The position numbers were made by a program, and so were the translations under genes. Of a stretch of 64,000 nucleotides of DNA, positions 1-64,000 are shown one piece after another; the stretch's first letter is position 1; the number at the start of each line of letters is the position of its first letter. Below the pieces are notes generated by a model, which worked only from the letters and a program-made list of their open reading frames with translations, ran no database searches and had not been told where the DNA came from. This stretch comes from Prevotella sp. Its GTDB lineage: Bacteria > Bacteroidota > Bacteroidia > Bacteroidales > Bacteroidaceae. The DNA is taken from contig JAGAPR010000001.1 in assembly GCA_017623155.1 (NCBI GenBank), positions 1-64,000 on the forward strand, written 5' to 3'.

Positions 1-137
1 GCGAGACAACAGGCATCAGCACTGTGAAAGACAACACAGTAAAAGACAACACGATATATAATCTCAACGGTCAGCGTGTGGCAGCTCCCGCAAAGGGCCT
101 CTACATCATGAACGGCAAGAAAGTGGTGATAAAGTAA
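1..137 (+). CDS. C-terminal end of a secreted protein with sorting-tail-like ending (partial)
   Basis: Only the last 44 codons are in the window; the frame runs from base 3 to the TAA at 135-137. The tail reads IYNLNGQRV, then a short Ala/Pro linker, then KGLYIMNGKKVVIK. This is the typical ending of many Bacteroidales secreted proteins: a short beta-rich tail resembling type IX secretion or cell-surface sorting domains, with the pattern Y-N-L-x-G-Q and KG(L/I)Y(I/V). The preceding residues contain a duplicated VKDNT stretch. Nothing can be said about the catalytic or binding part upstream. That it is a sorting tail is inference from family knowledge; the reading frame itself is clear. Confidence 0.7.
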   Translation, partial: ETTGISTVKDNTVKDNTIYNLNGQRVAAPAKGLYIMNGKKVVIK

Positions 138-172
138 TTATAAATTATAAACTATAAATTATAAATTATAAA
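137..172. repeat. AT-rich short tandem repeat, about 10-bp unit (TATAAATTAT-like)
   Basis: The bases just after the stop codon repeat the pattern ATAAATTATA three to four times with small changes, up to the start of the next small gene. Such AT-only runs are common between Bacteroidales genes. Whether it is a promoter region or simple sequence cannot be decided by eye. Confidence 0.6.
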
Positions 173-176
173 AGAC

Positions 177-368
177 ATGAAAAAGTATATAAAACCAAAT
201 ACCGAAATCCTCAATGTGGAAGTAGAAACACTATTGAATGAAGCAAGCCCCGGCGGCATCGCATTCGACGAGGGCGGCAACACCGGCTCGGCTATATTCG
301 GTGAGGGAAACGCCACCGGCGACGCATACTCAAAAGGCCATATCGACCTTTGGGGCGACGACGAATAA
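177..368 (+). CDS. Small acidic peptide, 63 aa, N-terminal MKKYIKP motif
   Basis: A 63-codon ORF 39 bp after the upstream secreted-protein gene and followed by a clear terminator at 441-474, so it sits in a transcribed unit. The N-terminal part is MKKYIKPNTEILNVEVETLL, basic then amphipathic; the rest is Gly/Asp/Glu-rich and ends in WGDDE. There is no hydrophobic signal segment and no cysteine. I recall many short Bacteroidales proteins starting MKKYxKPxxE with an acidic glycine-rich tail; their role is unknown to me. The two-part layout, with a Gly-Gly after residue 24, resembles a leader plus core peptide, but no modification or export enzyme is visible next to it. Function is not assigned. 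Confidence 0.6.
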   Translation: MKKYIKPNTEILNVEVETLLNEASPGGIAFDEGGNTGSAIFGEGNATGDAYSKGHIDLWGDDE

Positions 369-440
369 TATTGAACGCAATAAAAAGAGTATAGCAAAAA
401 TCCGTAGCACCAGTTACGGTTAATAGAAAAGTAAATGTGA

Positions 441-474
441 AAAGCGGCTGTCCGTGAGGATAGCCGCTTTTTTT
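441..474 (+). terminator. Intrinsic terminator after the small peptide gene
   Basis: Perfect 9-bp stem AAAGCGGCT (441-449) with AGCCGCTTT (462-470), 12-base loop, followed by an unbroken T run to 474. It separates the peptide gene from pyrG. Confidence 0.9.
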
Positions 475-553
475 GGTCCCTCCCACTTTTCACCGTACGG
501 CAATAATTTGGATTAAAATAATACCTAATCCTTGTCTTTTCGATAAATTTTAT

Positions 554-561
554 TAATTTTG
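554..561 (+). promoter_or_regulatory. Bacteroidetes -7 promoter element of pyrG
   Basis: TAATTTTG matches TAnnTTTG exactly and lies 52 bp before the pyrG start. The -33 TTTG is only weakly matched (TTG at 532-534). Confidence 0.65.
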
Positions 562-613
562 CACCTTGTATAATTCGATTAATCAAATTTTGAAACAATA
601 AAATATAAACATT

Positions 614-2212
614 GTGGCAGAAACAAAGTATATTTTCGTCACCGGAGGTGTTGTTTCATCGCTTGGCAAAGGCATCATATCTTCGTCGATAGGCAAGTTG
701 CTTCAGTCAAGGGGATACAACATCACCATCCAGAAGTTTGACCCGTATATAAACATCGACCCCGGTACGCTGAACCCATACGAGCACGGCGAGTGCTACG
801 TCACCGTGGACGGAATGGAGACCGACCTCGACCTCGGACACTATGAGCGCTTCACCGGCATACAGACGACAAAGGCCAACTCGCTCACCACGGGCCGCAT
901 ATACAAGGCCGTGATAGACAAGGAACGCCGCGGAGACTATCTCGGCAAGACGATACAGGTGGTGCCCCATATCACCAACGAGATAAAGCGTAACATCAAG
1001 CTGCTCGGCGAGAAGTATCACTACGATTTTGTCATCACCGAGATTGGCGGAACGATAGGCGACATTGAGAGTGCGCCGTTTCTCGAAGCCATCCGCCAGA
1101 TGAAGTGGGAACTGGGCCGCAACGCCGTTAACGTACACCTTACTTACGTGCCCTATCTGAGAGCCGCCGGCGAACTGAAGACAAAGCCCACGCAGCACTC
1201 TGTCAAGGAATTGCAGAGCGCCGGAATACAGCCCGACGTGCTTGTGCTCCGCACAGAGAAGCACCTCGACGATGACATTCTCAAGAAAGTTGCATCGTTC
1301 TGTAACGTAGACAAGGACTGCGTGGTGCAGAGCGAAGACCTGCCCTCGATATACGAAGTGCCCGTGAACATGCAGAAGCAGGGACTCGACACGGCCATAC
1401 TGTGCAAGCTCGGCATGGAGATAGGAGAGGCACCCACACTCGGACCGTGGCGCAACTTTCTCGAGCGCCGCAACAACGCCACCGAGGAAGTGCATATCGG
1501 ACTCGTGGGCAAGTACGACCTGCAAGACGCATACAAGAGCATACGCGAGAGCCTGTCGCAGGCCGGAACGTACAACGACCTCAAGACGGTGCTCACATTC
1601 ATCAACTCGGAGACACTCACCGAGGAGAACGTGGCCGAGAAACTGGCCGGGCAGGACGGCATCGTGATATGCCCGGGCTTCGGACAGCGCGGCATAGAAG
1701 GAAAAATCGTGGCCGCCAAATACACCCGCACGCACAACATCCCCACGTTCGGAATATGTCTCGGCATGCAGATGATTGTAATCGAGTTCGCCCGCAACGT
1801 GCTCGGATATGCCGATGCCAACAGTCGTGAGATGGACGGCAAGACCGCCCACAATGTCATCGACATCATGGAAGAACAGAAGAACATCACCGACATGGGC
1901 GGCACGATGCGTCTCGGAGCATACGAGTGCGTGCTCCGCCAAGGTTCAAGGGTGTTTGACATCTACAAGGCAGAGCATATTCAGGAGCGTCACCGCCACC
2001 GTTATGAGTTCAACAACAGCTATATGGCGGAATACGAGCGTAACGGCATGCAGTGTGTGGGACGCAACCCGGAGAGCAACCTCGTGGAGATTGTGGAGAT
2101 ACCCGGCTTGAAATGGTATATAGGAACACAATTCCACCCAGAATATCAAAGCACGGTGCTCAAGCCGCATCCGTTGTTCCTCGATTTTATTAAAACCGCA
2201 GCCAACAAATAA
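614..2212 (+). CDS. pyrG: CTP synthase
   Basis: Makes CTP from UTP, ATP and glutamine, the last step of pyrimidine nucleotide synthesis, in the cytoplasm. The 532 residues equal the usual family length. The N-terminal amidoligase domain opens with KYIFVTGGVVSSLGKG, the family's P-loop-like signature. The C-terminal class I glutamine amidotransferase domain carries the nucleophile Cys382 in GICLGMQ and the His/Glu pair in FHPEYQS near the end. The start is GTG at 614, giving M-A-E-T-K, which aligns with the normal family N terminus; there is no better ATG. The gene is followed after 9 bp by yidC, so the two are probably one transcript from the promoter near 554. Confidence 0.98.
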   Translation: MAETKYIFVTGGVVSSLGKGIISSSIGKLLQSRGYNITIQKFDPYINIDPGTLNPYEHGECYVTVDGMETDLDLGHYERFTGIQTTKANSLTTGRIYKAVIDKERRGDYLGKTIQVVPHITNEIKRNIKLLGEKYHYDFVITEIGGTIGDIESAPFLEAIRQMKWELGRNAVNVHLTYVPYLRAAGELKTKPTQHSVKELQSAGIQPDVLVLRTEKHLDDDILKKVASFCNVDKDCVVQSEDLPSIYEVPVNMQKQGLDTAILCKLGMEIGEAPTLGPWRNFLERRNNATEEVHIGLVGKYDLQDAYKSIRESLSQAGTYNDLKTVLTFINSETLTEENVAEKLAGQDGIVICPGFGQRGIEGKIVAAKYTRTHNIPTFGICLGMQMIVIEFARNVLGYADANSREMDGKTAHNVIDIMEEQKNITDMGGTMRLGAYECVLRQGSRVFDIYKAEHIQERHRHRYEFNNSYMAEYERNGMQCVGRNPESNLVEIVEIPGLKWYIGTQFHPEYQSTVLKPHPLFLDFIKTAANK

Positions 2213-2221
2213 AGAAAAATA

Positions 2222-4111
2222 ATGAATAAGAATAATATAATAGGATTTGTGCTCATGGGATTGGTGCTGATAGGTTTCAGCTGGTATAACCAACCCTCAC
2301 AAGAGCAGATAGACGCACAACGTAAGCAAGACTCTATTGCGGCAGCAATGAAAGCAAAGGCGGAGAACGACCGCAAGATAGCCGAAGTGACAGGTAAGGC
2401 GCAGGCACTCGCCGCGGCGCAGAGCGACACCACATCGCTGTTCTACCCGGCACTGAGCGGAAAGAACGAGCAGGTGACGCTCAAAAACAGTAAGATAGAG
2501 CTTACTCTCAACACCAAAGGCGGCACCATCGGCAGAGCCAAAATACTGAACTTCAAAGACCGTAACGGAGCAAAAGACGTGACATTGTTCGACAACGGCG
2601 ACCAAAGCATGAACTTCATGATGGCCGGCAAGACGACGAACATCATAACGGGCGACCTGTATTTCACCCCGTCGAATGTCACCGACAGCACCGTCACCAT
2701 GACAGCGCAGGCTTCAAACGGCGGAGCGGTGATAATAAACTACACTCTCGGAGCCGACTATATGCTCCACATGTATGTGCAGGCAAAGGGACTGGCAGGC
2801 GTTTTCGCACCCAATTACAGAGAGATGGATATAGAGTGGGGCGAGAAATGCCGTCAGCAGGAAAAAGGTTTCATGTTTGAGAACCGTTATGCCACACTCA
2901 CCTATAAAGAGAAAAACGGCGGAACAGACTATCTGAGCGAGACTTCCGAGAAAGTGGACGAGAAAATCGAGGAACCACTCGACTGGGTGGCGTTTAAAAA
3001 CCAGTTCTTCAGTGCCGTGCTGATATCGCGCGACGACATCGCCGCCAACTCGCTGATGACAAGCATTCCGCAGGAGAAAGGCTCGGGATACCTGAAACAG
3101 TACAACGCGAAATTGAAGACCGCATTCGACCCTACGGGAGCAAGACCATCCGAATTTGAAATGTATATCGGCCCGAACGACTTCCGACTGTTGCAGAATG
3201 TGGAGGAGGAGAGCACGTTCGGAAAAGACCTCGAACTGCAACAGCTCGTATACCTCGGCTGGCCTCTGTTCCGGATTATCAACCGCTGGTTCACACTTTA
3301 TGTCTTCGACTGGCTCACGGGCTTCGGATTTAACATGGGTATAGTGCTCATACTGATAACCATGCTGCTAAAATTCATAACCTATCCGATGGTCAAGAAA
3401 ACATATCTGAACTCGGCAAAGATGCGCGTGCTCAAACCGAAACTCGACGAGGCGACAAAGCAATATGACAAGCCGGAAGACCAGATGATGAAGCAACAGG
3501 CAATGATGGCACTTTACTCCAAATACGGAGTAAGCCCGCTTTCGGGCTGTTTGCCGATGCTTATACAGATGCCTATCTGGATTGCGATGTTCAACTTCGT
3601 GCCGAACGCCATACAGTTGCGCGGACACAGCTTCCTGTGGATAGACGACCTGTCTACATACGACCCGATAATAGAGTGGAACACGAACATCTGGCTCATA
3701 GGAGACCATCTCAGTCTCACATGTATATTGTTCTGCGTGGCAAACATTCTGTACTCAATAATGACAATGCGGCAGCAGCGCGACCAGATGGTGGGCCAGC
3801 AAGCGGAGCAGATGAAGATGATGCAATGGATGATGTATCTCATGCCGGTGATGTTCTTCTTCATGTTCAACGACTACTCCGCAGGTCTTAACTTCTACTA
3901 TTTCATATCGTTGTTCTTCAGCGCAGCCATCATGTGGGCGTTGAGAAAGACAACCGATGACGCGAAATTGCTGGAGATCTTGGAGAGGAAATACAAGGAA
4001 AACCAGAACAACCCGAAGAAAACAAGCGGACTGGCGGCACGCCTTGAAGCAATGCAACGACAGGCAGCGGAAATACAAAAGATGCAGCAGCAACAGCGTA
4101 ACAAACGATAA
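2222..4111 (+). CDS. yidC: Membrane protein insertase YidC
   Basis: Inserts and folds inner-membrane proteins alone or with SecYEG. The 629 residues fit the long Gram-negative type: an N-terminal membrane anchor (about 5-21, IIGFVLMGLVLIGFSWYNQP), a large periplasmic beta-rich domain (about 40-345), then the conserved five-helix core starting near GFNMGIVLILITMLLKFITYP and containing the cytoplasmic helical hairpin (KTYLNSAKMRVLKPKLDEA) and PLSGCLPMLIQMPIWIAMF. The C terminus is a basic, Gln-rich tail (QQQQRNKR), usual for Bacteroidetes and thought to help ribosome contact. It directly follows pyrG, so both are likely co-transcribed. Confidence 0.97.
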   Translation: MNKNNIIGFVLMGLVLIGFSWYNQPSQEQIDAQRKQDSIAAAMKAKAENDRKIAEVTGKAQALAAAQSDTTSLFYPALSGKNEQVTLKNSKIELTLNTKGGTIGRAKILNFKDRNGAKDVTLFDNGDQSMNFMMAGKTTNIITGDLYFTPSNVTDSTVTMTAQASNGGAVIINYTLGADYMLHMYVQAKGLAGVFAPNYREMDIEWGEKCRQQEKGFMFENRYATLTYKEKNGGTDYLSETSEKVDEKIEEPLDWVAFKNQFFSAVLISRDDIAANSLMTSIPQEKGSGYLKQYNAKLKTAFDPTGARPSEFEMYIGPNDFRLLQNVEEESTFGKDLELQQLVYLGWPLFRIINRWFTLYVFDWLTGFGFNMGIVLILITMLLKFITYPMVKKTYLNSAKMRVLKPKLDEATKQYDKPEDQMMKQQAMMALYSKYGVSPLSGCLPMLIQMPIWIAMFNFVPNAIQLRGHSFLWIDDLSTYDPIIEWNTNIWLIGDHLSLTCILFCVANILYSIMTMRQQRDQMVGQQAEQMKMMQWMMYLMPVMFFFMFNDYSAGLNFYYFISLFFSAAIMWALRKTTDDAKLLEILERKYKENQNNPKKTSGLAARLEAMQRQAAEIQKMQQQQRNKR

Positions 4112-4119
4112 AACGACAC

Positions 4120-4162
4120 AATGTGTTCCCTTTCTGTATCCATATGCGGAGGGGAACACATT
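4120..4162 (+). terminator. Hairpin after yidC, possible terminator
   Basis: AATGTGTTCCC (4120-4130) pairs perfectly with GGGAACACATT (4152-4162) around a 21-base loop. The run after it (ATTATTATAAC) is AT-rich but not a clean T tract, so it may be a weak terminator or a processing stem between yidC and the peptidase gene. Confidence 0.5.
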
Positions 4163-4178
4163 ATTATAACAACGTATA

Positions 4179-6347
4179 ATGAAAGTATTATCAACATTAT
4201 TTGTCTTTGTCGGCCTGTATGTAATATCGGCAGGCAGCGTAAAAGCGCAAAACACTGTGAATATAGGTAAGAACAATATCGTGCTGAAAAGCAACAAGAT
4301 GACTCCGGAAGCACTCTGGGCCATGGGGCGCATAGGCGCAGCCGAAGCCTCGCCCGACGGAAAGAAAATAGTATATCAGGTAGGATATTACAACGTCACG
4401 GAGAACAAAGGACATCAGGTGCTCTGCGTGACAGACGCCAACGGAAAGAAAAACAAACAGCTGACAACGGGAAGCGAAAACGAAACGGATGCCGCATGGA
4501 TCGACGGAGGCAGGCGCATCGCGTATCTCTCGGGTGGAAACATCTGGGCAATGAACGCCGACGGCACCGCCCGCACACAGCTGACAACCGGCGGTGATAT
4601 TGAAGGATATAAGTTCTCGCCGGACGGGAAGAAAGTAATTCTCGTGAAGTCGATGCCGTTTAACGAGATAATAAAGAAAAATCCCGACGACCTGCCAAAG
4701 GCTTCCGGCCGGCGTGTCACAGACCTTATGTACCGTCATTGGGACCATTACGTGGAGAGCATACAGCATCCTTTTGTCGCCGAGGTGACGGCAAGCGGGA
4801 TAACCGCGGGCACCGACATACTGAAAGGCGAACCTTTCGAGTGCCCGATGGAACCGTTCGGAGGCATGGAGCAGCTCGCATGGAGCGTTGATTCAAAGAC
4901 AATAGCATACACCTGTCGCAAGAAAACGGGGCGCGACTATGCCATATCAACCGACTCCGACATATACTTATATGATACCGAGACGGGCAAGACAAGGAAT
5001 ATCTGCAAGGAAGACGGTTATGAACCTGTTGCCGTCGACGCTACACGGACGATGAAAGACCAAAGCGTGAACAGTGCGGAAAACCTGAAAAACAATCCCG
5101 GATATGATACAAACCCGCAATTCTCGCCCGACGGCAAGTATGTGGCATGGCATAGTATGGCGCGCGACGGATACGAATCAGACCGTAACCGCCTTTGTGT
5201 GTATGACCTCGCCACCGGCGAAAAGACATACGTCACGGAGAATTTCGACTCGAATGTGGATGCGTTCTGCTGGAATAAAGACTCAAAGACACTGTTCTTT
5301 ACCGGTGTATGGCATGGTTGCGTGAATATCTACCGCACCAATCTGAGCGGCGAAGTAAATCAGGTGACCGACGAATGGGCAGATTTCGTATCGATATCTC
5401 CCGCCAACGACGGTGACAATCTGCTCGCTTTGAGGCAGAGTCTGTCGGCTCCCACGGATATATATGTGGTGGAGCCGCACAAGGAAGCAAAGAAAACGGA
5501 CGTAAAGAGAATTACTTTCGAGAACAAGCATATCACCGAACAACTTGCGCTGGGCAAGGTACAGCAGCGCTGGACGAAAACTTCCGACGGCAAGGACATG
5601 CTTTATTGGATTGTTCTGCCGGCCGACTTCAACCCCGAAAAGAAGTATCCCACATTGCTTTTCTGCGAGGGCGGACCGCAAAGTCCGGTGAGCCAGTTCT
5701 GGAGTTACAGGTGGAATTTCCAGATAATGGCGGCCAACGGCTATGTCATTATCGCGCCAAACCGTCGCGGACTGCCCGGATTTGGAAGCGAATGGAACGA
5801 ACAAATCAGCGGCGACTGGACCGGACAGTGCATGAAAGACTACATGTCGGCGATAGACGATGCAGCAGAAAACCTGCCGTTTGTGGATAAGGAGCACATG
5901 GGAGCGGTAGGAGCAAGCTTCGGCGGATTTAGTGTATATTATCTTGCAGGGCATCACGACAAGCGTTTCAAATGCTTTATAGCGCACGACGGAGCATTCA
6001 ATCTCGAATCGATGTATACCGATACGGAAGAAGTATGGTTCAGCAACTGGGAGTATGAGGATGCTTTCTGGAACAAGACTCTGTCGGATGCCGCCAAGAG
6101 AACATACGAAAACTCTCCTCATAAGTTTGTCGACAAATGGGATACGCCAATCCTCTGCATTCACGGAGAGTTGGACTACCGTATCAATTACAACCAAGGC
6201 ATGGGCGCGTTCAATGCCGCACGCCTGCGCGGAATACCTGCGGAGCTGCTTCTTTTCCCCGATGAGAATCACTGGGTGTTGAAACCTCAGAACGGAATAT
6301 TGTGGCAAAGGACATTCTTTAATTGGCTCGACAGATGGCTTAAATGA
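4179..6347 (+). CDS. Secreted S9 family peptidase (dipeptidyl-peptidase 5 / acylaminoacyl-peptidase-like)
   Basis: Serine peptidase that removes dipeptides or acylated residues from oligopeptides, probably in the periplasm. Residues 1-24 form a signal peptide ending VKAQ. Residues about 40-430 are a beta-propeller made of WD40/TolB-like repeats (SPDGKK, SPDGKY and similar). The alpha/beta-hydrolase domain follows, with the catalytic Ser580 in GASFGGF, Asp666 in GELDYR and His698 in ENHWV. GGPQSPVSQFWSYRWNFQ and the NRRGLPGFG loop resemble Porphyromonas DPP5-type enzymes. At 722 residues the protein is complete. The next gene encodes an MFS carrier, followed by a LysM protein and a POT peptide carrier, so products may be imported by neighbours (inference). 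Exact substrate preference cannot be read from sequence. Confidence 0.9.
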   Translation: MKVLSTLFVFVGLYVISAGSVKAQNTVNIGKNNIVLKSNKMTPEALWAMGRIGAAEASPDGKKIVYQVGYYNVTENKGHQVLCVTDANGKKNKQLTTGSENETDAAWIDGGRRIAYLSGGNIWAMNADGTARTQLTTGGDIEGYKFSPDGKKVILVKSMPFNEIIKKNPDDLPKASGRRVTDLMYRHWDHYVESIQHPFVAEVTASGITAGTDILKGEPFECPMEPFGGMEQLAWSVDSKTIAYTCRKKTGRDYAISTDSDIYLYDTETGKTRNICKEDGYEPVAVDATRTMKDQSVNSAENLKNNPGYDTNPQFSPDGKYVAWHSMARDGYESDRNRLCVYDLATGEKTYVTENFDSNVDAFCWNKDSKTLFFTGVWHGCVNIYRTNLSGEVNQVTDEWADFVSISPANDGDNLLALRQSLSAPTDIYVVEPHKEAKKTDVKRITFENKHITEQLALGKVQQRWTKTSDGKDMLYWIVLPADFNPEKKYPTLLFCEGGPQSPVSQFWSYRWNFQIMAANGYVIIAPNRRGLPGFGSEWNEQISGDWTGQCMKDYMSAIDDAAENLPFVDKEHMGAVGASFGGFSVYYLAGHHDKRFKCFIAHDGAFNLESMYTDTEEVWFSNWEYEDAFWNKTLSDAAKRTYENSPHKFVDKWDTPILCIHGELDYRINYNQGMGAFNAARLRGIPAELLLFPDENHWVLKPQNGILWQRTFFNWLDRWLK

Positions 6348-6443
6348 CGCGTGTGTAACGAAAAGTGCTTTTCATGACACGCCGTTTGCATGTTGCCGAT
6401 AGATGATAATATAAAGGTATAAAGATAAAAATATAATAAGAAA

Positions 6444-8099
6444 ATGACTGAAAACATTAAAACGACATTAAGAGACTCCGCAGCCATGCGCTGGATGGTG
6501 CTCTTGTTTATGGCATTCGCCATGTTCTGTTCATATATCTTTATGGACATTCTCTCTCCGATAAAGGACCTTATGCAGTCGACACGTGGTTGGGACTCAA
6601 CCGCTTTCGGCACAATGCAAGGCTCTGAGACATTCCTAAACGTATTTGTTTTCTTCCTGATATTTGCCGGAATTATTCTCGACAAGATGGGAGTGCGCTT
6701 CACTGCTGTGCTGTCGGGATTGGTAATGCTTATCGGTGCCACCATAAACTGGTATGCGGTGACGGAAAGTTTTATCGGAAGTGGACTTGAGGCATGGTTT
6801 AACAATAACCTTAATTACATTCCGGTGTTTGATGAACTCGGCATATCTCCGTTCTATCTCGGCATGCCGGCATCGGCAAAGTTTGCCGCAGTGGGCTTCA
6901 TGATATTCGGATGCGGTTGCGAGATGGCTGGAATAACAGTGTCGAGAGGAATTGTCAAATGGTTTAAAGGTCGCGAGATGGCGCTTGCCATGGGGTCCGA
7001 GATGGCGCTTGCCCGTCTCGGTGTGGCCACTTGTATGATATTCTCGCCGGTGTTTGCCCGTCTCGGAGGTGATATCGACGTATCGCGCAGCGTGGCTTTC
7101 GGTGTAGTGTTGTTGATGATAGCCTTGATAATGTTCGTCGTTTATTTCTTCATGGATAAGAAACTCGATGCCCAGACAGGTGAGGCCGAGGAGAAAGACG
7201 ACCCATTCAAAATCAGCGATCTCGGTAAAATTCTTTCAAGTAGCGGCTTCTGGCTCGTGGCATTGCTTTGTGTCCTGTATTATTCGGCGATATTCCCGTT
7301 CCAGAAGTATGCGGTGAATATGCTTCAATGCAACCTTACATTTACCGAGGTTGACCCCAATTCTTTCTGGGCCGGAACGGCTGTCACAGTGGTACAGTAT
7401 TTGATAATGCTTGTTGTTGCGGCCGCTTCGTTCGCAAGTAATTTCTCAAAAAAGAAAGAAACGAAGTATGGTCTGCTTGCGCTTGCAGTTGCCGCATTGG
7501 TCGTTTTCTGCTATATGGGCTATATGAGACAGAGTGCCGAGACTGTGTTTGCGGTATTCCCGTTGCTCGCCGTGGGTATAACTCCAATCCTTGGAAACTA
7601 TGTAGACCATAAAGGTAAAGCTGCTTCCATGCTTGTTCTCGGTTCGATATTGCTTATAGCATGCCACCTTACGTTCGCTTTTGTGCTGCCGATGTTCAAG
7701 GGCTCGGGTATCGCAGGCATTGTGGTGTCATACCTCACAATCCTTGTTCTCGGCGCTTCATTCTCGCTTGTGCCGGCTTCTTTGTGGCCGAGCGTGCCGA
7801 AATTGGTTGATGCGAAGATTATAGGTAGTGCATACGCGCTTATCTTCTGGATTCAGAATATCGGTCTTTGGCTCTTCCCGATGCTTATCGGTAAGGTGCT
7901 TGACAACACAAATCCGCAACTCGTAGCCGATTTGAAAAACGGTGTTATCACTCCCGAGCAGGCCGCGGTATCATACGATTACACCGCACCGCTTGTGATG
8001 TTGGCTTGTCTTGGAGTTGCCGCTCTCGTGCTCGGATTTGTATTGAAAGCCGTGGACAAGAAGAAAGGACTCGGTCTTGAAGAGCCGAACATAAAATAA
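6444..8099 (+). CDS. MFS transporter, possibly of peptides or organic anions
   Basis: A 551-residue inner-membrane carrier of the major facilitator superfamily with about 12 hydrophobic helices. The loop between helices 2 and 3 has DKMGVRFTAVLSG, a recognisable form of the MFS G-x-x-x-D-(R/K)-x-G-x-(R/K) signature. The first segments (FMAFAMFCSYIFMDILSPIK) and the pattern overall remind me of the MFSD1-like branch, whose animal member moves dipeptides; with a dipeptidyl peptidase just upstream and a POT carrier downstream, peptide uptake is an attractive but unproven role. The central loop (about 230-255) is acidic and the C terminus is basic. A small hairpin (6360-6373, GAAAAG/CTTTTC) lies in the 96-bp gap before it. 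Confidence 0.8.
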   Translation: MTENIKTTLRDSAAMRWMVLLFMAFAMFCSYIFMDILSPIKDLMQSTRGWDSTAFGTMQGSETFLNVFVFFLIFAGIILDKMGVRFTAVLSGLVMLIGATINWYAVTESFIGSGLEAWFNNNLNYIPVFDELGISPFYLGMPASAKFAAVGFMIFGCGCEMAGITVSRGIVKWFKGREMALAMGSEMALARLGVATCMIFSPVFARLGGDIDVSRSVAFGVVLLMIALIMFVVYFFMDKKLDAQTGEAEEKDDPFKISDLGKILSSSGFWLVALLCVLYYSAIFPFQKYAVNMLQCNLTFTEVDPNSFWAGTAVTVVQYLIMLVVAAASFASNFSKKKETKYGLLALAVAALVVFCYMGYMRQSAETVFAVFPLLAVGITPILGNYVDHKGKAASMLVLGSILLIACHLTFAFVLPMFKGSGIAGIVVSYLTILVLGASFSLVPASLWPSVPKLVDAKIIGSAYALIFWIQNIGLWLFPMLIGKVLDNTNPQLVADLKNGVITPEQAAVSYDYTAPLVMLACLGVAALVLGFVLKAVDKKKGLGLEEPNIK

Positions 8100-8129
8100 A
8101 AACATGGTTTTGATGGGAGGAATGAATAT

Positions 8130-9503
8130 ATGAAACAAGTCTTTGAGTATATATTGGTGTTTGTTGCCGTGGCTTTCTTTGCCGAGGATGCCATCGCGCA
8201 GACAACGAAATGGCGCGAGATACACAAGGTTAAGCGCAAGGAAACCATATTCGGCATAGCCCGTGACAACGGACTTACGGTTGATGAGTTGATTGAAGCC
8301 AATCCGGAGATGACTAAACCGGGATATGAATTGAAGAAAGGAGACTTCATATATATTCCTTTCCCGTCCAAGAATATAGATACGCAAGCCAATACCCGGC
8401 CCGTAAAGGAAGAAAAAGCGAGCAAGGATGCGGATGTAGACATGCGTAACAGGGAAATCCGTGTAGGTGTGATGTTGCCGCTTCATGACGAGAATGGAGA
8501 CGGAAGACGAATGGTGGAGTATTATCGTGGAGTGTTGATGGCATGCGACAGTTTGAAGCAAAACGGCATGTCGGTGGATATTCACGCATGGAACGTGCCC
8601 GAAGACGCTGATATAAGGAATACGCTGAGAGACAAAGACGCGTCTCGTTGCGATTTGATAATCGGACCGTTATATTCAAAGCAGGTGAAGCCGTTATCTG
8701 ATTTTGCCAAAGCCCATGATATAAAAGTGCTCATACCTTTTTCTATCAATACTCCGGAACTATACTCAAATCGGAATATTTTTCAGGTATATCAAAATCC
8801 CAACGATTATAATGAGGCGGTGATAAGTCGTTTCCTTGATAAGTTTGCGGGCTATAACACCGTGTTTATCGATTGTAACGATACGACAAGTAAAAAAGGA
8901 ATATTCACTTTCGGGTTGCGTAGAAAGTTGGAAACAAAGGGAAGACCGCATTCTATAACAAACCTGAAATCGAGCGAGCAGGCTTTTGCCAAGGCTTTCA
9001 GCACATCAATGCCAAATGTCGTGATACTGAATACCGGTCGTTCTCTGGAGCTCAATGTCGCTTTTGCGAAGATAAACAACCTCACGATGAACAGGCCGAA
9101 GTTGTCTGTTTCGATGTTCGGTTATACCGAATGGATGATGTATACCAAGTACAATCTTGATAACTTCTATAAATACGACACATATATCCCTGCCAACTTC
9201 TATACAAATCCGCTGTCGGCAAAGACGGCCCGCATCGAATTGAAGTACAGATGGAATTTTCATGCGGACATGATGCAGGCTCTGCCCCGGTTTGCCATCA
9301 CCGGATTTGATCAGGCTTTTTATTTCATCAAGGGCTTGCATCTGTATGGGAAGCATTTTGTTGGAGCGAAAGGTGTGGTAGGATATACTCCGATACAGAC
9401 CCCGTTGACTTTTGAACGTGTGGGAAACGGCGGACATCAGAATCGCAGTATATTGTTTGTTCATTACACACCGGGACATAAGATAGAAACAATTTATTAC
9501 TGA
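8130..9503 (+). CDS. LysM domain plus periplasmic ligand-binding-like protein
   Basis: 457 residues with an N-terminal signal peptide (about 1-24, ending DAIAQ), then one LysM peptidoglycan-binding domain (about 30-78; HKVKRKETIFGIARDNGL, ending GDFIYIPF), a charged linker, and from about residue 105 a domain like type 1 periplasmic binding proteins (IRVGVMLPLHDENGDGRRMV, LIIGPLYSKQVKPLSDFA, VLIPFSINTPELYS). This fold normally binds amino acids or sugars for ABC carriers, but no ABC genes are nearby. In Bacteroidales such fusions sit at the cell wall with unknown ligand. The stop is followed after one base by the next gene, an outer-membrane barrel, so the two are co-translated and probably work together. 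Confidence 0.85.
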   Translation: MKQVFEYILVFVAVAFFAEDAIAQTTKWREIHKVKRKETIFGIARDNGLTVDELIEANPEMTKPGYELKKGDFIYIPFPSKNIDTQANTRPVKEEKASKDADVDMRNREIRVGVMLPLHDENGDGRRMVEYYRGVLMACDSLKQNGMSVDIHAWNVPEDADIRNTLRDKDASRCDLIIGPLYSKQVKPLSDFAKAHDIKVLIPFSINTPELYSNRNIFQVYQNPNDYNEAVISRFLDKFAGYNTVFIDCNDTTSKKGIFTFGLRRKLETKGRPHSITNLKSSEQAFAKAFSTSMPNVVILNTGRSLELNVAFAKINNLTMNRPKLSVSMFGYTEWMMYTKYNLDNFYKYDTYIPANFYTNPLSAKTARIELKYRWNFHADMMQALPRFAITGFDQAFYFIKGLHLYGKHFVGAKGVVGYTPIQTPLTFERVGNGGHQNRSILFVHYTPGHKIETIYY

Positions 9504-9504
9504 T

Positions 9505-10263
9505 ATGCGGAAAATACTGTTATCCATATTGGCTTTTTTACCTGTTGTCGGTGCTTTTTCACAGGTTGGCGAGTATCGCAGAGAGTTGGCTGTAGGTGTC
9601 AATGGCGGTTATATGATGAGCAATGTGGGTTTTAATCCGGATATTCCGCAGACTAATTTGGGAGGTTTTACGGGCGGATTTACCGTAAGATACACATGCG
9701 AAAAATATTTTAAGAGCATTTGTGCGCTTGTCGGCGAGGTTAATATATCGCAAGTAGGATGGAAAGAAGACATACAAACGGTCGACGATTTACCCGTGAT
9801 AAACGAATACACAGGCCTCCCTGAGAATTACCAACGCCGCCTGACGTATGTACAGGTGCCTATGATGGCGCGTTTGGGGTGGGGGCGTGAGCGCAAAGGA
9901 ATGCAGTTTTTCTTTCAGGCCGGTCCCCAAGTCGGATTCTTTTTGAGTGACAAGGCAACGTCGAATTTTGAATATGACAAGCGCAACAAGGCCGATCGGG
10001 TGGGTGCCATGCGCGATGCCGTTCAGGACACGCTCGATATCCAGCGCAAGTTCGACTACGGTATAGCGGCGGGTCTCGGTCTCGAATACTCCCATCCCAA
10101 GGTAGGCCATTTCATGCTCGAAGGCCGCTACTACTACGGCCTCGGCGATATCTTCAACAACTCAAAGCGCGACTATTTCGGCCGTAGCAATATCGGAAGC
10201 ATAGTCGTCAAGCTGACATACCTCTTCGATATAGTAAAAACTAATAACCCTAAAATTAAATAA
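9505..10263 (+). CDS. Outer-membrane beta-barrel protein (PorT/OMP_b-brl type)
   Basis: 252 residues. Signal peptide 1-19 (LLSILAFLPVVGAFSQ), then alternating amphipathic strands typical of an eight- to ten-stranded outer-membrane barrel: GEYRRELAVGVNGGYMMSN at the first strand, FFFQAGPQVGFFLSD in the middle, FDYGIAAGLGLEYSH and FMLEGRYYYGLGDIF toward the end, and a last strand ending in VKLTYLFDIV. The pattern fits the PorT-like outer-membrane barrel family. Its start is one base after the stop of the LysM/ligand-binding gene, and a POT carrier starts two bases after it. Specific function is unknown. Confidence 0.85.
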   Translation: MRKILLSILAFLPVVGAFSQVGEYRRELAVGVNGGYMMSNVGFNPDIPQTNLGGFTGGFTVRYTCEKYFKSICALVGEVNISQVGWKEDIQTVDDLPVINEYTGLPENYQRRLTYVQVPMMARLGWGRERKGMQFFFQAGPQVGFFLSDKATSNFEYDKRNKADRVGAMRDAVQDTLDIQRKFDYGIAAGLGLEYSHPKVGHFMLEGRYYYGLGDIFNNSKRDYFGRSNIGSIVVKLTYLFDIVKTNNPKIK

Positions 10264-10265
10264 TT

Positions 10266-11798
10266 ATGTTTGAAGGACAACCTAAAGGCCTCTATGCTCT
10301 TGCATTGGCCAACACCGGCGAGCGCTTCGGTTACTACACGATGCTTGCCGTGTTCGCGCTATTCCTGCGCGCAAACTACGGTCTGTCGGCCAGTGCGGCC
10401 GGCTGGATATACAGTGGTTTTCTGATGCTCGTCTATTTCTTCCCGCTCTTCGGCGGCATGCTTGCCGACAAGTTCGGTTTCGGAAAGATGGTGACTACCG
10501 GCATCATGATCATGTTTGCCGGCTATCTGCTCCTGTCGGTACCGCTCGGCGGCGACACTGTGGCTCTCGTGGTGATGCTCGCCTCGCTGCTGCTGATAGG
10601 TTTCGGCACAGGCCTGTTCAAGGGTAACCTGCAGGTGATGGTGGGCAATCTGTACGACGATCCCAAGTATGCGGCCCGCCGCGACTCTGGTTTCTCCATA
10701 TTCTATATGGCCATAAACATCGGTGCGCTCTTTGCTCCGACCATGGCGATAAAGATCAAGGAGTATGCCGAGGTTTCATTGGGATATTCATCCAACGATG
10801 CTTATCACTTCTCGTTTGCCGTGGCTTGCGCGTCGCTTATCCTCTCGATGGCCATCTATTACGCGTTCCGCAGCACGTTTAAGCATACCGAAGGCACCGT
10901 CAAGGCGGCTGCCAAAGGCAGCGAGACCGTGGCTGAGGAACTCTCTCCGGCCGAGACGAAGCAGCGCATCACCGCCCTGTGCCTTGTGTTTGCCGTGGTG
11001 ATATTCTTCTGGATGGCATTCCATCAGAACGGTCTTTCGCTGACATATTTCGCAGATGAGTTCACGGCACGTTCCGCTGAGGGCGTGCAGGGCATGGCCT
11101 TCGACGTGTGGAACCTCGTGCTCATCATCTTCATAGTCTATGCAGGCTTCTCCCTTTTCCAGGGTAAGACCGCCAAGACCAAGGGCATTTCCGCCGCCGT
11201 CATCATCGCAGCGGTGGGTATCCTCGTGTGGAAATATCAGCAGATGACCGGTGCCGTCGACGTGTCGGCCCCCATCTTCCAGCAGTTCAACCCGTTCTAT
11301 GTGGTGGCCCTGACGCCTGTGTCGATGGCCATTTTCGGCACGCTGGCCGCCAAGGGCAAGGAGCCTTCGGCCCCGCGCAAGATTGCCTACGGCATGATCA
11401 TTGCCGCAGCAGCTTTCGCCATGCTGATGTTCTTCTCGTTCGGCCTGCCCACGCCACAGGTTGAAGCCGGACCTGACGGCGAGCCCGTGGCCGTGCATGT
11501 GGCCGATGTGACGCCCAACCTGCTGATAGGCGTATACCTCATCCTCACGTTCGGCGAGCTGCTGCTCTCTCCGATGGGCATCTCGTTCGTGTCGAAGGTA
11601 GCTCCTCCCAAGTACAAGGGCATGATGATGGGCGGCTGGTTCGTGGCCACGGCCATCGGCAACCAGCTCGTGGCTGTCGGCGGTCAGCTTTGGGGCACAG
11701 TGCCTCTCTGGATCTGCTGGGCCGTGTTCATGGCTGTCTGCCTCATTGCGGCCATCTTCATGTTCGCGATGATGAAACGTCTTGAGCGCGTTTGTTGA
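10266..11798 (+). CDS. Proton-dependent oligopeptide transporter (POT/PTR2 family)
   Basis: 510-residue inner-membrane carrier that imports di- and tripeptides with protons. The first helix holds ANTGERFGYYTM, the POT E-R-F-x-Y-Y proton-coupling motif, here with Thr-Gly in place of the usual residues before E-R. The PTR2 signature is seen as FSIFYMAINIGALFAPTM near residue 145. Twelve to fourteen hydrophobic helices follow, with a long charged loop between helices 6 and 7 (about 205-235). The gene looks richer in G+C and uses GCC/CTC/GTG more than its neighbours, which may reflect high expression or a separate history. It belongs to the run of peptide-related genes beginning with the S9 peptidase. 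Confidence 0.93.
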   Translation: MFEGQPKGLYALALANTGERFGYYTMLAVFALFLRANYGLSASAAGWIYSGFLMLVYFFPLFGGMLADKFGFGKMVTTGIMIMFAGYLLLSVPLGGDTVALVVMLASLLLIGFGTGLFKGNLQVMVGNLYDDPKYAARRDSGFSIFYMAINIGALFAPTMAIKIKEYAEVSLGYSSNDAYHFSFAVACASLILSMAIYYAFRSTFKHTEGTVKAAAKGSETVAEELSPAETKQRITALCLVFAVVIFFWMAFHQNGLSLTYFADEFTARSAEGVQGMAFDVWNLVLIIFIVYAGFSLFQGKTAKTKGISAAVIIAAVGILVWKYQQMTGAVDVSAPIFQQFNPFYVVALTPVSMAIFGTLAAKGKEPSAPRKIAYGMIIAAAAFAMLMFFSFGLPTPQVEAGPDGEPVAVHVADVTPNLLIGVYLILTFGELLLSPMGISFVSKVAPPKYKGMMMGGWFVATAIGNQLVAVGGQLWGTVPLWICWAVFMAVCLIAAIFMFAMMKRLERVC

Positions 11799-12799
11799 TG
11801 TTGTTAGACCTGTTACTCGTATCATTCCTCACGTTTGTCGAGCTTAACTGCGAAAATCTTTTTGATTGCAGACACGACAGCTTGAGGAATGATACTGAGT
11901 ATCTTCCCGACTCTCCGCGACACTGGACACCGTGGCGTTATTGGAAGAAACTCAATAACATAGCGCAGTGTCTGATAGCCGCGGGCGACTACAACGGACA
12001 GTCGGGCTTGCCGGATATCATTGCGTTATGCGAGGTAGAGAACGACAGTGTGATGCGAGATCTCACCAAGCGGTCTCTTCTTAGAAATGCGGTTTATGAA
12101 TATATAGTCACAAATTCCGATGATCCGCGCGGAATGAACGTATCCCTTGTTTATTCACCGTTTGCCTTTGCTCCGATAAACCATCGCTCGTTGCGTCCCC
12201 GGCCGGTTAAGAAAATGCCGCCCACACGAGATATCCTGTATGTCTCGGGGCGTATAATAACCGGCGACACGCTGCATATCTTTGTCGTTCACTCGCCGAG
12301 TCGTCGCAATGGCGAGCGTTTCACGCGACCTTTTCGTATGGCTGTTGCCGAGACAGTGACGCGCAGCATCGATTCCATACGGGCATTATCACCGTGTGCC
12401 GATATTATTGTAGCTGGCGATTTCAACGCATACGCCACCGATAAATCCCTTTGTATGTATACATCCGGCGGCCTTTTTGACGTCACTTCCGCCGCCCGTG
12501 GCAGCACTGCCCGTGGCACTTATCGTTATAAGGGTCGTTGGGGCAGCCTCGATCACATTCTCATGAGTGCCTCTTTGCTTCCTGCCGTCGATTCATCGTA
12601 CATATATGACGCGCCGTTCCTTTTGGAAGAGGATTTCGTTTACGGAGGTGTTCGCCCGTGCCGCACATATAACGGATATAAGTATTCGTCAGAAGGTACG
12701 AGCGACCATCTGCCTCTGAAAGTGGTACTGAGAATAGACAGTTTGCGCGGCAGAGAGCGAATAAAAAGCCGTAATACGGTATCTAAATCATATAATTAA
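11798..12799 (+). CDS. Endonuclease/exonuclease/phosphatase family protein
   Basis: A metal-dependent phosphoesterase of the EEP fold (DNase I/exonuclease III/inositol phosphatase clan). The family motifs are in order: VELNCENLFD (metal and substrate loop), IIALCEVEND with the metal-binding Glu, VAGDFNAYATD, and SDHLPLKV near the end. The likely ATG at 11798 overlaps the last base of the POT stop codon (TGATG); an upstream in-frame TTG at 11792 is possible. The N terminus (LLDLLLVSFLTFV) is hydrophobic but short, so it may or may not be exported. The Bacteroidales members of this subfamily have no settled substrate. Translation is probably coupled to the POT gene. Confidence 0.88.
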   Translation: MLLDLLLVSFLTFVELNCENLFDCRHDSLRNDTEYLPDSPRHWTPWRYWKKLNNIAQCLIAAGDYNGQSGLPDIIALCEVENDSVMRDLTKRSLLRNAVYEYIVTNSDDPRGMNVSLVYSPFAFAPINHRSLRPRPVKKMPPTRDILYVSGRIITGDTLHIFVVHSPSRRNGERFTRPFRMAVAETVTRSIDSIRALSPCADIIVAGDFNAYATDKSLCMYTSGGLFDVTSAARGSTARGTYRYKGRWGSLDHILMSASLLPAVDSSYIYDAPFLLEEDFVYGGVRPCRTYNGYKYSSEGTSDHLPLKVVLRIDSLRGRERIKSRNTVSKSYN

Positions 12800-12842
12800 C
12801 AGAAATTCACGACATTGGGACTGTCTTTTGTTTAATAATTCT

Positions 12843-12850
12843 TAACTTTG
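12843..12850 (+). promoter_or_regulatory. -7 promoter element upstream of the DUF3078 gene
   Basis: TAACTTTG is an exact TAnnTTTG match 145 bp upstream of the next gene. No TTTG is seen at the expected distance upstream, so only the -7 part is supported. The rest of the 12800-12995 gap shows nothing further. Confidence 0.5.
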
Positions 12851-12995
12851 CAAAAGCAAGGCGTTTTATACCGTTTTGTTTTGGGTGTTTATGGATAACG
12901 GCAAATGATTTCATCGCTCATGAAATTGTATTGTTCTCCCAAAGCACAACGGATGACAATGCTGTTGCGACGATACGATAACGAAAGAATATATA

Positions 12996-14303
12996 ATGTA
13001 TATAGTGAAGCTGAGATATATAGCAATACTTTTTTTTGCCGTGGCGTTGTCATTGGAAGCCTCGGCGCAGCGGCGTATGAGGCGTGTTAATAAAGTCGAT
13101 ACCCTGTCTCTTGTGAGGGCATATATCGACTCGATACCCCTTTTGCAGGCCCGTATAGATTCGCTGGTGAGGGCAAACGACTCTTTGACTGCCGTCAAAA
13201 GCGACGGCCGCTATTATCGTTTATTCGCCCCGCTTACGTTTTATCACTCTCCGGCGGCAAAGGCTTTCGGCTCGTTTGACGCTGTTGACGGCGGCGATGA
13301 TGTTGTCGACGCTGTCGATGCGGCATTGCTTAGCGTTTATATCGACAAGCCTTGGCTTGTGAAAAGCAATGAGAGCAAGCTGAAAAAAACTGGAACTTTG
13401 CTCACGGACATAGACACGCCGATACGTCAGGAGATAAAGCTTGCCGACAAAGCCGACTATTTGATAGACGAACCGGATGGTGTTCCGGTGGGCGTGATGA
13501 TAAAGAAACCGAACTTCTGGACGTTCTCCGGCGAGCAGAATTTGCAGTTCATGCAAAACTATTTGTCGGAAAACTGGTATAAGGGAGGCGAGAGCAACTA
13601 TTCGCTGGTGGCCAATGTTGTGCTGAATGCCAATTACAACAACAAGCAGCGACTTAAATTCGACAACAAGCTCGAGTTGAAACTCGGTTTCCAAACATCC
13701 CGTTCCGATACGTTGCATAAGTTTAAGGCAAACTCAGACCTTATCCGATATACCGGCAAGCTCGGCATTCAGGCCGTAAACAGATGGTACTACACATTGC
13801 AGGTGCTTGCCTATACACAGTTTACTCAGGGCCTGAAAGCAAACGACAAGAAAGTATATTCAGACTTCATGTCGCCATTCACGCTCAACATCGGTGTCGG
13901 TATGGACTATACCGTCGAGACAAAAAACAAGAGACTCAAAGGCAATGTCAACATGTCTGTGCTGTCGTTTAACTTCAAATATGTTGACCGCAAGTCACTC
14001 AACAGCCGCAACGGAATAACCGGCAACCACCATACCGGCGAGGATTTCGGTTCACAGCTAACCACGAACCTCACGTGGACGATAAACGATATGATACGCT
14101 GGCAGACGCGTTTGTACTGTTTCACCACATACAAGCGTTATCTGATGGAATGGGAAAACACGTTTACCCTTAAAGTAAGCAAGTATATCAGTGCCAATAT
14201 ATTCATATATCCGCGTTTCGACGACTCGACAAAACGCGACGACGACTGGAATTATTGGCAGTTTAAGGAATATAGTTCGCTCGGTTTCAGCTACTCGTTC
14301 TGA
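12996..14303 (+). CDS. DUF3078 family outer-membrane protein
   Basis: 435 residues with a signal peptide (about 1-25, ending EASAQ). A short coiled segment rich in Asp/Leu/Arg (VDTLSLVRAYIDS, ARIDSLVRANDSL) precedes the domain. The DUF3078 region starts near residue 165 with WTFSGEQNLQFMQNYLSENW and YKGGESNYSL, then runs through about 14 alternating amphipathic strands (LKFDNKLELKLGFQTS, KLGIQAVNRWYYTLQ) to a C-terminal SLGFSYSF, the aromatic end typical of an outer-membrane barrel. The family is common in Bacteroidetes; its function is not known. It is convergent with the DUF1573 gene, with 17 bp between stops. Confidence 0.88.
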   Translation: MYIVKLRYIAILFFAVALSLEASAQRRMRRVNKVDTLSLVRAYIDSIPLLQARIDSLVRANDSLTAVKSDGRYYRLFAPLTFYHSPAAKAFGSFDAVDGGDDVVDAVDAALLSVYIDKPWLVKSNESKLKKTGTLLTDIDTPIRQEIKLADKADYLIDEPDGVPVGVMIKKPNFWTFSGEQNLQFMQNYLSENWYKGGESNYSLVANVVLNANYNNKQRLKFDNKLELKLGFQTSRSDTLHKFKANSDLIRYTGKLGIQAVNRWYYTLQVLAYTQFTQGLKANDKKVYSDFMSPFTLNIGVGMDYTVETKNKRLKGNVNMSVLSFNFKYVDRKSLNSRNGITGNHHTGEDFGSQLTTNLTWTINDMIRWQTRLYCFTTYKRYLMEWENTFTLKVSKYISANIFIYPRFDDSTKRDDDWNYWQFKEYSSLGFSYSF

Positions 14304-14320
14304 GATAGCCGAAACCGATT

Positions 14321-14734
14321 TTATTTTTTCTCTTCTTCCATGTCACCCTCCACGTAGAGGCGTGTCATCTCAACAACACCGTTTGTTCTCACGGTTATAG
14401 ACTTTTTGAAGTGTCCCGGGAATTTGCCCGCTCCGTTGTAAGTCACTTTCAGTTGGCCTTTCTGTCCCGGCATCACGGGTGCCTTTGTATATTCCGGCAC
14501 GGTGCATCCGCAACTTGCCACCGCTTGGTTTATTATCAGCGGAGCGTCGCCTACGTTGGTGTATGTGAACACACAAGTCACTTTCGGAGCCGACTCGGAG
14601 AATTTTCCGAAGTTGTGTGTCGTCTTGTCAAACTTGATTTGGGCACCTTTCTTGTCGCCCGCATTCTGTGCCATGGCGAATGTAAGACCGCAAATCAGCA
14701 TCAGCGACATAAGTATTAATTTCTTCATTGTCAT
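14321..14734 (-). CDS. DUF1573 domain protein (secreted)
   Basis: 137 residues: signal peptide (about 1-22, ending TFAMAQ) and one DUF1573 domain, an immunoglobulin-like fold. Marks of the family are the FDKTTHNFGKF entry strand, the TNVGDAPLIINQAVASCGC turn with its closely spaced cysteines, and PGQKGQLKVTYN. The C terminus is acidic and Lys-rich (EGDMEEEKK). DUF1573 proteins are abundant in Bacteroidetes, often secreted, function unknown. Start could also be the Met two residues later. The promoter element is inside an inverted repeat just upstream. Confidence 0.9.
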   Translation of the reverse strand: MTMKKLILMSLMLICGLTFAMAQNAGDKKGAQIKFDKTTHNFGKFSESAPKVTCVFTYTNVGDAPLIINQAVASCGCTVPEYTKAPVMPGQKGQLKVTYNGAGKFPGHFKKSITVRTNGVVEMTRLYVEGDMEEEKK

Positions 14735-14762
14735 TAAAATATAATGTTGCTATATTATAATT

Positions 14763-14809
14763 AAAGGCAAAAGTAGCCATTTTTGTTATAATGACATACT
14801 TTTGCCTTT
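14763..14809. repeat. 13-bp perfect inverted repeat holding two divergent -7-like elements
   Basis: AAAGGCAAAAGTA (14763-14775) and TACTTTTGCCTTT (14797-14809) are exact reverse complements with 21 bases between. Each arm holds TACTTTTG, a match to TAnnTTTG: on the minus strand (14768-14775) it can serve the DUF1573 gene 34 bp downstream, and on the plus strand it points into the 3' end of GH105. A T run follows the plus-strand arm (14810-14819), so the same stem may act as a terminator. Confidence 0.6.
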
Positions 14810-14845
14810 GTTTTTTTTATACTTTAACTTTTTACTGCCGTGCCG

Positions 14846-15973
14846 TTATTTGTCTTCGCCGAGCAGTTTATAGTATTCCACCGCTCCGAGAAGGAAGCAG
14901 CCGACGCCGTAATCATCGAAGTCGGGCACTTTGTCGTATGTCACGGGTTGGCCGGCCGACGGGTCTTTGCCCGTGCCCTGCATGTAGCCGAGGAAACCGT
15001 CGGGATGTACGGCATCTTTCACCATCGCGTTCCATGCCTTGTCCACTATCGGGCGGTAGGTTTTCTCTTTGAGGTAGCCGTGGCGCATGCCCCAGCACAT
15101 TCCGTATACAAACAGCGACGTGCCGGTGATTTCTTTGCCGCCGTAGGTCACGGGCGATACGAGACTCACGTTCCAGAAGCCGTCTTCACGCTGACACTTG
15201 GCCAGTCCCTCGCACATCATTACGAAGTCTTTTTTCAGCTCCTTGTATATCTTGTCTTTCGGCGACAGCATGTCCATCACTCTCACGTATGCTGCGAGCA
15301 CCCAGCCGTTGCCTCTCGACCAGTAGCAGTCTTTGCCGTCTTTCTCCTTGTATGGGGGCACATAGTCGGCGTCGCGCCACCACAGTCCGTCTTTCACGTT
15401 GAACAGTCCGCCGCCGCATTCGTTCCGGCTCCAGCGATACATCTTCATCGCGTGCTCGATATAAGAGCGGTCGCCGGTGATTTTATACATCTGCGCATAT
15501 ACCGGCATGGCCATCTGTATGGCGTCTATCCATGTCCAGTAGCCCACGGTGGGTTCTTTCATCTGTCCTTGCAGGTTGTCGCGTGTGGCGCGGAGCATGG
15601 TCGAGTCGCCCGTCATCATAAATCTTTCGAGATATGTCTGGCTGCAACATTGGTCGTCGGCGTGACGCGTTTTTATGCCGTTGCGCGGAGTCCATTTGTG
15701 GAAGTTGGCCCATTTGTCGGTATAGTCTATATACTTCTGGTTCTTGTCTATGCCATAAAGGGCCATCAGTCCCTCGTAATATACGGCGCGGGTCCACAGA
15801 CTGCTCGGGCGTATGCGCTTCACGTTTGTGGGCAGAGTGGGGTCTTCGTACTTAGCCATGAAATAATCATTGGCTTTTCTTGCGGTGTTCAGCACTTCCG
15901 TTTGTTTTGTCGTTTGTGCCGCTGCCGGGAGCATCATCGCTGCCGCGGCGAAAAGTGTGATTAGTTTTTTCAT
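14846..15973 (-). CDS. Glycoside hydrolase family 105/88 (unsaturated rhamnogalacturonyl/uronyl hydrolase)
   Basis: Removes the unsaturated uronic acid left at the end of oligosaccharides by polysaccharide lyases, as in pectin use. Start is set at the ATG at 15973 (MKKLITLFAAAAMMLPAAAQ, a clean signal peptide); a longer in-frame ORF to 16072 would put 33 residues before the signal and overlap the promoter element. The 375 residues fit an alpha6/alpha6 barrel. Seen: TRHADDQCCSQTYLERF with the Asp pair at the expected catalytic site, WTWIDAIQMAMPVY, and CYWSRGNGWVLAAYV, a form of the W-x-R-G-N-G-W family motif. Its product would enter the KDG pathway, whose later genes lie at 46.8-51.4 kb. Confidence 0.9.
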   Translation of the reverse strand: MKKLITLFAAAAMMLPAAAQTTKQTEVLNTARKANDYFMAKYEDPTLPTNVKRIRPSSLWTRAVYYEGLMALYGIDKNQKYIDYTDKWANFHKWTPRNGIKTRHADDQCCSQTYLERFMMTGDSTMLRATRDNLQGQMKEPTVGYWTWIDAIQMAMPVYAQMYKITGDRSYIEHAMKMYRWSRNECGGGLFNVKDGLWWRDADYVPPYKEKDGKDCYWSRGNGWVLAAYVRVMDMLSPKDKIYKELKKDFVMMCEGLAKCQREDGFWNVSLVSPVTYGGKEITGTSLFVYGMCWGMRHGYLKEKTYRPIVDKAWNAMVKDAVHPDGFLGYMQGTGKDPSAGQPVTYDKVPDFDDYGVGCFLLGAVEYYKLLGEDK

Positions 15974-16000
15974 TGTCGTAATTTGATTTTTTTTCGTGTA

Positions 16001-16008
16001 CAAAGATA
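16001..16008 (-). promoter_or_regulatory. -7 promoter element of the GH105 gene
   Basis: On the minus strand this reads TATCTTTG, an exact TAnnTTTG, ending 27 bp before the chosen ATG (15973). This supports the shorter start. The 726-bp gap (15974-16699) otherwise contains the 400-bp repeat and the aspS promoter; no ORF or RNA gene is apparent. Confidence 0.6.
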
Positions 16009-16121
16009 GACAAAAATGTTTTAATAAGCGAACAAAACCTGCATTATTCTGTGGCAGAAGCAGTTTGAGCAATGTTTTTCATCGCCAATACTTGTTCTTA
16101 AAATTTATAAAAATCGGAGAG

Positions 16122-16522
16122 GAGTGTTAAAAGCAAAAAGTGCGACTTGAAGTCACCGTTTAGAAAGAGCCGATAATTTAAATTGACATTTCCGTATCAT
16201 TATTTGCGGGTTGAGATGCAATTATTCGGGGTTGGACGTGATTTTCGGGTGTTTTTGCTCTGCAATAAGGCCGTAATTGCATTGCATTTACGGCCTTATT
16301 GCGTTCCAATTACGGCCTAATTGGAATGCAATTACGGCCTAATTGGAAATGAGTATGGGTTGTAGGGGAGGTGGAAAAGGTTGATTTTGTAGGTAAAGAA
16401 CTGATAAACAGTACTTTACGTTAAATGTTCTGAGGATGCGTTTTTTTCGCCGAGGAAATTGTTTTTTGAAAAGAACGCAATTATGAAGCCTTATTCTGTA
16501 AATATAATATCATAAATGTTAA
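16122..16522 (+). repeat. 400-bp intergenic repeat element, copy A
   Basis: Matches copy C (56311-56727) in reverse complement over its whole length, about 85% identical by eye. Order: a GACTTGAAGTC palindrome (16144-16154); a hairpin of 15 perfect base pairs, GCAATAAGGCCGTAA (16262-16276) with TTACGGCCTTATTGC (16288-16302); two direct copies of CAATTACGGCCTAATTGG (16307-16324, 16329-16346); a G-rich stretch; and a GCGTT...AACGC pair around a T-rich segment (about 16439-16480). No ORF is shared between the copies, so it is non-coding. No transposase gene is in the window. It lies 177 bp upstream of aspS. Confidence 0.85.
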
Positions 16523-16629
16523 TAAAAAGCCGAAATATTAAATAATTTTAAGAAGACGACAGATGGCTCAGATTAAAAATCCCGAAACGGAAATTCATGG
16601 GTAGTGCAGGTTAAATAGAGAGGCAATAA

Positions 16630-16661
16630 TTTGCTTGTTTCCACATTTTTATATACTTTTG
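16630..16661 (+). promoter_or_regulatory. Bacteroidetes promoter of aspS
   Basis: TTTG at 16630-16633, 20-base spacer, TACTTTTG at 16654-16661: both elements match the Bacteroidetes sigma consensus. The predicted transcript starts near 16668, leaving about 30 bases before the ATG, so the repeat element upstream would not be in the aspS mRNA. Confidence 0.8.
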
Positions 16662-16698
16662 CATGACATATTAAGAAATAAGGTTATATAATAATATT

Positions 16699-18462
16699 AT
16701 GTATAGAAGTAAGACATGTGGAGAGTTGCGTCTCTCCGATGCAGGCAGCGTGGTAACGCTTGCCGGATGGGTGCAGCGTAGTCGCAAGATGGGCGGAATG
16801 ACTTTCGTCGATTTGCGCGACAGATACGGTATCACACAACTTGTGTTTAACGAGGCCGTGGATGCCGCTCTTTGCGAGCGCGCCAACAAGCTCGGCCGCG
16901 AATACTGTATTCAGGTCAGCGGAACGGTGAGTGAGCGCGAGAGCAAAAACAAGAACATCGCCACCGGAGAAATCGAGATTATCGCTTCGGAACTGAATGT
17001 ACTGAGCGAGAGCGTCACCCCGCCGTTCACGATAGAAGACAATACCGACGGCGGAGACGATATCCGCATGAAATACAGATACCTCGATTTGCGCCGTAAT
17101 GCCGTGCGCCGCAATTTGGAATTGCGTCACCGCATGACCATACTCATAAGGAATTTCCTCGATTCAAAAGATTTTATCGAGGTGGAGACTCCTATTCTCA
17201 TCGGTTCCACGCCGGAGGGTGCGCGCGACTTCGTAGTGCCCTCGCGAATGAATCCGGGACAGTTTTATGCCCTGCCGCAGAGCCCTCAGACGCTGAAACA
17301 GCTGCTTATGGTGAGCGGGTTCGACCGTTACTTCCAGATAGCCAAGTGCTTCCGCGACGAGGACTTGCGCGCCGACCGCCAGCCGGAATTCACCCAGATT
17401 GACTGCGAGATGAGTTTCGTGGAGCAGGACGATGTTATCGGCTTGTTTGAGGATATGGCCCGCCATCTGTTCAAGGAGGTGCGCGGTGTGGAACTTCCGG
17501 CAAAGCTCACGCAGATGACATGGCACGAGGCGATGCGCCGTTTCGGTAGCGACAAGCCCGACTTGCGTTTCGGTATGGAGTTTGTCGAACTGATGGACGT
17601 GCTGAAAGGCACGGGAACATTCGCTGTGTTCGACAGTGCCGAGTATATAGGAGGTATCTGCGTGCCCGGTTGCGCCGACTATACCCGCAAGCAGCTCGAC
17701 CAACTTACCGACTTCGTAAAACGCCCGCAGGTAGGCGCGAAAGGTCTTGTATATGTCAAGTACAATGCCGACGGAACGGTGAAGTCGAGCGTCGACAAAT
17801 TCTATTCGCCCGAAGTGTTGCAGGCATTGAAAGAGAAGATGGGAGCCGCCGACGGCGACCTCGTTCTTATTCTGAGCGGCGACAAGGCCAACAAGACCCG
17901 TACGCAGCTATGCACTTTGCGTCTCGAAATGGGCGACCGCCTCGGTCTCCGCGACAAGGATAAGTTTGAGTGCCTGTGGATAATAGACTTCCCCCTCTTT
18001 GAATGGAGCGACGAGGAGCAGCGACTCATGGCCACCCACCACCCGTTCACGATGCCCAATCCCGATGACATTCCGTTGCTCGACGAGCATCCCGACCGGG
18101 TTCGTGCCAAGGCATACGACTTTGTGTGCAACGGTATCGAGCTGGGAGGCGGCAGCCTGCGTATACATGACGGCAAGTTACAGGAAAAAATGTTCCGTAT
18201 TCTCGGGTTCACCCCGGAGCGGGCTATGGCACAGTTCGGCTTCCTCATCAACGCATTCAAGTATGGAGCGCCGCCTCATGCCGGTCTCGCTTTCGGTCTC
18301 GACCGCTTCGTGAGCGTGATGGCCGGTCTCGATTCCATACGCGACTGCATAGCGTTCCCCAAGAACAACAGCGGACGCGACGTGATGCTCGACGCTCCCG
18401 GCGAACTGGATGTGAAACAACTCGAAGAACTTCAATTAAAGGTTGATATACATCAAGAATAA
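16699..18462 (+). CDS. aspS: Aspartyl-tRNA synthetase
   Basis: Charges tRNA-Asp with aspartate. 587 residues, the normal bacterial length. The N-terminal OB-fold anticodon-binding domain is [10 protein letters not shown] to about residue 110 ([20 protein letters not shown]). Class II motif 2 is [18 protein letters not shown], motif 3 includes [12 protein letters not shown], and the bacterial insertion domain lies between (about 280-420). The start at 16699 follows a well-formed promoter. Whether it also charges tRNA-Asn cannot be read from sequence alone. Confidence 0.98.
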
Positions 18463-18548
18463 AACGATGCTCAGGTGATTTATATCAAGAATATCGGTTA
18501 AAATACTTTAAATAGCTGAACCAAAGGTTGTTAATGTAATAAAAAGCG

Positions 18549-18556
18549 TACTTTTG
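18549..18556 (+). promoter_or_regulatory. -7 promoter element of the winged-helix gene
   Basis: TACTTTTG, exact TAnnTTTG, 59 bp before the ATG at 18616; a weak GTTG lies 18 bp upstream (18527-18530). Confidence 0.6.
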
Positions 18557-18615
18557 CACACGAAGTGATAACAAAATAATCAAATCACTCGTTTAGAGTA
18601 TTATATTTTTTTATT

Positions 18616-18912
18616 ATGGCAGAAAAGAAAACTGTAAAGAAAGAGACAGCTACAAAGGCAGCTGAGGTAAAGAAAACAACGGTGAAGAAAACTGCGACAG
18701 CCAAGAAAACTGTTGTTGCATTCAATGCTGAGAACGTAGGCTTCAAGGCAGGTGACGTATATCAGGCACTTGCAGCCGCTGAAAAGGCTTTGACTGTGAA
18801 AGAGATTACAAAGGCAGCCGGCATCAGTGAAGAGGAAACACTGCTCGGTATGGGCTGGCTTTTCAAAGAAGGCAAGATTGTTTCAGTGGAGGACAAGATT
18901 ACATTGGCTTAA
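18616..18912 (+). CDS. DUF2582-type winged helix protein with histone-like lysine/alanine-rich N terminus
   Basis: 98 residues. Residues 1-33 are Lys/Ala/Thr-rich (KKTVKKETATKAAEV, KKTTVKKTATAKKT), like histone H1 tails and Bacteroidetes DNA-binding proteins. Residues 38-98 form a compact helical domain matching the winged-helix DUF2582 family: FKAGDVYQALAAAEKALTV, KEITKAAGISEEETLLGMGW, LFKEGKIVSVEDKITLA. It probably binds DNA, but the target is unknown. The gene has its own promoter and is followed by a terminator-like hairpin, so it is mainly transcribed alone. Confidence 0.85.
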   Translation: MAEKKTVKKETATKAAEVKKTTVKKTATAKKTVVAFNAENVGFKAGDVYQALAAAEKALTVKEITKAAGISEEETLLGMGWLFKEGKIVSVEDKITLA

Positions 18913-18935
18913 TTTTTTTAATGTGATAAGTTTAG

Positions 18936-18975
18936 GAAAAGCCGGTATGCGTAGGTATTACCGGCTTTTCTTTTT
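18936..18975 (+). terminator. Intrinsic terminator after the winged-helix gene
   Basis: GAAAAGCCGGTA (18936-18947) pairs perfectly with TACCGGCTTTTC (18959-18970), loop 11, followed by TTTTT to 18975. The next gene starts 7 bp further on, so it must use read-through or a promoter hidden here. Confidence 0.85.
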
Positions 18976-18981
18976 GTCAAG

Positions 18982-19320
18982 ATGATATACGATAATCAGA
19001 TATTGAAGATCATTTCCGAAGCCGGAAACGACGGAGTAAGCGTGCAATCACTGGCCAAGCATGTTTACAACATGAACTGCGGCTTTTTCTCTTCGGCTGA
19101 TTTCGACGATATCCATCGCTATGTGCGGGCCTTTCTTTTGAGATATTCCAAGTCGCCGCGGGCATTGATAGAGAGCACCGGGCGCCGCGGATACTATCGG
19201 CTGAATACGGTGAACAACAGCGACGCGCGCCAGTTGACGCTCGAATTTCGCGAGGAAAAGGCCGATACAAAAGAAGAAGAGCGACCGGCTTGTGACCTGT
19301 CGCTCGATTTGTTCGCATGA
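18982..19320 (+). CDS. Conserved small protein, probable winged-helix-like
   Basis: 112 residues, no signal or membrane segment. The order of predicted elements (MIYDNQILKIISEAGNDGVS, QSLAKHVYNMNCGFF, DFDDIHRYVRAFLLRYSKSP, then GRRGYYRLNT) looks like helix-helix-helix followed by a basic beta wing, so DNA or RNA binding is possible. The C-terminal 35 residues are acidic and end in LDLFA. I do not recognise a named family, though I believe similar short proteins are common in Bacteroidales. It begins 7 bp after a terminator hairpin and is convergent with a glycosyltransferase gene. Confidence 0.7.
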   Translation: MIYDNQILKIISEAGNDGVSVQSLAKHVYNMNCGFFSSADFDDIHRYVRAFLLRYSKSPRALIESTGRRGYYRLNTVNNSDARQLTLEFREEKADTKEEERPACDLSLDLFA

Positions 19321-19355
19321 AAAAACAATCCCGTTTGCGGTAAATACGATACAGA

Positions 19356-20498
19356 CTACCGTTTCATGCCGTTTGTCTCATCATATACATTCTTGTATAG
19401 CAGCAGCAGTTCGGATGCGGTTTTGTTCCATGAAAACAGCCGTGTGCGTTCGCGGCCGGCATGTTTTTGATTTTCATAAAAGGCTTTGTCGTTTTCCATT
19501 TTGAGCATCATTGCCGCTATGTCATCGCTGTTTCCCGGGTTGATTAACGCCGCATCCGGGCCGGCTATCTCCGGCATCGACGAGCTGTTTGATGTTATCA
19601 CCGGCGTGTCGCAGGCCATAGCTTCGAGCAACGGAATGCCGAAACTCTCGCGCAGCGAGGTATAAAGGAACGCGAATGCACCGGCATAGACGCTCGGGAG
19701 GTCGGTGTTCACGATATAACCGGGTGCGGAAATATGGCTCATGATATGCCCTATGCCTTTTGCTTTCAGTATCCCGTCGATGTATTCGGTGGATAAGTCG
19801 GCCACAAGAAGTTTTCTTTTAATGTCCGATTGCTCAAGATATTTGGCGTAAGCGACGAGTGTTCTCTCCGTGTTCTTCTTCGGATCGGTGTTACCGAGGA
19901 AGAAAAAATAGCCCCGCTCACCGATATATTTGCTGTAAGCATCATCTTGTTCGGCCTCAGGAGCGAACCATTCATTGTATCCGTTGTATATTCTTGTCAC
20001 CTGCTCGGCGGGCAGTTGCAGCTTGTTCAATATGTTTTCCCGTTCGAAATCCGATACGGTTATTATTCGCCGGCACTTGCCTATTATCTTGGGAACCACG
20101 AGCCGGCGATACAACCAGCCCATGTTTTGATAGAGCGACTTGTTCTTTTTATCTCTCGGTTCAAGGAAAATGATGTCGTGCAGCGTTAAAATGAGCGGTA
20201 TTCCTTTTGTGAATATCGGTGCGGTATTGCTCGTGCAGTGCAGAATATCGACCTTGTCTCTCTTCGCCGCGCGCGGCAGTGCATACTGTTCCCATAGCGG
20301 ATACGACGGGCAACCGACCGTTCTGATGTGCACGTTGGCTGTCTCTGTCAGGCAAACGTCCTCTCCCGGCTTCACGTATACGAAATATTCGTTGTCCGTA
20401 TCCGTCTTTTGCAACTCCCGTATCTCCTGTAACACGACATAGTCCATGCCGTGTTTGTTCTTACGGAACACTCTCTGCGCTTCTATTCCTATTCTCAT
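19356..20498 (-). CDS. Glycosyltransferase family 4-like (GT-B)
   Basis: 380 residues. N-terminal Rossmann domain (MRIGIEAQRVFRKNKHGMDY) and C-terminal nucleotide-sugar domain with GYFFFLGNTDPKKNTERTL and the family E-x7-E motif in ESFGIPLLEAMACDTPVITS. It transfers a sugar from an NDP-sugar onto a lipid-linked glycan in the cytoplasm. The acetyltransferase gene lies 10 bp upstream on the same strand, so both form a small leftward operon starting at the promoter near 21123-21154. This pair is the left edge of the polysaccharide locus. Sugar specificity cannot be told. Confidence 0.88.
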   Translation of the reverse strand: MRIGIEAQRVFRKNKHGMDYVVLQEIRELQKTDTDNEYFVYVKPGEDVCLTETANVHIRTVGCPSYPLWEQYALPRAAKRDKVDILHCTSNTAPIFTKGIPLILTLHDIIFLEPRDKKNKSLYQNMGWLYRRLVVPKIIGKCRRIITVSDFERENILNKLQLPAEQVTRIYNGYNEWFAPEAEQDDAYSKYIGERGYFFFLGNTDPKKNTERTLVAYAKYLEQSDIKRKLLVADLSTEYIDGILKAKGIGHIMSHISAPGYIVNTDLPSVYAGAFAFLYTSLRESFGIPLLEAMACDTPVITSNSSSMPEIAGPDAALINPGNSDDIAAMMLKMENDKAFYENQKHAGRERTRLFSWNKTASELLLLYKNVYDETNGMKR

Positions 20499-20508
20499 GA
20501 TATAGTGC

Positions 20509-21102
20509 TTATAGTATTCTTTTTTTTAAAACGGCGGGCACCCCGGCTGCAAGAGTGCCTCCGGGCACGTCTTTCGTGACTACCGCCCCGGCAGCGATTA
20601 CGGCATGTCGGCCGATGGTGACACCCGGAAGAATGACGGCATTGGCACCGATCCACACGTCATCCTCTATTGTTATCGGTGCGGTGGAGATACCTTGTTC
20701 GTCTATTCTTTTGTGCGGGTCGGCGTAATTATGGTTTAGTGCGGTCACGGTAATGCCTTGTGCGAGATGCACGTGGCTGCCTATTGTCACCGGACCGATG
20801 ACGGTACAGTGCAATCCTATGCGGCTGTCGTCGCCTATTATCACGTCTCCCACGGCATTGTTGATGCAGCAGAACGACTCGATGACGCTGCGTCTGCCGA
20901 GCGAGAAACGCCTGTATGGCGGCGTATCCATACGCACGCTGCCGTGAATGACGGAGTGCCGCCCCCGGTGTTGGTATAAAGGCGCGAACATACGGACATA
21001 CCATCGGGGTCTTGTCTGCACCCGGTTCATTATCAGGAAGTCTGCCAGACGTTTCAGTCCGGCGGCAGACTTAATTCTTTGTCGCAAGCGTTCTCTATTC
21101 AT
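20509..21102 (-). CDS. Hexapeptide-repeat O-acetyltransferase
   Basis: 197 residues from the ATG at 21102. The long in-frame GTG at 21123 is rejected because it falls on the -7 element. The C-terminal half is a left-handed beta helix of hexapeptide repeats (IGDDSRIGLHCTVIGPV, IGSHVHLAQGITVTALNHN, WIGANAVILPGVTIGRHAVI), ending AGVPAVLKKRI. It resembles maltose/galactoside and serine acetyltransferase-like proteins that move acetyl from acetyl-CoA to a sugar hydroxyl, so it probably decorates the surface polysaccharide. Residues 1-80 are less conserved and basic. Confidence 0.88.
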   Translation of the reverse strand: MNRERLRQRIKSAAGLKRLADFLIMNRVQTRPRWYVRMFAPLYQHRGRHSVIHGSVRMDTPPYRRFSLGRRSVIESFCCINNAVGDVIIGDDSRIGLHCTVIGPVTIGSHVHLAQGITVTALNHNYADPHKRIDEQGISTAPITIEDDVWIGANAVILPGVTIGRHAVIAAGAVVTKDVPGGTLAAGVPAVLKKRIL

Positions 21103-21122
21103 ATATATGTATTTGATAGCCA

Positions 21123-21154
21123 CAAAAATACGGATAAAAAATCATTTTTCCAAA
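21123..21154 (-). promoter_or_regulatory. Promoter of the leftward acetyltransferase-glycosyltransferase pair
   Basis: On the minus strand: TTTG (21154-21151), 20-base spacer, TATTTTTG (21130-21123). Both match the Bacteroidetes consensus. It is back-to-back with the rightward promoter at 21164. Confidence 0.8.
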
Positions 21155-21163
21155 TATTTTACT

Positions 21164-21213
21164 TATCTTTGCATAAGACAGGCTGCGTCTCGGCAATTTG
21201 AAACAAGTTTCAT
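21164..21213 (+). promoter_or_regulatory. Promoter-linked repeat (CATAAGACAGGC type), single copy, upstream of the flippase gene
   Basis: Starts with TATCTTTG (21164-21171, exact -7 consensus), continues CATAAGACAGGC, then a CTCGGCAA block and TTGAAACAAGTTT. The same sequence, with a few changes, is present twice on the minus strand at 44173-44308. It would place the repeat in the 5' leader of the flippase mRNA (ATG at 21248). Confidence 0.7.
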
Positions 21214-21247
21214 TGCATAATACATAAAAAAGGAAATTGTATATTCG

Positions 21248-22774
21248 ATGAGTGGAAGAGTACATAAGAGTATTATAAACGCGGAGGTAAATCTATTGTT
21301 TTACTTCCTTTCGTTGTTCTTTGCATTCTTTTCCCGCAAGATATTTCTCGACAATCTGAGTGCCGAATTCATCGGTCTTACGGGCACATTGGGCAATATC
21401 CTCGGTTATTTAAACCTTGCGGAGCTCGGCATAGGCAGTTGTGTGAGCTTCTTTTTGTATAAGCCTTTACAAACCGGCGACAGGGAAAAGATGCAGGAAA
21501 TACTGTCTGTCTTCGGCTATCTGTATCATTGCATAGGCATGATTATCCTCGGAGCAGGTGTCGTCATAAGCCTTTTCTTCCCCCTTATATTCGGCGGAGA
21601 GAAATTGGGAATGCCGATAATCTACTTCACTTTCTATTCTTTTCTCTGTTCTTCGCTGATATCTTATTTCATAAATTACAGGCAGATACTGCTTCAAGCC
21701 GACCAGAAGAACTATCTTGTGGCAATATATTTCCAATCGGCGGGACTCGTAAAGGTTGCCGTTCAGATATTTCTCGCTTACAGATATCACAATCCGTACG
21801 CTTGGGTAGCGGTGGAATTTGTGTTTGGAATATTTGCCTGTGTCGTGCTTAATCATAAGATTGACAAGGAATATCCGTGGTTGAAGACCGATAAGAAGCG
21901 CGGTCGCGGATTGCTGAAAAAGTATCCCGGGATACTGACGAACACCCGTCAGATATTCATCCACAAGATAAAAGATTTTGTTCTGAGCAAGAGCGACGAG
22001 CTTTTCATATTCGCTTTCGTGTCGCTGAAAATGGTTGCTTACTATGGAAACTACATTATGATAACGTCGAAGATAACACTTCTATTCACATCCGCGCTCG
22101 ACAGCGTGAATGCCGGTGTGGGCAATCTCGTGGCCGAGGGAAGAAAAGATAACATAATGAAGGTTTTTTGGGAACTCATGACCATACGTCATTTCGTGGC
22201 GGGACTGCTTTGTTTCTCCATATATTACGGTATAGAGCCGTTTGTTTCGCTATGGCTCGGAGACAAGTATATCATGAGTCACGACATATTGGTGCTGCTT
22301 GTGATATACATTTACATGATAAATTCGCGCGGGGTGGTCGATATCTTCAATCATTCATACGGCTTGTATGCCGATGTATGGTCGGCATGGGCCGAACTGG
22401 CGATAAATATCACGATAACGATTGTCGGCGGATGGATGTACGGCATCATCGGAATATTGTTGGGAAAGATTGTAAGCGTGTTTCTGATTGTGGTGTTTTG
22501 GAAGCCGTATTACCTTTTCACCTCCGGTCTCAAACAGCCCGTGGCTCACTATTGGACCGGTGCGGTGAGATATTATGCCGTCTTCGGTGTGGCGTTTGCG
22601 GCAGGTACGCTCGCCACGCGCATCGTTACCATAATTCCATTCGAGGGCTATCTGTCGTGGATTGCCTACATGTTGGTTTGTGCATCCGTGTTCATTGTTG
22701 TTGAGATTGCCGGCCTTTTGCTTTTCGCCAAAGGCGCGCGAGACTGTGTCAGACGTATAAAAATATTCAAATGA
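21248..22774 (+). CDS. Polysaccharide flippase (Wzx-like, MATE/MOP superfamily)
   Basis: 508 residues with about 12-14 hydrophobic helices, starting right after a short basic N terminus (LLFYFLSLFFAFFSRKIFLD). The NLSAEFIGLTGTLGNILGYLNLAELGIG segment is the typical N-terminal stretch of Wzx-type flippases, and a basic cytoplasmic loop (LKTDKKRGRGLLKKYPGI) precedes helix 7. It should move lipid-linked repeat units across the inner membrane. It is followed by two glycosyltransferases with ATGA overlaps (22771, 23565), forming a three-gene operon. Confidence 0.9.
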   Translation: MSGRVHKSIINAEVNLLFYFLSLFFAFFSRKIFLDNLSAEFIGLTGTLGNILGYLNLAELGIGSCVSFFLYKPLQTGDREKMQEILSVFGYLYHCIGMIILGAGVVISLFFPLIFGGEKLGMPIIYFTFYSFLCSSLISYFINYRQILLQADQKNYLVAIYFQSAGLVKVAVQIFLAYRYHNPYAWVAVEFVFGIFACVVLNHKIDKEYPWLKTDKKRGRGLLKKYPGILTNTRQIFIHKIKDFVLSKSDELFIFAFVSLKMVAYYGNYIMITSKITLLFTSALDSVNAGVGNLVAEGRKDNIMKVFWELMTIRHFVAGLLCFSIYYGIEPFVSLWLGDKYIMSHDILVLLVIYIYMINSRGVVDIFNHSYGLYADVWSAWAELAINITITIVGGWMYGIIGILLGKIVSVFLIVVFWKPYYLFTSGLKQPVAHYWTGAVRYYAVFGVAFAAGTLATRIVTIIPFEGYLSWIAYMLVCASVFIVVEIAGLLLFAKGARDCVRRIKIFK

Positions 22775-23568
22775 GATATTCAATAATAACCATAAACTAT
22801 AACAACCGTGACGGGCTGCGCAAGACAATAGAAAGCGTGGTCGGCCAAACAAGCCGCGACTTTGAATATATCGTGATAGACGGCGGGTCGACAGACGGAA
22901 GCAAAGAGGTGATAACCGAATACGCCGATAAGATAGATTATTGGGTGTCAGAGCCCGACTCCGGTATATACAACGCGATGAATAAGGGGGTGGGGCATGC
23001 CCGCGGTGAATATCTTAACTTCATGAACTCGGGCGATTGCTTTCATGACGAGAACGTGCTGGCGGCCTTGCCGGGCGATGCCGATGAGGATATCATATTC
23101 GGTTGTGCCGTGACAAGCGCCGGCGGATTGTGGGCTCCGGCAAAGGTTATGACGCTTTATTCGCTGTGTCTTCATCTTTTCAATCATCAGTCAACGTTTT
23201 ACAAGAGAAGCATTTTCGATACAGATAAGTATGATGAGAACCTGAAATTGCTCAGCGATTGGAAACTGACGGTGAAGAGTGTCGTGGCCGACAACCGCAC
23301 ATACAGGGTTGTAGACAACATCATTGCGCTCTACGACCTTAACGGTATAAGCAGTGCCGATGCCGAAGCACGATATCGCGAGCAGGAAACAATCATGAGA
23401 GAGCTTTTCCCCGAGCGCATTGTCGACGACTATTTGTTCTTCCGCCGCTTGCGCAGTCCGTTGCTTGATGACATTGCTTACCTTTCGTCGCGCTACCGTC
23501 TGCATCGCATTATCATCAAAATCGTGCGCTTCGCAATACGCATGAACAAAAAAATATTCGACCGATGA
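22771..23568 (+). CDS. Glycosyltransferase family 2
   Basis: 265 residues, GT-A fold. RYSIITINYNNRDGLRKTIE is the classical GT2 opening; DFEYIVIDGGSTDGSKEVI holds the nucleotide-binding IDGGSTDGS; LNFMNSGDCFHDENVL contains the N-S-G-D variant of the D-x-D region common in this subgroup. No membrane helix. It starts inside the flippase stop (ATGA) and is overlapped by the next glycosyltransferase, so all three are translated together. It presumably adds one sugar of the repeat unit. Confidence 0.9.
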   Translation: MRYSIITINYNNRDGLRKTIESVVGQTSRDFEYIVIDGGSTDGSKEVITEYADKIDYWVSEPDSGIYNAMNKGVGHARGEYLNFMNSGDCFHDENVLAALPGDADEDIIFGCAVTSAGGLWAPAKVMTLYSLCLHLFNHQSTFYKRSIFDTDKYDENLKLLSDWKLTVKSVVADNRTYRVVDNIIALYDLNGISSADAEARYREQETIMRELFPERIVDDYLFFRRLRSPLLDDIAYLSSRYRLHRIIIKIVRFAIRMNKKIFDR

Positions 23569-24716
23569 AAATCTTTTATGTATACTATTCGCTCACAACG
23601 GTAGGCGGAGCCGACCGCGTGATTACGGAAAAAGCAAACTATCTGGCCGAAAACGGACACGAGGTGGCTATCGTGACAACATCGCAAAACGGCCGTGAAC
23701 CGTCTTTCCCGCTGTCGCCGAGAGTGAGATTGATAAACATCGACATCGATTTCGACCGCCAATACCGTTACAACATCATCATGCGGGCGTGCATTTATTT
23801 TGTGTATATGCGCAGATACAAGCGCGCACTTACGAGGTTGCTGCGCATAGAAAAGCCCGATATCGTAATGACAACACTCGGCCGTGACATGGAATTTCTC
23901 ACTTCAATAGACGACGGAAGCGTGAAAATCGGCGAGTCGCATGTGGCGAAAGAGTATTCGCGCAACTTTCATCTGCTCGAACAGCGCGGCGGTATATACA
24001 AACTCGTGGCACGCCACTATCGTCGCAAGCAGGAAAAGGCCGTGTCGAAATTGGCGGCATTGGTGTTGCTGACAGAGCATGATGCCGACAGCTGGAAAGG
24101 TATAACCGATACGTATGTGATACCGAACTCGCTGCCGTTTTACCCCGAGCTGTCGAGCGGTTGCGACAATAAGAGCGTGCTCTGTGTGGGCCGTCTCAAC
24201 GAGCAAAAGGGCTATGAGTATATGGTTGAGGCGTGGGAAATGGTGTGCAAGCGTCATCCCGATTGGACTGTTAACGTATATGGCGAGGGTGAGGAGGAGT
24301 GTCGCCTGCGGGAAATGATAGCCCGAAAAGGTCTCGAGAAGTCGTTTCTCATTCATAAGCCCACGAAAAACATCATGGAGAAGTATCTCGAAAGCAGCAT
24401 ATACGTCATGAGTTCACGTTTCGAGGGCTTCGGAATGGTGCTGATAGAAGCCATGGCTTGCGGTGTGCCCTGCGTGTCGTTCGATTGTCCTTACGGTCCG
24501 GCCGATATTATAAGCGACGGAGAAGACGGATTTTTGGTAGGCTATAAGAACAGCAAGGCGCTGGCCGACAAGATTTGTTTTCTTATCGAAAACGAGGATA
24601 CGAGAAAACAAATGGGGCGCAAAGCAAAAGATAACATCCGGCGATACTCGCGCGAAAGGGTGATGAAAATGTGGACCGATCTGTTTGAGGCCGAGCTGTT
24701 AAGAGCGAAAGGGTAA
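23565..24716 (+). CDS. Glycosyltransferase family 4
   Basis: 383 residues, GT-B. MKIFYVYYSLTTVGGADRVI is the acceptor-side opening with the Gly-Gly loop; SVLCVGRLNEQKGYEYMVEA and SRFEGFGMVLIEAMACGVPC (E-x7-E) form the donor domain. A close relative in sequence and layout is the leftward gene at 25622-26767, which shares the GGADRV/GGVERV opening and FGMVLIEAMA. It closes the flippase operon and ends just before a bidirectional terminator. Confidence 0.9.
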   Translation: MKIFYVYYSLTTVGGADRVITEKANYLAENGHEVAIVTTSQNGREPSFPLSPRVRLINIDIDFDRQYRYNIIMRACIYFVYMRRYKRALTRLLRIEKPDIVMTTLGRDMEFLTSIDDGSVKIGESHVAKEYSRNFHLLEQRGGIYKLVARHYRRKQEKAVSKLAALVLLTEHDADSWKGITDTYVIPNSLPFYPELSSGCDNKSVLCVGRLNEQKGYEYMVEAWEMVCKRHPDWTVNVYGEGEEECRLREMIARKGLEKSFLIHKPTKNIMEKYLESSIYVMSSRFEGFGMVLIEAMACGVPCVSFDCPYGPADIISDGEDGFLVGYKNSKALADKICFLIENEDTRKQMGRKAKDNIRRYSRERVMKMWTDLFEAELLRAKG

Positions 24717-24753
24717 GCACTCTGTGTCTCCGTGTCTCTGTGTTCAAAAAGAT

Positions 24754-24776
24754 AAGCATGGCAAACATGCTTTTTA
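24754..24776. terminator. Terminator between convergent glycosyltransferase genes
   Basis: AAGCATG (24754-24760), GCAAA loop, CATGCTT (24766-24772), then TTTTTAT; preceded by AAAAAGAT, so it can act on both strands. Just upstream, 24721-24744 is a CTCCGTGTCTCTGTGTTC-type sequence often seen in Bacteroidetes intergenic DNA (recollection). Confidence 0.75.
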
Positions 24777-25616
24777 TATAAGATTATCTTCCGTGTCTTC
24801 GTAGTGTTCTTTCTTGTAGAATATGCGCAGGATACCCTTGCCCTGTATTCTGATACGTTTCAGAAGACTCTTTACCAGCGACTCGTTGCCCAGTGTCCCG
24901 TATCCCGTTACGGGGCGGGCTTTGCGGTTATATACAAATGCGATGCGGCCGTGTTTCTTCAACGACAGGGCGAGCGACCCGTCTTCGCCGCGCCGTATGT
25001 CGGTGCGTATTTTCTCTTTGCGGGCATAGTCGGCATTAAAAGCGAATACCATGCCTCTGACGCAAAGCTCGGGACGTTTGAAATGCTGCACGAACAGGAA
25101 CGCGTCGCGCACCAACTCGAAGAAGAAAAGTCCGGCGGCAGAGTGATTTTTGTCGGGGAAGAAACTCCAAAGCGAGCCTACGCACGACACGCCGGGCTTT
25201 CGGAGACTTCTCATCAGAATGTCGACATATCGGCATGGATACATGGTGTCGGCGTCGATAAAGAAGTGGTATCTGCCCCGAGAATTGTCAAGACCGCACT
25301 GTCGGGCATATCCCGGACTTTGCCGATGCTCGTTGAAATACGGTATTCCGAGTTTTCGGTATACTTCTTCCGTCGCGTCTGCCGAGTTGTTGTTCACTCC
25401 GATAATCTCTATCGGGTAGCTCGTTTGCAGCTCGCTCAGCGACCAGAGGCACGCGGCGAGACGTTTTTCTTCGTTGTATGCTATCACCACAACCGACACA
25501 ACGGGGGCGTCGCTTTGTCGTGCAGCGATATTTTCGCGTATTTCCCTGCATACGGTTTCCGGCAGCTCATCTGCCGTTTTCCCGTAGATTGAAAGATATT
25601 TGTCGTACCACGCCAT
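24774..25616 (-). CDS. Glycosyltransferase family 2
   Basis: 280 residues. N-terminal extension of about 35 residues, then VSVVVIAYNEEKRLAACLWS (GT2 opening), IIGVNNNSADATEEVYRKLG and YHFFIDADTMYPCRYVDI with the metal-binding DAD. RRGEDGSLALSLKKHGRIAF carries the acidic base motif (E-D). The tail (LLKRIRIQGKGILRIFYKKE) is basic and amphipathic and may contact the membrane. It follows the upstream glycosyltransferase by 5 bp. Its stop overlaps the terminator stem. Confidence 0.88.
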   Translation of the reverse strand: MAWYDKYLSIYGKTADELPETVCREIRENIAARQSDAPVVSVVVIAYNEEKRLAACLWSLSELQTSYPIEIIGVNNNSADATEEVYRKLGIPYFNEHRQSPGYARQCGLDNSRGRYHFFIDADTMYPCRYVDILMRSLRKPGVSCVGSLWSFFPDKNHSAAGLFFFELVRDAFLFVQHFKRPELCVRGMVFAFNADYARKEKIRTDIRRGEDGSLALSLKKHGRIAFVYNRKARPVTGYGTLGNESLVKSLLKRIRIQGKGILRIFYKKEHYEDTEDNLI

Positions 25617-25621
25617 ATCGT

Positions 25622-26767
25622 TTATTTTTTATTGTATACGTCTTCAAACAGCGCACGCCACTTTCCGGCTATGATGTCGATGTCATACTGCTGTGATTTC
25701 ACTACGGCCTTGTCGGCCATTTGCTTTATTCTTTCGGGCGATTTCATCAGTTGCACCATCGCGTCGGCGAGCTTGTCGGTGTTCTCTGCCGGCACGAGCA
25801 GCCCGTCTTCGCCGTGCGATATTATCGAGCGGGGGCCGCAAGCTCCGTCGAATGCCACTGCCGGCAGTCCGCAGGCCATTGCTTCGACGAGTACCATGCC
25901 AAAGCCTTCGAAGCGGCTGCTGAGCACAAACAGCGCGCTGTCCGTATACTCCCGTTCTATATCGCGCGTGCTTCCGTTCAGCCGGCAGCGGCTTCTGTCT
26001 ATGCCAAGCTCGTCTGTAAGCCGCTCGTATGGCTCCCGTTCGCCCATTCCGAATATGGCCAGCTCCCAGTCGGTGCATTCTTTCTCAACCTTGCTCCATG
26101 CTTTCAACAACAGGTCGAAGCCCTTTTCATGGCAGTATCGGCCCACGGCTATCACCCGCTTTCTCGTGAGATTGCTACGCCCCGATGGCGTGAACGACAG
26201 CGGGTCGGGAATGGAGGCGACGTTGTCGAGCCCGTGCCATTCTTTTAAATCCTCGTCCGTGAGGACCACAAAGCGGTCTAACCGTTTTAATTTCGACACA
26301 AGACTTGCCATCCAGAAGCGGGCAAACAACCGTTTGAACATGTTTGAGTCGCTCTCGTTGAAATTCCGGTAGTTGGCTTTGTTGACGTGTAATTCGCCTA
26401 TTTTCCGGCTCCCGTCCTTGATGTCTGTGATGAAATTAATCTCACGCCGCAGCATGCTTACGGTGATATCGGGGCACAACCGCATCAGTTCGGTGCGCAA
26501 TTTGCGCTTGAAAAGGCGTTGTTTGCGCAGATATACGAACACTTTTTTTATGAACGAACATGTCCATAACTCCTCAAAACCTATGTCGAGGTTTATCACT
26601 TTCACCTTGTCCGAAAGCGGATAGTAGGGCTGTTTGCCCGCTCCGTCGGTCAGAATGATTGTTATGTCGTACCCGAAACGCTCGGCAAAGTAATTGGCTT
26701 TCAATGCGAGCACACGCTCTACACCGCCTGCGATATATATGGATGGAGTGCAATATACTATTTTCAT
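25622..26767 (-). CDS. Glycosyltransferase family 4
   Basis: 381 residues from the ATG at 26767 (MKIVYCTPSIYIAGGVERVL); the in-frame GTG at 26776 only adds three residues. GT-B fold: acceptor domain with FGYDITIILTDGAGKQPYYP, donor domain with RVIAVGRYCHEKGFDLLLKA and SRFEGFGMVLVEAMACGLPA (E-x7-E). Similar to the rightward gene at 23565, suggesting duplication. It is divergent from the GT2 gene at 26904. The region between contains no perfect minus-strand promoter, only TATCTTCG (26823-26816). Confidence 0.9.
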   Translation of the reverse strand: MKIVYCTPSIYIAGGVERVLALKANYFAERFGYDITIILTDGAGKQPYYPLSDKVKVINLDIGFEELWTCSFIKKVFVYLRKQRLFKRKLRTELMRLCPDITVSMLRREINFITDIKDGSRKIGELHVNKANYRNFNESDSNMFKRLFARFWMASLVSKLKRLDRFVVLTDEDLKEWHGLDNVASIPDPLSFTPSGRSNLTRKRVIAVGRYCHEKGFDLLLKAWSKVEKECTDWELAIFGMGEREPYERLTDELGIDRSRCRLNGSTRDIEREYTDSALFVLSSRFEGFGMVLVEAMACGLPAVAFDGACGPRSIISHGEDGLLVPAENTDKLADAMVQLMKSPERIKQMADKAVVKSQQYDIDIIAGKWRALFEDVYNKK

Positions 26768-26887
26768 GATAGGCACTGTTCGGATATCGGTTGCTTTATT
26801 TATTGTTTAACATTGCGAAGATACCTATTTTTTTTGACATAAAGCAAAAAAGTATTACAATTATTTCATGCCGTAAATAAAAATTAT

Positions 26888-26895
26888 TATATTTG
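26888..26895 (+). promoter_or_regulatory. -7 element immediately upstream of the GT2 gene
   Basis: TATATTTG, exact TAnnTTTG, only 8 bp before the ATG at 26904. If used, the transcript would be nearly leaderless. Confidence 0.5.
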
Positions 26896-26903
26896 TCGTT
26901 GCA

Positions 26904-27821
26904 ATGACAAAAGTTAGTGTAATACTTCCGGTCTATAACGTCGGGCGATACCTCGACGAGACATTTGCGTCGCTTTTGGGGCAGACACTGAGAGAGATAG
27001 AGATAATTGTCGTGAACGACGGGTCGACAGACAACAGTGAGGAAATAATAAAAAAGTATGCGGCGGCCGACAAGCGGATTAGGCTGATAAGTCAGGAAAA
27101 CAAAGGGCAGGCCGCCGCGAGAAACGTGGGACTGGGTGTTGCCACCGGCATATACGTGTATTTCATGGATGCCGACGATACTATATCTCCCGAAGCACTG
27201 GAGACATGCTTTCGTTATGCCATTTTGCGCGATGCCGATATATGTGCGTTTGACGGCGATATAGTGTATGAGGAAGGTGCGCGACCCATATCGTGGGACT
27301 ACAAGCAGTGCCGGTTTATGAGAGAAAACAGACTGTACTACGGCCGGGAATGGATAGAGGATATGTTGTCTCACGACCGGTTTAACAGCGTTGTGTGGCT
27401 GTATCTCATTAGCAAGAGGTTGCTTTACTTGTCGGGAGTAAAGTTTCATGAGGGTATAATCCACGAGGATGAGTTGTTTACCGTAAGGGCGTTTATGGAA
27501 ACCAAAAGAGTTGTATGCCTTCAAAAATCGTTTGTGCAGCATCGCATACGCAGCGGTTCGACAATGGGCAGTGGCTTCACGAAGCGCAACATCGACTGTT
27601 ACATCACCGTGGCAAGCGAAATTCTATACAGGAATAGCTGCTCCACGACAAGAAAATATCTGCGGTTTATGCTGCCGAAAGTGTTCTACACAGCCCACCA
27701 AATACCTCTGAAACAAAAGTTCGGAGTGTTTGCACGGGCAACGATAAAGGGACTGTTGTGGTATATCGGATTGAAATCAATCCTCGTTTTCTGGTTTAAA
27801 CGTAAGAGAGAAAGATGTTAA
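26904..27821 (+). CDS. Glycosyltransferase family 2
   Basis: 305 residues. KVSVILPVYNVGRYLDETFA is the GT2 opening, IIVVNDGSTDNSEEIIKKYA the nucleotide-binding segment, YVYFMDADDTISPEALETC holds the DADD metal site, and GIIHEDELFTVRAFM has the E-D catalytic region. The basic C-terminal segment (IGLKSILVFWFKRKRE) may be membrane-attached. It is a single gene between a leftward pair and a 535-bp non-coding gap; its stop codon is within a GATGTTAAATG palindrome arm (27814-27824; partner CATTTAACA at 27865-27873). Confidence 0.9.
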   Translation: MTKVSVILPVYNVGRYLDETFASLLGQTLREIEIIVVNDGSTDNSEEIIKKYAAADKRIRLISQENKGQAAARNVGLGVATGIYVYFMDADDTISPEALETCFRYAILRDADICAFDGDIVYEEGARPISWDYKQCRFMRENRLYYGREWIEDMLSHDRFNSVVWLYLISKRLLYLSGVKFHEGIIHEDELFTVRAFMETKRVVCLQKSFVQHRIRSGSTMGSGFTKRNIDCYITVASEILYRNSCSTTRKYLRFMLPKVFYTAHQIPLKQKFGVFARATIKGLLWYIGLKSILVFWFKRKRERC

Positions 27822-28044
27822 ATGTCAGATGAACTCCAAATAACATCTTCCATCTAACATTTTTCATTTAACATTTCATCTTTGCGGTTAACTAAAAATG
27901 TGTGAACGAAAAGTAAAAAGTCGATACAAAACATTTTCGCGAAGTAGGTTTTGTTAACTTAAAATATTTAACTGACAAGGTGATTTCTTTAACTTTGCTT
28001 AATGATTACGAGGCTCTTTTTCCCTTTTTAGTTCATTTTTGCCT

Positions 28045-28131
28045 TGCAATAAGGCCGTAATTGCATTGCATTTACGGCCTAACGAGCGTCCAATTAGGCC
28101 GTAATTGGAATGCAATTACGGCCTAATTGGA
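28045..28131 (+). repeat. Hairpin core of the intergenic repeat, copy B (short, divergent)
   Basis: Carries the GGCCGTAATTGCATTGCA core of copies A and C. First hairpin AGGCCGTAA (28052-28060) with TTACGGCCT (28072-28080); second hairpin is a perfect 18-bp stem, CCAATTAGGCCGTAATTG (28090-28107) with CAATTACGGCCTAATTGG (28113-28130), loop GAATG. Unlike copies A and C, the middle module is flipped, turning two direct repeats into one long inverted repeat. The rest of the gap 27822-28356 has no ORF; a TAACTTTG (-7-like) at 27990-27997 points toward the element, and 28210-28290 loosely resembles the right part of copy A. Confidence 0.8.
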
Positions 28132-28356
28132 AAACAAGACGATTTTCGAGGCATTAAAAAATGGCTCAAATACGTGTAAGTATCTAATGCACAAGTATTT
28201 ATATGAAGTGCTTCAAAACTCGCGTATTTGCGCCAAAAAATTTTTTCTTGAAAAAGAATCGATTCTCAGCGATGTTAACATAAAATAATATGACACTTTA
28301 TTTGTATTTCTTTAACTAAAAAGCATGGGAGATGTTAAAATATTGGGTGTCTGATG

Positions 28357-29490
28357 TCAGATTGTTTCTATCACGCGCTGCATCTGCTTTTTCCACGACA
28401 AGTCTGTCACTGTGTTGCGAATGTCTGCGGGGGCGAATTTATGGCTTTCGATAAATTCGAGTATCCTCTCTATGCTTATCGGCGACTCGTCGGCAGGCAT
28501 CTTCAATACATATTTGCGGCCATCGAAGTCGCTGTCGCATTCGGAGTAGGCGAAAGGTATGCCCCGGGCGGCATACTCTCTGTTCTTCAATGTCTTTATA
28601 TTGGTTATCCCGCTGCGATGACGGCCGAGGCTTCCGATGGCAAACACGCACTTGTCGAACACTTTGTCGAGTTCGTGCCCGAACAGTTGTCCGTGAAATA
28701 CGACATACTTTTCAATGCCGTATTTCTCTATCAGCGTGGCAAATCCGGGTGCATGCACGCTGCCGTGCATCTCGCTTTCGCCCACACCGCCGACAATGTG
28801 GAAATACACCTCGCGCCGGTTTGCCGCTTGCGAGCAGTATTCGCCGAGTCCGGCGATGAGCCGGTCGTAGCCGTGCCAATAGTGCACTTCCGCCACTCCG
28901 ATGATATGCACGGCATCATCATCGTTGTGGTAGTTGTGTGTCGGAATGTCGTCGAAGTTTATTCCGTTGCTGATATTCACCGCTCGGCATCCGAAAATAT
29001 GTTTCTCGTCGGTGAAAGTCACCATCGCATTCATCTTGCTTGCGAGTTGTCGGCGAAACAGTTTGTCGATAAACAAATTCATGCGTTCGCGAAACGGGAA
29101 ACCGACAAACTCGCCGTCGTATGGATATGTGGGTATTTCGGTGACAGATTTTATGCCGGCCTTGCGCAGTCGGGTAAACAGATGCACGAGCATGGGCGTG
29201 GCATTCATGAAGCTGCGGGCATATACCGTCTCGATACCGTTGTCGACACAGTATCTGTATATGCACCCGTAGTCGAGTCGTTGGCGCACGGAGGCAAGCG
29301 TGCCCGTGCCGTAATCCTGTATCACGGTGTCGTCGACATAGCGGCATCGATGCCCCTCGGGCGAAAAGTCGTAGTAGCAGAGCCGCACGTCGTGCCCGTT
29401 CTCGCGCAGTCCTTTCACCTGATTGTGTATTTTCTTGCTTATCCCGCTCACTTCGGAAAAACCGTGAAATATAAGGAAGAGTATTCTCAT
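28357..29490 (-). CDS. Glycosyltransferase (GT-B, family 1/4-like)
   Basis: 377 residues. RILFLIFHGFSEVSGISKKI opens the N-terminal Rossmann domain; VHIIGVAEVHYWHGYDRLIA and the YVVFHGQLFGHELDKVFDK segment form the donor domain, followed by IGSLGRHRSGITNIKTLKNR and EYAARGIPFAYSE, which replaces the classical E-x7-E. It is the last gene of the ten-gene leftward operon starting at 40320. The C terminus (LSWKKQMQRVIETI) is typical of the family. Sugar specificity unknown. Confidence 0.85.
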   Translation of the reverse strand: MRILFLIFHGFSEVSGISKKIHNQVKGLRENGHDVRLCYYDFSPEGHRCRYVDDTVIQDYGTGTLASVRQRLDYGCIYRYCVDNGIETVYARSFMNATPMLVHLFTRLRKAGIKSVTEIPTYPYDGEFVGFPFRERMNLFIDKLFRRQLASKMNAMVTFTDEKHIFGCRAVNISNGINFDDIPTHNYHNDDDAVHIIGVAEVHYWHGYDRLIAGLGEYCSQAANRREVYFHIVGGVGESEMHGSVHAPGFATLIEKYGIEKYVVFHGQLFGHELDKVFDKCVFAIGSLGRHRSGITNIKTLKNREYAARGIPFAYSECDSDFDGRKYVLKMPADESPISIERILEFIESHKFAPADIRNTVTDLSWKKQMQRVIETI

Positions 29491-29502
29491 TATGTTTTAA
29501 GT

Positions 29503-30684
29503 TTACTGTAAAGCCTTGAAAAAATGTTCGGCATATCGTTCTTTTGAGAACATCGCGGCTCGTTTTTTTGCCGCCATGCTCATTTCTTTCCGCCTGTCGG
29601 GTGATGCCGTCATGGCTGATATCGCGTTGGCAAGTTGGCGTGGAAGATTGTCGTCGGGAGTGATGATCACCGCACATTCGTCGGTTGCTATTTCCGGTAT
29701 TCCGCCTCTTCGGGTCGTTATCACCGGCAGGCCGGCAGCCAGTGCTTCGACGCAAGTGAGCCCGAAAGGCTCTTCCCATGTCGACGGCAGGGCAGCGATA
29801 TCGGCCAAATTCAGATAATCGGGAATATCGGCGTATGGCACGAAGCCGGTGAAAATGATGCGGTCTTTTATCGGTTCGGCCTTTTCTACGAGCGAGTCGA
29901 TGAAAGAGTTTGTACCGGTGTCGTTGGCAAAGAACGCCCCTCCGATGACGAGCAGTTTGGTGTTTGGCTCGTTTTTGAGGATTGTCATGGCTTCAATGAG
30001 TTCGGATATGCCTTTCTCGGGTATCATTCTTCCGCTGAAAACGATGACGAAATCACTCTCGGAAATGCCGAGAGCGGCTCTTCCGACATGCTTCCGGCCG
30101 TTTGTCGCGAACATGCCGATGTCAATGCCGTTGTGTACGGTGATGCATTTGGTGTCGTCGGGCGATATCGTTTTCACGCGCTTGGAGATATAGTCCGACA
30201 CTGTTATAATCCTGTCGGCGGCGGCATACAGCTCTTTGTGCCTTGCGGTGTTTATGTTCAGCACGTCGTTGTGCAGGTGATATATAATCTTGGAATGGCG
30301 CGGAAACATTCTCGTATGAATGGCGTATCCCGGTCGGTTTTCTATTATTATCGCGTCGAAATGATGCTTGCGGATGTCGCGCAGAGCCTTGGCGAGATAA
30401 AACTCGATGGTGTAGTGATAATACTCTTCGCGGTTTACGAGTCTGTATATCCGTTTTATTATTTTGGAAAGCATGCTTTCCGTGTCTACGAATACGTAGT
30501 GATTGACGGCGGATGATGTGGAGCGATGTTTGCGTGCCGCGCCGTTCTCCGTGCTGTATACGGTGATGTCGTGCAGGTGGTGACGGTCGTTGTATTCGAG
30601 ATAGAAGTCTGTCAGGTTTTCAACGGCTCCCCCGCATACGGCCGGCACGGGTAATATTCCGGATGTGAGAATGGCGATTTTCAT
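29503..30684 (-). CDS. Glycosyltransferase family 4
   Basis: 393 residues from the ATG at 30684, which overlaps the upstream stop by four bases (ATGA); the longer in-frame ORF up to 31032 is only a shadow of the neighbour. MKIAILTSGILPVPAVCGGA opens with the Gly-Gly loop; FVIVFSGRMIPEKGISELIE and EEPFGLTCVEALAAGLPVIT (E-x7-E variant) form the donor domain. The shape matches the common GT4 enzymes in polysaccharide loci. Ninth gene of the leftward operon. Confidence 0.92.
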   Translation of the reverse strand: MKIAILTSGILPVPAVCGGAVENLTDFYLEYNDRHHLHDITVYSTENGAARKHRSTSSAVNHYVFVDTESMLSKIIKRIYRLVNREEYYHYTIEFYLAKALRDIRKHHFDAIIIENRPGYAIHTRMFPRHSKIIYHLHNDVLNINTARHKELYAAADRIITVSDYISKRVKTISPDDTKCITVHNGIDIGMFATNGRKHVGRAALGISESDFVIVFSGRMIPEKGISELIEAMTILKNEPNTKLLVIGGAFFANDTGTNSFIDSLVEKAEPIKDRIIFTGFVPYADIPDYLNLADIAALPSTWEEPFGLTCVEALAAGLPVITTRRGGIPEIATDECAVIITPDDNLPRQLANAISAMTASPDRRKEMSMAAKKRAAMFSKERYAEHFFKALQ

Positions 30685-31853
30685 CTGTCGTGCTTCGTAT
30701 GTGTGAATGTTGTGTCGTTTTTGTCGATGTGACGGATGTTTGCAAGCATCTTCCATACGAGGTGGGGCATGGCCGCCGCTTTGCGTAATGTGGTTCCGGA
30801 GCGTTGGCTTTTCGGTATTGCCATGATGATGGAAACGGCAAGCAGCGCGAGCAGTATCCACCATTTCAAGCTCCACACGGGGACAATGACGAACGACAGA
30901 ATGGCGAAAAACGGCAGGGCGGCCATAAGTATGGAGCGCGGTATGAGCGTCTGCTGTATGGTTTTGTCGATGTAGTCGATGTTTCCATGCTTTATGGCGG
31001 AGGGCAGATGGTGTAGCATGTTCAGAAAACACTGTATCTGGGCGGTCATCCAGCGGCGGCGTTGTTGCTGGAAATTGTCTTTGTTGGCCACTTTCTCGTC
31101 GAATACGGCGATGGTTTCTTCGTATTTTATATATATGCCCTGTATCAGCAGGAGTGCTTCAAGCTCTTTGTCTTCGCCGGCGGTGGATAGGGAATAGACA
31201 TTGCTCTCAAACCAGTCGTAGTCGAAACACATTCCGGAACCGATAAGGGCGGACGACAATCCGATGTTGTTGTGGGCTTTTCGGAACAAGGTGTTGTTTA
31301 TCTCTTCGCTCAGTCCGTCGAGAACGGCGATGTCGTTGTTTGAGTTTTTGGCGAGTCTGTGGCATTGAATGGCCGAATATCCTTTTTGGCAGACAGTGTT
31401 CAGCCGGCTCAGAAAATCGTTCTCCACGATGTTGTCGGCATCGAGAATTACAACGAAATCGTATTTGCGGTCGTTGTTTGTGATGGCGAATTGGAGAGCC
31501 TTGGCTTTTGAGCTGTTTTCAAAAACCGGTCTGTGTAGTGTTATCGGCATAGAGCTTAATATGCCGTTTGTGTCGTCGCTCATGTGGTCGGATATCACGG
31601 CAACGTGATATTTGTCGGTGGGGTAGTCTTGATTGAGGAATGTGGCAACGGATGCTGTTATGACATTATCTTCGTTATAAGCAGGATATAATACGAGAAA
31701 TGTGCTAAGTCTGTCTTTGTCGCCGGTATTTTCTGCCGGTTTTTTACTGTTGCGGCATTTGCTTGCGATGGCGAAGAACAATACATACGCGACAGAGCCG
31801 GCCATGAAAAGCCATAGCGCAATGTCGATGATATGTATTATTGTCCATGTCAT
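30681..31853 (-). CDS. Membrane glycosyltransferase family 2 (cellulose synthase-like, Q-x-x-R-W)
   Basis: 390 residues. One N-terminal helix (IIDIALWLFMAGSVAYVLFF), a cytoplasmic GT-A domain and two or three C-terminal helices (SILMAALPFFAILSFVIVPV, WILLALLAVSIIMAIP). Catalytic motifs are intact: VVILDADNIVENDF (D-A-D), STAGEDKELEALL (E-D) and QQRRRWMTAQ, the Q-x-x-R-W signature of processive or membrane-bound GT2 enzymes. It lies 9 bp after a paralogue of nearly equal length and layout at 31863-33029. Confidence 0.88.
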   Translation of the reverse strand: MTWTIIHIIDIALWLFMAGSVAYVLFFAIASKCRNSKKPAENTGDKDRLSTFLVLYPAYNEDNVITASVATFLNQDYPTDKYHVAVISDHMSDDTNGILSSMPITLHRPVFENSSKAKALQFAITNNDRKYDFVVILDADNIVENDFLSRLNTVCQKGYSAIQCHRLAKNSNNDIAVLDGLSEEINNTLFRKAHNNIGLSSALIGSGMCFDYDWFESNVYSLSTAGEDKELEALLLIQGIYIKYEETIAVFDEKVANKDNFQQQRRRWMTAQIQCFLNMLHHLPSAIKHGNIDYIDKTIQQTLIPRSILMAALPFFAILSFVIVPVWSLKWWILLALLAVSIIMAIPKSQRSGTTLRKAAAMPHLVWKMLANIRHIDKNDTTFTHTKHDR

Positions 31854-31862
31854 GGATGGAAT

Positions 31863-33029
31863 TTAATTACGATTTTCGAAATATTTTTTGCGATGTATTA
31901 TCTTTGTCAGGTTCAGCAGAGAGGCTAAAATGATGAAAGGAGCCTTGAAGAAAGATTTGTCCCATTTGTCGTCTACGAGATAATCGGGAGTGGCACAGGC
32001 CAAGACGAGCATGGTGACGGCAAAGAGTATCCACCATTTTACGGCCAATGTGAAATAGATAAACGGCATGACGATGCTCATGAGTACCATGAGAGCAATC
32101 ATTATGGTGCGGGGAATGAGCATCCATTGTATTACCTTATCGGCGAAATCGTATCTTTTTTTCAGTAAGGCAAAGGGTAGATAATGCACGTTTGACAAGA
32201 ACGAACGCAGCTGTGTGGATGCCCACCGGCCTCTTTGTGTGTTGAAATCGGCGGATTGTCGTGTCTTTTCATCATACACAAGGATATTGTCGAAATAGTC
32301 GACGTATATGTGCTGGCGCATGAGCAAGGCTTCAATCTCCTTGTCGTCCCATCCGGTATTTACATTCATGATGTTTTCTTTGAACCATTTGAAGTCGTAG
32401 GCTATGCCGGAGCCGGAAGTGGCAGAGGATATACCGAGTGTTATGTGGCCGCGACGGAATATCGAATTGTTTATCTCTTCAAATATGGCATCAAGGTTTG
32501 CTATTGCCGTATCTCGGTTTTTTGACAGTCGGTGGGCCTGTATCGCTTTTGTTCCCGCGGTCTCGAAAGCGTCGTTCATCTGCTGAAGGAACTCGGGCTC
32601 TACCACAGAACCTGCGTCAAGCACGATGACGATGTCGTATATCTTGAATTGTGGCAGATTGTTGATTGCCAGTTGCAGTGACTTGGCTTTCGTGCTGTCA
32701 GCGAAATCCGGGATCAGCAGTGTTATAGGATACTGTGCAAGCCGGAAGTTGGTGATTTCTTCCTGATGGTCGGAAATCACGGTGATGTCGAACAGACGTT
32801 GCGGGTATGTCTGTCCGAGCGCGGTCTTTACCGTCTGTTCTATGCATTTATCTTTTTTATATGCCGGAATAAGAATGATGAAGCGATTTTGCCGCTTGGC
32901 AGGTGGAATGTGCGAACGCTTGTTGAAAAGTGACGCTATCGAGAAAACAGTGAGGTATAATACCGTCAGTGCAGTGAAAACAAACAGTATTATATCTATT
33001 GTATATATGATAATCCATCCGATGCTCAT
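31863..33029 (-). CDS. Membrane glycosyltransferase family 2 paralogue with altered D-x-D site
   Basis: 388 residues with the same layout as its neighbour: N-terminal helix (IDIILFVFTALTVLYLTVFS), GT-A domain, C-terminal helices (IMIALMVLMSIVMPFIYFTL). It keeps GWDDKEIEALL and TQRGRWASTQ (Q-x-x-R-W), but the metal-binding site reads VIVLDAGSVVEPEF, so the second Asp of D-A-D is Gly. The codons (GAC GCA GGT, minus strand near 32620) are unambiguous. It may use a different divalent-metal geometry, be inactive, or act as a partner of the intact paralogue. Four bp separate it from the upstream GT2. Confidence 0.85.
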   Translation of the reverse strand: MSIGWIIIYTIDIILFVFTALTVLYLTVFSIASLFNKRSHIPPAKRQNRFIILIPAYKKDKCIEQTVKTALGQTYPQRLFDITVISDHQEEITNFRLAQYPITLLIPDFADSTKAKSLQLAINNLPQFKIYDIVIVLDAGSVVEPEFLQQMNDAFETAGTKAIQAHRLSKNRDTAIANLDAIFEEINNSIFRRGHITLGISSATSGSGIAYDFKWFKENIMNVNTGWDDKEIEALLMRQHIYVDYFDNILVYDEKTRQSADFNTQRGRWASTQLRSFLSNVHYLPFALLKKRYDFADKVIQWMLIPRTIMIALMVLMSIVMPFIYFTLAVKWWILFAVTMLVLACATPDYLVDDKWDKSFFKAPFIILASLLNLTKIIHRKKYFENRN

Positions 33030-33033
33030 GATG

Positions 33034-33915
33034 TTATGATTTTAAGAAACTAACGATGCCTGACACTGTGGCCTTGGCCAAGTCAATACGATTTCTGAAA
33101 ATATGCAGTATGATGTTTTTTAAAGAAACAATTATAATCAGATAGCAATATGTAGCCGGCTTGATGATTCCTTTGATGTTTCTTTTCGCAAAAAGCAGTC
33201 TGTTGCGAGAGATATAGAATGTCTTTAACGGACTGTCGGTGCCGCCGGTGGAACGGCTTTCTTTATGATATATGGTGAATGAAGGCTCATACCAAATATC
33301 GTATCCCGCATCGCGCAGGCGTACGGACCAATCCAACTCTTCATAATAAAGGAAGTAGCATTCGGGCATGAGCCCGGCTTTCTCTATGGCCTCGCGCTTC
33401 ACCATCATGGCGGCTCCGTGTGCGTATGGGGTAGGGTGGGCCGTGTCATGCTGTCCGTGGTCTGTCTCTCCGAAGCCAATGGCGTGGTTTCGGACGGTGA
33501 TTTTCGAGAGGGGCGTGTAGCCGGCAAACTGTATTTTATTGTCATCGAAAGCAAAACAAATCTTCGGACACACCATTCCTATTGATGCAGAAGAGCTCAA
33601 TCTATCAATAAGACTGTCGAAATTATGTTTGGGGAGAATGGTGTCGTTGTTTATTAAAAACAGGTATTTGCCTGATGAAGCCTTGATACCGGCGTTGTTT
33701 CCGCCGGCAAAGCCCATGTTTTGCGACAGTCTGATGGTTTTTATTGTGGGATAGCGTTGTTTCAGAAGTGCAGCTTCATCACGGGATGAACCGTTATCGA
33801 CAACAATTACCTCCACAGACTCGTTGTCAATGGGGATAGTGTCAATCAGCTCACACGTGTCTTTGAAACCGTTGTAATTGACGGTGATAATGGATATATC
33901 GGCTTTTTTATCCAT
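33034..33915 (-). CDS. Glycosyltransferase family 2 (rhamnosyltransferase-like)
   Basis: 293 residues. ISIITVNYNGFKDTCELIDT (GT2 opening), VEVIVVDNGSSRDEAALLKQ (NDP binding), KYLFLINNDTILPKHNFDSL with N-N-D in place of D-x-D as in rhamnosyltransferases, and YYEELDWSVRLRDAGYDIWY with E-E-L-D-W. These features fit the dTDP-rhamnose-type GT2 subgroup, though the sugar is inference. It has a short hydrophobic tail (CYLIIIVSLKNIILHIF). The start overlaps the end of the polymerase gene by 8 bp. Confidence 0.9.
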   Translation of the reverse strand: MDKKADISIITVNYNGFKDTCELIDTIPIDNESVEVIVVDNGSSRDEAALLKQRYPTIKTIRLSQNMGFAGGNNAGIKASSGKYLFLINNDTILPKHNFDSLIDRLSSSASIGMVCPKICFAFDDNKIQFAGYTPLSKITVRNHAIGFGETDHGQHDTAHPTPYAHGAAMMVKREAIEKAGLMPECYFLYYEELDWSVRLRDAGYDIWYEPSFTIYHKESRSTGGTDSPLKTFYISRNRLLFAKRNIKGIIKPATYCYLIIIVSLKNIILHIFRNRIDLAKATVSGIVSFLKS

Positions 33916-35431
33916 GTTTTTTCTTTTCTTCTGCTAATCTTTTCTGCTCTTCTTTTTTCAAAGCGATGGCTTTTTCTTGCTCATCGAATTCTTTTTCAAA
34001 GAACGGAAGGTTATATACAATTGCCAAACCGCCGTAGAAAATCAGGACATTGGGGAATTGCATCAATATCTGGTTGCCGTATCCTCCGAGTTGGATGGCT
34101 ATGAAAGCACAACAAAAAGCGGCTCCGATGCTTTGCGCGGATCTGTTTTTCAATCTGAAAAATACGATGATACAAGCCCCGAGAAACATCATTATTGTTG
34201 TTATGATGAATGTGGTGATGCCAATGGCTCCGGTGTGTATCCAGATGAAAACGTACTCTGAGTCGGGTGCAGTGACGGATACTTTCCTGTATTTGTTGTT
34301 TGCCGGCACGTTGCCAAGGTTACGGCTGATACCGATACCCCATGGGGCATCTTGCATATATTTCTTCATTGCCATTTGGTTTATCTCGCGAGTACCGAGA
34401 GATGCATCGTTTTTGTTAAATGCCGAGCGCATTCTTCTAATCATTGAGTTACCTTGTCCGATTGTAGTGAACATGAGAATAGACATGAAGAATGCAAATA
34501 TTAATGTTACCGGAATGGCTATTTTAAATGATTTTGATAAAAAGATATATACGGAACAGCCTGCCGCGAAACAGAATATGGCTGTTCTTGTACCGGAAGC
34601 AAACATCGTCCACGTGCATGCAAGGCCGGCGACAAGAAAGAATATGCGTTCTTTTTTATTAATACTCTTGTGTGAAACGGATATTATAAAGAATGCTACG
34701 GCACTTGCGGCCATGTTACATCCTAAGTTGGCGGCATCACTGAATATTGAGAAGTATCGGATAATACCATTCACGATATGTGTGCGTGCGCCATATACGA
34801 GCCATGCTTTCTCTGTACTTGTGAAGCCTATGTTTTGTTGTTTCCAAGCCCAAAAAGCAGCAAACAAGGATAACGCGGCCCATAATCTCAGAAATGTCAT
34901 TACCCGGTTGGAGTCTGATATGTATATGATACATACTAAATATACATACATTAGTTGAAATGCCATAAGGCGTGCACCGGAAAACCATGCGGCGACGTCT
35001 ATACCAAGGTCGCAAGTATCGTTTAATACTTCAAGGGTACAGAATACGCACCATATTATTAAAGCCAAAAACATGATGTTGGCAACCTTGCCGAGTTTAA
35101 GGTCTTTGGCATCTATTATGGCTATGGCCAATAAGACTATTTCTAATGCTTCATTGGGTAATGAGACCGGAATGGGCATATAATTGTATCTGTTGAGGAA
35201 CATTACCATATAGTTTACTATGAATAATGTCCAAAACGTAAGCATTTTATGGCGAAAGGCGAAGATGCCATACAATACAAATACAGGTAGTATGCATACT
35301 ATTGCAAAGCCTGTGATGCCGGTGGTGATTAGTTGATAGAGAGCAATTAAAAACAGGAGGAAGAGTAATATTACTTTTCCCCCGTTTTCAGTTGTGTATT
35401 TTGATATACTATTGGATTTTATCTTTTCCAT
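33908..35431 (-). CDS. O-antigen polymerase/ligase-like membrane protein (Wzy candidate)
   Basis: 507 residues, about 11-12 hydrophobic helices (VILLFLLFLIALYQLITTGI, FAIVCILPVFVLYGIFAFRH at the N terminus; TTFIITTIMMFLGACIIVFF near the C terminus) and a larger periplasmic loop (about 320-400) with GTREINQMAMKKYMQDAPWG and GIG, the pattern of Wzy_C-type polymerases. The cytoplasmic tail is a highly charged Lys/Glu helix (KEFDEQEKAIALKKEEQKRL). In this operon position it should join flipped repeat units into the polymer. Whether it is a polymerase or a ligase cannot be read from sequence alone. Confidence 0.82.
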   Translation of the reverse strand: MEKIKSNSISKYTTENGGKVILLFLLFLIALYQLITTGITGFAIVCILPVFVLYGIFAFRHKMLTFWTLFIVNYMVMFLNRYNYMPIPVSLPNEALEIVLLAIAIIDAKDLKLGKVANIMFLALIIWCVFCTLEVLNDTCDLGIDVAAWFSGARLMAFQLMYVYLVCIIYISDSNRVMTFLRLWAALSLFAAFWAWKQQNIGFTSTEKAWLVYGARTHIVNGIIRYFSIFSDAANLGCNMAASAVAFFIISVSHKSINKKERIFFLVAGLACTWTMFASGTRTAIFCFAAGCSVYIFLSKSFKIAIPVTLIFAFFMSILMFTTIGQGNSMIRRMRSAFNKNDASLGTREINQMAMKKYMQDAPWGIGISRNLGNVPANNKYRKVSVTAPDSEYVFIWIHTGAIGITTFIITTIMMFLGACIIVFFRLKNRSAQSIGAAFCCAFIAIQLGGYGNQILMQFPNVLIFYGGLAIVYNLPFFEKEFDEQEKAIALKKEEQKRLAEEKKKHG

Positions 35432-35479
35432 TATTAATTATCAACGCTTCTCTTCTTCTGTTATCGAAGTCTCTATTAA

Positions 35480-37657
35480 TCAGTTGGCGTGAGTATTTTC
35501 TGTGGCGGTCAATCCAAGTTGTGAAATTCTATAAACGAAATTCTTTAATTTTGTATATGGCGGTAATTGGCCTACAAACTCTTCAACTGCGTATCTGCTT
35601 GTTTCTGTGAGATACATGTATAGTGACTCCTTGTTTTCAAGTTGTGCTTGAATTTCATTAAGTGCTTTTTGGTCAACATCTTTCCATGTGCGATTGGCAC
35701 GGGTCACAATAAGATTGACAGTTCCGAGATTAAGCAATGCCGGGGCAATGGGATGGTCGTTTAGATTAGGGTATTCTACGATGGCAATCTCATCGGGAAG
35801 AATGTCGGGGCATAGCTCTTTTATACTTTTTGCCATTATATATTTACCGTCATCGGCAAGGAAGTCTTCGTCATAGGCAAGTCTGCGAACCTGCAAGCCG
35901 AGTGAAATCCAATAATTCTCAAGTTCTTGTGCAAGGAAACTCTTTCCATTGGCCGAATCGGTTGATATGAGATTGAGCACGTTTTGCTGTCCGGTTTTAA
36001 AATGAGGAAGCAGGGTTTTGCTCAGTTGGCGTAATGCCATATCGGAGATAATCTTGTTGTATCTGCGATAGCGCAAGTTGCTTTCTTTCGGATAACAACC
36101 CATTACCGGTATTTTGGTGATACGTTCAGAACGCATTCTGTCACGCAATGTTCGGTCTAACAGTTCTATGATGAAGAAGTACATTGTCGTCATCAGGAAT
36201 GTTAACAAGAAAGCACCGAGTAGTATCATTAACCTGTTTGTGGGTTGTGCGTTCAATGGAAACATTGGAGGGTTAAGAACTCGTAATGTTGCTGTTGTCA
36301 TTTGCAGATTACGTTGGCGCAGACGAGCGGCATTAAGAGATTTAAGCATCTCCATATAGTTACTTTCGATAAATCCGATATGTCTGTCTTTGCGGTCAAG
36401 GGTCGCTCCAATCGGGGCGAAATACAGAATTTGCTGATCAAGTTTTTGGCGCATTATGTCCTGAGCGGTCATCTGTGCTTTGGTCTTTTCCAACAAAAGA
36501 ACTTGATCGAGCCATTTGGTCAGCATTGAACTGGCTTTCACTCCTGTTTCTGTACTGTATGTTCCGGCTTCAATATCCTGCGTAAGGCTTTTTACTTTGT
36601 TTGTGGCTTGGTCCAATTGCTTTTGGGCCTTGGCCAATTCTTGTTGTGATTCGGATACGTTTCCGCCGCCTTCACTGCTCATTAGTTGCAGATTTGAAAT
36701 TCGTGATTGTATTCTCGATATGTCACGAACTTGATCCGTAAAGTCTCTGTTGGCTCTTATCACCTTGGCTCTGTTGCCCAACTGTCTTTCAAGATAGTCC
36801 ATCAAAGCTTTGGTCGTGGTGTAGTTCATGAGCAAATCATTATCAGATGTCTGCTGTGTGGCATCCAATATTGTTAACTGTTTTGTCTGTTCCGGATAGT
36901 TTATCACTCTCTTGGATATGTTATACTTGACCAAGTCATCCTCCGCGTTTGTCAGAATACGATAGTAACGTTTTACTTCGCGCTCGAAATATTTGATAAC
37001 ATTATTTGTCTCGCCAAATCTTATTTGTTGATATTGGCGTGCAAATACTTCATTGAGAATATCGAGAGTGTTATAAGCCACACCGGCATCGTTGGCAGAA
37101 TATCCTATATCGATGATATCGCTGTTCTCCAGCTGCATCACTTTCAGGCGGGAAGTGATGTTGTTCATACCGAAATACGGATGATAGTTGAGCAATCCGA
37201 ACAGATAGTTGTCTTGCGACGGTTTTTCGTATGCTTTCAAATTGGCATAAGTAGCCGACTCGCTGTTATGGTTTATCAGTGCTTTCACGTCGGCTGGAAC
37301 CGATAGGCTGAGCTCGCGAAAGTGCTCGGCGGATATGTAGTTGTTGTCCTTGTCGGGATTACCGTACATCATGCAGCGCGCAAAAAGCCGCAGGGCCACT
37401 TCATGAATAGTGTTGTCTGTGGTTATTATGAGCATCAGGTTCTTTATATTTGCTTGTGCGTTGCCACCGGCCACACCGACACCACCTTCTATATTATATC
37501 CGGTTATCATTCCGGTATATATGGTTGTGTTTGTGTCGTATGTGCGTTCCATGTGTCGCGTGAGAAACCATGCTATCACAAGTGCGATCAATGGCAGAAC
37601 AGTGAGATACCATCTGATGCGATATAAGAATCTGACTAAATATCTGAATGTATCCAT
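35480..37657 (-). CDS. Wzz/GumC-like polysaccharide co-polymerase fused to a degenerate tyrosine-kinase domain
   Basis: 725 residues. First helix WYLTVLPLIALVIAWFLTRH (about 15-34), a long periplasmic helical region with coiled coils (about 200-400), a second helix LMILLGAFLLTFLMTTMYFF (about 478-497), and a cytoplasmic C-terminal domain. That domain resembles bacterial tyrosine kinases: Walker A-like STDSANGKSF with G571-K572-S573, and a Walker B-like IAIVEYP where Glu628 replaces the usual Asp. The Walker A' DxD segment is not evident and there is no tyrosine cluster at the end. It is likely a chain-length regulator with a kinase domain that may bind nucleotide without phosphorylating tyrosine (inference). 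Confidence 0.85.
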   Translation of the reverse strand: MDTFRYLVRFLYRIRWYLTVLPLIALVIAWFLTRHMERTYDTNTTIYTGMITGYNIEGGVGVAGGNAQANIKNLMLIITTDNTIHEVALRLFARCMMYGNPDKDNNYISAEHFRELSLSVPADVKALINHNSESATYANLKAYEKPSQDNYLFGLLNYHPYFGMNNITSRLKVMQLENSDIIDIGYSANDAGVAYNTLDILNEVFARQYQQIRFGETNNVIKYFEREVKRYYRILTNAEDDLVKYNISKRVINYPEQTKQLTILDATQQTSDNDLLMNYTTTKALMDYLERQLGNRAKVIRANRDFTDQVRDISRIQSRISNLQLMSSEGGGNVSESQQELAKAQKQLDQATNKVKSLTQDIEAGTYSTETGVKASSMLTKWLDQVLLLEKTKAQMTAQDIMRQKLDQQILYFAPIGATLDRKDRHIGFIESNYMEMLKSLNAARLRQRNLQMTTATLRVLNPPMFPLNAQPTNRLMILLGAFLLTFLMTTMYFFIIELLDRTLRDRMRSERITKIPVMGCYPKESNLRYRRYNKIISDMALRQLSKTLLPHFKTGQQNVLNLISTDSANGKSFLAQELENYWISLGLQVRRLAYDEDFLADDGKYIMAKSIKELCPDILPDEIAIVEYPNLNDHPIAPALLNLGTVNLIVTRANRTWKDVDQKALNEIQAQLENKESLYMYLTETSRYAVEEFVGQLPPYTKLKNFVYRISQLGLTATENTHAN

Positions 37658-37703
37658 AATGTGGTTTTTAGCTTATGTTTAACTATTTGTTGTTTTCTCG
37701 TAA

Positions 37704-38687
37704 TTAGTTCGTTCCCGGTGTTTTTGAACTGTTTTCTGCCGCTTTCTTGTTCTCTTTCGCAGCTTTTCTTTGGGCTTCTTTTTCGGCTTTTTCTAATGCT
37801 TCGAATCTTTTTTCTTCTTTTTCGGCATTTTTCCTTATCTGTTTTTCTACCGCTTTGTTTTCTTTCTCTATTTCTTTGTCACTCTTTTGAATGTCATTGT
37901 CCAAAGTGACGTCGGTTGTAGTATTTGTTATTATCGGTGTGTGTGTGAGAATTTCGAGAGTTATTATGTCTGTCGTTATTTGGGTTTGCAGATTTTGGTA
38001 GCGGCTTACGGCTTCCTGCTCTCTTAATTTTGTGTAAGCAAAGGCTTCGATATTCATGTTGCCTTGATGAAAGTCTTCTTGGTTCAAAGCACCCGCACCT
38101 TGGTAAATAGCAGCGTTTTCGCTTGCCGTTTTCAATGAGACAAGGTCATTGGTTATCTTAACATATAATGATGCTATCTGTAATTTAAGCTCATTGTATG
38201 CTATATCCTTTTTAATCTGCGCCTGTTCTACGAGCAGTCTTTTTCTTTTCACGGATGCTCCTAAATCAAGGATGTCTTCCAATGGTATATTGAGATTTAC
38301 ACCCACGTTCCAATAGCTCTGCTCGCTACCTTGAAACTGGTATATCATCTGGTTGTATGTAGAGGAGTTGTTGCCCCACATGTCTGTTTTTCCATAACTG
38401 TAACTGGCATGTCCGCGCAGATATGAGAATATGTGTCTTTTCTGTTTTGATACTTCCGCCTGTGCTATTTCCTGAGCTTTGGCCAAGTCTAATATTTGAG
38501 GATTTGACTTTGCGTTTTCAAATAAAACGGCTAATGGCGGCAGATGAAATCGTGAAAAGTTTATTGTACTGTTCTCGCTCGCATCAAAAAATCCCGCACT
38601 TATACCGCTGTTGTTAAACTGTGCCTTTGCTGCCAAACTTGCCATTACAATAAAGGCAACACATGTTATATGTCTTAGACTGTTCAT
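37704..38687 (-). CDS. TolC-family outer-membrane protein, short, with charged C-terminal tail
   Basis: 327 residues from the ATG at 38687, which gives a standard signal peptide (RHITCVAFIVMASLAAKAQ); a GTG at 38735 overlapping the upstream TGA would add 16 residues and is less likely. The TolC-like part has PPLAVLFENAKSNPQILDLA, GHASYSYGKTD, WNVGVNLNIPLEDILDLGAS and a long helical stretch (KKDIAYNELKLQIASLYVKI). At about 265 residues it is clearly shorter than the usual 400-450. The last 60 residues are a Lys/Glu/Ala-rich helix. It occupies the place where a Wza-type export protein is normally found. Confidence 0.8.
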   Translation of the reverse strand: MNSLRHITCVAFIVMASLAAKAQFNNSGISAGFFDASENSTINFSRFHLPPLAVLFENAKSNPQILDLAKAQEIAQAEVSKQKRHIFSYLRGHASYSYGKTDMWGNNSSTYNQMIYQFQGSEQSYWNVGVNLNIPLEDILDLGASVKRKRLLVEQAQIKKDIAYNELKLQIASLYVKITNDLVSLKTASENAAIYQGAGALNQEDFHQGNMNIEAFAYTKLREQEAVSRYQNLQTQITTDIITLEILTHTPIITNTTTDVTLDNDIQKSDKEIEKENKAVEKQIRKNAEKEEKRFEALEKAEKEAQRKAAKENKKAAENSSKTPGTN

Positions 38688-38731
38688 ATAATACTTAATT
38701 GTATTTATATACTTGTTTTCATTTTTTATAC

Positions 38732-39946
38732 TCACACATTTTCTTTTTGTATGAATGCGGTCAAAGTTTTGAATATTATCTTCATATCCAATGCGAAATT
38801 ATATGTTTGACCGTATTTGATATCAAGTTGTTTACGCTCTTCTGCCGACAAAGCACCGCTGTCTCCTCTTTTCTCTACTTGCCAAAGACCGGTGAGTCCT
38901 GCCGGAGCCATAAATCTGTCGATGCAGGTGTCACCCGTAAGCTTTTCTGCTTCGTAGAGTGGTAGAGGTCTGTTTCCTACGACAGACATGTCTCCTTTCA
39001 GAATATTGAACAGCTGAGGCAATTCGTCTATGCTGTATTTACGGATGAAGCGGCCGACTTTTGTCACACGCGGGTCATTTTCTATTTTGACGAAAGCATT
39101 GTTCTTCTCTTGGTTGTTCTGTTTTGCGAAATCACTTTCTGCGACCACGAAATCATCACCAACAAGCATAACTTCCTCATCTCCAAGCATTGTGTTGTCT
39201 CCCATTCCGTCATTCCCCATCATGGAATTGGCAGAGTCATCGGCCGTGTCGTATGGGATTTTTGTCGTTTCAAAGTCTTGATAGCCATCTCCGACATATT
39301 GATTGTGAGATTTTTTCAACTCTGCCAGATGTTTGTCGGCATCGCAATACATGCTTCTGAATTTGAGAAAGTCAAATATCTTGTAATTCGTTCCGGCTCT
39401 TTTCGATTTAAAAAGAATTGGGCCTTTGCTCTCAATTCTTATTGCTATGGCTGTAATCAGGAAAATGGGAGACAATACTATTATTGCAATAAGAGAGAAC
39501 ACAATGTCAAATGCTCGTTTCCATACAGGTATCTGAAACTGTAGTATCCTGTATTTCGGAGCCTTGCTGTCGAATAGTATATCTTCTCTATCTGATATGA
39601 ACCGTAATTTTTTGCCTATTTCTGTTGCTGAGGCATCTTTGCTTATGGTGTCGTTGATGCCGCATTTCATGTATTTACCACGCTCTTCGTCCGATAACTT
39701 CTCCGTCAGCAATACTATATAAATATTGTTGCATTTCTTTTTCAAGTAGGTTATGGCCGTAATATCCTCGGTGAGAATTCCTTTTTCGAACAACACTATT
39801 ACGTGATTTCCCTGTCTGCCAAATGCCGAAGCACATGCCGATGCTGCATCTTTATAGGTGCTTGCCATTCTTATGAGCTGTCCTGAAATGACTCTCAGTC
39901 GCTCTTGCGTAGAGGGATTATTCCCATAATATACTACACCCAACAT
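38732..39946 (-). CDS. Bacterial sugar transferase (initiating enzyme) with N-terminal pseudo-receiver
   Basis: 404 residues. Residues 1-120 look like a response-regulator receiver: strand VIVLFEKG has Glu54 at the phospho-acceptor place, VLLTEK gives the Thr81, and DTISKDAS the conserved Lys103; the acidic pair at strand 1 is absent. Residues 140-404 form the polyprenyl-phosphate sugar-1-phosphate transferase: one helix (about 146-168), FDFLKFRSMYCDADKHLA, then DPRVTKVGRFIRKYSIDELP, and VVGNRPLPLYEAE. Between them (about 215-288) is an insertion of roughly 70 residues rich in Asp, Gly and Met not usual for the family. It starts repeat-unit synthesis on undecaprenyl phosphate. It follows the free receiver gene by 5 bp. 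Confidence 0.88.
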   Translation of the reverse strand: MLGVVYYGNNPSTQERLRVISGQLIRMASTYKDAASACASAFGRQGNHVIVLFEKGILTEDITAITYLKKKCNNIYIVLLTEKLSDEERGKYMKCGINDTISKDASATEIGKKLRFISDREDILFDSKAPKYRILQFQIPVWKRAFDIVFSLIAIIVLSPIFLITAIAIRIESKGPILFKSKRAGTNYKIFDFLKFRSMYCDADKHLAELKKSHNQYVGDGYQDFETTKIPYDTADDSANSMMGNDGMGDNTMLGDEEVMLVGDDFVVAESDFAKQNNQEKNNAFVKIENDPRVTKVGRFIRKYSIDELPQLFNILKGDMSVVGNRPLPLYEAEKLTGDTCIDRFMAPAGLTGLWQVEKRGDSGALSAEERKQLDIKYGQTYNFALDMKIIFKTLTAFIQKENV

Positions 39947-39951
39947 ATATA

Positions 39952-40320
39952 TCAGTTTGGTAATATTTTCTTGACTCTTATTTTAAGCTCGATGGGATTG
40001 AACGGCTTGACAATATAGTCTTCTGCGCCAATTTCGAGAAGGCGTATACGCTCGCTTGTACTGTCTTCGCTGCTCAGCATGATTATCGGAATGTGGCGGA
40101 ACAACTCGTTTTGCTTTATCCATTCAAGAAAATCATCGCCACGCATTTCTGGCATTCTTATGTCAGATATGATAAGGTCGGGGGTGTTTCCAGCCTGCAA
40201 CCATTTCACACCTTGCAATCCGTCGGGAAGCCATTGCACGTCATAATCGCTCATGAGGTAGATTGAAAGAACCTTGGCTATGGTCTCTTTATCGTCAAGA
40301 ATAAGTATTTTCTTTTTCAT
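39952..40320 (-). CDS. Stand-alone CheY-like response regulator receiver
   Basis: 122 residues, a single receiver domain and nothing else. The acidic pair is Asp9-Asp10 (KILILDDKET), the phospho-acceptor Asp53 (LIISDIRMPEM), the switch Ser83/Ser84 (IIMLSSED) and Lys105 (YIVKPFNP), so all phosphotransfer residues are present. It is the first gene of the ten-gene polysaccharide operon and is directly followed by the sugar transferase with an unphosphorylatable-looking receiver. No histidine kinase is close by. It probably controls polysaccharide synthesis by protein contact rather than by binding DNA (inference). Confidence 0.93.
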   Translation of the reverse strand: MKKKILILDDKETIAKVLSIYLMSDYDVQWLPDGLQGVKWLQAGNTPDLIISDIRMPEMRGDDFLEWIKQNELFRHIPIIMLSSEDSTSERIRLLEIGAEDYIVKPFNPIELKIRVKKILPN

Positions 40321-40397
40321 GATTAGAAAATGTTATTTTTTTTGTTTTTGATTTTTTAGTAAAGAATTAACGCGAAATATTTTTCTATTATATCTGG

Positions 40398-40428
40398 CAA
40401 AGGTAAGAAAAAAAATAAGAAATACAAA
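40398..40428 (-). promoter_or_regulatory. Promoter of the ten-gene polysaccharide operon
   Basis: On the minus strand: TTTG (40428-40425), 19-base spacer, TACCTTTG (40405-40398). It is a full match to the Bacteroidetes consensus, leaving a leader of about 70 bases before the receiver gene. Confidence 0.85.
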
Positions 40429-40464
40429 ATAAACACGAAAAAAGTGTATAATATTTTTAAAAAA

Positions 40465-40496
40465 CTTGCGTGTGTGATTTTTTTTAACGATATTTG
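40465..40496 (+). promoter_or_regulatory. Weak promoter candidate of xylB-xylA
   Basis: CTTG (40465-40468), 20-base spacer, GATATTTG (40489-40496); each element has one mismatch to consensus. It lies 35 bp before the xylB start. Confidence 0.45.
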
Positions 40497-40530
40497 TTCC
40501 TAAATTTAATTTAAAAACGAAAAAACATTT

Positions 40531-42030
40531 ATGGCAAGCAGATATTTGTTGGGCTTTGACGTTGGCAGCAGTTCTGTGAAAGCATCTTTGATTGATGCCG
40601 ATACGGGAAAATGCAAGGCTGCGGCCTTTTTCCCGGAAAGTGAGGCTCCTATTTTGGCCGTTAAAGCAGGATGGGCAGAACAGGATCCCGGTATGTGGTG
40701 GGATAATGCGAAGCTAAGTCTGGCCAAGGTTATGGCCGATTCCGGTGCTAAAAGCGACGAAATAGCCGCGATAGGAATTTCATATCAGATGCACGGGCTT
40801 GTGTGTGTCGACAGAAATCTCGAAGTTTTGCGTCCGTCTATCATCTGGTGCGATTCGAGAGCCGTTCCGTTCGGCGACAAGGCGTTCAGAGAGCTGGGCT
40901 CAGAATATTGCCTTTCCCATCTGCTAAACTCTCCCGGCAATTTCACAGCGGCCAAGTTAGCGTGGATAAAGGAAAACGAGCCGGAACTTTACGGCCGTAT
41001 TTACAAGATAATGCTTCCCGGCGACTATATCGCCATGCGTCTCGGCGGAGAGCCGAACACCACAGTCAGCGGCTTGAGCGAAGGCATGTTCTGGGATTTT
41101 AAAGATAGGAAAGTGTCGGAGGCGCTGATGAATTATTATGGTTTTGACACATCTTTAATATCGGATATCGTACCGACGTTCGGCATACAGGGACGTGTGT
41201 CGGCTGCGGCTGCGGCAGAAACAGGTCTCAAAGAGGGTACACCTATTACATATAGAGCCGGCGACCAGCCGAACAACGCACTCAGTCTTAATGTTTTCAA
41301 TCCCGGAGAGATCGCATCGACAGCCGGTACATCGGGAGTCGTGTACGGCGTACTCGGAGATATCAACTACGATAAGAAAAGCCGTGTGAATACGTTTGCC
41401 CATGTAAATCACAGTGACGCTCAAACACGACTCGGCGTGTTGCTCTGTATTAACGGTACCGGTATTCTCAATGCGTGGGTTCGTCGCACGGTGGCTCCCG
41501 AGGGCATTGGATATGCCGAGATGAACAACATGGCAGAGCAAGTGCCGATTGGCAGCAACGGTGTCACGGTGATACCATTCGGTAACGGTGCCGAGCGTGT
41601 GTTGGAGAACAAGGAAATAGGATGCTCGGTGAGCGGAATAAACTTTAACAAGCACAGTAAGGAGCACATTATTCGTGCCGCTCAAGAAGGTATAGTGTTC
41701 AGTTTCTGCTACGGAATGGAGATTATGCAACAGATGGGCATGGATATCAGAAAGATACATGCGGGAAAAGCCAACATGTTCCTCAGTCCCTTGTTCCGCG
41801 ATACGTTGGCCGGTGTGAGCGGAGCCACAATCGAACTGTACGATACCGACGGCAGTGTGGGCGCGGCAAAAGGAGCCGGCATAGGTGCGGGTATCTACAA
41901 AGACAACAACGAGGCGTTTGCCACGCTCGACAAGTTGCAGGTGATTGAGCCGGACGAAACTCATCGCTCGGAGTATCTGCAAGCATACTCGCGATGGAAA
42001 GAGACTCTGAATAAAATACAAAACCAATAA
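40531..42030 (+). CDS. xylB: Xylulokinase
   Basis: Phosphorylates D-xylulose to xylulose 5-phosphate using ATP. FGGY carbohydrate kinase of 499 residues. The N-terminal domain has [17 protein letters not shown] (ATP-phosphate loop), [12 protein letters not shown] as in xylulokinases, and catalytic Asp245 in [10 protein letters not shown]. The C-terminal domain contains [12 protein letters not shown] and [15 protein letters not shown]. The gene is followed after 22 bp by xylA in the usual Bacteroidales pair. No xylose transporter or regulator gene is adjacent. Confidence 0.95.
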
Positions 42031-42052
42031 CCTTATAAAACAAGAAACAATT

Positions 42053-43369
42053 ATGGCAAAAGAGTATTTCCCTTCGATAGGCAAGATACCGTTCGAAGGT
42101 CCGGAGAGTAAGAATGTAATGGCATTCCATTACTATGATCCCGAAAAGGAGGTAATGGGCAAGAAGATGAAAGACTGGCTTCGTTTCTCAATGGCTTGGT
42201 GGCACACATTGTGCGGAGCGTCGGGCGACCAATTTGGCGGACAGACCCGCAGTTACGAGTGGGACAAGGCCGGCGATGCCGTTCAGCGTGCGAAAGACAA
42301 GATGGATGCCGGCTTTGAAATTATGCAAAAGCTCGGTATCGAGTATTTCTGTTTCCACGATGTAGACTTAGTAGAGGAGGGCGCTACCATTGAAGAGTAT
42401 GAGGCCCGCATGAAAGCCATCACAGACTATGCTCAGACAAAAATGAGCGAGACAGGCATCAAATTGCTTTGGGGCACGGCAAATGTGTTCGGAAACAAGC
42501 GTTACATGAACGGAGCGGCCACCAACCCCGACTTCGACGTGGTGGCTCGTGCCGCAGTGCAGATAAAGAACGCCATCGACGCCACAATCAAGCTCGGCGG
42601 AGAAAACTACGTGTTCTGGGGCGGACGCGAGGGCTACATGAGCCTTTTGAACACCCAGATGCAGCGTGAGAAAAATCATTTGGCAAAGATGCTGACCGCA
42701 GCCCGTGATTATGCCCGTGCAAAGGGATTTAAAGGCACGTTCCTCATAGAGCCGAAGCCGATGGAGCCTACGAAACATCAGTATGACGTTGATACGGAAA
42801 CGGTTATCGGTTTCCTGCGCGCCAATGGTCTCGACAAAGATTTCAAGGTGAACATCGAGGTAAATCACGCCACACTTGCCGGACACACGTTTGAGCATGA
42901 GTTGGCCGTGGCTGTTGATAACGGCATGCTCGGTTCTATCGATGCCAATCGCGGTGACGCTCAGAACGGATGGGATACAGACCAGTTCCCAATCGACAAT
43001 TACGAGCTTACTCAGGCTATGATGCAGATTATACGCAATGGCGGTATTGGAACAGGCGGTTCTAACTTCGATGCCAAGTTGCGTCGTAACTCCACTGACC
43101 CCGAGGATATTTTCATTGCACACATCAGTGGTATGGACGCAATGGCTCGTGCGTTGGAGAACGCAGCCGCAATATTGGAGCACAGCGAACTTCCCGCCAT
43201 GTTGAAAGAGCGCTACGCAAGTTTCGACAGCGGTCTCGGCAAAGATTTCGAGGATGGCAAACTAAGCCTCGAGCAGATTTACGAGTACGGCAAGAAAGTG
43301 GAAGAGCCTAAGCAAACAAGCGGCAAGCAAGAAAAATATGAGACAATAGTGGCTCTTTACGCTAAGTAA
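42053..43369 (+). CDS. xylA: Xylose isomerase
   Basis: Converts D-xylose to D-xylulose with Mg or Mn. 438 residues, the class II (long) form found in Bacteroides and anaerobic fungi. Key parts: [14 protein letters not shown] with the catalytic His and Asp, [30 protein letters not shown] with a metal-binding Glu and the E-P-K-P signature, [16 protein letters not shown], and [15 protein letters not shown]. The start 22 bp after xylB makes an operon, and a strong terminator follows. Confidence 0.97.
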
Positions 43370-43400
43370 ATCCACGTTTTTATAAAGTTAATTTCGGTGT

Positions 43401-43434
43401 CCCCGCTGTCGTGAGACAGTGGGGGCTTTTTTTT
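43401..43434 (+). terminator. Intrinsic terminator of xylB-xylA
   Basis: CCCCGCTGTC (43401-43410), GTGA loop, GACAGTGGGG (43415-43424, one G-T pair), then an 8-base T run to 43434. Confidence 0.92.
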
Positions 43435-43703
43435 GTCAAGTATGGGGCTGTGCGCAACCTTATTTTGACACAGTCCCATGCTGGCAAGGTAAAAACGTTA
43501 CTATGGGCAATCCGGTTATCACTCGAAATATCGTATGGGCCACTTCTTTTCTCCTGTAATTCTGTTATTGCATATTTATACATTCGGAATGAATATTTAT
43601 GCAAAATACGGATGGCCTTTACTTGATTTTCCTTTGATTTTTGATATGTTTTTCGTTGCCGCAAATCGAAATATCGGTTGTGTGGCAATAAAATATTTGT
43701 TAT

Positions 43704-43879
43704 CTCGCAGTTAATATTTAGTTACTTCATAATTAATATTTAATTGCGTCGCAGTTAATATTTAATTGTGTCGCAGTTAATATTTAATTGTGTCGCAGTT
43801 AATATTTAATTGCGTCGCAGTTAATATCTCGTTGTCGGGTGATTAATGCTTAATTGCGACATGATTAATATTCGGTTAT
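43704..43879. repeat. Tandem array of eight 22-bp units
   Basis: Contiguous 22-bp units begin at 43704, 43726, 43748, 43770, 43792, 43814, 43836 and 43858. The best-conserved four (43748-43835) share CGCAGTTAATAT; three of them also share TTAATTG. The outer units are more degenerate. Units touch each other with no spacers, so this is not a CRISPR array. It is in the 1013-bp gap (43370-44382) that contains no credible gene. Confidence 0.9.
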
Positions 43880-43908
43880 CGGGCAAAACATGATGTTTGT
43901 AAACGCGA

Positions 43909-43941
43909 CGAGGCTCCCGACACCGTGTGTCGGGAGCCTCG
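43909..43941. other. Strong hairpin, 15-bp perfect stem with 3-base loop
   Basis: CGAGGCTCCCGACAC (43909-43923), loop CGT, GTGTCGGGAGCCTCG (43927-43941). It is G+C-rich in very A+T-rich surroundings. No T run follows on either strand, so a simple terminator role is doubtful. Confidence 0.85.
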
Positions 43942-43950
43942 CGAAAGCTC

Positions 43951-43991
43951 GTGAAAAGCCCATCCGGCCTCCACAAAGTGGAATGTGAAGT
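43951..43991 (+). repeat. REP-like repeat, copy 1 (related to 56168-56210)
   Basis: GTGAAAAGCCCATCCGGCCT followed by CCACAAAGTGGAATGTGAAGTG aligns with 56168-56210, same orientation, with about ten differences by eye. The centre is CTCC-CAAAG-GGAG-like, a small stem. Confidence 0.65.
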
Positions 43992-44172
43992 GCTATAAGT
44001 ATGTGTGCAGCGTCACGTTCGGCGTTGCATGGTTGATGAATTATCAAAAAATCGGGTTTGTGTTTTTGCATAAATATGCAAAAACGTATGTGCCACGTGG
44101 GTGATAAAAGAGTTATTTTCGCAATGGTTATTCATGATATCTTTGTTTGATTATTAAGTTTACGGATGGCAA

Positions 44173-44308
44173 GACAGTGCAAATCGAGCGCGACTAAACT
44201 TGTTTCAAGTTGCCGAGATGCCGCCTGTCTTATGCAAAGACAGTGCAAATCGAGCGCGACTAAACTTGTTTCAAGTTGCCGAGATGCCGCCTGTCTTATG
44301 CAAAGATA
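44173..44308 (-). repeat. Two exact 66-bp direct repeats of the promoter-linked CATAAGACAGGC element
   Basis: Units 44173-44238 and 44239-44304 are identical. Read on the minus strand, the array starts with TATCTTTG (44308-44301, exact -7 consensus), then CATAAGACAGGC, CTCGGCAA, TTGAAACAAGTTTAG and a tail ending GCACTGTC; at the unit boundary the -7 becomes TGTCTTTG. It is the same element as 21164-21213. It lies downstream of the leftward nucleotidyltransferase gene and faces the non-coding block, with no ORF after it. Translated frames give the repeated peptide CIRQAASRQLETS, which I take to be an artefact. Confidence 0.85.
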
Positions 44309-44342
44309 CAAAATTTTGAAGCGAAATGCAAGAAATTTTAAA

Positions 44343-44380
44343 GTTAAAAAGGTAAAAGGGTAAAGAGGTAAAGGGTAAAA
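44343..44380. repeat. Purine-rich GGTAAA tract
   Basis: Short repeats of GGTAAAA/GGTAAAG ending two bases before the nucleotidyltransferase stop. Its reverse complement resembles the TTTTTACC tract at 56797-56840. Remaining parts of the gap (43435-43703 and 43992-44172) show nothing I can name. Confidence 0.6.
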
Positions 44381-44382
44381 GT

Positions 44383-45495
44383 CTATTCCTCGATGCTCGA
44401 CAAAGAGCGGGCGAACGATGCGAAAAAGTTGGTGAAAATCTCTCCGGGGTAATACTTGAAAAATTTTGCCGTATGGCGGAAGTGCCACAGCATGGCGTTG
44501 GAGTTGCTTGTGGTGACAAACACGTGTTTGCCTTGTGTGAAAAACCATTCGCCGGTATGGCTGCCGTTAAGTTCGAAAATGTCGTTGGTTATCGAAGCGG
44601 TGTCCGTGCCGTATCGTGTGTTAAAGAACGGTAACTCGTCTTTGTCAAACTTCATCAACTCTACCAAAAGGGCGGCTTCCAGATTTACCATTCGCCCCAA
44701 TCTCAGTTTGTCTATCCATTTTTGTAACTTTGCGAAATCCACCTTGTCGCTTTCTTTTCTGATAAACATGCCGAAGTCGACAAGCTGTTTCAGGCTTATG
44801 CCATCGTTAATGATATAGCGTGCCATGCGAACCATGATGACAAGAATACTCAGTGTGTGTGGCACGATTTCTATTTTCGTCCCGTTTATCAGTCGGTATG
44901 CGGAGTCGCAGCATCTTGTTTCGCCGGATATTATTTTCTGCAAGCGGCTGTTGAGCAACTTGTTTGTCAGTGAAATCATGTTTTTGTGGTGCTCGACCTT
45001 GATGCCGTGGTGCTGATATCTTACCGTGTTACGGTCGCTGTTGTCTGTGTTAGTGCCGTGTTCGAGTGCCCATGCGTGAGCTTTTTCGGCCTGCGGCTCG
45101 AACGGGAAATAGATGTCTATGTCTCCTCCCGTGCGGTGGTCGGGGTGGTCGTATAAAGAGGCGAAGCCCTGTCCTTTGAGCAGTATCGGGCGCAGATGTG
45201 CATGGTTGAAAGTGTCGAAAATCTCTGCCAGACAGATGTTTGTTTCTCTGTTACGCTTTTCCGTGGCTTCCGTGAGCCGTTGCCAGTGTTCTTTTTGCTT
45301 TTCGGATAATTGCAGGAAGAAGTCGTTGTCGTATGTTTTTATGCCGTCTGCCACGACGGCTCCTACTCCGTGCATGAGTGCCAGTTGCAGCAATCGGTCC
45401 CATTTCCATTCGGACATGGGCTCCAATGGTTCGTCTTTCATCCCGAAAGCGCCGCCGCGCAGCAGCCGGAGAAAGTTGCGTTGTATCACCGACAT
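44383..45495 (-). CDS. Uncharacterised nucleotidyltransferase family protein
   Basis: 370 residues from the ATG at 45495 (MSVIQRNFLRLLRGGAFGMK); the ORF continues to 45693 only as a shadow of the antiporter gene. It matches the large Bacteroidales group of putative nucleotidyltransferases (PF14907-like): helical N terminus, RPILLKGQGFASLYDHPDHR, then GGDIDIYFPFE with the metal-binding D-x-D, and IEIVPHTLSILVIMV. Such proteins often lie near polysaccharide or peptide-modification loci; the substrate is unknown. It starts 5 bp after the NhaC stop. Confidence 0.82.
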   Translation of the reverse strand: MSVIQRNFLRLLRGGAFGMKDEPLEPMSEWKWDRLLQLALMHGVGAVVADGIKTYDNDFFLQLSEKQKEHWQRLTEATEKRNRETNICLAEIFDTFNHAHLRPILLKGQGFASLYDHPDHRTGGDIDIYFPFEPQAEKAHAWALEHGTNTDNSDRNTVRYQHHGIKVEHHKNMISLTNKLLNSRLQKIISGETRCCDSAYRLINGTKIEIVPHTLSILVIMVRMARYIINDGISLKQLVDFGMFIRKESDKVDFAKLQKWIDKLRLGRMVNLEAALLVELMKFDKDELPFFNTRYGTDTASITNDIFELNGSHTGEWFFTQGKHVFVTTSNSNAMLWHFRHTAKFFKYYPGEIFTNFFASFARSLSSIEE

Positions 45496-45500
45496 TGTTT

Positions 45501-46775
45501 TCACGAGTATCGTTTTGGATATCTGAATAATATCGCCATTACGGCAATGGCTCCGATAGACATCGGGTAGTAGAGATAGGGGATGAGGTTTAGCGGGTTT
45601 GTCGCCGCTATGCCCGCCGCGAGAAGCAGGTGCGCGCCGTATGGCAGGAGACCTTGCGTGAAGCATGACATAGTGTCGAGTATGCTGGCGCATTTGCGGT
45701 TGTCAAGCCCGAAGCGTTGGCTTATGCTCCGTGCTATGCCTCCCACGGTGATTATGGCCACGGTGTTGTTTGCCGTGCATAAAGTGACAATGCTCACGAG
45801 TGCTGCTATCGAGAGCTCCGCTCCCCGCTTGCCCGTTATCCGCCGGGTCATGACTTTGATGATATAGTCTATTCCGCCGTTTTCTTTTATCAGCTCAAGC
45901 ATTCCTCCGGCAAGCATTGTGATAATGATAAGTTCGCCCATACCTGTTATTCCGTCGCCCAAAGTCTTGAACCATCCGAAAGCATCGAACGAGCCGTCGA
46001 GCAGTCCGATAATTCCGGTGAGCGATATTCCGAGCACGAGCACGGCCATCACGTTTAGACCGAATACGGCCGTGAGGAGCACTGCGATATATGGTATCAC
46101 TTTCAGATACTCCACGTCGGGGATGCTCTGCGGCGAACTTATGTTTTTGCCGAGGAATATATATACAATGAGGATTAGCACGGCTGCGGGCATGACGAGA
46201 AAGGAGTTGACCTTGAACTTGTCGCTCATCTTGCACTCTTGCGTGGAGGTTGAAACGATGGTGGTGTCGGAAATGAAAGACAGGTTGTCGCCGAAAAACG
46301 AACCGCCGACAACCACGGCCACCATCATCGGTATGCTGGCACCCGTGGAGTGGGCCAGTCCTGATGCTATCGGGGCAAGAGCCACGATGGTGCCGAAACT
46401 TGTGCCGATGGAAAGAGAGATGAAGCATGCGGCGAGAAAAAGCCCGGCCAACAGCATGTTGCTCGGAAGAACGGTGAGCATGAGGTTTACTGTGGCATCG
46501 ATGCTGCCCATTACTTTCGCACTGTTGGCGAAAGCTCCCGCCAGAATGAATATCCATAGCATAAGCATCATCTGCTCGGAGCCGGCACCGCGACTGAAAA
46601 TGTCTATGCGTCGGCGGAGAGTCCGGCCACGGCTGATGATGACGGCATATACCGATGATGCCATGAATGCCACGGTAATCGGCACCTTGTAGAAGTCGCC
46701 TGCCGCGATGGAGGTGACGAGATACAAGGTGACGAATACCAGTAGCGGACTTAATGCTATGAGACCTTTGTTCAA
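45501..46775 (-). CDS. Na+/H+ antiporter, NhaC family
   Basis: 424 residues, about 11 hydrophobic helices, inner membrane. Typical NhaC-like stretches: MLWIFILAGAFANSAKVMGS, LSIGTSFGTIVALAPIASGL, VGGSFFGDNLSFISDTTIVS (conserved G-D-N-L-S-x-I-S-D-T), and LCTANNTVAIITVGGIARSI. NhaC members exchange sodium for protons or, in other cases, move organic acids. Here it sits 4 bp after altronate dehydratase on the same strand, so an uronate-linked organic-acid role should be kept in mind (inference). Confidence 0.88.
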   Translation of the reverse strand: MNKGLIALSPLLVFVTLYLVTSIAAGDFYKVPITVAFMASSVYAVIISRGRTLRRRIDIFSRGAGSEQMMLMLWIFILAGAFANSAKVMGSIDATVNLMLTVLPSNMLLAGLFLAACFISLSIGTSFGTIVALAPIASGLAHSTGASIPMMVAVVVGGSFFGDNLSFISDTTIVSTSTQECKMSDKFKVNSFLVMPAAVLILIVYIFLGKNISSPQSIPDVEYLKVIPYIAVLLTAVFGLNVMAVLVLGISLTGIIGLLDGSFDAFGWFKTLGDGITGMGELIIITMLAGGMLELIKENGGIDYIIKVMTRRITGKRGAELSIAALVSIVTLCTANNTVAIITVGGIARSISQRFGLDNRKCASILDTMSCFTQGLLPYGAHLLLAAGIAATNPLNLIPYLYYPMSIGAIAVMAILFRYPKRYS

Positions 46776-46779
46776 TTCG

Positions 46780-48273
46780 TTATAGTGTTACACCGTTTTT
46801 GAATATTGAAATCTCACGGTAGTTGTTTGTTTCATTGCGTGCTTTCTCGCCGCTTGCCACTGCAAGTATCTTGTCGATGAACTCGGGAACAAGCTCCTGC
46901 ATTGTTTTCCCCTCGATGAGTTGTCCGGCGTTGAAGTCGATCCAGTTTGGCTTGCGGGCGGCAAGGGTGGGGTTGGTGGCGATTTTCATCGTCGGTACGA
47001 ATGTTCCGAAAGGTGTGCCGCGACCTGTTGTGAACAGTACTATCTGACAACCTGCCGAAGCGAGTGCCGTGGAAGCCACGAGGTCGTTGCCCGGAGCCGA
47101 CAGCAGATTGAGTCCGTTGGTTGTCAGTCGCTCGCCGTATTTGAGCACTCCGCTTACCGGGGCGCGTCCGCACTTCTGTGTGCATCCGAGTGCTTTGTCT
47201 TCAAGTGTGGATATACCGCCGGCCTTGTTGCCCGGTGACGGGTTCTCGCCGACAGGTTCGCCGTGGCTGAGGAAGTACTCCTTGAAATCGTTGACCATGC
47301 TTACGGTCTTGTCGAACAGTTCCGGAGTCTCGCAGCGGTTCATCAGAATGGTCTCGGCTCCGAACATTTCGGGCACTTCGGTAAGTATTGACGTACCGCC
47401 CTGTGCGACAATCCAGTCGGAGAACTCGCCGACAAGGGGATTTGCCGTGATGCCGCTGAAGCCGTCGCTACCGCCGCATTTCAAGCCGACACGCAGTTTG
47501 CTCACGCTTACATCCTCGCGTTTGTCCTCTTTTGCCGTGGCGTAGAGGCCGCGCAGGATTTCCATGCCTGCTTCAATTTCGTCGCCATCAATCTTTTGGG
47601 TGACGAGGAATTTTATTCTGTCTTTATCGTAGTCGCCAAGCAGTTGCTCGAACAGTTCCGGCTGGTTGTTTTCGCATCCGAGGCCGAGCACGAGCACACC
47701 GCCTGCATTCGGGTGGAGAGTGATGTCGCGGAGCACGGCACGAGTGTTCTCATGGTCACCGCTCAGCTGTGAGCAACCGTAGTTGTGGTGCCATGCGTAG
47801 ATATCGTCGACACCGTTGCAACCGGTCTCGCGACGCAGATTTTCGGCGAGCTTCTCTGCGATACCGTTGACACAGCCTACTGTCGGCACAATCCATATTT
47901 CGTTTCTTGTGCCCACTTCACCGTTCTTGCGCACATATCCTTTGAATGTTCTCTTGTCATCTTTGATGGCAAGTGTCTCCTTTACCGGGTTGTAAGTATA
48001 CTCGAGTGTTCCCGAAAGGTTGGTTTTCAGGTTGTTTTCATTAACCCAATCACCTGCTTTAAGATCTTCACGGGCATGTCCGATGGGATATCCGTATTTT
48101 ATGATATCGACACCTTTGGGCGTGTCGGTGATAAGGACTTTATGTCCTGCGGGTGTGTCTTGGTTCAGGGTGACAGCCTTTCCGTCTATCTCGATGATGT
48201 CACCTTTCTTCTTTTGTTGCAGACATACGACGACAGTGTCGGCCGGATTGATTTTGATAAATGTTTGTTCCAT
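46780..48273 (-). CDS. uxaA: Altronate dehydratase
   Basis: Dehydrates D-altronate to 2-keto-3-deoxygluconate in galacturonate breakdown. 497 residues. The N-terminal SAF domain (about 1-95: FIKINPADTVVVCLQQKKKG) is joined to the large catalytic domain with FKGYVRKNGEVGTRNEIWIV, AWHHNYGCSQLSGDHENTRA, GLGCENNQPELFEQLLGDYD, LKCGGSDGFSGITANPLVGE and GNKAGGISTLEDKALGCTQK. Cysteines at these sites bind the iron centre in the family. It is leftward, with the LacI regulator 95 bp upstream on the same strand; UxaB and UxaC, which make altronate, are not in the window. Confidence 0.93.
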   Translation of the reverse strand: MEQTFIKINPADTVVVCLQQKKKGDIIEIDGKAVTLNQDTPAGHKVLITDTPKGVDIIKYGYPIGHAREDLKAGDWVNENNLKTNLSGTLEYTYNPVKETLAIKDDKRTFKGYVRKNGEVGTRNEIWIVPTVGCVNGIAEKLAENLRRETGCNGVDDIYAWHHNYGCSQLSGDHENTRAVLRDITLHPNAGGVLVLGLGCENNQPELFEQLLGDYDKDRIKFLVTQKIDGDEIEAGMEILRGLYATAKEDKREDVSVSKLRVGLKCGGSDGFSGITANPLVGEFSDWIVAQGGTSILTEVPEMFGAETILMNRCETPELFDKTVSMVNDFKEYFLSHGEPVGENPSPGNKAGGISTLEDKALGCTQKCGRAPVSGVLKYGERLTTNGLNLLSAPGNDLVASTALASAGCQIVLFTTGRGTPFGTFVPTMKIATNPTLAARKPNWIDFNAGQLIEGKTMQELVPEFIDKILAVASGEKARNETNNYREISIFKNGVTL

Positions 48274-48368
48274 TTTAGTAGGGATATTATAGGTTTATTA
48301 ATTATATTCTTGTTTTTAATCGTTGAATGTATGTTTATGTTAATATGCAGAGTCTTGTCGGGTGGAAA

Positions 48369-49436
48369 TCACAGTTGTTGCCGTCTGTAAAAATCCACGT
48401 TCTCTTTCGTAAGTATTTCTATCGGCATGTAATTAATCGGCGTCACTTCCTTTTTCAGCACTATTGCTTCAAACAAAGTCTCTATGCACGAATAGCCTTG
48501 CATGTAGGCATGCTGGGCGATAAGAAATGAAATAGAGCCTTGTTTGACGCATTCGGCGTTCTTGTTTACCATGTCATATCCCATGATTTGCACGTTGCGC
48601 CGATTGCTTTTCTGGAGAAACTCTCCCACGAGATGTGCCTTTGAATTGAATGTTATGCAGTGATGAACATGCGGATGCTCTTTGAAGAAAGTATCAAGAA
48701 TGCTGTCATACTGTTTGCGGTCAACGTCGAGTGGCAGGTTGACTTCGGTTATTTCCACGTTGGGGAAGTGGTCTCGCATGTAATGTCGGAAGCCTGTTTC
48801 GCGGTTTTCCTGCTGTTTGCTCGCCACATTTCCGTTCTTCATCTGTTTCATAAGCATTATTTCGCTTTCTTTCGCGGCGAGAAGCATAAGCATGCGCCCG
48901 GCGAAATATCCGCTGAAGAACGAGTCCTGACCGTAAAAAGACAGTGGCTTTAAGTCTGGCATGTATGAATCTAAAAGTATGAAAGGAATTTCCTTGTCGT
49001 GCAGAATGTCTGTAAACTCACGCATCACGTCAAGAGTAGAGGGCACGATTATCACCCCGTCGGGACAGTCGTCAAGGCATTGCTTGGTGACTTTCGTGAA
49101 TGTATTCTTGTCAAAACGATTGTAATACATCATTTTCATGTTGATGTTGAAATCGCGGCGATGCTCGCATGCGTTCGTAGCACCCTCTTCAATCTCTTCC
49201 CAATACGCTTCGGATTCATGCTTGGGAATAATGAAATGGAAGTTGTACTTCTTGTTGTAGGCAAGCGCGCTGGCATACATGTTGGGCTGATAGTCCATCT
49301 CTTTAAGTGCTTTTTCCACTTTTTCACGCGCTGTTTTGGATACGTTCGGACGGTTATGGATAACCCGGTCGACGGTACCGACGGATACTCCGGCGAGTTC
49401 CGCGACATCCTTAATTCTTATTTTGTCAGCAGCCAT
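48369..49436 (-). CDS. LacI-family transcriptional regulator
   Basis: 355 residues. N-terminal helix-turn-helix and hinge (IRIKDVAELAGVSVGTVDRV, then VSKTAREKVEKALKEMDYQP) and a periplasmic-binding-like effector domain from about residue 65 (YNFHFIIPKHESEAYWEEIE). The GTVDRVIHNR variant rather than TVSRVLN is frequent in Bacteroidetes LacI members. It is divergent from kdgK-eda and upstream of uxaA on the same strand, so it likely controls both in response to an uronate intermediate (inference). Confidence 0.92.
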   Translation of the reverse strand: MAADKIRIKDVAELAGVSVGTVDRVIHNRPNVSKTAREKVEKALKEMDYQPNMYASALAYNKKYNFHFIIPKHESEAYWEEIEEGATNACEHRRDFNINMKMMYYNRFDKNTFTKVTKQCLDDCPDGVIIVPSTLDVMREFTDILHDKEIPFILLDSYMPDLKPLSFYGQDSFFSGYFAGRMLMLLAAKESEIMLMKQMKNGNVASKQQENRETGFRHYMRDHFPNVEITEVNLPLDVDRKQYDSILDTFFKEHPHVHHCITFNSKAHLVGEFLQKSNRRNVQIMGYDMVNKNAECVKQGSISFLIAQHAYMQGYSCIETLFEAIVLKKEVTPINYMPIEILTKENVDFYRRQQL

Positions 49437-49462
49437 GTCTCGTAAATAGTTTTTTTACAATG

Positions 49463-49470
49463 CAAAAATA
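49463..49470 (-). promoter_or_regulatory. -7 promoter element of the LacI-type regulator gene
   Basis: Minus strand TATTTTTG, exact TAnnTTTG, 26 bp before the start at 49436. Confidence 0.6.
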
Positions 49471-49565
49471 CCAATAATTATTTAATTGTGTAAATGCACA
49501 GTTCAATATTTTACAAAATAAGAAAGATTTTGTCAGATTTGTTTCGCTATTTAAGAAATAAATGC

Positions 49566-49573
49566 TATTTTTG
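49566..49573 (+). promoter_or_regulatory. -7 promoter element of kdgK-eda
   Basis: TATTTTTG, exact TAnnTTTG, 54 bp before the kdgK ATG. A TTTG lies 24 bp upstream (49538-49541), a little far. No clear LacI-type palindrome could be picked out in 49437-49627. Confidence 0.55.
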
Positions 49574-49627
49574 TGCTCACAAACTGTAAATCTATCAAAA
49601 CAATTATAATATAAATATTTAAGAAAC

Positions 49628-50650
49628 ATGGCTAAGGTAGTAACATTGGGCGAGATAATGCTCCGCCTATCTCCTAACGGTAACGACCGTTTCATTCAGA
49701 CAGATTCTTTCCGCATCATTCCCGGTGGTGGAGAGGCAAACGTTGCGATAAGTTGCGCTAACTATGGACACGATGCTTATTTCGTAAGCAAGTTGCCCGC
49801 TCATGAAATAGGACAGATTGCTGTCAATTCATTGCGTCGCTACGGTGTAAACACACAGTTTATTGCACGCGGCGGAGAGCGTGTAGGACTTTATTATGCC
49901 GAGACAGGAGCATCAATGCGCCCGTCGAAAGTTATTTATGACCGTGCTCACAGTGCCATCGCAGAGGCAGAGCCTTCCGATTTCGATTTCGATGCAATCA
50001 TGGAAGGTGCCGACTGGTTCCACTGGTCGGGTATAACACCTGCCGTATCTGACAAAGCAGCCGAACTGACAAAGCTCGCTTGTGAGGCTGCAAAGCGTCA
50101 CGGTGTGACCGTTTCGGTAGACCTTAACTTCCGTAAGAAGCTTTGGACTTCTGAGAAAGCAATCTCAATCATGCGTCCGTTGATGAAGTATGTCGATGTT
50201 TGCATCGGTAATGAGGAAGATGCAGAGTTGTGCTTGGGCTTCAAGCCCGACGCAGACGTTGAGGGCGGCCAGACGGATGCAGCCGGATATGAGGGCATTT
50301 TCAAGCAGATGAAAGAAGAATTCGGATTTAAATATGTCGTTTCAACATTGCGTGAGAGCTATTCTGCCACATTCAACGGATGGAAGGCTCTTATATATAA
50401 TGGTGAGGAATTCTATCAGAGCAAGCGTTATGAGATTAATCCTATCATCGACCGTGTTGGTGGCGGAGACTCATTCTCAGGCGGTCTTATCCACGGTTTG
50501 CTCACAAAGCCGACACAGGGCGAGGCTCTTGAATTTGCCGTTGCGGCTTCTGCTTTGAAGCATACAATCAATGGCGACTACAATCTTGTAAGTGTTGCCG
50601 AGGTTGAATCGCTTGCAGGTGGTAATGCTAACGGACGCGTTCAGAGATAA
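49628..50650 (+). CDS. kdgK: 2-keto-3-deoxygluconate kinase (PfkB family)
   Basis: Phosphorylates 2-keto-3-deoxygluconate to KDPG. 340 residues, ribokinase fold. Opening KVVTLGEIMLRLSPNGNDRF, the GGGEANVAISCANYGHDAYF substrate motif and the C-terminal PfkB signature DRVGGGDSFSGGLIHGLL with the catalytic Asp in GGGDSF. The Leu-Ser-Pro and FIQTDSF features are usual for Bacteroides KdgK. It is followed by the KDPG aldolase gene after 52 bp, and together they form the end of the uronate pathway. Confidence 0.93.
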   Translation: MAKVVTLGEIMLRLSPNGNDRFIQTDSFRIIPGGGEANVAISCANYGHDAYFVSKLPAHEIGQIAVNSLRRYGVNTQFIARGGERVGLYYAETGASMRPSKVIYDRAHSAIAEAEPSDFDFDAIMEGADWFHWSGITPAVSDKAAELTKLACEAAKRHGVTVSVDLNFRKKLWTSEKAISIMRPLMKYVDVCIGNEEDAELCLGFKPDADVEGGQTDAAGYEGIFKQMKEEFGFKYVVSTLRESYSATFNGWKALIYNGEEFYQSKRYEINPIIDRVGGGDSFSGGLIHGLLTKPTQGEALEFAVAASALKHTINGDYNLVSVAEVESLAGGNANGRVQR

Positions 50651-50702
50651 TAGATACTTAATGCGTTCCGGAATATAAATAAAAACGTTTAAATTTGATA
50701 TA

Positions 50703-51371
50703 ATGGCAAAATTTGATAAGATAGCTGTGTTGGCCAAAATCGGTCAAACCGGTATGGTGCCTGTGTTCTACCACAAGGATGCAGAGGTGGCAAAGAAAGT
50801 TGTGAAAGCTTGTTATGACGGTGGCGTTCGCGCTTTCGAGTTCACCAACCGCGGTGATTTTGCTCACGAAGTATTTGAGGAAGTGGTTAAATTCGCAGCA
50901 AAGGAGTGCCCGGAGTTGGCTCTCGGTGTAGGCTCTGTCGTTGATCCTGCCACCGCAGCCCTTTATATTCAGCTTGGCGCATGCTTCGTTGTCGGCCCGC
51001 TTTTCAATCCTGAGATATCCAAGATATGCAACCGCCGTTTGGTGGCTTACACTCCCGGATGCGGCAGCGTGTCGGAAGTAGGAGCGGCACAAGAGACCGG
51101 TTGCGATCTTTGCAAGATATTCCCCGGCGATGTTCTCGGTCCAAATCTCGTGAAAGGCCTTATGGCTCCCATGCCATGGTCCAAGTTGATGGTTACCGGC
51201 GGTGTTTCTCCCGATGAGGCTAACCTCACATCATGGATTAAGGCAGGTGTATATTGCGTCGGAATGGGCTCCAAGTTGTTCCCCAAAGACGTTATTGCCG
51301 CAGAGAATTGGCAGGCAATTACCGATAAATGTGTTGAGGCATTAGGATATATTGCTAAGGCGCGCGGTTAA
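50703..51371 (+). CDS. eda: KDPG / 4-hydroxy-2-oxoglutarate aldolase
   Basis: Splits KDPG to pyruvate and glyceraldehyde 3-phosphate. 222 residues, TIM barrel, slightly longer than the E. coli enzyme. The catalytic Glu is in [12 protein letters not shown], the Schiff-base Lys in [13 protein letters not shown], and the phosphate site in [14 protein letters not shown]. It shares the transcript of kdgK. Its last 20 bases overlap the likely start of the sensor kinase gene, and a terminator-like stem follows only 15 bp after the stop. Confidence 0.93.
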
Positions 51372-54300
51372 TAATATAGCAAATACAAAAGGTTCCTTAT
51401 GGCTGTTATGCCTTGGGAGCCTTTTGTTTTTTTCGGCATGTTCACGTTATGATAGGCAGCAAGTGGACAAGTTGAATTCTATATCTTATGCCTATCATTA
51501 TCGCAATCTCGACTCCACTTATTCTTATGCTTTGCGTGCATACGCCCTGTCAGACGACTATGGTACCGGCAAATCGGCCGCATTGAACAACATGGCCTTT
51601 GTAAACATAGCCCGTATGGACTATGACAGGGCGGAAAAACAACTTGACGAGGCTTTATCTGTTACCGATAATCAGATAGAGATGCTCATTTCCGAGGTCC
51701 AGAAGATGCGTCTTTGCCAGCGAAAGTCGCAAAACCGCATGTTCTATGACTATCGTGAGCGTGCCAAGAGCCGTATAGACAGGATTAACGAGGAGCGTTT
51801 CGAACTGTCCGATGCCATGCTTCGCCGTTTGATATATGCCGAAACGGAATTTGCCATCGTGAATTCCACATATTACTATTATGTAGGTTTGGAGCGGCAG
51901 TCGGTCAAAGCACTTTCCGCGATATCGCCCGACGGAGAGATAAGAAAAGATACCGCACAGTATTTGAACTATCTTTATAATGTGGGGGCGGGCGGAATAA
52001 TAACAGACGGCTCCCAAGCCGAAATAAACCAGCGTGAGTTTGATTGTCTGATGAGATGCCTTGTGATAGCCGGGCAAGGCGGTTATCCGTTTTTTGCGGC
52101 CAACAGTCTCGGGGCGTTGTCGGAGCATTTGTATAAGAAGCAATACCGCGACAGGCTGATGGCCGATAACGCTCCGGCGATGAAATTCCTCAATCCCGAT
52201 GACATTCCCGACTCGCTCGTCGCCGAAAACCTTGCCGGGCGTGCGTTGCTCATGTTCCGTGATTATGGCGATGTGTATCAGACGGCGGGTGCTTACCGCA
52301 CGTTGGCATCCTGTTTTATGGCTGTCGGCGACAATGCTGCGGCTTTGCAGTGTCTCGATTCGGCATTGGCCGACAAGAAGATATATCAGGCTCCAGATTT
52401 GGTGGCAAGCATCCGCGAGCAGTTGAGTGTCACGTTTTCGGCCGTGAACGACAAGCCTGCAAGCGATTATAACCGTAACATCTACATTGACTTGCAGGAA
52501 CAGACCCGGCAAGACCGATATCTTGAAGCCCGTGCCGACATGTACGACAAGACGGCCACACAGCTCAACATCATGATTACGGCCGTGATTGTGGCGATAT
52601 TGGTGCTCGTTTTCATGCTTTTACTGTTTTGGTATCTCAACAGGAAGCGTCGCGACGAGTTTTCGATGGATGTCCTTCTGCGCCCGTTGCGCTTGTGGCA
52701 GGAAAACGAAAAAGCCGAAATCGCCCGTCTGTGCGACGAGGAGGAAGAGATAAAGGAGCGCCATTCGCTTCTGCTTTCGCATATAGAGGCCGGTGAGCGG
52801 CTGGCTCTTGAAAACCGGGCGAAAGTGTTTCTTGTGAACAGTATAATGCCGTTTATAGACAGGATAATAAACGAAGTGCGCATGTTGTTGGGTCGAAGCG
52901 AGACCGACGAAGTGCGTGCCGGGCGATATACATACATTTCCGAGCTTACCGATAAGATAAACGATTACAACGATGTGCTCACACATTGGATTAAGATGCG
53001 GAGTGGTAAACTCGATTTGCGCATAGAGAGTTTCGCCCTTCAACCGCTTTTCGACATTGTGAGAAAGGGTGCTTCCGGTTTCAGAATGAGCGGTGTCGAC
53101 TTGCGTGTCGCCGATACCGATGCGGTGGTAAAGGCCGACCGGGCTCTTACTTTGTTCATGGTGAACACCCTTGCCGACAATGCCCGCAAGTTTACGCCTG
53201 CCGGCGGAACGGTGACGGTGAGCGCACGAGAGACCGACGGCTATGTGGAGATATCTGTGGAAGATACCGGTGAGGGGCTTACGGCCGATGAACTGTCTTC
53301 TGTTTTCGAGCGTAAAGTATACAACGGCACGGGCTTCGGACTGATAAACTGCCGCGGGATAATAGACAAATACCGCAAGACGAGCCGCATATTCAATGTA
53401 TGCCTCATCTCGGCAGAGAGCGAAAAGGGTGTCGGCAGCCGCTTCTTTTTCCGTCTTCCTGCCGGCGTGCGCCGTGTCATGACCGTGCTTCTGTTTCTCT
53501 CGTGCTCGCTCGTCTCCCGCCCGGCAGAGGCATTGTCAAATCTGGCCGTGGCAAAAATATATGCCGACAGTGCTTATTTCTCGAATATCAACGGCACATA
53601 CGAGCGCACGCTTCTGTATGCCGACTCGTGCCGCAAATATCTCAACCTCCATTATCTGGCGGCATGTCCCGGCGGGAAAAACCTCATGGTGGGCGAGGGC
53701 AGCGTGTCTGTCCTGCCGCCGGAGATACGATGGTATCACGATAAAGTGTCCACAAACTACAACATCGTGCTCGACATGAGAAACGAAGTTGCCGTCGCGG
53801 CCCTCGCCCTGCATCGCTGGACGCTCTACGACTATAATAATAAGGTATATACGCAATTGTTTAAAGAGGTGTCGGCCGACAACACCTTGGCCGACTATTG
53901 CAGGATGATGCAAAGCTCGCAGACCAACAAGAATATCGCGATTATACTGCTCGTGCTGGTGCTGATAAGCATTTTGCCGGCCTATTATTTTATTTATTAC
54001 CGGCACAGGCTTTACTATCGTTTCTGCGTGGAGCGCATAAAAAACATCAACGAAATTCTTTTGGACAATATCACGCCCGCCGAAAAGCTCGGCAGAATAG
54101 GCGTTTTGACCAAGGAACGCTACCCCGACGACTTGCGCCGTGTCGTAGGCGACATAGAGAACGCCCTGCGCGAGGCCGTGAAATACCGCGGGCGGCTGAG
54201 CACCGACATCGAGCTTGCCGCCGACGAGTGCCGCCGTGCCGAGCAGGAATGCAACAACATACACGTGGCAAACTCGGTGACCGAGAATTGTCTGTCGGCA

Positions 54301-54828
54301 TTGAAGCACGAGACGATGTACTATCCCGGCAGGATACGGAGCATCGTCGACGGGCGGGATGTGGACGCTCGGGCACTCGGAGAGCTGACGACATACTATC
54401 GCGACCTGTACTCGGTGATGAGCAGGCAGGCCGTGAGGCAGACCGAACGTGTGAAGCCGCATGTCAGGGCACTGCCCGTGGCCGACGTGCTGCCGGGCGA
54501 CGCCGGCGGACCGGCATTCCTCGCCGACAGAAATCTGCTCGTTTTTCTTTTCGACATATTGCGAAAAGCATTCGGCTGCCGACAGCTTGATGCCGCGGTG
54601 CATGCCGTCGACGCGAAATATATCGACGTGACAATCGAAATGCCCGGAGAACTCGCCGCCGCGCATCACAACATGTTCACGCCATCGGCCGACAATATCC
54701 CGTATTTGCTCTGCCGCCAGATTGTGCGCGACCATTCCGAGGCCACAAACCGCCACGGATGCGGAATTAAGACGGAGACGACGGACGGAAAAACGGTGAT
54801 GACCATACGACTGCCGAGACACATGTAA
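51352..54828 (+). CDS. Two-part membrane sensor kinase, DUF5112/DUF5113-like, lipoprotein signal
   Basis: 1158 residues. The only start that keeps the signal is TTG at 51352 (20 bp inside eda), giving a lipoprotein signal ending LLFFSAC (Cys30). Residues about 40-400 are TPR-like helices, a helix at 405-428 crosses the membrane, and a kinase-type ATPase domain follows: N box [10 protein letters not shown] (604-613), DTGEGL (about 638), GTGFGL (about 660). A second module begins near 708 with a signal-like helix ([18 protein letters not shown]), a periplasmic region, another helix (862-883) and a cytoplasmic domain ending PRHM. I recognise DUF5112 in the first half and DUF5113 in the second. 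The phospho-accepting His is not obvious. The response regulator gene follows by 25 bp. Confidence 0.82.
51386..51433 (+). terminator. Terminator-like hairpin after eda, inside the next gene's signal-peptide codons
   Basis: CAAAAGGTTCC (51386-51396) pairs with GGAGCCTTTTG (51416-51426), one G-T pair, loop 19, followed by seven T to 51433. The same bases encode the hydrophobic part of the lipoprotein signal of the following ORF. Confidence 0.75.
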
Positions 54829-54853
54829 AAGTATATGAACAAAAAACAAGGAT

Positions 54854-55579
54854 ATGGAGAAATTTAAGATAATAATAGTCGAAGACGTGCCGCTCGAGCT
54901 GAAAGGCACCGAGGGAATAATACGCAGCGACATTCCCGAAGCCGAAATCATCGGCACGGCCTCGTGCGAGGCCGACTACTGGCGGCTGATGAAGACCGCT
55001 CTGCCCGAACTTGTGCTGCTCGACCTTGGTCTCGGAGGCTCGACAACGGTGGGCGTGGAGCTGTGCCGACACACGAAAGACGCACATCCCGAGGTGAAAG
55101 TGCTGATATTCACAGGTGAGATACTGAACGAGAAACTGTGGGTCGACGCTCTCGACGCCGGGGCCGACGGCATAATACTGAAAAGCGGCGAGCTGCTCAC
55201 CCGCGGCGATGTGTGCCGGGTGATGGAGGGCAACCGCATGGTTTTCAACCAGCCGATACTGCAAAAGATTGTCGACAGGTTTAAATCTTCGGTGGGAAAA
55301 GAGCTCGCCCGGCAAGAGGCGTTCGTGAACTACGAGATAGACGAGTACGACGAGCGTTTTCTCCGTCATCTCGCTCTCGGATATACCAAGGAACAAATCA
55401 CCAACCTTCGCGGCATGCCGTTCGGAGTGAAGAGTCTGGAAAAGCGGCAGAACGAGCTGGCGCAGAAATTCTTTCCCGCCGGAAACAGCGGCATGGGCAT
55501 CAACGCCACGCGACTTGTAGTGCGCGCTTTCGAACTCGGAATACTCGATGTAGACAATCTTGAACCCGATGAGGAGTAG
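54854..55579 (+). CDS. Response regulator with LuxR-like DNA-binding domain
   Basis: 241 residues. Receiver domain 1-120: acidic Glu10-Asp11 (IIIVEDVP), phospho-acceptor Asp57 (LVLLDLGLGG), Thr87 (LIFTGE) and Lys110 (GIILKSGE). The linker leads to a helix-turn-helix near 165-205 (LRHLALGYTKEQITNLRGMP, FGVKSLEKRQNELAQKFF), a LuxR/FixJ-like arrangement. It is the probable partner of the large sensor upstream. Its last 20 bases overlap the start of the membrane protein at 55560. Confidence 0.88.
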   Translation: MEKFKIIIVEDVPLELKGTEGIIRSDIPEAEIIGTASCEADYWRLMKTALPELVLLDLGLGGSTTVGVELCRHTKDAHPEVKVLIFTGEILNEKLWVDALDAGADGIILKSGELLTRGDVCRVMEGNRMVFNQPILQKIVDRFKSSVGKELARQEAFVNYEIDEYDERFLRHLALGYTKEQITNLRGMPFGVKSLEKRQNELAQKFFPAGNSGMGINATRLVVRAFELGILDVDNLEPDEE

Positions 55580-56171
55580 GCTGTTGGCATATTCGGTGGC
55601 GGCGCTGTGCGTGTGCCAGTTGTCGCTCGTGCCCCTGTCGTGGCTGCTCAGCGTGGCCGATGCGGGCATATCGGCGCGCAGTATGATAAGCGGCGAGGGT
55701 ATAAGATGGTTTTTCGGCCGTTTCGCCGGTTTTTCGGCCTCGCCGTTTCTCGTGTGGCTGTTGTTGCTCTCGATGGCCGGCGGGGTATTCTCTCGCTGCG
55801 GCCTTGCCGGGCTTTTTGGCCGCCGTCACGCCCCGTTGCGCTATGGCGAGCGCGTGGCAGTGCTTTTCAGTATGCTGTCATTTGTGCTGATGTGTGGCGT
55901 GTATGCCATGCTCGCCTTTGTCCCTCATGCCGTGTTGCGCGGCGTCACCGGCGAACTGTTCCCGTCTCCTTTCGCCTCTTCGCTCGTTCCCGCCGTCGCT
56001 TTCATTATCATCGTGGTGAGTATGGTCTATGGTGCCGTGTCGGGCCGTTTCCGCCGTGTCTCCGATATATGCCCGGCATTGTTATCGGGCATATCGTCGG
56101 CAGCCCCATTGTTTCTTCTTTATGTGCTGATAACACAATTATATCATTCCATAGTTTTCGTTTTCGGGTGA
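55560..56171 (+). CDS. Small membrane protein, possible AbgT-like fragment
   Basis: 203 residues, five or six hydrophobic helices. The segment ISGEGIRWFFGRFAGF and FLVWLLLLSMAGGVFSRCGL resemble the first part of AbgT (p-aminobenzoyl-glutamate) transporters, which have S-G-x-G-I-R-W and a G-x-x-x-x-S/C-G-L loop there, but AbgT is about 500 residues. It could be a remnant, a half-size relative, or unrelated. It overlaps the response regulator stop by 20 bases, so it belongs to the sensor operon. G+C is high compared with the following intergenic region. Confidence 0.6.
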   Translation: MNPMRSRLLAYSVAALCVCQLSLVPLSWLLSVADAGISARSMISGEGIRWFFGRFAGFSASPFLVWLLLLSMAGGVFSRCGLAGLFGRRHAPLRYGERVAVLFSMLSFVLMCGVYAMLAFVPHAVLRGVTGELFPSPFASSLVPAVAFIIIVVSMVYGAVSGRFRRVSDICPALLSGISSAAPLFLLYVLITQLYHSIVFVFG

Positions 56172-56210
56172 GGAAGCCCCTCCCGGCCTCCCCAAAGGGG
56201 AGGAGAAGTG
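56168..56210 (+). repeat. REP-like repeat, copy 2 (related to 43951-43991)
   Basis: GTGAGGAAGCCCCTCCCGGC then CTCCCCAAAGGGGAGGAGAA GTG; contains the stem CTCCCC-AAA-GGGGAG. Starts at the end of the membrane protein gene. I recall similar CTCCCC...GGGGAG repeats being common in this group. Confidence 0.7.
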
Positions 56211-56219
56211 CAGAGTTTA

Positions 56220-56303
56220 GAGTTTAGAGTGCAGAGTGATGAGTTATGATTACCATTAAGTCCTGAAAGTAATCAAAAACTCATCACTTTGCACCCTAAA
56301 CTC
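56220..56303. repeat. 84-bp imperfect palindrome with 26-bp outer arms
   Basis: Outer arms: 56220-56245 (GAGTTTAGAGTGCAGAGTGA then TGAGTT) and 56278-56303, reverse complements with two mismatches, both G-T type. Inside, TGATTAC (56247-56253) pairs with GTAATCA (56269-56275). Together they can fold into one long hairpin. Confidence 0.8.
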
Positions 56304-56310
56304 ACCATTC

Positions 56311-56727
56311 AAATGTTAATGCGTATTAAACGCATTAACATTTCTGATATTATATTTACAAAATAAGGCCTCATATTTGCGTTCTTTTCAAAAAAAAGTT
56401 TCCACGGCGAAAAAAACGCATTCTCAGAGCATTTAGTATAAAATACTGTCTGTCAGTCCATTACCTACAAAACCTACCTTCCCTACGTCTCCTACAACCC
56501 CTACCGTTTTCCAATTAGGCCGTAATTGCATTCCAATTAGGCCGTAATTGGAACGCAATAAGGCCGTAAATGCAATGCAATTACGGCCTAATTGCAGAGC
56601 AAAAACACCCGAAAATCATGCCCGACCCCGAATAATTGCATCTCAACCCCGAAATAATGACACAAAAGTGTCAATTTAAATTCTCGGCTTTTTCTAAACG
56701 GTGACTTCAAGTCGCACTTTTTGTGTT
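56311..56727 (-). repeat. 400-bp intergenic repeat element, copy C
   Basis: Reverse complement of copy A (16122-16522), about 85% identical by eye, with matching order of parts: the G+C-rich palindrome block at 56511-56600, the GACTTCAAGTC palindrome near 56703-56713 and the AACGC/GCGTT pair. It has an additional GACAC-TTTT-GTGTC stem that copy A lacks, and a perfect 13-bp hairpin at its left end (56311-56323 with 56331-56343), present only in part in copy A. It lies 220 bp upstream of valS. Confidence 0.85.
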
Positions 56728-56796
56728 TAACAATTGCCTTGCGATTTTACAATATTTAAAGGTAGGAAAGGCTGCGCTTAGAAACACGCCGCACGT

Positions 56797-56840
56797 TTTT
56801 TTACCTTTTTATCTTTTTACCTTTTTACCTTTTACCTTTA
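56797..56840. repeat. TTTTTACC tract
   Basis: Five or so repeats of (C)CTTTTTA(C). Reverse-complement counterpart at 44343-44380. The remaining intergenic DNA to 56899 shows nothing more. Confidence 0.6.
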
Positions 56841-56899
56841 AACCGCCTTCTTACTTTTAAATTACCTTTAAAATCCTCTGCGTTTTCGTTGTTTTTTAT

Positions 56900-56907
56900 T
56901 AATTTTG
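56900..56907 (+). promoter_or_regulatory. -7 promoter element of valS
   Basis: TAATTTTG, exact TAnnTTTG, 40 bp before the valS ATG. A convincing -33 is not visible. The repeat element upstream would not be in the valS transcript. Confidence 0.6.
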
Positions 56908-56947
56908 CATTGTTTTACACGATAAAAATAAAAACGAAATACAGACT

Positions 56948-59587
56948 ATGGAATTAGCAAGCAAGTACGACCCGCAAGCAGTGGAGTCGAAATGGTATCA
57001 GTATTGGCTTGACAACAAACTGTTCAGCAGCAAGCCCGACGGTAGAAAACCATACACGATAGTAATACCGCCGCCAAACGTGACGGGAGTGTTGCACATG
57101 GGACACATGCTCAACAATACCATTCAGGACATTCTTGTGCGTCGTGCACGCATGGAGGGAAAGAACGCGTGCTGGGTGCCCGGCACCGACCATGCCTCCA
57201 TCGCTACGGAGGCCAAGGTCGTGGGCAGGCTCGCACAGCAGGGAATAAAGAAGACCGACCTCACGCGCGACGAGTTTTTGAAGCACGCATGGGAGTGGAC
57301 CGACGAGCACGGAGGAATAATATTGAAGCAGTTGCGCCGCTTGGGCGCGAGTTGCGACTGGGACCGCACGGCGTTCACGATGGACGAGACACGCTCGAAA
57401 GGCGTGATAAAGGTGTTCTGCGACCTGTATGACAAGGGACTGATATATCGCGGCGCGCGCATGGTGAACTGGGATCCGCAGGCCCAAACGGCACTTTCCG
57501 ATGAGGAAGTGATATACAAGGAAGAGCAGTCGAAGCTATACTACCTGCGATATATGGTCGACGGCGAACCGGGGAAATATGCCATCGTGGCAACAACACG
57601 CCCCGAGACAATCATGGGCGACACGGCGATGTGCATCAATCCCAACGACCCCAAAAACCAGTGGCTGCGCGGCAAGCACGTGATAGTGCCGTTAGTGGGC
57701 CGCCGGATACCGGTGATAGAAGACGATTATGTGGATATCGAGTTCGGTACGGGATGCCTGAAAGTGACTCCGGCACACGATATCAATGACCACGCGCTCG
57801 GTATCAAGCACAATCTGGAGACGATAGACATTTTCAACGACAATGGAACGATAAGCGAAGCGGCAGGAATGTACGTGGGAATGGACCGTATGGACGTGCG
57901 CGTGAAGATAGAGGAAGACCTCAAAGCGGCCGGACTCATGGAGAAAGTGGAAGACTACACCAACAAGGTGGGCTTCTCCGAGCGCACCAATGTGCCAATC
58001 GAACCGAAACTCTCCACGCAGTGGTTCCTCTCAATGAAGCATTTTGCCGATATCGCCCTGCCGCCGGTGATGAACGACGACATCAAATTCTACCCGTCGA
58101 AATACAAGAACACGTATCGCCACTGGCTCGAAAACATAAAGGACTGGTGCATCAGCCGCCAGTTGTGGTGGGGACACCGCATACCCGCCTACTACTACAC
58201 CACGGCCGACGGAAAGCGCGAATTTGTCGTGGCAGAGAGTAGGGAAGCGGCTCTTGCTGCCGCACGCACGAAGAATTCGGCTCTCATCGATGCCGACTTG
58301 GAGCAGGACGAGGACTGTCTCGACACGTGGTTCTCGAGCTGGTTGTGGCCCATGTCGGTGTTCGACGGCGTCAACAACCCCGGTAACGAGGAGATTGACT
58401 ACTACTATCCCACAAGCGATCTCGTCACCGGACCGGACATAATATTCTTCTGGGTGGCCCGAATGATAATGGCCGGATACGAATATCGCGGCACGATGCC
58501 GTTCAAGAATGTTTATTTCACGGGTATCGTTCGCGACAAGCTCGGGCGTAAGATGTCGAAAAGCCTCGGCAACTCGCCCGACCCGCTGCTGCTTATCGAC
58601 AAGTACGGAGCCGACGGTGTGCGCATGGGAATGATGCTCTCTGCTCCCGCCGGCAACGACATTCTCTTCGACGAGAGCCTCTGCGAGCAGGGACGCAACT
58701 TCAACAACAAGATATGGAATGCTTTCCGACTTGTGAAAGGATGGCAGGTGGCCGACACCGAGCAGCCCGAGGCATGCAGAATTGCCACGGAATGGTTTGC
58801 CGCAAAACTGCGCCGTACAAATGCCGAGATAGACGATCTGTTCCGTAAATATCGTATCAGCGAGGCTCTCATGGCCGTATATCGCCTGTTCTGGGACGAG
58901 TTCTCAAGCTGGTATCTCGAAATGATAAAGCCGGCTTACGGACAACCGATAGACAGCGCGACGCTCAATGCCACGTTAGGTTTCTTCGAAACGCTGCTGA
59001 AAATGCTGCATCCGTTCATGCCTTTCATCACCGAAGAGTTGTGGCAGCACATCTACGACCGTGAAGATGGTGAGTCGATAATGCGCGACAAGCTCGAAAT
59101 GGAAGCCGTGACAGAGACCGACGACCGTTTGATAGAGGGAATAGAGTGCGTGAAGCAGATTGTGGGCGGCGTGCGTACGGTGCGCAATCAGAAGAACATC
59201 GCACCGAAAGAGGTGTTGACATTGCAGGCCGTGAACGCCAACAATTACGAGGCTTACAACAGCGTAATATCGAAAATGGCCAATCTCGGGGCAATAGACG
59301 TGGTGGAAGAGAAAGACTCCACGGCTGCGGCATTCATGGTGGGAACAGATGAGTTTGCCGTTCCATTGGGCGATATGATAGATGTTGAGGCTGAAATAGA
59401 AAAATTGGAAGCCCAGCTCAAGCACCTCGAAGGCTTCCTTGCCGGTGTGAGGAAGAAGCTTTCCAACGAGAAATTCGTGGCTCATGCCCCCGAGGCCGTC
59501 GTGGCTTTGGAGCGCAAAAAAGAGAGCGATAGCGAGGAAAAGATTGCCGCTATCAAGGATTCTCTTGCCGCGTTGAAGAGTAAATAA
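56948..59587 (+). CDS. valS: Valyl-tRNA synthetase
   Basis: Charges tRNA-Val. 879 residues, class I. Start codon gives [20 protein letters not shown]. The HIGH motif is [15 protein letters not shown], the editing (CP1) domain spans about 190-350 ([19 protein letters not shown]), KMSKS is [14 protein letters not shown], and the C-terminal anticodon-binding domain is followed by a coiled coil (about 815-879) with alternating Leu/Glu/Lys as usual for ValRS. All expected domains are intact. Confidence 0.98.
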
Positions 59588-59689
59588 AGCCCATTGTGCG
59601 GGCAAAGGAAAATCGGAATGTGCGTGAATGGTTTGTTCACGCACATTTCATGAACAGCGATTATTATAGGTTAATATTATATCAGACAC

Positions 59690-60343
59690 GTGATGAACAA
59701 GAAAGAAGTATATAAAGCGGTATTGGATTATTTCAGAAAGGAAATGCCCAAGGTAGGTACGGAACTGGAATTCGGCAGTGTCTTTCAGCTGCTTGTGGCC
59801 GTGATATTAAGTGCGCAATGCACAGACAGGCGCGTAAATATGGTTACTCCGAAGTTGTTCAGGCGTTATCCCACGGCAAAAGACATGGCAGCGGCTGATG
59901 AAAGCGATGTTTTTGAATACGTGAAAAGCGTGTCCTATCCCAACGCAAAGGCTCGTCATCTTGTGGAAATGGCGCGTTGCCTGATGGAAAAGCACGGTGG
60001 TGAGGTGCCATCGGAACAGAGAGAGTTGCTCGAATTGCCGGGAGTGGGGCGTAAAACGGCAAATGTCATACAGTCGGTAGCGTTCGGTATGCCCACAATG
60101 GCCGTCGATACGCACGTTTTCAGAGTCAGTCACAGGCTTGGATTGGTATCGGATAAAGATGATACGCCGTATAAAGTGGAACAAAAACTGATAATGAATA
60201 TCCCGAAAGAGGATATCCCGTTGGCGCATCATTGGCTGCTGTTGCATGGCAGATATGTATGCACATCAAGAAAGCCGCACTGTGAAGAGTGCGGCTTGGA
60301 GGGTATTTGTCCTAAAAAAATGGATAAATCAAAACTTGTATAG
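59690..60343 (+). CDS. nth: Endonuclease III
   Basis: DNA glycosylase with AP-lyase activity that removes oxidised pyrimidines. 217 residues. The helix-hairpin-helix LPGVGRKTANV contains catalytic Lys122, the general Asp140 is in AVDTHVFRVS, and the [4Fe-4S] cluster ligands are Cys191, Cys198, Cys201 and Cys207 (C-x6-C-x2-C-x5-C), the canonical spacing. Gene stands alone after valS, convergent with the next operon. Confidence 0.97.
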   Translation: MMNKKEVYKAVLDYFRKEMPKVGTELEFGSVFQLLVAVILSAQCTDRRVNMVTPKLFRRYPTAKDMAAADESDVFEYVKSVSYPNAKARHLVEMARCLMEKHGGEVPSEQRELLELPGVGRKTANVIQSVAFGMPTMAVDTHVFRVSHRLGLVSDKDDTPYKVEQKLIMNIPKEDIPLAHHWLLLHGRYVCTSRKPHCEECGLEGICPKKMDKSKLV

Positions 60344-60369
60344 ATCGTGGCCGTTTGCCAATCGTTTAT

Positions 60370-60819
60370 CTATCGCTTGCTTTTCTTTTGGTTGTTGTCG
60401 TTCATTTTTTTCAGCGAACGCCTGTGAAATTTATTTTCTGCCTTTATTACATCAAGCAGCTTGCGGGCCGAAATCACTGTCAAGAACTTGTTGTGATACG
60501 ACTGTTGTATCTTTTTAAGCTCTATTTCGAGTTTGTCGCATTGCTTTATTATGTCGCGGCAAGCGGCCTCGTCGGTGGCTTTGGTCTTGTTTAATTGGCG
60601 TATTCGGTTGAATTTCAAGCGCTGGGCATTTCTCATTTCGTTGTAAAGCGGGAAGAATTTTTCAGCCTCTTTGTTTGTCAAACAAGCCTCCTTGGTGATA
60701 AACGCCTCCAAATCCGCTTGGAACTTTTCCGGTGAAAAGCCTTTACCTTGGTTCTCATGAGCGCTTAAAGAGAGCGTCACGACCAATGAAATAAAACATA
60801 GTAATAATCTTTTTCTCAT
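60370..60819 (-). CDS. Small secreted helical protein, Spy/CpxP-like
   Basis: 149 residues: signal peptide (about 1-20, LLLCFISLVVTLSLSA), then a helical body with FSPEKFQADLEAFITKEACL, KFFPLYNEMRNAQR and a Lys/Asp-rich C terminus. The layout (many charged helices, T-x-x-E-A-x-x-F/Y-x-x-Y pattern) resembles Spy/CpxP or LTXXQ periplasmic stress proteins. It is the last gene of an operon with an ECF sigma factor and its probable anti-sigma factor, the usual place for such a protein in Bacteroidales. Function is inferred. Confidence 0.7.
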   Translation of the reverse strand: MRKRLLLCFISLVVTLSLSAHENQGKGFSPEKFQADLEAFITKEACLTNKEAEKFFPLYNEMRNAQRLKFNRIRQLNKTKATDEAACRDIIKQCDKLEIELKKIQQSYHNKFLTVISARKLLDVIKAENKFHRRSLKKMNDNNQKKSKR

Positions 60820-60834
60820 GTTATCCCTATTCTG

Positions 60835-61203
60835 TTATTCGTTTATAAGACAGGCGTACATGTCTGCGTTGTCCATCATCGCGTGGTCTATTATCGCATC
60901 TTCTGTCGTGTAAGTGTATACGTTGGAGTATTTTACTGACTTGCTCAGCGTGTTATTGCCAACGTTGCGGGACGTATCAGACAGATATATCGTGACCCCG
61001 AAAATAGCGAGACACAGGCAAGCCGCCGAGTAAATAATCGGTCGTAGTATCCGCATGCGCGGGCGTTGGCGAACAACCACGGGGGCTTGTTGTGGCAATT
61101 TGCTTATCATTGTTGAGGCAAAATTGTCGAAATAGCCATCCGGTACACGGAAATTATTGCTTTTCCCGAACCGGTTTTTTATATACCTTTCTTCTTTTAC
61201 CAT
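60835..61203 (-). CDS. Probable anti-sigma factor (single-pass membrane protein)
   Basis: 122 residues: cytoplasmic part 1-50 (YIKNRFGKSNNFRVPDGYFD), one transmembrane helix (about 53-73, PIIYSAACLCLAIFGVTIYL) and a short periplasmic tail with ENE-like acidic residues and a VYTYTTED stretch. No family hit is obvious to me, but the gene is 42 bp after an ECF sigma gene and has the topology expected for its regulator (cytoplasmic N terminus that could hold the sigma factor). Function is inference. Confidence 0.65.
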   Translation of the reverse strand: MVKEERYIKNRFGKSNNFRVPDGYFDNFASTMISKLPQQAPVVVRQRPRMRILRPIIYSAACLCLAIFGVTIYLSDTSRNVGNNTLSKSVKYSNVYTYTTEDAIIDHAMMDNADMYACLINE

Positions 61204-61245
61204 AACTTATTGTTTACTGTTTTGATGTATGACGTGCCGAAAAGT

Positions 61246-61797
61246 TTAATCATGTAGCTTGAAATACTCCGATATTTTTTTTACGGCGATGTGGTATGAC
61301 GCTTTCAATGCGCCCTCCGATGTGTCTAATATCTTGCTTATCTCACTGTATTTCAATTCATCGTAATATCTCATATTGAACACGCAGCGTTGCACATCGG
61401 GCAATTTTGCTATCGCTTCTTGCAGCATGGCCTGTGTCTCGTCGCCGTCGAAGAACTTGTCGGCGATGAGTTCGTTGGCGATATTGCAGTCTCCGTCGTC
61501 GGTGCTTATGGTGGAAATGTTCTTGCGTTTTCTCAGAAAGCCGAGGCTTTCGTTTACCGCAATGCGATACAGCCATGTGGAAATCTTCGAGTCATTGCGG
61601 AAAGAGCCGAGGTTGCTCCATGCTTTCAGGAATACGTTTTGCATCACGTCGTCGGCATCTTCATGCGTTATCACGATACGGCGTATCTGCCAATAGAGCT
61701 GTTCGCTATACTGGCGCACGACCGATTCAAAGGCTTTGCGTTGAGTTTTGGGGTCGGCAAGCAACGAGATTATATGTCGTTCGTCAAATTTTTCCAC
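61246..61797 (-). CDS. ECF RNA polymerase sigma factor
   Basis: 183 residues. Region 2 is about 20-90 (SEQLYWQIRRIVITHEDADD, VMQNVFLKAWSNLGSFRND, KISTWLYRIAVNESLGFLRK), region 4 about 125-180 (LQEAIAKLPDVQRCVFNMRY, YDELKYSEISKILDTSEGAL, KASYHIAVKKI). A D-D-G acidic loop separates them. It directs RNA polymerase to a set of envelope-related genes, likely including its own operon with L,D-transpeptidase upstream and two small envelope proteins downstream. Fully intact. Confidence 0.95.
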   Translation of the reverse strand: MEKFDERHIISLLADPKTQRKAFESVVRQYSEQLYWQIRRIVITHEDADDVMQNVFLKAWSNLGSFRNDSKISTWLYRIAVNESLGFLRKRKNISTISTDDGDCNIANELIADKFFDGDETQAMLQEAIAKLPDVQRCVFNMRYYDELKYSEISKILDTSEGALKASYHIAVKKISEYFKLHD

Positions 61798-61815
61798 TCT
61801 GTTGTTTTTGACGGT

Positions 61816-63411
61816 TTATTTCATGAAAGGTTTAATGTGCCTGCTTATCATGTTGTCATATCCGTAAACATCCGGATAGGTTGACAGCAATCCGTCGGGT
61901 GTCTCGTATATAGTATAATATGTGATAAGTAGCGGTACGTTGGGATTTACTGTCAGTGAGCGTATCAGCCGCGTGTTGTTGTCTTCGTTTCTGACGTATC
62001 TTTTCCCTTTGTCTGTCTCGGGTTTTATGTCCATTGATATCCTCAGCTTGTCGAGAAGCCACTCGTCAGGGTTGTCAAGTAGGAAAGAAGCCAGCTCAAA
62101 CGGTTTTTGAACTCTCACGCATCCGTGCGACACGCCGCGGTTGTCACGGTTGAAAACGCCGCGGCTTGACGTGTCGTGTAGAAATACCGAGAAATTGTTC
62201 GGGAACCGGAATATTATCCGCCCGAGGGAATTACCGTCTCCTCCTTCCTGAATTACCGCGTAATTTCCGGAGCGAAGTCTTCTCGGTGTCATGTCGTTTA
62301 TGTCTATCCTGTCTCCCGTTTTGCGTTCCACGATGTAGTAATTGTTTCTTTTGAAGTATGAGGTGTCGCCTGCATGCGGTGCCACTTCGTTCTTGATTAT
62401 GCTCATCGGGATGTTCCAGACAGGGTTAACCTCCATCCATTTAATCGCGCTTGACAGCAGCGGGGTTTTTGTTTTCATGCTTCCGCATCCTATTCTCATG
62501 TCGAGCACGCTTTCATTGCTATATGCATAAAGATGATATGCGGGGATGTTTACGATGATATACTTGCCGCTTGTATCCAAACGGTCGCTCATCCGCCATC
62601 TGCATCGCTCCATGTTGCATAATATCCGCATGCGCGATGTGTTGTCTTGGTTGCTTTGTGCGGTTGACAAATCGTTTTTAAGGCGTGTGTATAGCTTGTT
62701 TTTCGGCTGTATGCCGTGTAGGAATTCGGATATGCTGTCGTTGCTTATTTGGTTTAATGCGTGCTTGAAAAAATTGCTGTCGGGTCTTTGGATGTCGATG
62801 TCGAAGAGTCTTCTGTAGCCGAGCACGCGCTGTGTGGAGTCGTTTTTGATGGCATCCAGTTTGTTAAAGATATAATGAGGATTGACAAATCCAAATCGTT
62901 GTCCCACGGCATAGCGCAGATATGCCTTTGTCAGTCTGAATTCCAAGCGGGCCATTACGTCGTTTACCGAATTGCCATCATTGTCGAAATCGAGATTGCG
63001 GATACGCTGCATGTCGTTCTCTATCAATTCCACATCAAAGGAACGGCATGTAAATCCCAAACTGTCTTCCACTGTTTTCAGCACTGTCAGCAGGCTGTCT
63101 GCGGCGCGTTTCACTCCATAGCGGGTCACCCACAGCGGAGAACCGTGGTTTGTATAATAATCATGTGTGTGCTTGTCGGCGAATACAGTGTCTGTCTCTA
63201 TGCGACAAATTCTGTCTATATTCGACTTTATTTTCTGTGAGTTTAAAACATATTCTTGCGTTCTCAAACCTGAAAACGCGTCCATTGTCATTTTGTCATG
63301 GCTGTGATTGCCGCTGTTGTCACCGCATCCCGATATGAACAATATCAGGCATATCAGGATTATCGGATAGACACTTTTCTTACAATCTTGCCTATTTTTA
63401 ATATATAGCAA
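61816..63411 (-). CDS. L,D-transpeptidase lipoprotein (YkuD domain, LdtD/YcbB-like)
   Basis: Cross-links peptidoglycan stems or anchors proteins in the periplasm. 531 residues with a lipoprotein signal ending LFISGC (Cys at about 29). A long N-terminal region (about 60-290) of helices is the substrate-recognition part of YcbB-like enzymes. The YkuD catalytic domain is 300-470 (KYIIVNIPAYHLYAYSNESV at its start), with SHGCVRVQKPFELASF and catalytic Cys431. The start lies 52 bases inside the upstream small gene; no internal Met can replace it because the lipobox would be lost. The sigma factor gene follows 18 bp later. Confidence 0.93.
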   Translation of the reverse strand: MLYIKNRQDCKKSVYPIILICLILFISGCGDNSGNHSHDKMTMDAFSGLRTQEYVLNSQKIKSNIDRICRIETDTVFADKHTHDYYTNHGSPLWVTRYGVKRAADSLLTVLKTVEDSLGFTCRSFDVELIENDMQRIRNLDFDNDGNSVNDVMARLEFRLTKAYLRYAVGQRFGFVNPHYIFNKLDAIKNDSTQRVLGYRRLFDIDIQRPDSNFFKHALNQISNDSISEFLHGIQPKNKLYTRLKNDLSTAQSNQDNTSRMRILCNMERCRWRMSDRLDTSGKYIIVNIPAYHLYAYSNESVLDMRIGCGSMKTKTPLLSSAIKWMEVNPVWNIPMSIIKNEVAPHAGDTSYFKRNNYYIVERKTGDRIDINDMTPRRLRSGNYAVIQEGGDGNSLGRIIFRFPNNFSVFLHDTSSRGVFNRDNRGVSHGCVRVQKPFELASFLLDNPDEWLLDKLRISMDIKPETDKGKRYVRNEDNNTRLIRSLTVNPNVPLLITYYTIYETPDGLLSTYPDVYGYDNMISRHIKPFMK

Positions 63412-63674
63412 CCTTTGGGTAAGTTAAGTTCGACACGTTGTGCGGGGCTTTCTATCTTTATTTTCATCACGGGCTTGCCTGTGAGTGACACCACTTCGAG
63501 TGTCTTTCCGGTCGCGCCGGTGATATAAGCGGTGGATTGCTCTACCGTGATGCTTACTTCCTGCTCTTCAATTTGTTCCATGCCGACAGCACTTGCATCA
63601 GCTGCCAATGTGAACGAAGGCACGGCAAGAGTAATAACAGATATTATTGTGATAATGAGTAGTCTTTTTATCAT
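63360..63674 (-). CDS. Small secreted protein with sorting-tail-like domain
   Basis: 104 residues: signal peptide (about 1-25, IITIISVITLAVPSFTLAAD), a Glu-rich linker, then a beta-rich domain ITGATGKTLEVVSLTGKPVM and RVELNLPKGCYILKIGKIVR. The V-S-L-T-G-K-P-V...LPKGCYILKIGK pattern is the same kind of tail as the gene at the left end of the window (LNGQRV...KGLYIMNGKKVVIK). Here it is nearly the whole mature protein. First gene of the transpeptidase-sigma operon, under a good promoter. Role unknown. Confidence 0.75.
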   Translation of the reverse strand: MIKRLLIITIISVITLAVPSFTLAADASAVGMEQIEEQEVSITVEQSTAYITGATGKTLEVVSLTGKPVMKIKIESPAQRVELNLPKGCYILKIGKIVRKVSIR

Positions 63675-63695
63675 ATTCTATTCCATTTTATTTTG

Positions 63696-63726
63696 CAAAT
63701 ATAACAATTTATATTCATATTGCAAA
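63696..63726 (-). promoter_or_regulatory. Promoter of the small protein - transpeptidase - sigma operon
   Basis: Minus strand: TTTG (63726-63723), 19-base spacer, TATATTTG (63703-63696). Full consensus match, 22 bp before the start at 63674. Confidence 0.85.
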
Positions 63727-63852
63727 ATATTTAATGTAAAAATACAATATAATCATCATTTTACAGTTGTCGCCTCGAGTTTGTTATGTAATATTAAATA
63801 ATGCTTTACATAATATTAACCGTGGTGAAACATTTTTGAAACATAATGCCCT

Positions 63853-63860
63853 TAATTTTG
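63853..63860 (+). promoter_or_regulatory. -7 promoter element of the phosphate transporter gene
   Basis: TAATTTTG, exact TAnnTTTG, 23 bp before the ATG at 63884. A TTTG at 63835-63838 is only 14 bp upstream. Confidence 0.6.
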
Positions 63861-63883
63861 TGGCAACAAACAAATGAGATTTT

Positions 63884-64000
63884 ATGGAATTGATATTTTT
63901 ATGTATTATCATTACTGTGTTCGTGCTGGCGATATTCGATTTGTCGGTGGGCGTGAGCAATGATGCGGTGAATTTTCTTAACTCGGCGTTGGGCTCGAAG
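63884..64000 (+). CDS. Inorganic phosphate transporter, PiT family (partial)
   Basis: Only the first 39 codons are inside the window. MELIFLCIITVFVLAIFD is a membrane helix, followed by VGVSNDAVNFLNSALGSK, which holds the G-x-x-N-D-A-x-N-x-x-x-x-A-x-G signature of PiT sodium or proton/phosphate symporters. The remainder is outside the window. Confidence 0.88.
   Translation, partial: MELIFLCIIITVFVLAIFDLSVGVSNDAVNFLNSALGSK

Follow-up and report, generated by a model that had tools for sequence, protein, structure and literature searches.

Prokaryotic MITEs are described, in the portion of the literature available here, as short, non-coding, intergenic and high-copy sequences (PMC10969869). 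Among the Bacteroidota, the accessible part of the BrickBuilt description presents a MITE of Porphyromonas gingivalis with 19 copies, built of 23-nt direct tandem repeats without spacers (PMC4596501). Its ends read GAGAC and are most like those of ISPg1/ISPg9 (IS5 family), according to the same partial text (PMC4596501). REP/BIME and RAYT repeats, as far as the accessible text of their descriptions goes, are high-copy extragenic palindromes that alternate in orientation and are possible protein sites (PMC2817692, PMC3733652); a GTAG or CGTC tag beside the palindrome is given there as a feature of the REPIN/RAYT system (PMC3733652).

The window, which is the whole 64,000-nucleotide stretch of a Prevotella sp. 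contig analysed here (JAGAPR010000001.1, assembly GCA_017623155.1), contains three copies (A, B and C) of a repeat that shares traits with each of these systems. The copies are best read as members of a superfamily of ~440–470-bp non-coding intergenic MITE-like elements, with A and C in an A family and B in a second (B) family; each element has AT-rich ends and structured 5' and 3' domains. Like the prokaryotic MITEs so described, A/B elements are short, non-coding, intergenic and high-copy. Like BrickBuilt in its partly available description, they are intergenic, have a leader and a tail around a short-period array, occur in several copies in a limited range of hosts within the Bacteroidota, and contain no transposase. 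With the REP/BIME and RAYT repeats they share, on the accessible text, the high-copy extragenic palindromes, the alternating orientation and the possible role as protein sites. The positions of the copies and of their parts are collected in Table 1.

Table 1. Repeat elements of the window and their internal parts
Feature	Position	Strand	Basis
Copy A, complete A-family element, TTAA to TTAA	16098..16541	+	sequence and family boundaries
Core of copy A, four 17-bp dyads, 22-bp pitch	16263..16345	+	tandem period 22, fold z -9.4
Dyads of the copy A core	16263-16279, 16285-16301, 16307-16323, 16329-16345	+	read from the sequence
Conserved 5' domain motif GTGCGACTTGAAGTCACCGTTTAGA with small hairpin GACTTGAAGTC, copy A	16140..16164	+	46 places in own genome
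Copy B, B-family element (own 5' third and ends, common core, related 3' hairpin)	27868..28338	+	
Core of copy B, four dyads, 22-bp pitch	28047..28129	+	tandem-repeat period
Copy C, complete A-family element	56316..56759	-	sequence and alignment
Core of copy C, four dyads, 22-bp pitch	56512..56594	-	tandem-repeat period

Copies A and C match far beyond chance, at 87.9% identity over 429 bp in the alignment (the original prediction had estimated about 85%) and at 89% over ~414 bp (E 4e-152) in the similarity search. The ends first proposed for them (16122-16522 and 56311-56727) were slightly off; measured from TTAA to TTAA, each copy is 444 bp long, with a further TTAA just outside the right edge of copy A (16548-16551). 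Copy B has the core in common with copy A and the 3' hairpin in common in part. The elements range from 444 to 471 bp, which lies within the MITE range of 50-1000 bp.

An A-family element begins on the left with TTAA and an AT-rich stretch, followed by a conserved 5' domain (GTGCGACTTGAAGTCACCG...) and then the core; beyond the core come a 3' domain that includes an imperfect hairpin and, on the right, an AT-rich end whose three TTAA are ~9-10 bp apart, the last of them forming the edge. The palindromic block stands as first described. The core consists of four imperfect 17-bp palindromes separated by 5-bp spacers, at a pitch of 22 bp, with units 3-4 reading CAATTA-CGGCC-TAATTG; one A copy (L091) has an extra core unit. 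A single-stranded DNA fold of the copy A core shows two long hairpins. The GTGCGAC at the start of the A 5' domain resembles the 5' end of a group II intron; derivation from such an intron was rejected, with no intron match in Rfam.

Among seven flanking open reading frames compared with Pfam, no transposase or recombinase is found, as had been noted from the sequence. Five have a Pfam match, namely a GH88 hydrolase and AspS beside copy A, a glycosyltransferase to the left of copy B, and a response regulator and a class I ValS-type tRNA synthetase beside copy C; the other two matched no Pfam family. The best solved-structure match of the window AspS is the aspartate-tRNA ligase 6wom (826 bits), an enzyme from a member of the Bacteroidota. 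In the window, each of the two A-family copies is situated immediately upstream of a gene for an aminoacyl-tRNA synthetase (AspS, 16699-18462; ValS-type, 56948-59587).

Further repeats occur in and around these elements. A hairpin repeat, CTCCCC(A/T)nGGGGAGG..GGG.GGGGCTT, was recognised by reading near the TTAA edge of five A copies (L003, L010, L011, L024 and L025) and at 56180-56230 of the window, pointing to that edge. Window positions 43705-43872 hold a separate array of seven to eight 17+5 units (CAGTTA-ATATT-TAATTG, spacer TGTCG/CGTCG) at the same 22-bp pitch; its arms are nearly those of the A/B core, its centre is different, and A or B flanks are absent. It is the sole array of this second type in 642 kb of loci from the same genome, a total in which overlapping stretches are counted repeatedly. 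At 44171-44306 there is a perfect 66-bp tandem duplication (2.1 copies), a 45-47-bp part of which recurs inverted 23 kb away at 21164-21210 with ~93% identity.

Copy number in the genome of origin (2.74 Mb, 104 contigs, 83.8% complete) is high. The original prediction held the element to be present twice and proposed a search of the whole genome and its relatives; the count was more than 20-fold too low, with 47 A copies, a third window copy (B) and a core found at at least 91 places at ≤1 mismatch among the matches listed. The A-family 5' motif accounts for 46 places at ≤3 mismatches and for the 47th at 4 mismatches. Copy B matches at least 40 places (40 of 138 candidates scored), and the B left end is present at 34/40 of these at ≤5 mismatches and at 38/40 at ≤8, against none in a control of 359 kb from the congener G168. 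The 98 listed core places were assigned to A (47), B (29) and others (22); since 11 further B places have no listed core, the total comes to ~109 core places among the matches listed, a figure that includes contig-end fragments, so that one copy split between two contigs may be counted twice. Further types of end were recognised by reading at L213, L219, L223, L228, L229 and L231, and also at L215, L216, L220 and L221; some loci of this kind sit among the 40 B-matching places.

Sequence conservation within the A family is centred on the core. Across the 39 of 47 A copies long enough for full alignment (the other eight end at contig ends), mean pairwise identity falls from 0.97 for the core and 0.87 for the 5' domain to 0.70 for the 3' domain and 0.64 for the right end. 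Twelve of these 39 copies are mosaics that carry a different 3' part behind the same core, often B-like by reading. Mosaic tails and an identity peak in the core are the pattern to be expected from exchange among copies there.

A and B elements alike terminate in TTAA on both sides. Outside the left TTAA, the information profile of 47 A and 39 B left ends stays at ≤0.5 bit per position. A is less sharply bounded on the right: in 22 A copies, restricted to rows with standard spacing, composition is near random at the first base beyond the final TTAA and A/T-rich at positions 2-4 (0.8-1.2 bits), after which the profile falls. By eye, the A ends match inverted at ~13-14/20 bases, yet they also read as direct repeats. 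The flanks of 28 A copies were compared for direct repeats of 2-10 bp, and none stood out as a target-site duplication (TSD); in this search a duplicated TTAA is indistinguishable from the A element ends. Among thousands of flank position pairs the highest match is 0.46, where 0.25 is expected.

The elements are intergenic and unevenly placed with respect to gene orientation. With a simple codon-based gene caller, no gene call overlaps 46/47 A copies or 35/39 B copies, and of the four overlaps in B, three involve low-scoring reading frames within the element. The genes on either side are known for 71 A and B copies (a count that leaves out 11 A and 4 B copies with an unknown neighbour); of these, 39 lie between divergent, 27 between tandem and 5 between convergent genes. 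Divergent placement was expected at 27% from intergenic bases or 31% from spaces of ≥300 bp (p 6e-7 and 3e-5), and convergent placement at 18-19% (deficit p 0.018 and 0.009); this null is the congeners' intergenic DNA, including their own elements, with a codon table trained on the window. The 3' ends of genes are the usual location of REP-type repeats, so the A/B placement is unlike theirs.

The letters of the repeats are species-specific; their architecture is not. The A motif occurs in 0/397 other sampled congeners, copy A matched nothing in 39 relatives, and a search for exact motifs in genome_contigs (84,980 species, contigs of 3 kb and more), from which the genome of origin or a near one may itself be missing, gave none. 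A plasmid or phage origin was rejected: copy A matched no plasmids or phages, and exact motifs are absent from viral contigs. An element of congener G366 likewise gave nothing, and a 20-kb piece of the window matched plasmids only in short aspS pieces.

The nearest relatives by DNA around aspS are G351 (86% identity), followed by G144, G314 and G168 (82%), all without the A motif. Self-comparison of the syntenic stretches of G351, G314 and G168, and of later stretches of G144, shows that each of these congeners carries repeats of its own, comparable in size and with a palindromic core. G351 is collinear with the window over 44 kb, and here sites differ in occupancy: the window has 567 bp at the site of copy B where G351 has 127 bp, and for the site of a G351 element (32537-32900) the lengths are 587 bp (G351) and 22 bp (window). 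Where copy A lies, both species have an element in the intergenic region, with unrelated letters. A similar pair was seen in G144 (C3:7714-7814, L306) and G168 (C8 near 17005, L259), where the same intergenic region has elements with unrelated letters. Between G314 and G144, at ~94% identity, three elements lie at the same sites in both, and turnover is slow for this reason. Element turnover between species is real and slow, and insertion and loss both fit the occupied and unoccupied sites. No empty site could be read to the base in G351, G314, G168 or G144, because intergenic DNA diverges too fast or holds other repeats, even at 86-94% identity.

The four-dyad layout recurs across sampled congeners. 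A scan of 1.43 Mb from 13 congeners at pitches of 16-30 (arms matching at ≥18/24) gave 32 arrays at pitch 22, against 0, 0, 0, 0, 1, 1, 1, 2, 2, 2, 2, 2, 3 and 4 at the other pitches. At threshold 18, pitch-22 arrays are present in 8/13 congeners, with half of the 32 in G168; the single G361 array looks like chance by eye, and some G133 arrays overlap or look doubtful. G351 has no pitch-22 array at this threshold, though its elements are clear by repeat comparison. A small outgroup sample (46 kb drawn from four genomes in other families, of which one contributed 1.3 kb) gave 0 arrays at pitch 22 and 0-1 at others. The arms differ by species, as in CAAAAG...CTTTTG (G366), CRAAAC...GTTTYG (G074), CGAGAG...CTCTCG (G138) and TGGATG...CATCCA (G133). 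Folded as DNA, arrays of four species reach z values of -9.4, -6.2, -4.8 and -10.4, the three congener arrays having been preselected for symmetry. The dyad layout (four blocks, 22 bases apart) thus appears to be kept between species while the letters are replaced. Three G366 arrays (L280 6714, L282 12126 and L283 16001) are flanked by palindromes such as TGTATATTTATACA and TGCATGTTTATGCA. These palindromes resemble ARG boxes and may be the end sites used by the elements of G366.

The congener G168 offers a view that does not depend on selection for symmetry, as its cores were found by homology. They occupy 26 places in a 421-kb sample and read as five 17-bp units with 5-bp spacers; arms are complementary at 3.7/6 positions in this 17+5 frame versus 0.9-2.1 in all 16 shifted frames. 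By reading, the halves draw on a small vocabulary (CAACGG, CCGTAA, CAATAA, CCGCGG and CCGGGA). In 18 non-redundant cores of the 26, copy-specific pairing reached uncorrected p<0.05 for 2/15 unit pairs (U3-U5, 0.0095; U1-U4, 0.0375), and a mutual-information contact map of the 26 cores gave noise. As pairing here is hardly copy-specific, a strict hairpin requirement is not supported and a vocabulary of half-sites fits as well.

Of the three options raised in the original prediction, a non-autonomous mobile element is favoured, and we hold with about even confidence that this is a MITE-like intergenic element, mobilised in trans, with a dyad-array core. In such an element, the central array of four (sometimes five) 17-bp dyads can fold into one or two long hairpins, and an enzyme supplied in trans would recognise the ends and would have spread the copies. 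Recombination or gene conversion centred on the near-identical core may keep it uniform within a species; the same exchange might let the core drift to new letters between species with the dyad geometry retained. Support comes from the copy number, dispersal and non-coding nature of the elements, their TTAA edges, the mosaics, the occupied versus unoccupied sites and the congener geometry. Against this reading stand the absence of a TSD in 28 A copies, of a base-level empty site and of an autonomous partner or parent enzyme, the slow turnover indicated by the sites shared between G314 and G144, and the blurred right edge of A; the excess between divergent genes is not expected of a neutral selfish element and argues against one. 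The search for an autonomous partner found the A left end at 31 places at the stringency used, all 31 beside the A 5' motif. The search for a mobilising enzyme covered the Y1 (IS200/RAYT) transposase family only, which is absent from 7/10 genomes, among them array carriers such as the genome of origin (84% complete), G314 (99%) and the one-contig G366 (99%). Mobilisation of the palindromes by a Y1 (IS200-like) transposase, as in REPIN/RAYT systems, would suit dispersed intergenic palindromes of alternating orientation, but with Y1 in only 3/10 genomes its general role as mobiliser is largely refuted and the explanation is barely credible. A site-specific element whose ~30-bp direct-repeat ends are read by a tyrosine recombinase, with insertion and excision that leave no TSD, would account for the missing duplication and for ends that read like equally spaced direct repeats in A (TGTAAAnAT...TGTTAAnnGC) and in relatives (TGTCA...TTTAACACTT); at 5/26 core places of G168, TTTAACACTT (≤1 mismatch) is present to the left and to the right in one orientation. 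The match of the ends is, however, partial and made by eye, B fits it unclearly, and the paired ends are missing from 21/26 G168 places, which makes this a quite improbable origin.

Next after the mobile element comes a chromosomal site of the BIME kind, which we regard as possible though doubtful. Here the dyad array would be bound by a dimeric host protein, or extruded as a cruciform under negative supercoiling, with about one half-site per 11 bp; its role would lie in nucleoid organisation or in the insulation of divergent promoters, and its specificity would drift between species. The fixed 17+5 geometry with arms replaced in several congeners is consistent with this, as is the bias towards divergent (39/71) and away from convergent (5/71) genes. 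A fixed 22-bp pitch of dyads and the divergent bias are both what the chromosome-organisation option of the original prediction would lead one to expect, and the G168 vocabulary of halves, with its unclear copy-specific pairing, fits sites better than a strict hairpin. But no candidate protein has emerged, the G168 vocabulary is wider than one protein's half-site needs, and the occupied and unoccupied sites, the mosaic tails and the TTAA ends are left unexplained. Rather unlikely, in our estimate, is a reading of the arrays as an address system: about a hundred or more per genome, at an invariant 22-bp pitch, mainly between divergent genes, genus-wide and fast-diverging, they would be more than a by-product of transposition, with half-site letters replaced in step with a putative co-evolving DNA-binding or hairpin-reading factor. 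The remaining option of the original prediction, a structured RNA gene family, would have the elements transcribed and the hairpins as their conserved part. The strong core folds in four species (obtained by DNA folding) and the conserved 5' domain point towards it, and the analysis of compensatory changes that had been suggested (RNAalifold, 39 A copies) found at least one such change in 8 of 67 pairs. Yet the covariation term is only -1.25 kcal/mol, pairing in G168 is not clearly above expectation (2/15 unit pairs at uncorrected p<0.05), and the window has no Rfam match at gathering score, the sub-threshold matches being six microRNA-family and one sRNA (E 0.013-0.81). The Bacteroidota -7 motif, TAnnTTTG, stands at no fixed place in A, with at most 3/47 copies sharing a position. 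This option is weak, and an RNA family is improbable.

If the mobile-element reading is true, the genomes of a species-rich genus each hold roughly a hundred elements, a number counted here (~109 core places among the matches listed) and extrapolated elsewhere, for example from the 26 places in 421 kb of G168. Intergenic repeats are usually found by sequence, and families with a fixed layout and replaced letters therefore escape ordinary searches. Such repeats break assemblies, as 11 listed core places lie ≤125 bases from contig starts. They also sit in promoter regions and could affect divergent gene pairs. The fixed 22-bp pitch provides a direct handle for a survey and for finding a factor that reads the array.

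The openly available literature yielded no published description of the A/B repeat family. The closest published relative found is BrickBuilt, which on the available part of its description differs in repeat unit, ends and range: A/B elements have dyads at a 22-bp pitch with 5-bp spacers, TTAA ends and ~109 core places among the matches listed, and their geometry recurs in congeners with other letters. Compared with the REP/BIME and RAYT repeats as far as their accessible descriptions go, the A/B array of four dyads at a fixed 22-bp pitch lies inside a TTAA-ended element of 440-470 bp, Y1 is absent in 7/10 genomes, and the copies are enriched between divergent genes. From the prokaryotic MITEs, within the portion of the literature considered, A/B elements differ in having no TSD, no parent IS found (Y1 searched) and ends that are partly inverted, and above all in a geometry that is kept while the sequence is replaced between species.
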